Positions 1-43,129 of a DNA stretch of 43,129 nucleotides are shown here, piece by piece. Each line of letters opens with the position of its first letter. Position 1 is the stretch's first letter. The notes beneath the pieces are model-generated. The model was not told where the DNA came from, ran no database searches, and saw nothing but the letters and a program-made list of their open reading frames with translations. Both the position numbers and the translations under genes were made by a program. This stretch comes from Planctomycetaceae bacterium. GTDB taxonomy: Bacteria > Planctomycetota > Phycisphaerae > Phycisphaerales > SM1A02. The DNA is taken from positions 1 through 43,129 of the forward strand of contig CANETX010000002.1 in NCBI GenBank assembly GCA_947441435.1. Reading direction: 5' to 3'.

Positions 1-798
1 CAGCCGTCGGCGAAACTGGAGACGTACATCTTCGGAAGCCGCGACGAGTGGGAGACATTCACGCGTGAACGGCTCGGCAGCGAAGCGGGTGCGTACATGG
101 GCCTTGGCCGGGGCGGCTACACCTCGCGGGCGTGCGCGATCCTCTACGACATCGGCCCCAACGACACGCTGACGATTCTCGCGCACGAGGGGTGGCACCA
201 GTACACGCAGTCGGTGTTCCGCGAGGAACTGCCCGTCTGGCTCGAGGAAGGCATTGCCACCTACATGGAGGGGTATCGCATTGCCCCCGATTCGGGAGAC
301 CCGATCTTCGGCGCGTGGCGCAATCTCGAACGGTTCGGGGAACTTCGCGATGCGGTGCGGCGCGATCGGCTCATTCCGCTTCAGGAACTCCTTGAGCGCT
401 CTCCGCAGGAGTTCCTCGCGCAAGGGCGCGAACAGCTGCTCATCTACTACGCGGAGGTGTGGGCGCTCGTCCATTTCCTCAACTCGAGTGCCGACGAGAT
501 TCACCGCAATGGGCTGCGCCGACTTCTGAGCGACGCAACCGAGGGGCGCATCGGGGCAACGATTCTCGCGGGGTGTGCATCGCCGGACGCGCGGCGCTCA
601 GTCGAGCGCGCCCTCTCGCGCGGTGGAGTGCGAGCGCTTCCCGGACCAACCGTGGCGGCGACCTACTTCGGCGGCGATCTCGCGGCACTCTCGGATCGCT
701 TCGACGCCTTCATCAAAGAGATCACCGTTCGCGGCGCGGGGGAGGCGATCTGGCGGGGAACGAGTCCGATCAAGCCTGCGCCGGCGGCGGCGCCCTGA
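1..798 (+). CDS. zincin-like metalloprotease (peptidase MA-like), 5' truncated by the window edge
   Basis: Frame 1 is open from base 1 (QPSAKLETYIFGSRDEW...). HEGWH (HExxH) followed by WLEEGIATYMEG, the expected downstream Glu ligand context. Confidence 0.8.
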   Translation, partial: QPSAKLETYIFGSRDEWETFTRERLGSEAGAYMGLGRGGYTSRACAILYDIGPNDTLTILAHEGWHQYTQSVFREELPVWLEEGIATYMEGYRIAPDSGDPIFGAWRNLERFGELRDAVRRDRLIPLQELLERSPQEFLAQGREQLLIYYAEVWALVHFLNSSADEIHRNGLRRLLSDATEGRIGATILAGCASPDARRSVERALSRGGVRALPGPTVAATYFGGDLAALSDRFDAFIKEITVRGAGEAIWRGTSPIKPAPAAAP

Positions 799-1570
799 CC
801 CCGAGGCATCCGCAGACGAATGCGGTGCCGCGCTCCTTCGCATCGGCGGCCATCTTGCCGAACCCCATGTGTTCGTGCGGGGCTCCTGTGTGGTCGTACG
901 CGTGCAGTGCGATGCGCTCGGGATGATCGGCACGCGCCTTGAGCGCATCGATGAATCGCCGCTGACCGTCGAGGGCGACCCACTCATCTTCGGCGGCATG
1001 CAGGGCGAGCACGGGGATCTCGCGCCAGTGGTCGAGATGGTCGATGGGGTTGTGCGCCGCGACGAACTCCTCGCGGTACATCGGACGCGCGCGCTGCCCT
1101 CGCCAATCTCCCGTCGTTGCTTCGAGGAGCATTCCCGAGAACGAGTGTGCCCGGCATCCCCGCACCATCGCGACCATGCCTCCTGCGCTCATGCCGCCGA
1201 TCACGACACGCGCGGTGTCGAATCCGCCGAGTGCGCCGACTTCGCCGAGAATCGCATCGATCTCACTAGCCGCCGCGAGCACCATCTCCAGCGTTCGCGC
1301 GCCATCTTGCAGCGCGGGATCAAGACGCTCGCCGTGACCGGGAAGATCGATCGCGACACACCCCACACCAGCGCGCATCAGCCGGAGGTATCTCCCCGAA
1401 TCGAGTTCCTTCGTGACCGTCCGCCCATGAAACCACAGAAGAAACGGGACCGCCTGATCGCCCGCCTCAATCGGCCGGATCACGAGAGCGGGAACCCGCC
1501 CATCCACGAGTTTCACCCACCGACTCGCGCGCTTGAGGCTCGCGGCGAACTGCCCCGACAGGTCAACCAT
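770..1570 (-). CDS. alpha/beta hydrolase family protein
   Basis: MVDLSGQFAASLKRASRW...; GMSAGG nucleophile elbow, DLPGHG, VLALHAAEDEWV acid region, final His context. Start chosen at CAT 1568-1570, overlapping the rsmD stop. Confidence 0.8.
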   Translation of the reverse strand: MVDLSGQFAASLKRASRWVKLVDGRVPALVIRPIEAGDQAVPFLLWFHGRTVTKELDSGRYLRLMRAGVGCVAIDLPGHGERLDPALQDGARTLEMVLAAASEIDAILGEVGALGGFDTARVVIGGMSAGGMVAMVRGCRAHSFSGMLLEATTGDWRGQRARPMYREEFVAAHNPIDHLDHWREIPVLALHAAEDEWVALDGQRRFIDALKARADHPERIALHAYDHTGAPHEHMGFGKMAADAKERGTAFVCGCLGVRAPPPAQA

Positions 1571-2141
1571 TGCGCGGGGCGTAGAGAAGGATGTGCTGCT
1601 CGGTGCCGTAATCGTGGTGTTCCGGGCCGACAAACCCGGGAACCGAGAAGTCCTCATCCGCCAAGTGATCTGGTGAGCGCAGCACGATGAAGGCGCGATC
1701 GGCGACGACACTCCGGAGCGCTCCCACGCGATCGAGCATCGCCCGCCGCTGCTCGCTCGAGCGCATCTCCTCGAACGGGGGATCGATGAACACGATGTCG
1801 ACGGGCTTCGGTGCGGCCGCGATGGTGCCGAGCCCGAGCGCATCGGTTTGGATGGCCTGCACACGATCGCCACACCCAAGCGTCAGGATGTTTGCCCGCA
1901 GGAAGTCGCCGATGTACCGATTCTGCTCGACGCACACCACGCGTTTCGCGCCGAGGCTCGCGGCTTCGAGCCCCATCGTCCCGACACCCGCGTAGAGGTC
2001 GAGGACATTCGCTCCCTCGAACCATCCCCGCAGGAGGTTGAAGATCGCTGCCTTTGGGCGCGACCCCATCGGGCGAGTCTCAACCCCTTCCGGGATTTGC
2101 AACGCGCGCGATCGAAACTCGCCGCTCTGGATCTTCAGCAT
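1563..2141 (-). CDS. rsmD: 16S rRNA (guanine(966)-N(2))-methyltransferase RsmD
   Basis: RSRALQIPEGVETRPMGSRPKAAIFNLL, VLDLYAGVGTMGLEAASLGA, FIDPPFEE. Confidence 0.93.
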   Translation of the reverse strand: MLKIQSGEFRSRALQIPEGVETRPMGSRPKAAIFNLLRGWFEGANVLDLYAGVGTMGLEAASLGAKRVVCVEQNRYIGDFLRANILTLGCGDRVQAIQTDALGLGTIAAAPKPVDIVFIDPPFEEMRSSEQRRAMLDRVGALRSVVADRAFIVLRSPDHLADEDFSVPGFVGPEHHDYGTEQHILLYAPRNG

Positions 2142-2147
2142 CTCGCC

Positions 2148-2153
2148 ATCGTA
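2148..2153 (-). promoter_or_regulatory. TACGAT -10-like hexamer, 6 nt from the rsmD start
   Basis: + strand ATCGTA, then ctcgcc spacer, then CAT. Confidence 0.65.
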
Positions 2154-2172
2154 GTGAGCCCGCGCGCGCGGG

Positions 2173-2178
2173 TAGGCT
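2173..2178 (+). promoter_or_regulatory. TAGGCT -10-like hexamer, 6 nt from ATG 2185
   Basis: TAGGCT-caggtc-ATG. Confidence 0.65.
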
Positions 2179-2184
2179 CAGGTC

Positions 2185-3303
2185 ATGTCGGCATCGATGG
2201 CGGTCGCGCTCCTGTTCCTCGTGTACCCGCAACCCGATCCGGCGATGCTCGCGGCGGCCGTCGCGACGGCCTCGGAGCGCATCGTCGCCATGCAGGATGG
2301 ACCCGAGAAGTCTGAGTGGCCCTACGAGGGGGTGTACCGGGTCGGAGGGAAAATTCCCTACGGCTACCGCGTCGGTGGAACGGCGATCTGTGCGGAGAGC
2401 CTGCTTCGCGCACCGGGGTACGCAGCGGACGCGTCGCGCAAGGCTGCGGTCAAGAAGGCGACCGAGTTCGTCTGCGCCGCGATCGACGAGCCGCTGCTGC
2501 AGGTGACCTCGTATCAAGGCGGCTACGACGTCCGCGCGTGGGCGGCGTGCTATGGCGCGCGATTTCTCCTCGCGCTCAAGCAGCACGAGGCGGTCCCGAC
2601 AGGGCTCGAAGCCCCGGTCGAGAAGGCGCTCACCTGGTACCTCGACTCCCTCCAGAAATTCGAGATTCCGCAGACGGGCGGCTGGAACTACGCGCGCGAC
2701 CCCGGTGCGGAGACGCCGAGTGCGACCAGCGGATTCATGACTCCCGTGTGCCTGCAGACTCTCTACGAAGCAAAGGCGCAGGGGTACGCCGTGGACGCCG
2801 CGATCGTCGACCGCGCCCTCGCGGCGCTCGAACGATGCCGCACTGATGACGGCAACTACGCCTACGCCGCGAAGGGATCCGCGCGGATGGACACCCGCTC
2901 CATCCCGGGGGCCATCGGCCGGATGGTGGCGGGGGAGACGGCGCTCTACCTCGCGGGGCGGAGCGATCAGCAGAAGCTCGCGACGGCGGTCGACGCCTTC
3001 ATCCGGTACTGGCCCGAACTCGAAAAGCGCCGGTCCAAGACGGGCACTCATCTTCCTCCGTACGGCGTCGCTCCGTACTACTTCTGGTTTGCGCACTACC
3101 ACGCCGCACAGGCTGTGGAGTTGCTGCCTGAGGCTGAGCGCGCGCCGCGCCGGCTAGCGCTCAACTGGCTTCTCTGGCGGACGCGCGCCGAGGATGGCAC
3201 TTGGAACGACCGCGTCTTCGACCGCTCGGCGGCGTACGGCTCGGCGATGGCGTCGATGTCGGTGACAATGCCGCAGGCTCCTTCGCCAAAAAACTGGAAA
3301 TGA
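2185..3303 (+). CDS. terpene-cyclase/prenyltransferase-fold (alpha-alpha toroid repeat) protein with hydrophobic N-terminus
   Basis: Prenyltransferase/squalene-oxidase-like repeats (GGWNYARDP.., CRTDDGNYAY.., TRAEDGTWND); no DXDD motif seen. Confidence 0.7.
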   Translation: MSASMAVALLFLVYPQPDPAMLAAAVATASERIVAMQDGPEKSEWPYEGVYRVGGKIPYGYRVGGTAICAESLLRAPGYAADASRKAAVKKATEFVCAAIDEPLLQVTSYQGGYDVRAWAACYGARFLLALKQHEAVPTGLEAPVEKALTWYLDSLQKFEIPQTGGWNYARDPGAETPSATSGFMTPVCLQTLYEAKAQGYAVDAAIVDRALAALERCRTDDGNYAYAAKGSARMDTRSIPGAIGRMVAGETALYLAGRSDQQKLATAVDAFIRYWPELEKRRSKTGTHLPPYGVAPYYFWFAHYHAAQAVELLPEAERAPRRLALNWLLWRTRAEDGTWNDRVFDRSAAYGSAMASMSVTMPQAPSPKNWK

Positions 3304-3310
3304 GTTCCAG
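3294..3310 (+). terminator. small hairpin with the 2185-3303 gene stop codon in its loop
   Basis: CTGGAA-atgag-TTCCAG; no following U-tract. Confidence 0.35.
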
Positions 3311-3333
3311 AAGTTGTAGCATTCGCCTCGTCA

Positions 3334-5418
3334 ATGCCTCCCACCAAGTCCCCTGAGCTCGCTCCTCCAAGCGCGGCTCCAACCTCGACCTCACCTCCTT
3401 CACCCTCGCGCGCTGCAGCACCGGCTGTAGAGCCAAAGGCGGAGCCGCGCACCAAGCCGCTGCAGGCAACGCTCGAAGGCAGCTGGACGATCGACGATGC
3501 CGCCGAGATCTACCAGACCCGCTTGTGGGGCAAGGGATTCTTCGACATCAACGCGAAGGGGCACGCGGTCGTGCGACCGACGCGTGTGCTCGGCCACGAA
3601 GTCGATCTCTTCGATGTCGTCGCAGGGATGCGCGAGCGCGGACTGAACACGCCGGTGCTCCTCCACTTCAGCGATCTCCTTGAGCGACGCATGCGCGACA
3701 TGCGCGAGGCATTCGACGCCGCCATCGCCGAGAACAGCTACAAGGGCTCGTACACCGGGGTCTTCCCGATCAAGGTGAATCAGCAGCGCCGAGTTGTCGA
3801 GGAAGTGCGCCGCTATGGGGTCGAACTCGGCTTCGGCCTTGAAGTTGGCTCGAAGCCAGAACTGCTCGCGGTCATGGGAATGACCGGGGACTCTCCGGAT
3901 CGCCTCATCATCTGCAACGGCTTCAAGGAAGAGAAGTACATCGAGTTCGTGACGCTTGCCGCCAAACTCGGCCGCAACATCATTCCCGTGATCGAGAACA
4001 TGGGCGAACTCAAGTTGATCGTCGAGAGCGCCAACCGACTCGGCGTGCGCCCCAAGATCGGTGTGCGCATGAATCTCGCGACGCCGGGAGCGGGACGATG
4101 GCGCCACTCTTCAGGGGTGAAAGCCAAGTTCGGTCTCTCGCTCACGGAAGTCATCGAGACCGTCGACTTCCTCAAGGCCCGCGGAATGGTGGACTGCCTC
4201 GAACTCCTCCATTGCCACATGGGGAGCCAGATCCACGACATCCGGCAGGTGAACTCGGGAGTCAACGAGCTCGCGCGGATTTACGTGCAACTCGTCAAGA
4301 TGGGGGCAGGCCTCAAGTACCTCGATGTCGGAGGCGGCATGGGCATCGACTATGACGGGAGCCAGACCGCCTTCGAGTTCTCGACGAACTACTCGCTCGT
4401 CGAGTACGCGAACTCGGTCGTCTACAAGACGATGACGGTCTGCGACGAAGAGGGGGTCGAGCACCCGACGATCGTCACCGAGTCCGGGCGCGCCATGGTC
4501 GCCCAGCAGTCCGTGCTGATCTTCGATGTTCTGGGCTGCAATCGCCCCGATCGCGCGCCGCCGCCCGCGGAACTTCCCGCGCCGGTCCCTCCCGAGGACG
4601 AATTGCCGCGCCCCTTGATCGACCTCTGGGAACTCCACAAGACGATCAGCGAACGGCGGATCTTGGAGCAGTACCACGATGCCCTCGAAGCACGCGACGA
4701 GGCGACGCGGCTCTTTTCCGTCGGATACCTGACGCTCGAGCACCGAGCCATCGTCGACCGGCTCTTCTGGTCAATCTGCACGAAGATCCGCGACAAGGCG
4801 CGTTCCATGGGCGCGCACACCCCCGAGGAGCTGACCGACCTCGAGGCGACGATCACCGACACGTACTTCTGCAACCTCTCGATCTTCCAGAGCCTTCCCG
4901 ACATCTGGGCGATCAACCAGCTCTTCCCGATCATGCCGATCCACCGGCTCGACGAGCGCCCGACGCGCAAGGCGACGCTCGCGGACATCACCTGCGACTC
5001 CGACGGCAAGGTCGACCGATTCGTCGACGACCACGACATCAAGAAGTTCGTCGAGTTGCACGAGTTCCAAGAGGGATCGACGTACCTCCTGGGCGCATTT
5101 CTCGTCGGCGCGTATCAGGAGACGCTGGGCGATCTCCACAACTTGTTCGGCGACACACACGTCGCCCACATCAAGCTCGACACCAACGGCCAGTGGTGGA
5201 TCGACGAGATCATCGAGGGGGACTCGATCGCTGAGGTCTTGAAGTACGTCCAGTTCGACTCGACGCAACTCGGCGCGCAGATCCGCAGGGAATGCGAGCG
5301 CGCGGTGCGAAAGAAGCAGCTCTCACCCAAGGAGAGCAGGGCCTTCATGAAGGCGTACGAGGACGGCCTCGCTGGTTACACCTATCTCGAACCCGGCCGC
5401 AGCACCGGCGAGGGTTGA
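3334..5418 (+). CDS. speA: biosynthetic arginine decarboxylase SpeA
   Basis: YQTRLWGKGFFDINAKGHAVVRP, YTGVFPIKVNQQRRVVEEV (PLP Lys region), LHCHMGSQIHDIR, ESGRAMVA. Confidence 0.95.
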   Translation: MPPTKSPELAPPSAAPTSTSPPSPSRAAAPAVEPKAEPRTKPLQATLEGSWTIDDAAEIYQTRLWGKGFFDINAKGHAVVRPTRVLGHEVDLFDVVAGMRERGLNTPVLLHFSDLLERRMRDMREAFDAAIAENSYKGSYTGVFPIKVNQQRRVVEEVRRYGVELGFGLEVGSKPELLAVMGMTGDSPDRLIICNGFKEEKYIEFVTLAAKLGRNIIPVIENMGELKLIVESANRLGVRPKIGVRMNLATPGAGRWRHSSGVKAKFGLSLTEVIETVDFLKARGMVDCLELLHCHMGSQIHDIRQVNSGVNELARIYVQLVKMGAGLKYLDVGGGMGIDYDGSQTAFEFSTNYSLVEYANSVVYKTMTVCDEEGVEHPTIVTESGRAMVAQQSVLIFDVLGCNRPDRAPPPAELPAPVPPEDELPRPLIDLWELHKTISERRILEQYHDALEARDEATRLFSVGYLTLEHRAIVDRLFWSICTKIRDKARSMGAHTPEELTDLEATITDTYFCNLSIFQSLPDIWAINQLFPIMPIHRLDERPTRKATLADITCDSDGKVDRFVDDHDIKKFVELHEFQEGSTYLLGAFLVGAYQETLGDLHNLFGDTHVAHIKLDTNGQWWIDEIIEGDSIAEVLKYVQFDSTQLGAQIRRECERAVRKKQLSPKESRAFMKAYEDGLAGYTYLEPGRSTGEG

Positions 5419-5431
5419 CGACGCCCGTCGA

Positions 5432-5476
5432 GTTCTGCGCAAGGAAGGCCCGATTCGGGCGTCCGTTGCGCAGAAC
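5432..5476. repeat. long inverted repeat (hairpin C) between convergent speA and fic
   Basis: GTTCTGCGCAA (5432-5442) and TTGCGCAGAAC (5466-5476), perfect 11 bp; core CCCGATTCGGG. Confidence 0.85.
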
Positions 5477-5510
5477 CGGGGAGCAGCGGCCGTCGGTCTC
5501 TCGTTACCCA

Positions 5511-6530
5511 TCAAGGCTTCTCGACGACTTCCCAATGGCCAGCCTTGTCGGAACCGACGCGCTTCAGCCTGCCTTGTTCGCGGAGCGCCTTGATGTGGCG
5601 TTCAACTGTGCGGGTGGTCTTGTTCAGCAGCGTGGCGAGTTCCTTGGCTGAAAGGTGGGGTTCCCGTCGCAAAGCCGCCATTATCTGGTCCGTTACACCG
5701 ACATTTGCACCGACATTTACACCGACAGCGTCCGCCGTCTCCTCCGCCACATCGATGTACTTGTAGAGCGAGTTCCCGATGGCATCGAGCATGAAGGTGA
5801 TGAACGGACGGGAGTCCACCGCGTTCGCATGCGAATCCTGAAGCGCCTTGTAGTACAGCGCCTGGTTGTGGTGGATCAGCGTCTCCACAGGCATCCAGGC
5901 AAACAACGGATTCCACTTGGAGAGAATCAGCGTCTGCCAGAGTCGTCCGAGCCGACCGTTGCCATCTCGGAAAGGATGGATGTACTCCAGCATGTGATGG
6001 ACGGCCGAACTCTTGATGAGCGGATGCGCTTCGCTCGTCTTTCCCCAATGCAGCAGTTGCTCGACGAGAGCAGGAACTTGTTCCGCAGCCGAGCCGCGGT
6101 GCATCACCACGCCGTCCTCTCGCACAACGGCGACGCCGACGGTCCGGAACTGTCCAGACTCGCCGATGAGCGCGTTGGTCAGGTGCACGTGCGCCTTGAG
6201 CAAGTCGCCCGTCGACCAGGGGTCATGGGCGGCCATTTCGTTGTAGGCATGCCACGCGTTCTGCACCTCTTTGATGTCCTTGGGCGGTCCCCACACGGGC
6301 TTGCCGTTGATGACATCCGTGACTTGGTTCAGGGTGAGCCGGTTGCCCTCGATGGCGGTGGACGCGTGGATCGTGAGAATGCGATTGAGTTTGCGCAGGT
6401 GCAAGACATCGGAGGACTGCTCCTCGCTGATCTTGACGCGCTCGAGCATGGCGTGAATGTCGCCGATCTTGGCGTGCCACCCAGGGTCTTCCGTATAGAA
6501 ATTCACACGCGGTGTCACGGGCCCGCTCAC
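5511..6530 (-). CDS. Fic family protein (class II-like, N-terminal inhibitory motif) with C-terminal winged helix
   Basis: HPFRDGNGRLGR matches HxFx(D/E)GNGRxxR; STAIEGN matches (S/T)xxxE(G/N) N-terminal to it; C-terminal DQIMAALRREPHLSAKELATLLNKTTRTVERHIKALREQGRLKRVG. GTG start overlaps the scpA stop (GTGA). Confidence 0.93.
   Translation of the reverse strand: MSGPVTPRVNFYTEDPGWHAKIGDIHAMLERVKISEEQSSDVLHLRKLNRILTIHASTAIEGNRLTLNQVTDVINGKPVWGPPKDIKEVQNAWHAYNEMAAHDPWSTGDLLKAHVHLTNALIGESGQFRTVGVAVVREDGVVMHRGSAAEQVPALVEQLLHWGKTSEAHPLIKSSAVHHMLEYIHPFRDGNGRLGRLWQTLILSKWNPLFAWMPVETLIHHNQALYYKALQDSHANAVDSRPFITFMLDAIGNSLYKYIDVAEETADAVGVNVGANVGVTDQIMAALRREPHLSAKELATLLNKTTRTVERHIKALREQGRLKRVGSDKAGHWEVVEKP
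5695..5730 (-). repeat. 12-bp in-frame tandem repeat in the fic linker
   Basis: ACACCGACATTT GCACCGACATTT ACACCGACAGCG; encodes the VGVNVGANVGV linker. Confidence 0.85.
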
Positions 6531-7354
6531 TCCTCGTCGAGTTCAGCGGCGAGTTCGGCGGCGGGGGTCGGGGTCATCGCCTCGGGTGCCAGTTGGAGCA
6601 GTTCGATTTCGACGGCGCCGTCGGCGTCGTCCTGCCGCACCGCGACCTGTTGCTGTCGCGCGAGTTCCAAGAGCGCGAGGAAGAGTCCGATCATGTCGTT
6701 GCGCGTGCGACCCGCAAAGATCTGCGCGAGCTGCATCCGCCGCCGATCGCTGCGCGAGAGACGATCAACGAGGTCGGCCTGATGGAGACTGATCGGCGTG
6801 TCGTCGAACTCGACGCGATGCTCGCCGAGCCTCGTGAGATCGACCGCCTGGATGATCTTCTCGAACGCCTCGAGGAGATCAAGCACATGCGCGTCGCCGA
6901 TGTCGATGGCGGGGGCGTCATCGGTCGCGTCGCTCTCGGGAGCGCCGTCGTGGCCACCCGCGCCATAGCGGCGGGCACTCTCCTCGCGCAGCCGATCGAG
7001 CGTTCCCGCTGCGGTGCGGAACCGCTGGTAGGCGAGGAGCTGCTGGACAAGTTCGAAGCGCGGATCGGCCCCTCCGCGCGCGGGATCGGCGACATCATCT
7101 GTGGCTGACGCCGTTCGCGGAGCAATCGTGCGGCTCTTGATCTCGACGAGCGTCGCCGCCATCACGAGAAACTCTCCCGCGACTTCGACATCGACCTTGT
7201 CGAGCTGACGCAGGAACCCGAAATATTGTTCAGTGATCGCCGCGATGGGAATGTCGGCGATGTCGACTTCCGCCCGGCGCACCAGAAACAACAGCAGATC
7301 AAGTGGCCCTTGGAACCGCGAGAGCCGCACCTCATAATCGTCCTGAAGAGGCAT
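6527..7354 (-). CDS. scpA: segregation and condensation protein A
   Basis: YEVRLSRFQGPLDLLLFLVRRAEVDIADIPIAAITEQYF is the ScpA signature; C-terminal kleisin-like helix region. Confidence 0.93.
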   Translation of the reverse strand: MPLQDDYEVRLSRFQGPLDLLLFLVRRAEVDIADIPIAAITEQYFGFLRQLDKVDVEVAGEFLVMAATLVEIKSRTIAPRTASATDDVADPARGGADPRFELVQQLLAYQRFRTAAGTLDRLREESARRYGAGGHDGAPESDATDDAPAIDIGDAHVLDLLEAFEKIIQAVDLTRLGEHRVEFDDTPISLHQADLVDRLSRSDRRRMQLAQIFAGRTRNDMIGLFLALLELARQQQVAVRQDDADGAVEIELLQLAPEAMTPTPAAELAAELDEE

Positions 7355-7360
7355 TCGCGC

Positions 7361-7366
7361 AGCGTA
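7361..7366 (-). promoter_or_regulatory. TACGCT -10-like hexamer, 6 nt from the scpA start
   Basis: + strand CAT-tcgcgc-AGCGTA. Confidence 0.65.
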
Positions 7367-7371
7367 TCCGG

Positions 7372-7377
7372 TAGGCT
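7372..7377 (+). promoter_or_regulatory. TAGGCT -10-like hexamer, 7 nt from the kdsD ATG
   Basis: TAGGCT-tggcttc-ATG. Confidence 0.6.
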
Positions 7378-7384
7378 TGGCTTC

Positions 7385-8398
7385 ATGAAGACGCAGACCC
7401 GGACGGCGGATTCACTTTTCATGGCAGAGGTCATCAGGGCGGAGTCGACGGCGCTGTCGGCGATCGCCCACGCGCTCAAGACCGATGCGAAGACCGCCGC
7501 TCAGTGGACGGCAGCGCTCGACATCTTCGAGGGGTGTACTGGGCATGTGGTCGTCTCGGGGCTCGGCAAGTCCGGCCTCATCGGTGCAAAGGTCAGCGCC
7601 ACGCTCGCAAGCCTCGGGCAGCCATCGCACTTCATCCATCCGGTCGAAGCCGTGCATGGCGACCTCGGTCGGCTGCGCGAAGGGGACTGCGCGCTCCTCC
7701 TGAGCTACTCGGGCGAGACCGCCGAGATCATCGACCTCGCCCTCCATCTCAAGGCGGACGGGATCGCTCGGGTGGCGATTGTCGGCAAGCCCACGACCGC
7801 GCTCGCCAAGCTCTGCGACGCAACCGTCGCGGTCGGCGACATCGTCGAGGCCTGCCCGCTGAATCTCGCTCCGACCGCCAGCACCACGGCAATGCTTGCC
7901 GCCGGGGACGCCCTCGCGCTTGCGCTGGCCCGCCGCCGCGACTTCCGCGAGGACGATTTCCATCGCCACCATCCCGGAGGAATGCTCGGAGCGGGACTCC
8001 GCCAGATCACCGATGTCCTCCGGTTCCGCGTCGAGCACAATCTCAGCATCGTCAGCGACCACCTGAGCGTGCGCAGCGCGCTTGCCGCAGCGGGGGAGGG
8101 CCGCCGCGCCGGTGCGCTCATCCTCATCGACCGTGAGGGTCGACTCAGCGGCATCTTCACCGATGCGGACCTGAGGCGGGCGATCAACACATCCGGCCCT
8201 GAGATCCTCGACGCCGCCATCAGCAAGTGCATGACCCGTCATCCCACTTGCCTCACATCAGACTCGCTTGTGCGCGATGCCGTGAGACTCGTGCAAGAGA
8301 AGCGTCTCGACGAAATCCCGGTGGTCGATTCCGATGGACGCCCGCTCGGGCTCGTCGACATCCAGGACCTGATCGCCATGCGTGTGGTAGAGGCCTGA
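7385..8398 (+). CDS. kdsD: KpsF/GutQ family arabinose-5-phosphate isomerase (SIS + two CBS domains)
   Basis: VVSGLGKSGLIGAKVSATLASLGQPSHFIHPVEAVHGDLG, SYSGETAE, HPGGMLG, CBS pair. ATG at 7385. Confidence 0.93.
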   Translation: MKTQTRTADSLFMAEVIRAESTALSAIAHALKTDAKTAAQWTAALDIFEGCTGHVVVSGLGKSGLIGAKVSATLASLGQPSHFIHPVEAVHGDLGRLREGDCALLLSYSGETAEIIDLALHLKADGIARVAIVGKPTTALAKLCDATVAVGDIVEACPLNLAPTASTTAMLAAGDALALALARRRDFREDDFHRHHPGGMLGAGLRQITDVLRFRVEHNLSIVSDHLSVRSALAAAGEGRRAGALILIDREGRLSGIFTDADLRRAINTSGPEILDAAISKCMTRHPTCLTSDSLVRDAVRLVQEKRLDEIPVVDSDGRPLGLVDIQDLIAMRVVEA

Positions 8399-8401
8399 GC
8401 G

Positions 8402-8755
8402 ATGGAGACCTATGTTGTTGAGATCGTCGGTGATGTCCTGATCCTGCGCGCGGATGGCGGGATCAACACCAGCACGGCGAGCCAACTCTCCGACAGCATC
8501 GGCAAGCTCGTGAAGGGTGGGATCACCAACATCATCGTCGACTGCACGAAACTGTCGATTATCTCCAGCATGGGGTTGGGGGCGCTCCTCATGCTCCACA
8601 CTCGGATGAAGCGCGTGGGTGGCGAGATCCGCCTCGCGGCGCTTTCGGGCGCCGTCGTTCAGGTCATCAAGATGACGAAACTCGATCGGGTCTTCGAGAT
8701 CTACCCCGATGTCGAGCAGGCCAGGCTGAGCTTCCGCAAGCCGACCAAGTCGTAG
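8402..8755 (+). CDS. STAS-domain protein (anti-sigma factor antagonist-like)
   Basis: ADGGINTSTASQLSDSIGKLVKGGITNIIVDCTKLSIISSMGLGALLML; 3 bp downstream of kdsD. Confidence 0.88.
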   Translation: METYVVEIVGDVLILRADGGINTSTASQLSDSIGKLVKGGITNIIVDCTKLSIISSMGLGALLMLHTRMKRVGGEIRLAALSGAVVQVIKMTKLDRVFEIYPDVEQARLSFRKPTKS

Positions 8756-8757
8756 GT

Positions 8758-8780
8758 GCGGGTGTTCGGCACGCACCCGC
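8758..8780 (+). terminator. hairpin just after the STAS gene
   Basis: GCGGGTG (8758-8764) and CACCCGC (8774-8780), 9-nt loop, 2 nt after the stop; no U-tract. Confidence 0.4.
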
Positions 8781-8804
8781 CGGGTGGCGCATCGCGCGAA
8801 AGTG

Positions 8805-8855
8805 CATCATGTGTGCCGAATAGGCCCAATTTGGGTCGTTTCGCCACACATGATG
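8805..8855. repeat. dispersed palindromic element copy A
   Basis: CATCATGTGTG (8805-8815) and CACACATGATG (8845-8855) are perfect 11-bp inverted arms; inner CCCAATTTGGG. Confidence 0.8.
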
Positions 8856-8906
8856 GGGTTCCCCGTGAGGGCGAGGGCGCAGATCGCCGGTGCACACCCC
8901 CGGCGC

Positions 8907-10421
8907 TCAGCCTCCCAGGGCTTGCTTCGAGGGGGCGCCGATGGAGTCGGCGATGAGGCGGGCGATCTTGTCTTGGAGCCCCTTGAGTTTGCCGACCGAG
9001 TCGCGCTCGCTGAGGTTGTTGCCCAAGACGCTGAATGCGTAGCGCGTGCCATTGCCGCTGGTCACGAAGCCCGAGAGGCAACTCACTTTGTCGATGTATC
9101 CGGTCTTGCACTGCACCATCGCGAGCGATGGGTTGATGTCCTTCATGCGCTTGCGCACCGTGCCCGATTGGCCGGCGACTGCGAGGCTGCCGATGAACGC
9201 CGGGCCGACGGTCGAGTCTGCCGCCAGCGCGGCGAGCCACGCCGTCACGCCATCGGCGGTGACGCGATTGTCGCGCGAAAGCCCTGATCCATCCGAAACG
9301 ACGAAAGGGGATGCCGACGCGCCGACTGCTCCGGATACGAGGCGATGGATCGCCATTGTTCCCGTCGCCCATGAGCCGGGTTGTCCGGTCTGCTGCGCAG
9401 CGATCCGCTTGAGGAGACTCTCCGCATAGAGGTTTTCGCTCTCGACATTGCAGCGACTGATGACGGTCGAGAGGGGAGTGCGCAGGATCGGCCCGATGCG
9501 CGTGCCGTCTGGCTTCGCCTCGCCGGGCTTCGCGGTTCGTGCGCGCGCGACGGGGATCCCCGCGCGCTGGATCCGATCCGCAAGGCACTGCGCGAGAAAC
9601 ATTGCCGGATCGGAGACTCCGACGGCGATGGGTGAGGCGAGCGGCGTCTTCACATTGCCGTAGATCGTGAGCGCCCCCGTCTCGGGCGCGCGGGCGATCC
9701 ACGCGGTGTTGCGGTCGGCCTTGCCGGTGCGGTTCGTCCCCTTGTTCTCGATGGTGAGCCACGGCGCCTTCGGCGAAAGCGCGATGACACGAGGCGCACT
9801 TCCGAGCGTCGGCGCGAGGCTCACATGCAGCGTGTTCGCATGGAAGTTGACGCCGCACGGCGGGGCGCAATAGGACTCGTCAAGTTGGTCCTTGGGCCAC
9901 GAAGGGTGCGCCCCCTCGCGCGCGAAGATCCGGTCATCGACGACGATCTCGGAGAGTGACTTCACGCCGCTGGCGGTGACCGCGCGCACCCAGGAGTCGA
10001 GCAGCTGCTCGATCGTCATCCCCGTGTGCACGACACCGGCGGCATCGAGGAAACTCGACTGCGCAAGAAGTTCGGGATCGCCGAGTGCGGGGTCACCGTC
10101 GCCGACGACGATGAGACGGTCGCCGTCCTTGAGCAGCTTCGTCTCGAACGCGAACGCCGGGCCAAGGGTGAGGAGCGCCGCCCCCGTCGTGAGCAGTTTC
10201 TGGTTGCTCGCAGGGGCGAGTGCCTGGTCGGCGTGGTACGAGGCGACGACTCGCCCCGTGGCGACATCGCGGATGCTCACCGCGATCGAGGCCTTCTTGA
10301 GGCCGAGCGCGTTGATCTCGGATCGGACGGATTGGGAGAGGTCGCGTGACGCGACGGGGGCTGCCGCGGGCGATGCCCCGGCAACGGCGGCGGCCGCCGC
10401 AAGGGTGAGAGACAGCAACAT
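8907..10421 (-). CDS. dacB: D-alanyl-D-alanine carboxypeptidase/endopeptidase, PBP4 type (peptidase S13)
   Basis: SxxK in APASNQKLLTTGAAL, DGSGLSRDNRVT, VQCKTGYIDKVSCLSGFV (KTG). ATG at 10421 preferred over the upstream TTG (10424). Confidence 0.92.
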   Translation of the reverse strand: MLLSLTLAAAAAVAGASPAAAPVASRDLSQSVRSEINALGLKKASIAVSIRDVATGRVVASYHADQALAPASNQKLLTTGAALLTLGPAFAFETKLLKDGDRLIVVGDGDPALGDPELLAQSSFLDAAGVVHTGMTIEQLLDSWVRAVTASGVKSLSEIVVDDRIFAREGAHPSWPKDQLDESYCAPPCGVNFHANTLHVSLAPTLGSAPRVIALSPKAPWLTIENKGTNRTGKADRNTAWIARAPETGALTIYGNVKTPLASPIAVGVSDPAMFLAQCLADRIQRAGIPVARARTAKPGEAKPDGTRIGPILRTPLSTVISRCNVESENLYAESLLKRIAAQQTGQPGSWATGTMAIHRLVSGAVGASASPFVVSDGSGLSRDNRVTADGVTAWLAALAADSTVGPAFIGSLAVAGQSGTVRKRMKDINPSLAMVQCKTGYIDKVSCLSGFVTSGNGTRYAFSVLGNNLSERDSVGKLKGLQDKIARLIADSIGAPSKQALGG

Positions 10422-10485
10422 CAATGGGGATATCGGCCCCAGAGATGCGCCAAGTCAAAATTGAACGCAGAGAAGCCGCGCGGGC

Positions 10486-11289
10486 TCAGGTCCCGACGCG
10501 CATGCGCACGAACGCGAGGATCTTCACGCCAGCGGGGAGGAGCTTGCCCACGGCGACCTTGTCGTCACGGATGTACTTCTGCCCGAGGAGCGTCGTCTCT
10601 TCGAAGAACTTGCGGAGCTTGCCTTCGGCCATCTTCTCGATGATGTTCGCTGGCTTGCCCGAGGCGACCGCTTCGGCCTGGGCCTCGGCGCGCTTGGCTG
10701 CAACGACATCGGCGGGAAGGCCGTGCTCGTCGACCGCCATCGGCGGGGGGACTGCAGCGGCAACATGCTGGCAGATGCCCGTCGCGAGGTCATCGGGAAT
10801 CGTCCCCTCGAACTGAAGGAGGACGCCGAGTTTCCCGTCGTGATGGACATACATCGCGAAGTTGCCGCCGACGAGGTGCGTCCCCTTGGCGAAGGAGATG
10901 TTCTCGCCGGTCTTGATGCGCAGGCCATCCATGCGCGCGGTCATCTCTGCGCTCATGGCGATCGGACCAGCCGATCCCTTCTGTGCCATCGTCGCGAGCT
11001 CCTTGGCCATCGCCCGGAACTCATCATTCTTGGCGGTGAAGTCGGTTTCGGAGCGGACCTCGACGATCGTGGCGTTGCCCGAGCCGATGGCGATCGCGAT
11101 GCAGCCCTCGCCGGCGGCGCGGTCCGTTCGCGTGTCCATCTTGCCCTTGAGGCGCTCGCGCACGAGTGCCTCCGCCTTCTCGATGTTGGCTCCGGTCTCG
11201 GCCAATGCCTTGCGGCACTCGCCCATTGGGAGTCCGGTTCGTTCGCGGAGCTCCGCCACCATGCTTGCCGAAATGTTCGCTGTGCTCAT
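10486..11289 (-). CDS. tsf: translation elongation factor Ts
   Basis: MVAELRERTGLPMGECRKALAET, EVRSETDFTAKNDEF. Confidence 0.97.
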   Translation of the reverse strand: MSTANISASMVAELRERTGLPMGECRKALAETGANIEKAEALVRERLKGKMDTRTDRAAGEGCIAIAIGSGNATIVEVRSETDFTAKNDEFRAMAKELATMAQKGSAGPIAMSAEMTARMDGLRIKTGENISFAKGTHLVGGNFAMYVHHDGKLGVLLQFEGTIPDDLATGICQHVAAAVPPPMAVDEHGLPADVVAAKRAEAQAEAVASGKPANIIEKMAEGKLRKFFEETTLLGQKYIRDDKVAVGKLLPAGVKILAFVRMRVGT

Positions 11290-11309
11290 CGGATGTTCCT
11301 CGACGAAAG

Positions 11310-12173
11310 TCAGGCTGGGTTGGCGGGGGCTGCTGCGGGTTCGACGGCGGGTGCGGCCATCACGGCCTCGCCGCCGTCAACGCCGGTCGGGCCATCATCC
11401 ACGCGGAATCGGCTGCGGACGCTGCGTCGGCGGGGGGCGAGCGCTTCGCCGTCGGCGCCGTCGCCTGAGTCGCCGGCCTGCGGGGCCGAAGTCTGGCGAG
11501 TCGTCTTGCCATCGGTCACGGCAGCAGCGAGTTCACGCAGCACGAGGTCGATGGAGCGCATCGAGTCGTCGTTGCCGGGGATCGGAATGTCGGAGAAGTC
11601 AGGATCGCCGTCGGTGTCGATGAGGCAGATCGTCGGGATGCCGAGGTTCTTCGCCTCGCGCACCGCGTTCATCTCGCGGTTGACGTCGACAACGACGAGT
11701 GCCGCCGGAAGCTTCGACATGCTGCGCACGCCGTTGAGATTCCGGTGGATCTTCTTGAGTTCGCGGGTGAGCTGCGACTCCATCTTCTTGGAGTAGCTCT
11801 TCATGCCGCCGCCCGTCACGAGTCCTTCGAGTTCCTCGAGACGCTTCAGTCGGTCGCGCACCGTGCGGAAATTCGTGAGCAGTCCGCCGAGCCATCGCTC
11901 GGTGATGTACGGCATGCTGCAGGCGATGCAGTGGCTCTCGATCGCGCCGCGCGCCTGTCGCTTGGTGCCGACGAAGAGGATGTCGCCGCCTTCGCTGACA
12001 GTCTTGGAGATGAACTTCTTCGCCAGCAAGAGACCCTTGATGGTCTCCCGGATGTCGATGATGTGGATCTGGTTCTTGACTCCCTGGATGTAGGGGGCCA
12101 TCTTCGGATTCCAGTTGGATCGGCGCTGGCCGAAGTGGATTCCGGCTTCGATGAGTTCGTTGACAAGTGACAT
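11310..12173 (-). CDS. rpsB: 30S ribosomal protein S2
   Basis: [68 protein letters not shown]. Confidence 0.97.
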
Positions 12174-12194
12174 GGGGTTCTTTTCTTTCGGACA

Positions 12195-12235
12195 GCCCCT
12201 TGTGAGGGGCCAGCGACACCCGAGCGAGCGGCTGG
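12195..12235 (-). promoter_or_regulatory. structured rpsB 5' leader (two candidate hairpins)
   Basis: GCCCCT-tgtg-AGGGGC (12195-12210), and CCAGC/GCTGG (12210-12214/12231-12235). Confidence 0.4.
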
Positions 12236-12420
12236 TGGGCCTTGCGGCGCCGCGCACTCGATGAGGGCGCTTTGCGGGGGGGAGAAACGACTTCGCAGCC
12301 AGGGATCCACCAAGATCCGTGGTGCTCGGCGGGCGGGCCATCCACTATGGAGGGTTGCCGAACGCCGAGCCGCGCAGACTAGCGCAAGCCCCCCGGAGTG
12401 CGCAACTACTATTCCGACCC

Positions 12421-13818
12421 ATGCTGGCCAAGGTTTTCAAGGCGTACGACATTCGGGCTACCTATCCCGATCCCCTCGACGAGCGCGCCGCATGGCGCAT
12501 CGGCTACGGAGCCGCGCGCTATCTCGCCGAGCGAGCGGCGCAGGATGGCGATGACCGGCCGAGCATGCGCTCGATCGTTGTGGGGCGCGACATGCGCAAG
12601 AGCTCGCCGTCGATGAGCCGCGCGCTCATCGCTGGCATCCGCGCCTTCGGCAGCAACGTGATCGATGTCGGCATGGTCGACACGCCGATGGTGTACTTCG
12701 CCATCAACCACACGCACTGCGCTGGCGGCATCCAGGTGACGGCGAGCCACAATCCCGCGCACTACAACGGATTCAAGGTGAGCCGCAGCCACGCCAAGCC
12801 GGTCGGAATGGGGAGCGGCCTCGAGATCGTGCGCGCGTACGCCGAGGAGGCGTGCGACGATGGCTCGCACTGCGAGGGAGGACGGCTCGAAACGGTTGAT
12901 CTCTGGAGCGCGTACCGCGATCATCTGTTGCGGCGGTTGCATGCCTCGGTGCTCGACGGATCGCGGACGCTCAGGGTCGCGGTCGACGCGAGCAACGGGA
13001 TGGCGGGGACGGCCTTTCCCAAGGTGTTTGATGGCGTTGCGGGGCTCACTGTCGAGACGAGCAACTTTGACAATTCGACGGGGACCTTCGTGCATGAACC
13101 GAATCCGCTGGTGGAAGCGAACCTTGCGACTGTTCAGGCGGCCGTCAGGGGTGGCAAGTGCGACTTCGGTGTCTGCTTCGACGGCGATGCCGACCGCTGC
13201 GTGATCGTCGACGAGCGAGGAGTCACGGTCGGCTGCGACTTGCTGCTCGCGGCGCTTGCAACAGAGGCGTTGAAGGATGCACCGGGTGCGGCGGTCGTCT
13301 ATGACCTTCGCTCATCGCGCAGTGTTCGCGAGGCGATCGTGGAAGCGGGGGGAGTGCCCGTCGAGTGCCGGGTCGGCCATGTCTTCATGAAGGGGCGGCT
13401 GGCGGAGACGGGGGCGCCCATCGGCGGAGAACTCTCCGGACACTTCTACTTCGCCGACATGTTCAACGCCGACAGCGGGCTGCGGGCGTTCATCGCGGTG
13501 GCGAATCTTCTTGCGGCGAAGCGTGGCACGCTCTCCGAGATCCTCAAGCCCTACGCGCGGTACCAGCAGTCAGGCGAGATCAACTTTGAGTGCGCCGACA
13601 AGCAGGGGGCGATCGCCGCGATGAAGCGGAAGTACCCGTCGGCGGCATGCACGGAGCTCGATGGGGTGAGCCTCGATGCGGGTTCGTGGTGGTGCAATGT
13701 GCGGATGAGCAACACGGAGCCACTTCTGCGCCTCAACCTCGAGGCGGCGACGAAGGCGATCGTCGATGCGCAGATCGCGGAGTTGACGCCGATTCTGGGG
13801 ACGCGTGTCGCGCACTGA
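12421..13818 (+). CDS. phosphomannomutase/phosphoglucomutase
   Basis: VFKAYDIRATYPDPL, TASHNPAHYNGFK (catalytic Ser), FDGDADRC, GELSGHFYF. Confidence 0.93.
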   Translation: MLAKVFKAYDIRATYPDPLDERAAWRIGYGAARYLAERAAQDGDDRPSMRSIVVGRDMRKSSPSMSRALIAGIRAFGSNVIDVGMVDTPMVYFAINHTHCAGGIQVTASHNPAHYNGFKVSRSHAKPVGMGSGLEIVRAYAEEACDDGSHCEGGRLETVDLWSAYRDHLLRRLHASVLDGSRTLRVAVDASNGMAGTAFPKVFDGVAGLTVETSNFDNSTGTFVHEPNPLVEANLATVQAAVRGGKCDFGVCFDGDADRCVIVDERGVTVGCDLLLAALATEALKDAPGAAVVYDLRSSRSVREAIVEAGGVPVECRVGHVFMKGRLAETGAPIGGELSGHFYFADMFNADSGLRAFIAVANLLAAKRGTLSEILKPYARYQQSGEINFECADKQGAIAAMKRKYPSAACTELDGVSLDAGSWWCNVRMSNTEPLLRLNLEAATKAIVDAQIAELTPILGTRVAH

Positions 13819-13858
13819 TCTCGCGCCGTCAACCGCGCGTGGGTAGGCTCGCACGCCC

Positions 13859-14275
13859 ATGGCCACGACTGCATCCGCCGATACTGCCCGAGTCGTCCTC
13901 GAAGGAAGCCGCGAGGGATTCGTCACCGTCTCGGTTCCGAAGTCCAACTACCGGATTGAGTTCGTCGATGCCTCGAAGGGGCAGAGCCATCCCGTCGAGG
14001 GGCGGCCCTTCTCGGCGATCGTCCATGCCAAGGCACTCAAGATGCACAGGGCCAAGGGTGGCGGGACCTTCATTGAACCGGTGGAGGGTCACCCGCGGAT
14101 TGTGCAGGGACGGGTGATTGCCACGGATGTCGTGCGCAACATGGTGCTCGTCCATGCGGCGATTCCCATGTGGATCGCCGTGCCGCAGGGGCAGGCGGCG
14201 AGCGAGTTCGCCACGGGTGATCTCCTCAACTTCTACGTCGACAGCGGTGCAACGCTGCGGCCGCAGACGCACTGA
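13859..14275 (+). CDS. hypothetical protein (138 aa)
   Basis: Complete ORF preceded by TAGGCT; no family recognised. Confidence 0.6.
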   Translation: MATTASADTARVVLEGSREGFVTVSVPKSNYRIEFVDASKGQSHPVEGRPFSAIVHAKALKMHRAKGGGTFIEPVEGHPRIVQGRVIATDVVRNMVLVHAAIPMWIAVPQGQAASEFATGDLLNFYVDSGATLRPQTH

Positions 14276-14297
14276 CGCTGCGCGGGGGATGCGTCAG
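14272..14297. terminator. candidate hairpin with facing stop codons embedded in its two arms
   Basis: CTGACGC (14272-14278) and GCGTCAG (14291-14297), perfect 7 bp. Confidence 0.5.
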
Positions 14298-15475
14298 GGC
14301 TGCGCTGCCGTCGCGTTGAGCACGCGCTTGCGCGTTCCCGTGCCGTCGTAGACCGCAACTTCGCCGGCGCCGACTCGGTCGACGCCGAGGCGCACGAGTT
14401 GCGATCCCGAACCGCCACGCACGCTGATCGCACCGCCATCGGCGTCGGTTGCCGCGCCCGCGACGACGACCGCGCGACCGTCGGGCTTGGAGAGATTGAG
14501 GAGTCCGCCTGCTGCCGAGCCGCCGAGTCCGACGACTCGCTTGCCGTCCGCGAACACCGCGAAGAGTCCCGTGTTGTCGGCGCCGCTCTCGATGACCGCT
14601 GAAGGTTGTCCCGTTGCGCCTAGCAGCGAGAGGCGCGAGCCCTGCTCAGTCTTGGCATGAGCGGAGACCGCTTCGATTCCGTCTGGGCCGTAGAGGAGCA
14701 GCGAGCCACCGGCATCTGCGGCCGTCGCTCCGAACATCGCCGCACGTCCCCCTGTGCGCGAGGCGCACTCGACGAGACCGCCCTTGTCGAATGCCAGCAT
14801 CTGCGCAGCAATCGTGCCGTCGGGCTGCGCCACCCGGACGATCCCGCCCGAACCTTCCGATGCGCCGAGCGCGATGAGTTCCTGGCCACCCTCGCTTCTC
14901 ACGCTGATTCCCGAAGACCCGCCGGCAGATGTGGCCACGATGCGCGGACGATCCTGAGCATCTGTGATCGCAAGTGCGGGAGCGGCTCCCTCGGCCCGCA
15001 GCACCGCGGCGCCGGAACCATCACCCATCGTCGCTTCGATACGGCCGCCCTGCGCCGTCGCGTAGATGGCTGCGACTCCCTGCTGCTTCGAGTTCCACAC
15101 GGCGAGGTCGCCGCCATCGCCGTTGGCGCCGAGCCGCAAGACATTCGTACCGCCGTTGCCCCAAACATCGAGCTGCCCGCCGTTCTGGCCGATTCCCGCG
15201 AGGAGCACGACCTTGTCGTTCGCGTCGACGACCTCGAAGCGCCGGGCGCGAATGACATCGGGGGTGCGCGCGGACTGCGTCGCCGCGAGGGAGGTGATGG
15301 CGACGGCGAGCGCGCTCACCGCGATCGCGCCGTTGCGCCAGCGCTTGGCCCGCTGCGCGCTGAGCGTCGACTCGGCCTCGAGCCGATCGATGCGTTCGAG
15401 GAGCGCTGACATCGCACTCGCGTCGAGAGTTTGAGAAGGCGCAGAAGTGAACGACGTGGTGGAAGTCGGATTCAT
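14294..15475 (-). CDS. single-pass membrane protein with Gly-rich imperfect repeats (beta-solenoid-like)
   Basis: N-terminal coiled segment + TM (WRNGAIAVSALAVAITSLAATQ), then repeats such as GGQLDVWGNGGTNVLRLGANGDGGDLAVWNSKQQGVAAIYA. ATG at 15475 with a GAGGAA SD. Confidence 0.75.
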   Translation of the reverse strand: MNPTSTTSFTSAPSQTLDASAMSALLERIDRLEAESTLSAQRAKRWRNGAIAVSALAVAITSLAATQSARTPDVIRARRFEVVDANDKVVLLAGIGQNGGQLDVWGNGGTNVLRLGANGDGGDLAVWNSKQQGVAAIYATAQGGRIEATMGDGSGAAVLRAEGAAPALAITDAQDRPRIVATSAGGSSGISVRSEGGQELIALGASEGSGGIVRVAQPDGTIAAQMLAFDKGGLVECASRTGGRAAMFGATAADAGGSLLLYGPDGIEAVSAHAKTEQGSRLSLLGATGQPSAVIESGADNTGLFAVFADGKRVVGLGGSAAGGLLNLSKPDGRAVVVAGAATDADGGAISVRGGSGSQLVRLGVDRVGAGEVAVYDGTGTRKRVLNATAAQP

Positions 15476-15496
15476 GGGGGATTCCTCGTGGTTGGC

Positions 15497-15502
15497 TAGG
15501 AT
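15497..15502 (+). promoter_or_regulatory. TAGGAT -10-like hexamer, 6 nt from ATG 15509
   Basis: TAGGAT-acgaag-ATG. Confidence 0.65.
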
Positions 15503-15508
15503 ACGAAG

Positions 15509-16711
15509 ATGAGGAAATCGCGTACGCGTGGAGAGCTCGCCGTCGCGCTCATCGGCACCAAGTTCATGGGGCGTGCCCACTCGATCGCGTGGGCGAATGC
15601 ACCCAAGTTCTTCGATCTGCCGCTCGAAGTTGATCAACTCGTCGTGGCCGGCCGGGATCCTGCGTCGACACATGAGTTTGGCCGCAAGTGGGGGTGGATT
15701 GCCTCGACGACTGAGTGGAAGGAGGTCATCGGGGCAGAGACCGTCGATCTTGTCGATGTGGCGACTCCCAATGACTCTCACGCGGAAATCGCGATCGCGG
15801 CGCTCAAGGCCGGGAAACATGTCGCGTGCGAGAAGCCGCTCGCGCGGACACTTCTCGAAGCGCGTCGGATGCGCGACGCGGCACGGGCGGCGGCGCGCAA
15901 GGGAGTGAAGACCTTTGTGTGGTTCAACTATCGGCGGGCACCGGCGGTGGGGCTCGCCCATCGGCTGGTGCGCGAAGGTCGGCTCGGCCGGATCTTCCAT
16001 GTGCGCGCGGCATACCTGCAGGACTGGGGTGGCCCTTCGACTCCGCTCCTCTGGCGCTTCCAATCAGGGAAGGCGGGGTCGGGTGCCCACGGCGACTTGA
16101 ACGCGCACATCATCGACATGGCGAGGTTCATCACCGGCGACGAGTTCGAGTCCGTGCATGGCGCGATCTCGGAGACGTTTGTCAAGGAGCGTGCGCTTGT
16201 CGGCGAGGCGACTGGCGCCCTCAAGGGGTCGAAGTCGAAGCGTGGCGCGACGGGGCGATCGACCGTCGATGACTGTCTCCTGTTTCTCGCGCGCATGAAG
16301 GGGGGCGCGATTGGTTCCTTCGAGGCGACTCGGCTCGCGACGGGCAACAAGAACCGCAATTGCATCGAGATCAACGGGGAACATGGGTCCATCAAGTTCG
16401 ACTTCGAGCGAATGAACGAGCTGGAGTATTGGGACAACACGGCCCCCGCGGCCGTGCGGGGCTGGACGCGCATCATGTGCACAGATGCGGCGCATCCCTA
16501 TGTCGCCAACTATTGGCCGGCCGCGCATTTGATCGGCTACGAGCACGGATTCGTGAGCCAGGCGGCGGACATCGTGCGTGTGCTCGGGGGCGTCAAGCCG
16601 GAAGTTCCGCTCGCCGACTTCGCCGACGGCTACGAGACGCAGCGGGTTCTCGAAGCGGCGCAGAAGAGCGCGAAGTCGGGACGCAGCGTGCGCCTCTCGC
16701 AGGTGGGTTGA
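15509..16711 (+). CDS. Gfo/Idh/MocA family oxidoreductase
   Basis: VALIGTKFMGRAHSIAW, VDVATPNDSHAEIAIAALKAGKHVACEKPLA. Confidence 0.92.
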   Translation: MRKSRTRGELAVALIGTKFMGRAHSIAWANAPKFFDLPLEVDQLVVAGRDPASTHEFGRKWGWIASTTEWKEVIGAETVDLVDVATPNDSHAEIAIAALKAGKHVACEKPLARTLLEARRMRDAARAAARKGVKTFVWFNYRRAPAVGLAHRLVREGRLGRIFHVRAAYLQDWGGPSTPLLWRFQSGKAGSGAHGDLNAHIIDMARFITGDEFESVHGAISETFVKERALVGEATGALKGSKSKRGATGRSTVDDCLLFLARMKGGAIGSFEATRLATGNKNRNCIEINGEHGSIKFDFERMNELEYWDNTAPAAVRGWTRIMCTDAAHPYVANYWPAAHLIGYEHGFVSQAADIVRVLGGVKPEVPLADFADGYETQRVLEAAQKSAKSGRSVRLSQVG

Positions 16712-16717
16712 TCGACC

Positions 16718-18736
16718 ATGACGGCAACACTTGCTGACCCTGCGCTGGTTGCTGCGAGTGGCGATTCAGTCCACGCGCGGTTGACTCGTGCCCGCGACGC
16801 AGCGCTCTCAGCGCTCGCCTCCCTGCAGAAGGAAGATGGTCACTGGTGCGGGGAACTCGAGGGAGATTCAATCCTTCAGTCCGAGTATCTCCTGATGAAG
16901 TGGATCCTCGGCCAGGAGTCTGCCCCGATGGCCGACGGGCGCGATGGGGGCGCGGTCCTTGCGAGGATCACCGCGTACCTGCGCTCGCAGCAGCGAAGTG
17001 ACGGGAGTTTCGGCCAGTATCCGGGTTCGGGACCGGATCTCTCGGCGACGGTCAAGGGTTACTTCGCGCTGAAACTCGGCGGCGAGGATCCTGCGGCGCC
17101 GCACATGATTCGCGCGCGGGATCTGGTGCGTTCACTCGGCGGTGCGGAGCGGTGCAACTCCTTCTCAAACTTCTATCTCGCCGCGCTCGGGCAGATTCCG
17201 TGGTCGGCGCTGCCGACGATTCCCCCCGAAGTGATCTATCTCCCCAAGGGCTGCTTCTTCCATCTCTCAAAGGTGAGCGCGTGGAGCCGGACGATGATCC
17301 TGCCGCTTGCGCTCGTGAGTGTCGTGCGTCCGACGCGGGCGCTCTCGAAGGAGCAGGGGATCGACGAGCTCTTCGTCGATGAGCGCGAACGCCGGCGGCT
17401 GACGGTGCGCGACAGCGGATCGCCGTTGTGGCGTGGGGTGTTCAAGTGTCTCGACCGACTGTTGAAGGTCAGCGAGCGTTTCGGCGGGACTCCGTTTCGG
17501 CAGCGTGCGATCGCCGATGCCTTCGGATGGATCATGCAGCGAGCGAGCCAAGAGTCGCCCGCGCCGACGAGCGGACTCGGGGCGATCTTCCCGCCGATGG
17601 TCTATCTCCAGATCGTGATGCACGCGCTGGGGATCTCGCGCGACGATCCGCGCGTCGAGGCGGCCGAGCGCGATCTCGATGCGTTCTTCATTGAGGAGGA
17701 ATCGACGATTCGGATTCAGCCGTGCTTCTCGCCGGTGTGGGACACGGGGATTGCCCTCTACGCGCTCAACGACTGCGGACTCGATGCGACGGACGCGCGT
17801 GCGGCGAAGGCAGCGAGCTGGCTCGTCCAGAAGGAGTGCACATTCACCGGAGATTGGGCGGACAACTGCCACGCGGGCACACCCTCGGGTGGTTGGTGGT
17901 TCGAGTACGAGAACGCGTGGTATCCCGACTGCGACGACACCGCGATGGTGGCGATGGCGCTCGCGCGCACCGGAGGCAAGGCCGCGGTCGCCGCCGCAAA
18001 GCGCGGAGTGAACTGGATGCTCGCGATGCAGAATGACGATGGTGGATGGGCCGCCTTTGACAAGACGCAGGATCGACCGATCCTCGAGTGCGTTCCGTTC
18101 GCCGACCACAATGCGATGCAGGATCCGAGTTGCCCGGACATCACCGGTCGCGCGCTTGAGTGTCTCTCGTCGCACGGTCTGCGCGTCGGCGATGAGCGGG
18201 TCGATCGCGCGATCGCATACATCCGGTCGAAGCAGGAGTCCGAAGGGTGCTTCTTCGGCCGCTGGGGAGTGAACTACATCTATGGGACGTGGCAATCGGT
18301 GATCGGGCCGATCCGCTGCGGCGTCTCGCCACGCGAACCGTGGCTTGCCAGAGCCGGAGCGTGGATCAAGTCCATCCAGAAGTCAGACGGTTCATTCGGA
18401 GAGACCGCCAACTCCTACATCGATCGGCGACTGATGGGGACGGGGAGTTCCACCGCGTCGCAGACGGCTTGGGCGGCGATGATCCTGCAGGAGATTTACG
18501 GACGCGAGGACGCATCGCTGATTCGTGCGCTCGAGTGGCTCGCGCGGACGCAGCTCACGGCGGCGGACGCTGCGGATCCCGCGATGAATCCCGACGGCGA
18601 TCCCGCAGGATCGTGGCGCGAGACAGAGTTCACAGGCACCGGATTCCCGCAAGTGTTCTATCTGCGCTACCACCTCTACCGCCTCTACTTCCCGCTGATG
18701 GCCCTCGGCCGATTCGTCACGCCTCCGCGCGCCTAG
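16718..18736 (+). CDS. shc: squalene-hopene cyclase
   Basis: YPDCDDTAM (DXDD), QNDDGGWAAFDK, repeated QW motifs (KSDGSFGETANSYID), GTGSSTASQTAWA. Confidence 0.95.
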   Translation: MTATLADPALVAASGDSVHARLTRARDAALSALASLQKEDGHWCGELEGDSILQSEYLLMKWILGQESAPMADGRDGGAVLARITAYLRSQQRSDGSFGQYPGSGPDLSATVKGYFALKLGGEDPAAPHMIRARDLVRSLGGAERCNSFSNFYLAALGQIPWSALPTIPPEVIYLPKGCFFHLSKVSAWSRTMILPLALVSVVRPTRALSKEQGIDELFVDERERRRLTVRDSGSPLWRGVFKCLDRLLKVSERFGGTPFRQRAIADAFGWIMQRASQESPAPTSGLGAIFPPMVYLQIVMHALGISRDDPRVEAAERDLDAFFIEEESTIRIQPCFSPVWDTGIALYALNDCGLDATDARAAKAASWLVQKECTFTGDWADNCHAGTPSGGWWFEYENAWYPDCDDTAMVAMALARTGGKAAVAAAKRGVNWMLAMQNDDGGWAAFDKTQDRPILECVPFADHNAMQDPSCPDITGRALECLSSHGLRVGDERVDRAIAYIRSKQESEGCFFGRWGVNYIYGTWQSVIGPIRCGVSPREPWLARAGAWIKSIQKSDGSFGETANSYIDRRLMGTGSSTASQTAWAAMILQEIYGREDASLIRALEWLARTQLTAADAADPAMNPDGDPAGSWRETEFTGTGFPQVFYLRYHLYRLYFPLMALGRFVTPPRA

Positions 18737-18749
18737 AACGGCGCGGGGG
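18722..18749. terminator. candidate bidirectional hairpin whose loop holds both stop codons (CTAG)
   Basis: CCTCCGCGC-gcctagaacg-GCGCGGGGG: 9-bp stem including one G-T pair. Confidence 0.55.
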
Positions 18750-19389
18750 AGTCGAACGTGACTGGTTCGCGGGTGGACGGGTGCACGAAGTTGAGATGCG
18801 CGGCGTGGAGGCAGAGGCGCGGCGCCATCGCGCGGACTTCGTCGGGGGCGTAGAGATCGTCGCCCAAGATGGGATGACCGATGACCAGAAGATGCAGCCG
18901 CAACTGGTGGCTTCTCCCCGTGATCGGATGGAGGATGAGCCGCGCGCGCGCTGGATCCGCGAGTCGCTCGACCACTCGCCAGTGCGTCACGCTTGGCCGA
19001 CCGTGCTCCTCGTCGACTCGTTGCCGAGGGGGACGGAGCAAGTCCTTCGCAATCGGCAAGTCGATCGTCCCTTCGTCCTCTGCGGGACACCCAGCAACAA
19101 TTGCGGCATATCGCTTCTCGACGCCGCGTGTCTCGAACTGTCGCGAGATGTGCCGATGGCTGTGCGCGTCTCGTGCCATCACCATGAGCCCGCTCGTATC
19201 GCGGTCGAGGCGGTGGACGATGCGCGCACCGGGAAACTTCGCGGCGACGCGCGTGGCAAGGCAGTCGCGTTTCTCCTCGCCAATTCCCGGAACGGCGAGA
19301 AGTCCGCACCCCTTATCGAGGACGAGGATCCACTGATCCTCGTGCACGACGGTGAAGCCGTTCTCTAGACTGTTGGGCTCGCCATGCAT
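18733..19389 (-). CDS. RluA-family pseudouridine synthase
   Basis: VHEDQWILVLDKGCGLLAVPG, RIVHRLDRDTSGLMVMAR, HPITGRSHQLRLHL, HPILGDDLY. Confidence 0.9.
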   Translation of the reverse strand: MHGEPNSLENGFTVVHEDQWILVLDKGCGLLAVPGIGEEKRDCLATRVAAKFPGARIVHRLDRDTSGLMVMARDAHSHRHISRQFETRGVEKRYAAIVAGCPAEDEGTIDLPIAKDLLRPPRQRVDEEHGRPSVTHWRVVERLADPARARLILHPITGRSHQLRLHLLVIGHPILGDDLYAPDEVRAMAPRLCLHAAHLNFVHPSTREPVTFDSPAPF

Positions 19390-20511
19390 CGACCCCTCAT
19401 TGTCGCAGTTGTCGGCGCTTTCATGTGCGTCGCCCCCAATCCCTGTCCGGCGCAGGACCAAGTGGCGGCCGCGGAAGCTTCGTTCTTCGCCCACCCGACG
19501 CAACTCACATTCCCCGCGCGTTTTCTCAAAGCGGGTGAGGCATACTTCTCTCCCGACGGCTCGCAGGTCATCTTCCAGGCCATCGAGGTTCCGAAGGATG
19601 GTGTCACCGCCTCCGACTTCTACGCGATGTTCGTGGCGGACCTCGTGGCGCCCGACGGCAAACCACGCCTCGACAACATCAGGCAAGTGAGCCCGCCGGG
19701 CTCCGCCAACACGTGCGGATGGTTCGACGCCGCGCATCCGGGTCGCGTGATCTTCGGCTCGACGCTCACGCCGCCGTCCAACAAGGAAGTTCCCGGGTAC
19801 CAGCGCGGCACGGGCCGCTACAAGTGGCAGTTTCCTCCCGAGATGCGCGTCGTCGCTGTGGATCTCAAGGCCGAGCCTGGGAGCGAGGGATCTCCCGAGA
19901 AACCAGCGCTCCTTGCAGGCGACGGCACGGCCTACACCGCCGAGTGCACGACGACTGCCGATGGTCGCTGGCTTCTCTACTGCACGCTTGCGACGGGGCA
20001 GGGGGACATCGTCGTGAAGGACCTCGTCTCGGGCAACGTGATCCCGCTCGTGAGTGCGCCCGGGTACGACGGCGGCCCGTTCTTCTCTCCCGACGGCACG
20101 CGCCTGTGTTACCGATCGGATCGCAACGGTGACAGCCTCCTGCAGGTCCACATCGCCGAGGTCGTCCGTGACGACGCGGGGAACATCACGGGAACGAAGA
20201 ACGAGCGGCGTCTGACCGCCAACGATCATGTGAATTGGGCTCCCTACTTCAGCCCGGACGGGTCGCTCCTCGTCTACGCATCGAGCGAGGTCGGCCACGA
20301 CAACTACGAGATTTTCTCGGTGTCCGCGCAAGGGACCCCGGTGCGGGCGCGGGTGACCCACGCTGGCGGCGCCGACATCCTTCCGGTCTTCGACGCGCAG
20401 GGAAAGCGCATGATGTGGACAAGCCAGCGGGGCGAGGGCCGTTCGAGCCAACTGTGGATCGCAGATCTCGTGCACCCGTTCCCGCCGACGCCATCGAAGG
20501 CCACGCCATGA
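19384..20511 (+). CDS. secreted TolB/PD40-like beta-propeller protein
   Basis: Signal peptide MHRPLIVAVVGAFMCVAPNPCPAQ; repeats AYFSPDGSQVIFQ, PFFSPDGTRLCYRSDRNGD, PYFSPDGSLLVYAS. Confidence 0.85.
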   Translation: MHRPLIVAVVGAFMCVAPNPCPAQDQVAAAEASFFAHPTQLTFPARFLKAGEAYFSPDGSQVIFQAIEVPKDGVTASDFYAMFVADLVAPDGKPRLDNIRQVSPPGSANTCGWFDAAHPGRVIFGSTLTPPSNKEVPGYQRGTGRYKWQFPPEMRVVAVDLKAEPGSEGSPEKPALLAGDGTAYTAECTTTADGRWLLYCTLATGQGDIVVKDLVSGNVIPLVSAPGYDGGPFFSPDGTRLCYRSDRNGDSLLQVHIAEVVRDDAGNITGTKNERRLTANDHVNWAPYFSPDGSLLVYASSEVGHDNYEIFSVSAQGTPVRARVTHAGGADILPVFDAQGKRMMWTSQRGEGRSSQLWIADLVHPFPPTPSKATP

Positions 20512-22157
20512 CCCCCTTCGACCAGCGACGCCATCTCATTCCATTCCGGAGCCAGCTGCTCCCGCACATCTTCACCGACATGCTTGTCGTCGGCAGCGGT
20601 GTGGCGGGACTCCGCGCTGCGCTCGAGGCCGCGCAGCACGGCGATGTGGTTGTGCTCGCGAAGGAGTCGCTCGATCTGTCCAACTCCAATTGGGCGCAGG
20701 GGGGAATCGCGGCGGCGATCCATCACGACGACTCCCCGGAGAGCCACTTCAAGGACACGATGACTGCGGGGGCGGGACTCTGCGAAGAGAGCGCGGCGCG
20801 GACGCTCGTTGAAGAGGGGCCCGCGCAGATCGAGCAGCTCCTTTCGTGGGGAATGCGCGTCGATCGGGACTCGAAGGGTTCGCCGAGCCTCGGCCTCGAG
20901 GGAGGACACGGTCACGCACGAATCCTTCACTCCGATGGCGATGCCACCGGTCGGGAACTCATGCGGACGCTGATCAGCTCGGCGCGGGAGCGACCCGGCA
21001 TCCGCCTCTTCGATCGCTGCTTCGCCGTCGATCTCCTGACGAGTTCGCAGGGACGCGTCGCGGGCGCAATCACATGGAGTCCTCGTTACGGACTCCAGAT
21101 CATCTGGGCTCGCGCGACGATTCTGGCCTCGGGCGGCGCCGGACAGGTGTACCGCGAGACGTCCAATCCGCGCGTCGCCACCGGCGATGCGATCGCGATG
21201 GCGTGGCGTGCGGGGGCATGGGTGCGCGATCTTGAGTTCATGCAGTTTCACCCGACGTCGCTGTACGTCGCGGGCGCTCCTCGGCACCTCGTCAGTGAGG
21301 CGGTCCGCGGAGAAGGAGCAGTGCTCGTCGACCGTCACGGCGCGCGCATCATGGAGGGGTTCCATCCCCAGGAAGACCTCGCGCCGCGCGACATCGTCAC
21401 GCGGGGAATCGTCGAGCATCTCGCGCGCTCGGGTGAACCCTGCGCCTATCTCGATGCGCGCAAGATCGGGAGCACGGATTTCGCCCGTCGATTCCCATCG
21501 CTCGAACGAATGCTCGCGGGCTACGGGATCGACGCTGGGCGGGATCTCATCCCGATCCATCCCGCAGCGCACTACACCATCGGCGGAGTCCGCACCGATC
21601 TCGATGGCCGCACCAGCCTGCAGGGTCTCTACGCCTGCGGCGAAGTCGCCTCCAATGGAGTCCATGGCGCCAATCGCCTCGCGAGCAACTCGCTTCTCGA
21701 AGGGCTCGTGTTCGGTCGGCGCTGCGTCGTTGCTGCGCTGCGTGACACCTTGCCCGATCCCGTGCCGATGCAACTTGAGAGCCGGGCGCAAACGGTCGTC
21801 GCTGGCGAACTCGATCTCGGCGATGTCCGGCAGAGTCTTCGCAGCGCCATGTGGCGCAACGTTGGCATCGTGCGGCATGGGGCGAAGCTCGCCGACTGTC
21901 TCGACATGTTCGCGTTCTGGGGTCGCTACGCACTCGGATCGGTCTTCGAGACTCCCGAAGGGTGGGAGGCGCAGAATCTTCTGACCGTCGGACACCTCAT
22001 GACGCGCGCCGCGCTCGAGCGTCGCGAGAGCCGTGGCGCACATCAGCGCGCCGATGCTCCCCGCGAGGATGCGCCCCCGGCCCAACATCTCGACTGGCAG
22101 ATCGGCCACGACACGGTGCAGCGGACGGCGATTGCGACGGAGTCCGCGACACGATGA
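20508..22157 (+). CDS. nadB: L-aspartate oxidase
   Basis: VVGSGVAGLRAALEAA, SNWAQGGIAAAIHHDDSPESHFKDTMTAGAGLC, HGANRLASNSLLEGLVFG. ATGA overlap with the upstream gene. Confidence 0.95.
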   Translation: MTPFDQRRHLIPFRSQLLPHIFTDMLVVGSGVAGLRAALEAAQHGDVVVLAKESLDLSNSNWAQGGIAAAIHHDDSPESHFKDTMTAGAGLCEESAARTLVEEGPAQIEQLLSWGMRVDRDSKGSPSLGLEGGHGHARILHSDGDATGRELMRTLISSARERPGIRLFDRCFAVDLLTSSQGRVAGAITWSPRYGLQIIWARATILASGGAGQVYRETSNPRVATGDAIAMAWRAGAWVRDLEFMQFHPTSLYVAGAPRHLVSEAVRGEGAVLVDRHGARIMEGFHPQEDLAPRDIVTRGIVEHLARSGEPCAYLDARKIGSTDFARRFPSLERMLAGYGIDAGRDLIPIHPAAHYTIGGVRTDLDGRTSLQGLYACGEVASNGVHGANRLASNSLLEGLVFGRRCVVAALRDTLPDPVPMQLESRAQTVVAGELDLGDVRQSLRSAMWRNVGIVRHGAKLADCLDMFAFWGRYALGSVFETPEGWEAQNLLTVGHLMTRAALERRESRGAHQRADAPREDAPPAQHLDWQIGHDTVQRTAIATESATR

Positions 22158-22876
22158 TCCATCGCGCCCCATGGATGCTCGTGGGATGTGCACTGGCCTT
22201 CGCCGCGGCGGTTGGCTGCGACTCGGGAAAGACCGTCTATGTGAAGCGCGGCGCGGGGATGCTCGGCCTCGAGGGCAATGTGGGGGATGAGCGCGTGCTC
22301 GCCGACGGAACGCGAGTGATCATCGTCGACGAGATGCCATCCAAGGCGAAGGAGAAGGGCGATGGCGCAGCGGTGAAGTTCATCGAATATGGGGATCCTG
22401 AGCCGGCGTGGACGGGGGGCCCGCTGACGATGAGCGCGGTGCCCTTGGCCGTGCCGACCAAGAAGAAGGAGCCTCCTCCCAAGGACTTCGAGCCGCGCAA
22501 GGAACTCGGCGGCGGACGGGTGCGGTATCAGGCGATCATGCCCGAGCATGTGCTCTCGAATCTCATCGAGTGCCTGCGCAACAAGGAGTACGCGCCGTTC
22601 TATGAGCAGATGCTCGCCGACGAGACTCGAACCGCCTACGACAGTGTGGGCGGAGTCACCGCGTTCGAAGCGTGGGCGGAGGCCAACCGAGAACCGCTCC
22701 TCGTGTTCCTCAACCGCATGGGGTCAAGCTGGGCCGGATCGCAGGTGATCCCGATGCAGGTCTCGAAACTTCGCATCCGGTACTCGCTCGACAAGCGGGA
22801 CATCCCAAACGTCCGCTTCCACTACGTCGAGATCTCCATGGAGCACGGCGGCTGCCGACTCGCGATGGTCCAGTGA
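22154..22876 (+). CDS. putative lipoprotein
   Basis: N-terminus MIHRAPWMLVGCALAFAAAVGCDS with lipobox AAVGC; ATGA overlap with nadB; function unknown. Confidence 0.7.
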   Translation: MIHRAPWMLVGCALAFAAAVGCDSGKTVYVKRGAGMLGLEGNVGDERVLADGTRVIIVDEMPSKAKEKGDGAAVKFIEYGDPEPAWTGGPLTMSAVPLAVPTKKKEPPPKDFEPRKELGGGRVRYQAIMPEHVLSNLIECLRNKEYAPFYEQMLADETRTAYDSVGGVTAFEAWAEANREPLLVFLNRMGSSWAGSQVIPMQVSKLRIRYSLDKRDIPNVRFHYVEISMEHGGCRLAMVQ

Positions 22877-22901
22877 GGCCGCAAGCGCCGGTGAGCGCAC
22901 T

Positions 22902-22937
22902 CCGCCCACCCCGCCCATCCCGCGCACCCCGCACGCC
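22902..22937 (+). repeat. 9-bp tandem repeat, about 4 units
   Basis: CCGCCCACC CCGCCCATC CCGCGCACC CCGCACGCC. Confidence 0.65.
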
Positions 22938-22996
22938 CCCGTGGAATTGGTCAGATATTCGAGAAAAACTCGAATGGATGACCAATCCTGGGGGGG
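22936..22996. repeat. C5/G7-flanked hairpin copy 1
   Basis: CCCCC-gtgga-ATTGGTCA-gat-ATTCGAG-aaaaa-CTCGAAT-gga-TGACCAAT-cct-GGGGGGG; both internal stems perfect (8 bp and 7 bp). Confidence 0.85.
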
Positions 22997-23024
22997 AAGG
23001 GTTGTGGGGCGTCCAGCGTTCGGG

Positions 23025-24566
23025 TTACTCGAAGGTCCCACGGTCAATGATGTCGACCGCGTAAACCCCGCGCATCTCCTTCGCACTCAGCGTCTCAAGC
23101 GCCGCGAGTTGGCGGATGACCTTCTTCGGTTTCTCGCAGGCGAGTCGCCCCAACAGCCGGAACTTCGTGTCGAGGATCCCCAAGAGATCTGCGGTCGTGT
23201 TGCGAGCGTGGCCTGATGGGTACATGACGAGTCCACTGTCGAGCGTCCGGCCGCGGCCGCACTCGATGACGACGGACGTGGGAATCCCATCCGGATATCG
23301 CCGGTCATAGTCAGGGCCGCCGTGGCTGAACTGCACCTTGGCCATGAGTTCGCGGGTGCGCGGATCGTCGATGGCCTCGGCCGAGAAATCGTGGGGGGCG
23401 AGCATGATCGCTTGCCACCAACCGTCGCTCGTCGTCGGCATCGCCTCGGGCCCGCCCGCCTCGCGCCACTCGATCGCCTTGCGAAGCAGCGTCGACACGA
23501 TGTAGAGCATCGAGTGATCCGCAGACTGCCGGGTGCGGGGATCGCGCTTGGCCGGATCACCGATGATCGAGAAGGCCGGCTCATACGCGCTGATCTTGAT
23601 TGCCGAGATCGAACCGGGTTCGGCAAGGAGATCCGGATTGGCGACCATCAGGTCGATGATTCCCTGCAGCGCCCCAGCGGACTGGTGCTCGTACAGGCCG
23701 AGTTTGAAGTGCATCCCCATCACCGCGAAGTCGTCACCCGCGCTCGAGAGGACGAGATCGAAGGGACTGTCCCCCGAGGTCTTCACGAACTGACGGAAGA
23801 CGCTCTCAGGATTGCGGAAGATGTCGCGCGGTCCGAGGAACCCGCGCATCGATCGCTCCATCGACAGGATCGCGACTTCTGTGCTGATCGCTGCCGAGGC
23901 ACCCTTGCTGTCGGAAAGCTGCTTGCCCGCACGGATCGCCCGCCAGGGGATGTAGTGGGCGACCACCATGCCGATCGCCGATTCGATCTCCTCGGCAGAG
24001 GCGCCGAGCATCGCGCCATAAGTTGCCGCGCTGGCAATCGCCCCGTGCACGACATGGTCGATGCGGTAAGTCTTGAGGCTGAAGACCTCGGCGAGTCGTC
24101 CGCGGATCTCGTCGAGCAGGATCATGCCCCGCAGCGCGGCGGCGCCATCGAGACCCGCAATCTGCGCTGCAGCGACGGGGACCGCGTAGAAGTCGTTGTG
24201 CCCGAATTCACCGGCCGTGTGGCCCAGTGCGGGGTTGTAGCCAAAGTTCGTGCCGTTGGAGTCCCACTCGCGGACCGCTGCGCAGTTGGCGACGATCGCC
24301 TTCTCCGGCGCCACCGTGCGCCGCGACCCAAAGACGGTCGCGCCACCGCGCTTGCGTCGGTACTCGAGCGCCTCGTCGCGAAGGATCTTTGGCGCATTCG
24401 TGCCGAGCGCAAGCGCCGACAGCCCGCAGAGGACCGCGTCGGTGTGGAAGAGTGTCGTGCGCTGTCGCACAGATTCAGAAGGCTCAGCACCATGCATGAA
24501 GTCGATGGCGAACTGCCCGAGTCCGAGGGCTTGATTGGTGCTGCGAGGAAGAGTGGTGGCGCTCAT
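23025..24566 (-). CDS. MmgE/PrpD family protein (2-methylcitrate dehydratase-like)
   Basis: REWDSNGTNFGYNPALGHTAGEFGHNDFYAVPVAAAQ, AIGMVVAHYIPWRAIRAGKQLSDSKGASAA. Confidence 0.88.
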   Translation of the reverse strand: MSATTLPRSTNQALGLGQFAIDFMHGAEPSESVRQRTTLFHTDAVLCGLSALALGTNAPKILRDEALEYRRKRGGATVFGSRRTVAPEKAIVANCAAVREWDSNGTNFGYNPALGHTAGEFGHNDFYAVPVAAAQIAGLDGAAALRGMILLDEIRGRLAEVFSLKTYRIDHVVHGAIASAATYGAMLGASAEEIESAIGMVVAHYIPWRAIRAGKQLSDSKGASAAISTEVAILSMERSMRGFLGPRDIFRNPESVFRQFVKTSGDSPFDLVLSSAGDDFAVMGMHFKLGLYEHQSAGALQGIIDLMVANPDLLAEPGSISAIKISAYEPAFSIIGDPAKRDPRTRQSADHSMLYIVSTLLRKAIEWREAGGPEAMPTTSDGWWQAIMLAPHDFSAEAIDDPRTRELMAKVQFSHGGPDYDRRYPDGIPTSVVIECGRGRTLDSGLVMYPSGHARNTTADLLGILDTKFRLLGRLACEKPKKVIRQLAALETLSAKEMRGVYAVDIIDRGTFE

Positions 24567-24611
24567 AGTGCTCCCTGAATCGTGGTTTCCCCAGAGTTGG
24601 GGGGGAGCAGT

Positions 24612-25742
24612 CTAGCGGCCGGTGGAGGCGAGGAGCGCCTCGTAGAGTTCAACGATGCCCTTCCCCTGCGTCGCGATCGTCTCGAAGATCGTGCGCCCGG
24701 AAGCAACATCGAGCAACTCGCGCATGTGCTTTGCTTCGCCGGAATAGTCCGCCTTGTTGGCGACGAAGACATCGGCGATCTCGAGAATTCCCGCCTTGTC
24801 CATCTGCACGCTGTCGCCCATGCCTGGCACCGTGACGACCACCGTCGTATCAACATGCGTCCGGATCGCCACATCGTTCTGTCCCGCACCGACGGTCTCG
24901 ATGATGAGCGTCTCGTATCCAGCGCCACCAACCAGTCCGACGAGCGTGTCGAGGTGGCGGTAGTCCTCGCCGACGATGGCAAGACTTCGATAGAAGACTC
25001 CCTCATCGACGGCGGTGAAGTCGACGCGCAGTCGGTCACCCAAGAGAGCGCCACCGGTGATCGGGCTCATCGGATCGAAGGCGATGACTGCAATCTTCTC
25101 CCCGCGGCGAACCCCTTCCGCGGCCATCGCGGCGACGAGCGTGCTCTTGCCAGCTCCGGGAGCCCCAGTCATGCCGATGACCCGCCGCGGACGCCGGAGC
25201 GTCGCCGAAGGAACTCCACCCGCCGCGGCGATCGACATGTTTCGCGCGAGCGAGGCGGTCGGCTGTGCGCCAGCGCCGAGCGCCGCGTACGGTCGCACCC
25301 GCTCGCGCACGCTCTCGACGATCTGCTCCATACCCGTCCCCGTGTGATAAACGCGCGCAACACCCTGCTCGAGGAGCGCTGTCACGTCTTCTTGGGGAAT
25401 GATCCCGCCGACATTCACCGCGATGTCGCCGCGGCCGACCGCCTTGAGTTCCTCCAGCAACTTGGGGACGAGCACGAGATGCGAGTTGCTCATCATCGAC
25501 GCTGCGATGCAGTCGACGTCTTCATCGCGCGCACCGATGGCGAGTCCGCGCGGCGTCTGCCAGAGTCCGGAGTAGATCACGTGGATGCCGCTGTCGCGCA
25601 TCACGCGTGCGATCAGTTTCACCCCTCGGTCGTGGCCATCAAGTCCCATCTTCCCGAGCAAGACACGCGGACGGTGGGGGAGGTCCCCGCAACGGTCCTT
25701 CTTCTCGATCGAAGTGGTCGGGTCAGCGAGGCTGCGCGCCAT
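24612..25742 (-). CDS. fusion of B12-binding domain (methylmalonyl-CoA mutase small-domain type) and MeaB/ArgK-type G3E GTPase
   Basis: PRVLLGKMGLDGHDRGVKLIARVMRDSGIHVIYSGLWQTP (DxHxxG) then GMTGAPGAGKSTLVAAMAAEG (P-loop), ETVGAGQNDVAI, VPGMGDSVQMDKAGILEIADVFVANKAD. Confidence 0.93.
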   Translation of the reverse strand: MARSLADPTTSIEKKDRCGDLPHRPRVLLGKMGLDGHDRGVKLIARVMRDSGIHVIYSGLWQTPRGLAIGARDEDVDCIAASMMSNSHLVLVPKLLEELKAVGRGDIAVNVGGIIPQEDVTALLEQGVARVYHTGTGMEQIVESVRERVRPYAALGAGAQPTASLARNMSIAAAGGVPSATLRRPRRVIGMTGAPGAGKSTLVAAMAAEGVRRGEKIAVIAFDPMSPITGGALLGDRLRVDFTAVDEGVFYRSLAIVGEDYRHLDTLVGLVGGAGYETLIIETVGAGQNDVAIRTHVDTTVVVTVPGMGDSVQMDKAGILEIADVFVANKADYSGEAKHMRELLDVASGRTIFETIATQGKGIVELYEALLASTGR

Positions 25743-26425
25743 CAGGCCGCATCCCCGTCTCCGCCGGCACCAATGGGGCGCTCATCGGCTTCTGGCTCCG
25801 CCTTGACCTTCGTGGCATCCTCCTTCCACTGGTCAGGGTGGAACTGATGCGCGAGGCGACCCACGATGAAGTGGGCATCCTTCAAGAGGTAGTCGTCGAG
25901 GACCAGCGAGCGCTCGTTCGTTCCCACGACCTTGGCGATGGACTTGCTCATCCACTTCGACATGTCGATTCCGGTGATGTCGGCGCTGGCGAGCGTCGCG
26001 CCATCGACCGTCAGATCGCCGTTGTCGGCGAGATCGATCCGGCGGCGGCGCAGCTGCAGGAGTTGCCAGATGAAGTACGGCGTTCCGAGGACGCCGCAGC
26101 CCACGACATAGACCCAGAGTTGCAGGGGTCGGTCGTACACAGGCACTGGCTCGGGCGCGCCGCTGGCGTATCGACGAAACTCCATCTTGGCCCGCTCGTA
26201 CGCGGCGATCTGCACGACGGAGAGCGGGGTCGAAGGGTTCTGCGACTGCGTTTCTAGAGCATCCTTCTCCGACTTGATCCGGGAAAACTCGACGTACTCG
26301 GCGTCCTCATGCGGAATCCGAACCCAGTAGTCGTAGCCCCCCCAAATCCCGAATCCAAGGCAAAGCACGGTGTATCCCACATACCAGGCGATGCGCGAGG
26401 AGCGGGCCGTGGCAGCGAGTGACAT
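25742..26425 (-). CDS. hypothetical membrane protein, two predicted TM segments
   Basis: Hydrophobic stretches IAWYVGYTVLCLGFGIWGG and LWVYVVGCGVLGTPYFIWQLL; stop overlaps the start of the downstream B12/GTPase gene (TGATG). Confidence 0.7.
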   Translation of the reverse strand: MSLAATARSSRIAWYVGYTVLCLGFGIWGGYDYWVRIPHEDAEYVEFSRIKSEKDALETQSQNPSTPLSVVQIAAYERAKMEFRRYASGAPEPVPVYDRPLQLWVYVVGCGVLGTPYFIWQLLQLRRRRIDLADNGDLTVDGATLASADITGIDMSKWMSKSIAKVVGTNERSLVLDDYLLKDAHFIVGRLAHQFHPDQWKEDATKVKAEPEADERPIGAGGDGDAA

Positions 26426-26431
26426 GGCTCG

Positions 26432-26437
26432 ATGGTA
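26432..26437 (-). promoter_or_regulatory. TACCAT -10-like hexamer, 6 nt from the start at 26425
   Basis: + strand CAT-ggctcg-ATGGTA. Confidence 0.65.
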
Positions 26438-26470
26438 ACGCGAAACGCTTGCCTATGGCTGCATCTGGGT

Positions 26471-26476
26471 TACCTT
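26471..26476 (+). promoter_or_regulatory. TACCTT -10-like hexamer, 6 nt from ATG 26483; TTGCCT 16 bp upstream as possible -35
   Basis: TTGCCT (26449-26454)-16 bp-TACCTT-caggcg-ATG. Confidence 0.65.
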
Positions 26477-26482
26477 CAGGCG

Positions 26483-28654
26483 ATGCCCCATTGCACAAGG
26501 TCGATCGCTTTCGCCACGGTCGTTGCACTCGGGGGGATCGCCTCGGTCGCAAGCGCCGACTGCGGTGCCGATGTCAACGGCGACTCGATCGTCGATGCGA
26601 TCGATCTCGGTGCTTTGCTCGCCAACTGGGGCAACGCAGGCAATGGCGACATCGATGGCGACGGAACCGTCGGTGGCAATGACGTCACCGTCCTCTTGGC
26701 GAGTTGGATGGAGAGTTGCGCGTCGGAGCCGACTGAGATCCGGATGGCGGCGATCCAGCTCGCGGCGCATCCCTACGCCTCCTTCGTGCAGGCGTTCATC
26801 GTCGGGACTCCCGTGAGTGCGGCGATCGATCCGGCCCTCACGCCCGTGACGGCGGGTGCATCGGCGGACCTCTACGTCGTCGCGGCGCGATCTCAGGCGG
26901 GATGGTCGGCCAATCGCACGCTCACCGATGCCCGCGGAGCGGCGCAGGTCCTCACGTTCGCCGCAGGGGGGATCGCCGCCAATCGCTTCACGCTGACCGG
27001 GATGAACAACATTCCCGCGGACACGAGCCTTTCCGTCGGCATCGGCTTCGACCTCGTCCTCGACATGGACCGCGATGGCACGCTGTCGGGGGGAGATCTC
27101 ATCGATGGCGGCGGCGATCGCAGCGCCATCTGGTGGTGTCGCGATCCCGGGGCGACGGGTCCCCTCGCGGTCACGACGCTTTCGGCGTACACCGCATCGG
27201 GGGCCACCGCGGGCTACACCTCATCGCGGCTCTGGTACCCGACATCGATCGCCACGCTCGGCGTGCGACCGCTCATCGTCATCTCCCACGGCAATGGCCA
27301 TCAGTACATCTGGTACGACTACCTCGGCACGCATCTGGCGAGTTGGGGGTTCATCGTCATCAGCCATCAGAACAACACGGTGCCGGGAATCGAGACGGCA
27401 TCGACGACGACGCTGCAGCACACCAGCGCGATCATCGCGCAGCAGGGGACGGTGGCTGCGGGGGCGATCAACGGACACCTTGATGCCACGCGCATCGGCT
27501 GGGTCGGCCACAGCCGCGGCGGCGAGGGGATCGCCCGCGCGTACGACCGGCTCTACGACGGCACGTACGTCGCGACGGGTTACAACGGGCAGAGCCTCAA
27601 GTTCCTCTGCTCGATTGCGCCGACGGACTTTCTCGGCCCCACCAGTGCCCACCCGCACGCGGCGAACTACATGGTGCTCTGGGGAGCGGCCGACGGTGAC
27701 GTGAGCGGCATTCCCACCAACACGGTGGCGTGGAGTTTCGATCTGTCTGAGCGTTCGACCGGCTACCACAACACCGTCTATGTCCACGGCGCCGACCACA
27801 ACGACTTCAACTGCTGTGGGATCAACGATTTTGTCGGTCCTGCAGGGACCGCGATCGGGAACGCGGGCGCGCAGGCGGTCGCCAAGGCGTTCATCCTCGC
27901 GGGGATGAAGTACCACCTCGATGGCGAGACAGCGCTCGAAGAGTTCCTGTGGCGGCCGAGTTCGACCTTGCGGCCGCCGGTTGTCGCGTCGACGACGACA
28001 CTGGTCAAGGAACTCTGCGAACAAATCGCAACCGGAAGCGTGGTCATCGACAACTTCCAGACGCAGACGGGGACGACGACTTCGTCGAGCGGCGGGACGG
28101 TCACGTCGACGGTGGCGAACATTTCTGAGGCGCTCGCGCGTGATACCGACGCGAGCTACACGTGGAGCACCGCCAACCCTCACAACGGATCGATCCGGGC
28201 GCAGTCGACCGACGCGCAGCGGATGGTTGCATGGGACTGGAATAGCGCACAGTCGATGGAGTGGTCGGTGCCCGTTGCGCTTCAGGACGTCTCGGGACGG
28301 GACTTCGTCGAACTCAGAGTCGGACAGGGGACTCGCCACCCCAACACCGTGACCCTCAACGGAGACGCGACCTGTTCGATCGTCCTGCGCGATGCGACCG
28401 GCGTCGAAGCGCGTGTCTCGTCGAGCGCCCAAGGCGAAGGCATCAAGCGGGTCTATCAGCGCACCGGCAGCGGCACCGGCACCGGATGGCAGAACGAACT
28501 TCGCACGATTCGCCTGCGATTGCGCGACTTCCAAACCGGCGGCACGGGGATCGACCTCGCGCGCATCGCGGCGGTGCGACTCGAAGTCGGCGGGACTGCA
28601 GGAAGCACGACCGGCCGATTCGTGATCGATGACCTTCAGTTCACCAAGGAGTGA
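26483..28654 (+). CDS. secreted dockerin-like + alpha/beta hydrolase (dienelactone hydrolase/cutinase-like) + C-terminal beta-sandwich-like domain
   Basis: Signal peptide; DVNGDSIVDAIDLGALLANWG...DIDGDGTVGGNDVTVLLASW (dockerin type I-like Ca-binding pair); PLIVISHGNGHQY, IGWVGHSRGGEG; C-terminal VIDNFQTQTG...RFVIDDLQF. Confidence 0.82.
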   Translation: MPHCTRSIAFATVVALGGIASVASADCGADVNGDSIVDAIDLGALLANWGNAGNGDIDGDGTVGGNDVTVLLASWMESCASEPTEIRMAAIQLAAHPYASFVQAFIVGTPVSAAIDPALTPVTAGASADLYVVAARSQAGWSANRTLTDARGAAQVLTFAAGGIAANRFTLTGMNNIPADTSLSVGIGFDLVLDMDRDGTLSGGDLIDGGGDRSAIWWCRDPGATGPLAVTTLSAYTASGATAGYTSSRLWYPTSIATLGVRPLIVISHGNGHQYIWYDYLGTHLASWGFIVISHQNNTVPGIETASTTTLQHTSAIIAQQGTVAAGAINGHLDATRIGWVGHSRGGEGIARAYDRLYDGTYVATGYNGQSLKFLCSIAPTDFLGPTSAHPHAANYMVLWGAADGDVSGIPTNTVAWSFDLSERSTGYHNTVYVHGADHNDFNCCGINDFVGPAGTAIGNAGAQAVAKAFILAGMKYHLDGETALEEFLWRPSSTLRPPVVASTTTLVKELCEQIATGSVVIDNFQTQTGTTTSSSGGTVTSTVANISEALARDTDASYTWSTANPHNGSIRAQSTDAQRMVAWDWNSAQSMEWSVPVALQDVSGRDFVELRVGQGTRHPNTVTLNGDATCSIVLRDATGVEARVSSSAQGEGIKRVYQRTGSGTGTGWQNELRTIRLRLRDFQTGGTGIDLARIAAVRLEVGGTAGSTTGRFVIDDLQFTKE

Positions 28655-29310
28655 CCGTGACGACGACCATGCCCATCCTCACGCTCGCCGCGCTCCTGGC
28701 CCTTGGGGCCGCTGCGCCGACAGCGCTTGCTCAGGTTGCCCCCGCAGGTGGCCACGAGGTTTCGAAGTTGCCGGAGTTGCCACCGACCCCATCGGTCGCG
28801 ACCGTGCCGACGATTGTGTCCGTGCAGCGGGTGGCGCTCGTGACGCCGTACGAGACCGACTTCCGCAAGGAGCGACCTCAGGTGACGTCGGGTTGGCTCA
28901 TGGTCATCAAGGGTCGCGCCGATGTGATGGCGCCGCGCGCGCTCGCGCAGCCGCTGCTGCTCGCAGGCGGAACGAATTGGACCGAGAGCGTCGAGTGGTT
29001 CAACCACGGACACGAGAGCGGCCACCGAGTCTGCTTCATCCCGCACACATCCGAGGCATCAAAGAAGCCCGACGCGCTCGCGTCTCTGCGCGTGTGGTTC
29101 GGCTCCGCAGCGCTGCCCGAAGCGACGGATGCGACGATGCTCGCCGCCGAACGCACCAAGGCCGACGAGGCGAAGATCGTCGCGAAGCCACTGCCAGTCG
29201 CCCCGTCGAAGCCCGCCGAGTTTGCCGATCGTGAGGCGCTCGTTGCTGCTGCTCAGTCGCTCATCGCGCGCTGGTCGCCGGACGAAGTCGAGCCCGCGCC
29301 CGCCAAGTAG
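28651..29310 (+). CDS. hypothetical secreted protein
   Basis: GTG start overlapping the previous stop (GTGA); signal peptide MPILTLAALLALGAAAPTALAQ. Confidence 0.7.
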   Translation: MTVTTTMPILTLAALLALGAAAPTALAQVAPAGGHEVSKLPELPPTPSVATVPTIVSVQRVALVTPYETDFRKERPQVTSGWLMVIKGRADVMAPRALAQPLLLAGGTNWTESVEWFNHGHESGHRVCFIPHTSEASKKPDALASLRVWFGSAALPEATDATMLAAERTKADEAKIVAKPLPVAPSKPAEFADREALVAAAQSLIARWSPDEVEPAPAK

Positions 29311-30479
29311 TTGCTCGCAGAACGCTCGGGCATCAAGCCGCATTCGGGGCAGGGGTGTCCGCTCGGAAGGCTCTGAAGGTCGTGCTTGCAGCGCGGACAT
29401 CGCTCGTCCTCGAAGGCCACGAGCACGCGCAGTCCGCAGTGACCGCAGGGGTGCGATCCAATCTTGAAGAATCCCTTCTTCCCGCAGCGGGGGCATCGCA
29501 GGTCCGTTCCGTCGAGTTCCCACTCGCGCAAGGCGCCTCGGCGACCGACGCGGTAGAGAATCAACGCGGCAAGTCCGAGGCATCCGTCGGCGACGACCGA
29601 GGCGAAGAAGAGCCGTGGGATCCAATCGTCGCCGCGACCGGAAGTGTCGGAGGCGCTGAGGCACGCCGCGAGAACGCCCGAAACGATGAGCATCCCCGCG
29701 AGCCCGAGCGCGCAGCGGCGCTCGGCGGTCCCGAGCGCGAGGCCACCGACGAGAGACAGCACCGCCGCGCTCGAGGCGAGTCCTGCCGAGAGCGAACCGG
29801 CCATCAGCGTCGGCGCGCCAAAGGTGTTCGAGTTGCTGTGGATCACGACGATCATGACGGCGCTGGCGATCGTCGCGCCGAAGATGCCGACGATGGCCAC
29901 CGTCCGCCGGGCGATCGAGGGCGGGGGAGTGAACCCGACGGCACAGATTCCCGAAACGACGATCCACGCCATCATCACCCACCATGTCGGGATCAGTTGC
30001 CAACCGCCGAATCCGGTAGCGGGTCGAAGCGCCCACGCGGCGATGACACCGAGCGTCGCCAGCGCGATGGCGCCGACCGCGAGTTCGCATGCCAGGTGCA
30101 TTGGGCCGCGGGTCTTGCCGAGGTGGCGAAGCGGCACGAAGGCGAACGCATAGCCGCCGAACAACAGGAACATCGAGGCAATCGCGCGCTCCTCCCATCC
30201 CCAGAAGTTCCCGTCGGTCCAGATGAGGAGGAGTCCGATGCCCGTCTCGATGCCCAGCACCGCAAGTCCGACGAGCCATTCGAGGCTCGGTCGCTGGTTC
30301 TCTCGCTTGGGAAGTGCGGGGAGCGCGGCAGCGCAGGCGACCGCGATCACGATGCTCGTCCCGATGAACTGACCGGCGAGGGTTGAGTTCGCCGGGACGA
30401 GGATGAACAGGATCGCGCATCCCGCCGCCGCGACGAGCGAGAAGAGCATCGTCCGGATGATCACCCGACGCAGCGTCAT
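29253..30479 (-). CDS. polytopic membrane protein with two C-terminal zinc-ribbon-like motifs
   Basis: Many hydrophobic segments then CPRCGKKGFFKIGSHPCGHCG and CPRCKHDLQSLPSGHPCPECG. Confidence 0.75.
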   Translation of the reverse strand: MTLRRVIIRTMLFSLVAAAGCAILFILVPANSTLAGQFIGTSIVIAVACAAALPALPKRENQRPSLEWLVGLAVLGIETGIGLLLIWTDGNFWGWEERAIASMFLLFGGYAFAFVPLRHLGKTRGPMHLACELAVGAIALATLGVIAAWALRPATGFGGWQLIPTWWVMMAWIVVSGICAVGFTPPPSIARRTVAIVGIFGATIASAVMIVVIHSNSNTFGAPTLMAGSLSAGLASSAAVLSLVGGLALGTAERRCALGLAGMLIVSGVLAACLSASDTSGRGDDWIPRLFFASVVADGCLGLAALILYRVGRRGALREWELDGTDLRCPRCGKKGFFKIGSHPCGHCGLRVLVAFEDERCPRCKHDLQSLPSGHPCPECGLMPERSASNYLAGAGSTSSGDQRAMSD

Positions 30480-30485
30480 GCGCCC

Positions 30486-30491
30486 ATCCTA
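30486..30491 (-). promoter_or_regulatory. TAGGAT -10-like hexamer, 6 nt from the start at 30479
   Basis: + strand CAT-gcgccc-ATCCTA. Confidence 0.65.
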
Positions 30492-30518
30492 GACATCAGC
30501 CTGTCCGGCTCGAGATCG

Positions 30519-33059
<2,541 letters not shown>

Positions 33060-33065
33060 GGGGAA

Positions 33066-33071
33066 CCTCCT
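33066..33071 (-). promoter_or_regulatory. Shine-Dalgarno AGGAGG of clpC
   Basis: + strand CCTCCT, 6 nt from CAT 33057-33059. Confidence 0.85.
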
Positions 33072-33086
33072 GGTGTGAAACGTTGA

Positions 33087-33092
33087 ATCCTA
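33087..33092 (-). promoter_or_regulatory. TAGGAT -10-like hexamer of clpC, distal (leadered)
   Basis: + strand ATCCTA; predicted leader about 21 nt that contains AGGAGG. Confidence 0.55.
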
Positions 33093-33263
33093 CGGAGCCG
33101 ACGAGAACGCCGCTCCAACCCAGAGCATCCAGCGTGCCACAGCCATACAGTCGGATACCGGAGCGCTTGACTCAAGGGGAAGCGGGGATTTCGGAGGGGC
33201 GGCCCCCTTCCGCAGTGGCAGCAGGGCCATTTCGCCGCGGTTCTTGGGGCTATCAGGGGCAAT

Positions 33264-33986
33264 TCAGCGATCGGCGACAATCCGGCCATCGTCCAGCCGG
33301 ACCACCCTCGAAGCCCGGCGGGCGACCTCGGGGTCGTGGGTGACCATGACGAGGGTGAGTCCCGCAGCGTGACGGGCTGCAAGGAGGTCGAGGATTCCCG
33401 CTCCGGTGTGCGTGTCGAGATTGCCTGTGGGTTCGTCGGCGAGAAGGACGCGCGGCGAGTTGACGAGCGCGCGCGCGATGGCGACGCGTTGCCGTTCGCC
33501 GCCGGAGAGTTGCGCGGGGCGATGGGTGAGCCGATGCGAGAGGCCGAACTCCGCGAGCAGTGAGAGCGCGAGTGCGCGGCCCGCCTTTCGGCGCTCCTGC
33601 CCCAGCGGTCCCCACGCGCCAACGAGCGAGGGAAGCAGTGCATTCTCGAGCACAGTCAGTTCCGGCAGCAAGTGATAGAACTGGAAGACGAATCCGATGT
33701 CACGATTGCGGTAGGTGTCGAGCGCGCCGCCGCGGCCGAAGGCAACGCGTTGTCCGGCGAAGCGCACTTCGCCCCCATCAGGATCGGGCCGATCGAGGCC
33801 TCCTAAGAGATGCAGCAGCGTGCTCTTTCCCGATCCCGATGAGCCGAGGATCGCCAGCCACTCGCCCTCGGCAACGACGAGATCGGCCCCAAGCAGCACG
33901 GGAACGCCGATAGTGCCGAACGCGTAGGTCCTGCGCACACTGCGCGCTTCGAGGATCGTGCGAGCGCCGCTCGTTGGCTCAGCCAT
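33264..33986 (-). CDS. lolD: ABC transporter ATP-binding protein, LolD/MacB type
   Basis: [75 protein letters not shown]. Confidence 0.9.
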
Positions 33987-35619
33987 AGTGGAGCGCCTCC
34001 ACTGGGTCGATATCGGCGGCCTTCGATGCGGGGATCGCCGCTCCGATCACGCTGAAGAGGATCCCGCCAACTGCGGTCGTCCACGCGGTGGTCCAGTCGA
34101 CCTGATCGGGAATGATCGTGAAGTAGTAGACGCTCGGATCCCAGATGAGCGTCCCCTTGTGAAAGAGGAGGAGCGTCGCGGCGAGGGCAAGGACAAGCGT
34201 TCCGAGGAGCCACAGAAGCACGGACAGAAGTCGTTGGCGCCAGAGGGCGCGCACGAGGCCGATGAGGCAGAGTCCCGCGGCGACGTAGCCGCCGATCCAC
34301 ATGCCGCTGGGGGCATCCGATCCGATGGCGAGATGGATCGCGTTGATATTGCGGATGATCATCCAGGCGAGAGCGACCCCGAGCCCGCTGCCGACGACGC
34401 CGATCACCAGTCCGTAGCGAAGGAAGATCCACATGACGCCGAGGCGCGAGGCGCCGATGGCCCTGAGGATGCCGATGTCGCGCGTCTTTTCGACGACAAT
34501 TGCCCAGAAAATCGAGAGGATCAGCCCGGCGCAGACGAGATAGATGAGCGAGAAGAGGACCCGCATCATCTCGCGTTCCTTCTCGACGGGAGTGATGAGA
34601 TCGCGCAGCTGTTCCTCCCAAGTGAGGATGTTCACGATCGAGGATGCGCGCGCGGTGCGCGTGGGATCCTTGGCGATCCGTTCGGCGAAGTCCGCGTAGA
34701 TCGAACCGATGGACTTCTTGAGATCGTCCGCCGATACGCCGGGCTTGGCCCGTACGAGCACCTTGGTGATGCGCGCGGGGGTCGTGCCGATGATGGGGTA
34801 GTTCCCCGCTGCGTCGGGTTCGGCGGAGAGGTCGTACAGCGGCGCCTCATCGAGCCGCAGGAGTCGCTGCCCCTCGGTGAGCGGGATGTAGATGCGGTTG
34901 CGATCCACTTCGTAGATGCCCGTCTGCACTTCGTTGACGATGGGAAAAATCTGCTCGCGTGGTTCGGCGATCTTGCCTTGGCCCGAGACGGGGACGACGG
35001 TGAGTGTCACATCGTGGCCGGGCATGAACCAGCCGTAGCGGGGGAGGTAACTGCCGTCGCGCTGACGGGAATTGCCGACGGAAACATGCATGCCCAGCGT
35101 GATTCCGGGGCGCCCCGTCGACGACTGGACCAGCGTTTCGCCGTCCGTGAGCACCGCGGGCTTCAGCGAACGCCGCGGGTCCTCGGGCGTCATCGCCGCT
35201 GCAGCGGCTTCAGTTGCGGGGGGACGCCAGTACAAGTCCTTGGCGTAGTCGGTGACCGTCGCGAGACTCGCAGGATCGACCGCCCACACCTGCACGTGCG
35301 AGACTTCCTTTTGCGGGCCCGCCGGATACGGCATACGCAAGAGTCCGATCGTGTCGATCAGCGGCGTCGCCCCCTGCACATCAGGATTCGCACGAATCGT
35401 CGCGAGGAGTTCGTCGGAGTACGGGATGCCGCCAAGGCCCGACGAGACGATCACGTCGCCGACGATCGTTCGCCCCGAGGCCTTCAGCATGTCGAGGAAT
35501 CCGGTCATCACCGAGACGACCGTGACGACGAGAGCGACGCAGAGTCCCACGGCGCCGATGGCGATGAACGGGATGAGCCGCGAGGTCAGGTAACGGTTCG
35601 AGAGCAGCGCGGCGTACAC
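33979..35619 (-). CDS. ABC transporter permease, LolC/LolE (FtsX-like) family
   Basis: N-terminal SNRYLTSRLIPFIAIGAVGLCVALVVTVVSVMTGFLD; RDIGILRAIGASRLGVMWIFL; C-terminal [23 protein letters not shown] start. Confidence 0.9.
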   Translation of the reverse strand: MYAALLSNRYLTSRLIPFIAIGAVGLCVALVVTVVSVMTGFLDMLKASGRTIVGDVIVSSGLGGIPYSDELLATIRANPDVQGATPLIDTIGLLRMPYPAGPQKEVSHVQVWAVDPASLATVTDYAKDLYWRPPATEAAAAAMTPEDPRRSLKPAVLTDGETLVQSSTGRPGITLGMHVSVGNSRQRDGSYLPRYGWFMPGHDVTLTVVPVSGQGKIAEPREQIFPIVNEVQTGIYEVDRNRIYIPLTEGQRLLRLDEAPLYDLSAEPDAAGNYPIIGTTPARITKVLVRAKPGVSADDLKKSIGSIYADFAERIAKDPTRTARASSIVNILTWEEQLRDLITPVEKEREMMRVLFSLIYLVCAGLILSIFWAIVVEKTRDIGILRAIGASRLGVMWIFLRYGLVIGVVGSGLGVALAWMIIRNINAIHLAIGSDAPSGMWIGGYVAAGLCLIGLVRALWRQRLLSVLLWLLGTLVLALAATLLLFHKGTLIWDPSVYYFTIIPDQVDWTTAWTTAVGGILFSVIGAAIPASKAADIDPVEALHYG

Positions 35620-35628
35620 GGACCCCCA

Positions 35629-36309
35629 TTATTCCATGAGATCGAAGAACCGTGGGTCCGCCGGGCCGCCGATGGAAACGGCGGTGACGAGGCCGGTGTA
35701 GTCGTCGGCGCCTGGACTGGAGAAACCCGCCTTCGGCGCGACCATCGTGAAGGTCTCGTTCGCGCGGACGGCGTCGTCGGGGCCGCCGAGTGGTCGACCC
35801 GAATCGCAGTCGAGCCCGCTGGGAATGTCGATGGCTACGACCGGCAAGCCCGCCGCGTTGAGCTGGTTGAGCCAGTGAATCGCTGCCAATTCGGCACCCT
35901 CGGGGGGTCGGGTGAGGCCAGTCCCAAAGATCGCATCGATGAGGACAACGGGGCGGAGGCCGCCACGGTGGAGCGAGTCCGGCGGAAACGGCTGAATGAG
36001 TCCCAGTGCCTCGGCGCTCGCGCACATCGTGGCGGCATCGGATCCGGTGCGGGGCGGGGCGACTTGGAGCGCGATGGCATCGAGTCCGTGGCTCGCGAGC
36101 GTGCGCACGATCGCATAGCCGTCACCGCCGTTGTTGCCGCTTCCACAGAGCGCGAGGAACTGTGATGTCTGTGCGCCGACGCGTCGGCGAAGGAGCGCGG
36201 CGCATTCGACTGCGGCGTGGGTCATCAGCACGATGGAGGGGATGCGCCAGCGCTTCTGGCACCACTTGTCGTGGCGGATCGCCTGCGCGCGTGTGAATGA
36301 GTCGGCCAC
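35629..36309 (-). CDS. nnrE: NAD(P)H-hydrate epimerase (YjeF_N domain)
   Basis: LCGSGNNGGDGYAIVRTLASHGLDA, VLIDAIFGTGLTRPPEG, VAIDIPSGLDCDSGRPLG. GTG start at 36309. Confidence 0.92.
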   Translation of the reverse strand: MADSFTRAQAIRHDKWCQKRWRIPSIVLMTHAAVECAALLRRRVGAQTSQFLALCGSGNNGGDGYAIVRTLASHGLDAIALQVAPPRTGSDAATMCASAEALGLIQPFPPDSLHRGGLRPVVLIDAIFGTGLTRPPEGAELAAIHWLNQLNAAGLPVVAIDIPSGLDCDSGRPLGGPDDAVRANETFTMVAPKAGFSSPGADDYTGLVTAVSIGGPADPRFFDLME

Positions 36310-36315
36310 AACGCA

Positions 36316-36321
36316 AGCGTA
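36316..36321 (-). promoter_or_regulatory. TACGCT -10-like hexamer, 6 nt from the nnrE GTG
   Basis: + strand CAC-aacgca-AGCGTA. Confidence 0.65.
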
Positions 36322-36334
36322 TCGGTGCGACCGC

Positions 36335-36340
36335 TACCCT
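36335..36340 (+). promoter_or_regulatory. TACCCT -10-like hexamer, 6 nt from GTG 36347
   Basis: TACCCT-cttcgc-GTG. Confidence 0.65.
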
Positions 36341-36346
36341 CTTCGC

Positions 36347-37579
36347 GTGGCGCTCGTCATCACCGTCTGGATCCTCGCGGCGCTCTCACTGGCGGGGGGT
36401 GCGTACTGGGCCGTCGTGCGCTACCGAGTCGAGCGCGACGGACGCAATCGACCGGGGCTCGCGGAAGGGGAGTCGCTCACGCTGCCCGCGTGGCCGAGCG
36501 TGTCGGTCATCATTCCTGCGCACAACGAGGAGGAGCATGCGCCGGATCTCCTGAGGACACTCGACTCGCAGGATTACCCCGGCGAACTCGAGATCATCTT
36601 CGTGCTCGATCGGTGCACCGACGCGACGCGCAGCGCCCTCGAGCGCGAGCGCGCGCGGTCGGCGGCGAGCGGGCTCCGCCTTCCGACGCTCACGATCATC
36701 GACAACCACTCCTGCCCAGAGGACTGGGCGGGAAAGTGCAACGCTGCGCGGCTGGGGGCTGCGGCTGGGAAAGGGGAGATCCTCCTCTTCACCGATGCGG
36801 ATACGCATTTCGCGCCGTCCCTGGTGCGATGCGCGGTCGCGCTCGCGAAGACCCGCTCGCTCGCGCTGCTGTCGGCGCTCCCTGAAGTCAGCGTCCGCCA
36901 CGCCTTCGAGGCCGCCGTGCAGCCGGTCGCGGCGGTGCAGTTGATGAAGCTGTATCCGATCTCGCGAGTCAACGCCGAGGACGAACCGCGCCCGTTCGCC
37001 AACGGGCAGTTCATGCTGTTCACGCGCGAGTCCTACGACGCGCTCGGGGGGCACGCGGCGGTGAAAGACGATCTCCTCGAAGATCTCGCCTTCGCCAGAC
37101 GAATGGTCCATGTCCTCAAGCGCCGCGCTGGGCTCTTCGTCGCCGACGGACTGCTCGGTGTGCGGATGTACGAGTCATTCGCGCAGTTCCGCGAAGGCTG
37201 GCGGCGAATTCTCATCGAGGCGTGCCATCGCAATCCGTCGCGGATGAGCCGGTATGCCGTCGAGAACGCGACCGTCGGTGCGGTGATTCCACTGATTGCG
37301 CTCGCGACTCTCGTCGCGGCCGCGTGCGCACTGCAGGCGAACGACACGCCGCTCGCGATCGGCGGCTTCACCGCAGGGGCGATCGCACTCCTGCTCCAGT
37401 TGACCACCGCAGCGCGCATCTACTCGCTGATGGGAATTCCGAAACGGTGGGCACCGACCTATCCCTTCGGTGCGATCATCGTCGCGCGGATCCTCTGGAA
37501 GGGCTCACGCGACCTCCGCGAACGCCGCGCGGTCCGCTGGGGCGGTCGGCAGTACATCCTCGCACCCCGCGCGGACTGA
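36347..37579 (+). CDS. membrane glycosyltransferase family 2
   Basis: WPSVSVIIPAHNEEEHAPDLLRTLDSQDY, LLFTDADTHFAP, LLEDLAFARRM, QFREGWRR; N- and C-terminal TM segments. GTG start. Confidence 0.9.
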   Translation: MALVITVWILAALSLAGGAYWAVVRYRVERDGRNRPGLAEGESLTLPAWPSVSVIIPAHNEEEHAPDLLRTLDSQDYPGELEIIFVLDRCTDATRSALERERARSAASGLRLPTLTIIDNHSCPEDWAGKCNAARLGAAAGKGEILLFTDADTHFAPSLVRCAVALAKTRSLALLSALPEVSVRHAFEAAVQPVAAVQLMKLYPISRVNAEDEPRPFANGQFMLFTRESYDALGGHAAVKDDLLEDLAFARRMVHVLKRRAGLFVADGLLGVRMYESFAQFREGWRRILIEACHRNPSRMSRYAVENATVGAVIPLIALATLVAAACALQANDTPLAIGGFTAGAIALLLQLTTAARIYSLMGIPKRWAPTYPFGAIIVARILWKGSRDLRERRAVRWGGRQYILAPRAD

Positions 37580-37589
37580 CTTCCGTCGG

Positions 37590-37632
37590 ATGTGTGGCGA
37601 ATCGTCCCTTCAAGGGCGCTTTCGCCACACAT
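37590..37632. repeat. dispersed palindromic element copy B
   Basis: ATGTGTGGCGAA (37590-37601) and TTCGCCACACAT (37621-37632) are perfect 12-bp inverted arms; core CCCTTCAAGGG. Confidence 0.85.
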
Positions 37633-37663
37633 TCGGTCAGCCTCGAGCGCCGTTCGCAACACA

Positions 37664-37725
37664 CCCCCTTGAACAGGTGAATAAGGTGCTCGATTCGGTC
37701 ACCGAAATCACCTGTTGCGGGGGGG
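37664..37725. repeat. C5/G7-flanked hairpin copy 2
   Basis: CCCCC-ttg-AACAGGTGA-[27 nt including TTCGGtcaCCGAA]-TCACCTGTT-gc-GGGGGGG; outer stem 9 bp perfect. Confidence 0.8.
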
Positions 37726-37739
37726 TGGGTTCGCGGCGG

Positions 37740-37745
37740 TATCGT
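37740..37745 (+). promoter_or_regulatory. TATCGT -10-like hexamer, 6 nt from the surE ATG
   Basis: TATCGT-cgctcc-ATG. Confidence 0.65.
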
Positions 37746-37751
37746 CGCTCC

Positions 37752-38537
37752 ATGCGGATTCTCCTCACGAATGACGACGGCATCACCGCGCCGGGGATCG
37801 ATGCGCTGCACACGGCGATCGCTTCGCTGGGCGAGGTCGTCGTCATCGCCCCTGCGGGAGTCCAGTCCGCGATGAGCCACGGCATCACGTTTCACCGTCC
37901 CCTGATGGTGCGGAAGATGCAGGTGAACCCGCGGCTCTCTGGCTACGCCATCGAGGGGACGCCTGCCGACTGCGTGAAGATCGGGCTGCGCACGATGTGG
38001 GGAGAACTCTTCGGTCCGGGGAGCCGTCCCGACCTCGTCATCAGCGGGATGAACAGCGGCGCGAATGTCGGGATCAACGTGATCTACTCGGGGACGGTCG
38101 CAGCGGCGATCGAGGCGGCGTTCCTCGGCGTACCCGCGATCGCGGTCAGCCTGCACATGGGGGACTTCTCAAAGACCGCTTGGTCCCGCGCGGCGCACTT
38201 CGCGCGCGCGACCATCGACCGTCTCGTCGCGCATCCGCTCGATGCGCACCGCGTCCTCTCGATCAACATCCCGGTGACGCAGTCCGACAGCGACCCGATG
38301 CCGCCTGTGCGTGTCGTGCGCATGAACACCGCCGCAGGAATCGACCGGCACGAGCGGCGCGAGTCGCCCGATGGTCGTCCCTACTACTGGCCCTGCGGCA
38401 ACGGCATGGAGTTCATGCACACCGCGCAGGGCTCCGATGTCGAGGCGCTGATGGATCGGCAGATCACGGTGACGCCGCTCTCCTATGACCTGACCGACGA
38501 AGGCTCGATCGCCACGTGGGCGGCGCGGCTCAGTTGA
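37752..38537 (+). CDS. surE: 5'/3'-nucleotidase SurE
   Basis: MRILLTNDDGITAPGIDALHTA, VVIAPAGVQSAMSHGIT, VISGMNSGANVGINVIYSGTVAAA. Confidence 0.96.
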   Translation: MRILLTNDDGITAPGIDALHTAIASLGEVVVIAPAGVQSAMSHGITFHRPLMVRKMQVNPRLSGYAIEGTPADCVKIGLRTMWGELFGPGSRPDLVISGMNSGANVGINVIYSGTVAAAIEAAFLGVPAIAVSLHMGDFSKTAWSRAAHFARATIDRLVAHPLDAHRVLSINIPVTQSDSDPMPPVRVVRMNTAAGIDRHERRESPDGRPYYWPCGNGMEFMHTAQGSDVEALMDRQITVTPLSYDLTDEGSIATWAARLS

Positions 38538-39666
38538 GGATGAACCGCACCCGAAAGGTGAGCGTCTTGCCCGGCGCGAGCTTCTGGAGCTGCTCGCCGC
38601 GCGCTCGCCATCGGTAGAGCGCGTCGAGGACGGGGCCATCGACGTCTTCCGTGCCGCTCGAGAGAAGGATCTTGCAGGTCACGGGCTTGCCCGACTTGTC
38701 GAAAATGATCTCGCAGATTGGATTGCCCGGCGAGGTCGTGAGTCGAGTGAGGATCGGAAGTTCCGGCTTCCTGGTGATGATCTCGAGACCCTTCTGTGCA
38801 AGGGGTTTCCCGTTGCGCCACTTCGACGGCGGAGCGTCAACGATGCTTGTCGCGTCAGACTCGCGGTCGGAGCGATCCCCTTGGGCATCGCTGGGTCCTT
38901 GCGCTCCCGGCGGTCCAGGAACGGGCGCGACGGTGGGGGCCGTTGCACCTTGCGTCGCTTGCGGCTGCGGCTGTTGTGGAGTTGGCTGCTGTGGTTGAGT
39001 CTCCGGCTGCGGCTGCGACGGCGGCTGTGGCTGGATCTGCGCTTGAGGCTGCGGTTGTTCGGGTGGAGCGGGGGGCGTCGGAGGCTGAACGAGTGGCAGC
39101 GTTCCCTCCGGGCCTACCGGAGCGACGGGGAGCTGGATCTCGGGAACCGGTGGCGAAGTCGGCGGCGCCGGCGGGGGACTCCGTTGAGCTGGCTCAGGAC
39201 TCGGTTGAGCTTGCTCGGGGGTCGGAGGCGTCGGCGGCTGCTGCGCGCCAGGTTCACTTGGCACCGGTGGCGCCTGTTCGGGGGCACCCTGCGCTGGCGC
39301 ACCTCCGCCGCCCGTCTCCTTGTCCGTGAACGCCGCTTGATCCGTCTCCGCGTGGCGCGCGAGATGCTCCTGATACTCCGCGTAGCCAATCCATGCCATT
39401 CCCTGATCGGAGCCATCATCGAGTCCCGGCTTCACGAGGTCATCTTCAGGAGGCGGCGCATCCTGCATTTCCTTGAGCGCCTTCTCAAGTCGTTCGCGCT
39501 GGCGCCGCTCCGCTTCGCTGCTGCCGTCGAGCGACGAATCGAGCGGACTCGCGCGACCAACCCCCCACGAGGCGCTCAGCACCGGTCCGGCAATGATGAG
39601 ATGGACAATGAGGGCGATGAACAGCCCCACATAGATCGGGCCGTTCGACTGCCGGACTTCGTTCAC
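38530..39666 (-). CDS. TonB-like energy-transducer protein with Pro/Gln-rich linker
   Basis: GTG start; TM IYVGLFIALIVHLIIAGPVL; Pro/Gln-rich spacer; C-terminal CEIIFDKSGKPVTCKILLSSGTEDVDGPVLDALYRWR...FRVRFIL. Confidence 0.8.
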   Translation of the reverse strand: MNEVRQSNGPIYVGLFIALIVHLIIAGPVLSASWGVGRASPLDSSLDGSSEAERRQRERLEKALKEMQDAPPPEDDLVKPGLDDGSDQGMAWIGYAEYQEHLARHAETDQAAFTDKETGGGGAPAQGAPEQAPPVPSEPGAQQPPTPPTPEQAQPSPEPAQRSPPPAPPTSPPVPEIQLPVAPVGPEGTLPLVQPPTPPAPPEQPQPQAQIQPQPPSQPQPETQPQQPTPQQPQPQATQGATAPTVAPVPGPPGAQGPSDAQGDRSDRESDATSIVDAPPSKWRNGKPLAQKGLEIITRKPELPILTRLTTSPGNPICEIIFDKSGKPVTCKILLSSGTEDVDGPVLDALYRWRARGEQLQKLAPGKTLTFRVRFILN

Positions 39667-40115
39667 GGTTGAATCGTAGGCGCGGGAGCAGGGGTTTCGC
39701 CCGACTCCTTCGGCATGCCGACGAAGTTCACCTGCAAGCCGCAGCCACGCAGGCGATCCCACACCGATTGCATGATCGGCGCCCGGTCGACCGTCCCCTC
39801 GCCGTCTGCGACGGCGATGTAAACCACCGTCTTCTCGTCCTCCTTCTTCGACTCGGCGACTTTCGCCGAGATGTCATCGATTGTGCAGGGGACGCGGTTG
39901 TAGTAAAGCTTCCCGTCGAGGGCGAGCGAGATCGTCGCGGCTGGGGCGGGCTTGGCATCCTGACTCGACTGGAACTTGCGGAGCTCCATGGGCACGACGC
40001 TGATGCGCACCGCAAGCGCCTGCGAGTAAATGAAGAACGACAACAGGAACATCATCACGTCGATGAGGGGAATGAGCTCGATGCGCGGATCGTGGACGGT
40101 GCGTCGGATGCGCAT
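39663..40115 (-). CDS. ExbD/TolR family protein
   Basis: DPRIELIPLIDVMMFLLSFFIYSQAL; GTGA overlap with the tonB-like gene. Confidence 0.87.
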   Translation of the reverse strand: MRIRRTVHDPRIELIPLIDVMMFLLSFFIYSQALAVRISVVPMELRKFQSSQDAKPAPAATISLALDGKLYYNRVPCTIDDISAKVAESKKEDEKTVVYIAVADGEGTVDRAPIMQSVWDRLRGCGLQVNFVGMPKESGETPAPAPTIQP

Positions 40116-40132
40116 GGAGCTCGCCTTCGAAC

Positions 40133-40471
40133 TCAGAGGCCGAGTTGCGCCGCCGCGAGTCCCGTCGACACGTCTTCGGAGAACTTGAAGATCCGGTCGA
40201 GGCCGGTCATCAGGAGGATGCTCCAGACCGAATCGACGACACCGCAGAGATGCAGCGAGCCGCCACATCCCATCGCGAACTTGCGAGTCTGGATGAGCTG
40301 CGCCAAGTTCGACGACGTCAGGTAGGAGACCTTGCGCATGTCGAGCACGACATGGAGCGCGGTCTTGGAACCCTCCAGTCTGGCGAGGAGTGTCCCGAGG
40401 TCTTCACTCAGGATGGGCTCATCGGAGAGTTCGCCCAAGATCACGTTCTCCGACCAGTCGGTGAGTGCCAT
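40133..40471 (-). CDS. STAS-domain protein
   Basis: LHVVLDMRKVSYLTSSNLAQLIQTRKFAMGCGGSLHLCGVVDSVWSILLMTGLDRIFKF. Confidence 0.85.
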   Translation of the reverse strand: MALTDWSENVILGELSDEPILSEDLGTLLARLEGSKTALHVVLDMRKVSYLTSSNLAQLIQTRKFAMGCGGSLHLCGVVDSVWSILLMTGLDRIFKFSEDVSTGLAAAQLGL

Positions 40472-40478
40472 GGTCAGG

Positions 40479-40484
40479 ATCCTA
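40479..40484 (-). promoter_or_regulatory. TAGGAT -10-like hexamer, 7 nt from the STAS start at 40471
   Basis: + strand CAT-ggtcagg-ATCCTA, wedged between the gyrA stop and the STAS gene. Confidence 0.55.
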
Positions 40485-43064
40485 TCAAGCGGGGGAGTCG
40501 TCCCCTTCGAACCGCGCCGCTCCGACAAGGGCGTCGTCATCCTGCAGCTTGACGACGCGGACCCCAAGGGTGTTTCGCCCGACGAGGCGCACCTCGCTCG
40601 CCCGGATCCGCACCACCATTCCCCCCTTGGAGACGAACATCAGATCGTCATCCTCGCGCGTCGAGTGGACGGCGACGACGGCGCCGTTGCGTTCATCGGT
40701 GCGGATGTCGATTCGGCCCTTGCCACCGCGGCTTTGGGCACGCATCTGCCCATCTTCTTGATGGACGAGGTATTCGGTCATGGCTGTGCGCTTCCCGAAG
40801 CCGTTGGCGGTGCAGGTGAAAAGGGCGGCGGTGTCGTCGCAACGGACCAGGCCCACCACGGCGTCGCCTTCGGAGAGGTCAATCCCCGCAACGCCCGCAG
40901 CATCGCGTCCCATCACGCGGGCATCGTTCTCGTCGAAGCGGATCGACATGCCGTGCGCAGTCGCCAGCAGCACATGATCGTTGCCGCGCGTCTGCACGAC
41001 ATTCACGAGGCGGTCCCCCTCATTGAGCCGCACGGAGATGATGCCACTCCGGTTCACGTTGCGGAAATCCTTGAGCGAGGAGCGCTTCACGCGGCCGCTG
41101 GAACTCGCAAAGAACAGGTAGTCCTCGCTGCGCTCGAAGTCCTTGACCGGGAGATAGGCGACCATCGACTCGCCGTCCTTGAGTTCGACGACACTGTTGA
41201 TCGCGCGACCCTTGGAGGTGCGGGACATCTCCGGAATCTGCCAGACCTTGATCCGGTAGACCCGGCCGGTGTTCGTGAAGCAGAGAAGATCGTCGTGGGT
41301 GGAAGCGATGAACACGCGCTCGATGTAGTCGCCATCCTTGGCATCGGAGCCTCGGATCCCCACTCCGCCGCGCCCCTGGATGCGGAACGTGTCGACCGGG
41401 AGTCGCTTGACGAATCCTTCGTGGCTCACGGTGACCGCGACATCGTGTTCCTGGATGAGTTCGGCAAGGTCGAACTCGCCGGCCTCGTCTTCTTCGATCG
41501 CGGTGCGCCGCGCGTCGGCGAACTTGGCGGCGACATCGAGGACATCTTGGCGGACGACTCCGAGAATGAGCGCTTCGTCGCCGAGGAGCCGTTCGAGCGC
41601 TTCGATCTCCGCGATGACATCGCAGAACTCCTTGGCGAGCTTCTCGATCTCGAGGCCGACGAGTTGAATGAGCCGCAAGGCGCCGATCGCCTCTGCCTGC
41701 ACGCGCGTCAGGCGGGCGCCGTCGCCCGTGCGGCTCGCGAGCGCGATCTTCTCGGGAATGAGCGGCGCGTGCGGATGATCGGCCGCGATGCGAAATGCCC
41801 GCGCCAGAAGTCCTTCGATCGCTTCCTCGCGGGTCTTGGCGGCGCGGATGATCTTGATGACCGCGTCAATGTCGCAGACGGCATAGACGAGTCCTTCGAG
41901 CCGGTGCGCCTGCTGGCGGGCCTGCCGGAGCAGGAACTCCGTCCGCCTGCGGATGATGTCGCACCGATGGCCGATGTAGCAGTCGATGAGCGCGCGCAGC
42001 GGCAGCGTGCGCGGCTGGCCGTTCACGAGCGCGATGTTGTTGATGCTGAAGGTCTCTTGCAGCGGCGTGAATTCGTAGAGTTGCCGCTCGACGACCGCGG
42101 GGTCCGCTCCCTTGCGCAACACCACGAGGATGCGCGTCTGCGCATCGCGACCGGAGTGGTTGCGGACATCAACGATGTCAGGGATCCGATCTTCCTTCTT
42201 CGCCTCGACGATCTTGGCGATCAACTGACTCTGCACAACCTGGAAGGGGATCTGCTCGATGACGATCGTCGCACGACCGTCCTTGGTGTCGTGACGCACG
42301 CGGCCGCGCACGGTGAGCTTGCCACGACCGGTCGCGTACGCCTCCGCAATGCCGCGCCGACCGATGATGGCGCCGCCGGTTGGGAAGTCGGGGCCGGGCA
42401 TGTGCGCCATCAGGCCGTCGAGTTGGATGGCTGGATTGTCAATGGTCGCGACGATGGCCTTGGCGACTTCCCCGAGATTGTGAGGGGGCATCGAACTCGC
42501 CATGCCGACGGCGATGCCGCTGGAGCCATTGACGAGGAGACTTGGGAATTTCCCCGGGAGAACCGTGGGTTCCTTGAGTCGGTCGTCGTAGTTGGGCTTG
42601 AAGTCGACCGTCCCCTTGTCGAGGTCCTCAAGCATCGCGACTGCGGCGCCCGTCATGCGCGCCTCCGTGTATCGCATCGCGGCGGGTGGATCACCTTCGA
42701 TCGATCCAAAGTTCCCCTGCTTGTCGATGAGGAGCGCTCGGGTCTTCCAGACCTGCCCGAGATTCACGAGTGTCGGGTAGATCACCGACTCGCCGTGAGG
42801 GTGATAGTTGCCGCTCGTGTCGCCGCAGATCTTGGCGCACTTGATCTGCTTGCGCCCCGGCGAGAGATTGAGATCGTTCATCGCCACGAGGATGCGGCGC
42901 TGCGATGGCTTGAGTCCGTCGCGCACATCGGGGAGCGCGCGATCGGTGATCGTGCTCATCGCGTACACGAGATAGGACTCGTGGAGTTCGCGATCGATCG
43001 GCTTATCGATCACCGTTCCGAGCGTCGAACTGGGGGTCTGAGAAGGGTCTTCGGAGGCACTCAC
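40485..43064 (-). CDS. gyrA: DNA gyrase subunit A
   Basis: [74 protein letters not shown], GyrA-box-like QSRGGKG. GTG 43064 preferred over TTG 43085 because a TAGGAT hexamer lies between them. Confidence 0.95.
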
Positions 43065-43129
43065 GGGGGACCAAAATCCTACCAAAAACGACCCGCGAAC
43101 GGGGGGCGTTCGCCCCTCAATTCACCGCG

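Follow-up and report, generated by a model that had tools for sequence, protein, structure and literature searches.

Copy B, a 43-bp palindrome, lies in a window of 43,129 nucleotides (the whole stretch of DNA that was analysed) and is best explained as a REP-like mobile palindrome, here present as a solo copy, partnered by a Vsr-like nuclease rather than a RAYT; we put the probability of this reading at roughly 60%. Palindromes of this kind have been inserted into the genome, they belong to many families, matching copies flank nuclease genes, and nuclease and palindrome vary together.

The family N palindrome

The window contains two copies of the palindrome, A and B (Table 1), which we assign to family N. 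They have the 43-bp length, the outer arms and the CCC-N5-GGG core in common, and both read exactly as given in the initial annotation. Two matches to the 37-bp inner pattern (at most three mismatches) were found in the window, where 0.01 would be expected. On folding as single-stranded DNA, copy B gave z = -7.3/-7.5 on the two strands and copy A z = -4.2/-5.1, each relative to shuffled sequence. The window's own genome (G000) is a Phycisphaerales MAG of 2.06 Mb in 192 contigs, 83% complete. Family N, identified by GTGTGGCGAA, is present there in 18 clear copies by a mismatch-tolerant pattern and in 21 by a covariance model; the family is thus not confined to the two copies first noticed. The motif GTGTG...CACAC, the AA at columns 11-12 and the CCC-N5-GGG core are kept in 18/18 aligned copies. 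Two subtypes are distinguished: type I, which includes copy B, reads ACGT-CCC-TTSAA-GGG-CGGT and type II, which includes copy A, reads TCGG-CCC-NANTT-GGG-CCTV. The window has no match in Rfam, and the exact family N pattern has none in 85,462 species genomes, a set from which the window's own genome was possibly left out.

The initial annotation had described the core changes as compensatory. This stands in part: 80% of cells pair, but most of the two-sided changes are those that separate type I from type II. Family N has five pairs with two-sided changes, not above the 4.8 seen in shuffles, whereas its covariation score (0.113) is above that of shuffles (0.065). Paired changes are no argument for RNA, since a dyad-symmetric DNA site predicts the same changes. 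The suggestion that each copy descends from a perfect palindrome of which one half has drifted is not supported in that form. Half-to-half mismatches are common to the copies of a subtype and are therefore inherited, not the result of random decay.

Table 1 Features of the window
Feature	Position	Strand	Remarks
Copy B, family N type I palindrome	37590..37632	.	pairing reaches 37587-37635
Copy A, family N type II palindrome	8809..8851	.	pairing reaches 8805-8855
Family A palindrome (AACAGGTGA...TCACCTGTT), same gap as copy B	37672..37716	.	C/G runs flank, 37664-37724
Family D palindrome, between convergent genes	5432..5476	.	dyad scan
Family F palindrome, between convergent genes	22936..22996	.	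family F flanks nuclease gene on C16
Glycosyltransferase-like gene, upstream of copy B	36233..37579	+	codon-bias gene call; orthologs in 17 relatives
surE-like gene, downstream of copy B	37752..38537	+	gene call
STAS-like gene, upstream of copy A	8402..8755	+	gene call
D-Ala-D-Ala carboxypeptidase-like (dacB-like) gene, convergent with STAS	8907..10421	-	gene call

Insertion at gene ends

Most family N copies start no more than about 60 bp from a stop codon, and many lie between convergent genes. In 838 kb of G000, palindromes of all families are present in 25 of about 42 convergent gaps longer than 60 bp, in 24 of 153 tandem gaps and in 7 of 88 divergent gaps; the genes came from a simple codon-bias caller and these counts are approximate.

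The glycosyltransferase-surE and STAS-dacB gene pairs are kept in 17 relatives of the genus. The gaps measure 172 bp (copy B) and 151 bp (copy A) in G000. The orthologous gaps in the 17 relatives are short, the longest being about 100 bp (G001), and carry no palindrome. Copies A and B are therefore insertions. A separate short GC-rich inverted repeat, identified by eye, sits 3' of the STAS stop in both G000 and its nearest relative (G014, 95% complete), thus the copy A palindrome is an addition. The family F element occupies a gap of 148 bp in G000, and the corresponding gaps in G014 and G001 measure 3 and 14 bp, respectively; a family N copy on contig C54 occupies a 60-bp gap where the genes overlap in G014. 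The other family elements that could be tested by synteny give the same picture of insertion. The intergenic DNA of the relatives is too diverged to place the insertion junction, and neither an exact junction nor a target-site duplication is defined.

These data bear on the proposal, also made in the initial annotation, that the repeat is a terminator or regulatory RNA hairpin. The palindromes might terminate transcription or stabilise RNA 3' ends as hairpins, and might have multiplied through their usefulness at these positions; they do form strong hairpins just 3' of stop codons and are enriched between convergent genes. However, no T-tract is present, and the 12 nt that follow the hairpin contain 1.76 T against 2.14 expected, fewer than the genome average. 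The gene strand shows 22 G-T and 23 A-C mismatches, so there is no G-U strand bias. Orthologous gene ends do without the palindrome, and some elements sit in divergent gaps. We regard this explanation as improbable. The inserted palindromes may later have taken on a role as RNA 3' hairpins.

Other families of common geometry

A dyad scan of G000 identified at least 14 palindrome families with different arms, 45-60 bp in length and sharing one geometry; the family borders were set by arm signatures chosen by eye. Four of them, N (two copies), A, D and F, are represented in the window. Mean pairing frequencies of 30 representatives are 0.77-1.0 for the roughly 13 positions of the outer arm, only 0.50-0.63 for the zone 6-9 positions from the centre and 0.80-0.90 for the inner stem, which encloses a small loop. 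One third of 60 elements have four consecutive C to their left and four consecutive G to their right, compared with 0.2% of random positions. Neighbours of the same family number 13 against 2.6 expected and, once nuclease pairs are collapsed, 10 against 2.4 (p = 2e-4). The relatives have fewer dyads than G000, in families of their own.

Family A accounts for 11 of the 60 palindromes sampled in 838 kb. One of its copies lies 40 bp from copy B, and the family also occurs in a row, with three copies on contig C18 and at least four on C20. The family B copy at L184 6761-6820 (C36, G000) is a nearly perfect 60-bp palindrome; other B copies are mismatched.

Nuclease genes between matching palindromes

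Homologous genes of about 320-370 codons lie between same-family neighbours on contigs C5, C15, C16 and C30. A profile search located five such nuclease genes in G000, all elsewhere in the genome and outside the window, and fifteen in nine relatives. Matching palindrome repeats of 49-97 bp are found on both sides of 17 of the 20 genes, 15 pairs being direct and two inverted. Flanking repeats at E<1e-8 were seen in 0/600 control windows from the relatives and in 2/400 from G000, one of these two being a nuclease unit. The C5 gene sits between two diverged palindromes, and the genes at L246 and L258 each have just one flanking palindrome.

Some families thereby form palindrome-nuclease gene-palindrome units about 1.1 kb long; family B is the palindrome family of a nuclease on contig C14. 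The C5 unit takes up the 1157 bp separating two convergent genes, whose counterparts in G014 overlap by about 17 bp. One 1.2-kb unit is found in both G012 and G008 with 93% identity, and the DNA differs beyond about 45 bp. Palindrome similarity follows nuclease similarity (Mantel r=0.65, p=1e-4), also for nuclease pairs from different genomes (r = 0.64). The nuclease-flanking families have other copies in the genome of the nuclease: matches in 802 kb number five for B, five for H, six for F and two for K, flanking copies included, and 189 kb of G011 contain three of its own nuclease-flanking family.

A search of the whole G000 assembly, an incomplete MAG, found no nuclease gene adjoining families N and A, the two largest. 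In G014 a dispersed family with GGGAAACAWTSKGCCC arms (L114, L118, L219 and L224) has no matching nuclease and is unlike the palindromes of that genome's only nuclease. Both observations count against the mobile-palindrome reading. For family N, whose own partner gene was not found, spread by an enzyme of this kind is an inference.

Alternatively, the palindromes may have existed first and spread by another route, with the nuclease gene as a homing-type parasite using them as its target. The nuclease domain is closest to a homing endonuclease (see below), and most families, N included, have no nuclease gene. There is also a precedent, in that insertion of IS elements into REP elements is known (PMC1525189). 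Against this, nearly every nuclease lineage has a different flanking palindrome, varying with the nuclease, and in the sets searched both nuclease and palindromes are limited to the genus plus one further genome, G023. We consider such a parasite unlikely, though a good deal less so than a terminator function.

G023 is a member of another genus of the same family. It was the only genome outside the genus in which the family N model gave several matches, a result that preceded the discovery of the nuclease. A search for the nuclease across 151 genomes of the order located it in this genus and G023 only, with two genes in G023 (contigs C59 and C27). The G023 palindromes (GTTGGTGAGAATCGGCCCC) are near-perfect dyads, whose similarity to family N type I is 0.31 compared with a null 95% value of 0.21 from simulated dyads. 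The coincidence of palindrome and nuclease outside the genus is notable; the absence of palindromes elsewhere is weak evidence, as the model search was tuned to family N.

The nuclease protein

Pfam assigns MTES_1575/DUF559 nuclease domains and a weak AbiEi_4 match to the protein. The predicted model has a mean pLDDT of 81.6 and a pTM of 0.60. Its best PDB match in Foldseek is the catalytic domain of I-Bth0305I (3r3p; probability 1.00, TM 0.81-0.82 by target, E 1.8e-3), and the AbiEi antitoxin 6y8q also matches (probability 0.97). Profile comparison matches the DUF559 protein 3hrl at E=1.3e-8 and 3r3p at E=0.06 only. Invariant residues of the nuclease include D244, E255, D257, H262 and D271 (numbering of the first alignment row). 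Judged from sequence and predicted fold, the protein is an AbiEi-like N-terminus joined to a putative DUF559/Vsr-like nuclease domain. Among plasmids, one from Tsukamurella gave a partial match to DUF559, and viral contigs gave short matches to the catalytic core only.

A review describes I-Bth0305I as a dimer with a target of nearly 60 bp (PMC3943268). By analogy only, the 45-60 bp of the dyads would fit a dimer target of this type.

Proposed route of spread

With the flanked genes in hand, a route can be outlined in which the palindromes would insert just after stop codons. The nuclease, probably dimeric, would recognise the dyad of its own family and nick or cut at this site. Repair or recombination could then place a new copy of the palindrome, alone or together with the gene, at a different gene end, in many cases close by. 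One point against this route is that Vsr-like nucleases, as hydrolases, have no strand-joining activity; the copying would have to be left to host repair. Solo copies may result from mobilisation in trans or from recombination between direct repeats, the process by which solo LTRs arise.

Relation to known repeats

The initial annotation's comparison with REP/BIME-like or MITE-like dispersed palindromes is borne out: the elements are multi-copy, lie at gene 3' ends and include demonstrable insertions. REPs are likewise short imperfect palindromes with a mismatched zone, present in many copies downstream of genes and enriched in convergent gaps, and in REPtrons too an enzyme gene is flanked by copies of the repeat. 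The REPtron enzyme, RAYT or TnpA-REP, is an HUH enzyme related to IS200/IS605. In contrast, the palindromes described here are longer (43-60 bp), lack a Y1/HUH gene and are linked to a Vsr-like nuclease.

Classical REP elements mobilised by a RAYT that is now lost or absent from the assembly are a further candidate, as the size, position, mismatched stem and copy number are similar to those of REPs (PMC3733652, PMC8266576). However, the check for RAYT-type transposases suggested in the initial annotation gave Y1_Tnp (PF01797) in 0/19 genus genomes, 14 of them at least 90% complete, with five control genomes positive. The terminal tag is missing as well: neither GTAG nor GGAG stands at the hairpin foot in the flanked alignment of 18 family N copies. 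This origin is very improbable. Sites of the attC type were rejected as a candidate; the elements lie outside cassette arrays and have no R-box pattern by eye.

The CGTC-tagged REPs, which lack a dedicated transposase (Neisseria dRS3, Rickettsia RPE-4/RPE-6; PMC3733652), resemble our elements as RAYT-less palindromes with several families per genome. They differ in that CGTC here is inside the type I stem, absent in type II and never terminal, and that the palindrome families here have a linked nuclease gene. The unpaired terminal CGTC, the stem starting AT and the CCA tail described for that class (PMC3733652) are not seen in the family N alignments. EDxHD/Vsr-like homing endonucleases such as I-Bth0305I and DUF559 proteins share the catalytic fold with conserved acidic and histidine residues, and our nuclease gene looks selfish in the same way. 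Unlike these, the nuclease is fused to an AbiEi-like N-terminal region, was not seen in an intron or intein and is flanked by palindromes. MITEs, too, are short inserted inverted repeats that lack autonomy and are related to a unit with apparent autonomy, whereas here a single dyad makes up the entire element, no DDE transposase was found between copies and no target-site duplication is defined.

How RAYT-less REP-like palindromes spread is stated as an open question in the REP literature (PMC3733652). The present families are tied to a concrete, intact nuclease that is not a transposase, with co-variation in sequence, and this link makes such spread testable with one protein and one oligonucleotide. 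No report tying DUF559 or Vsr-like proteins to palindromic repeats was found in the open-access literature searched. Lineage-specific palindromes together with a homing-endonuclease-like gene suggest a small mobile element that resembles REP and employs an unrelated enzyme. We tentatively go further, at somewhat less than even odds, and propose a new class of transposase-free mobile element, in which dyads of 45-60 bp would serve a homing-endonuclease-like (AbiEi-like/DUF559/Vsr-like) protein as recognition site and would also be the unit that it spreads, an independently arisen counterpart of REP/RAYT with an unrelated enzyme. If true, some of the DUF559 proteins would gain a role, and two unrelated nucleases would have converged on mismatched palindromes.

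Minor features of the units

The downstream palindrome abuts or overlaps the nuclease stop codon in L244, L254, L260 and L262. Next to the palindromes at L256 400-430, and at the corresponding place in L257, GCGTGTTACGGGCA forms a tandem repeat that looks like the stepwise duplication of an arm. Among the control windows, L085 at about 11700-12750 (C5, G000) has a 59-bp direct repeat, 88% identical, flanking about 1 kb; this pair may be another unit of the palindrome-nuclease type.
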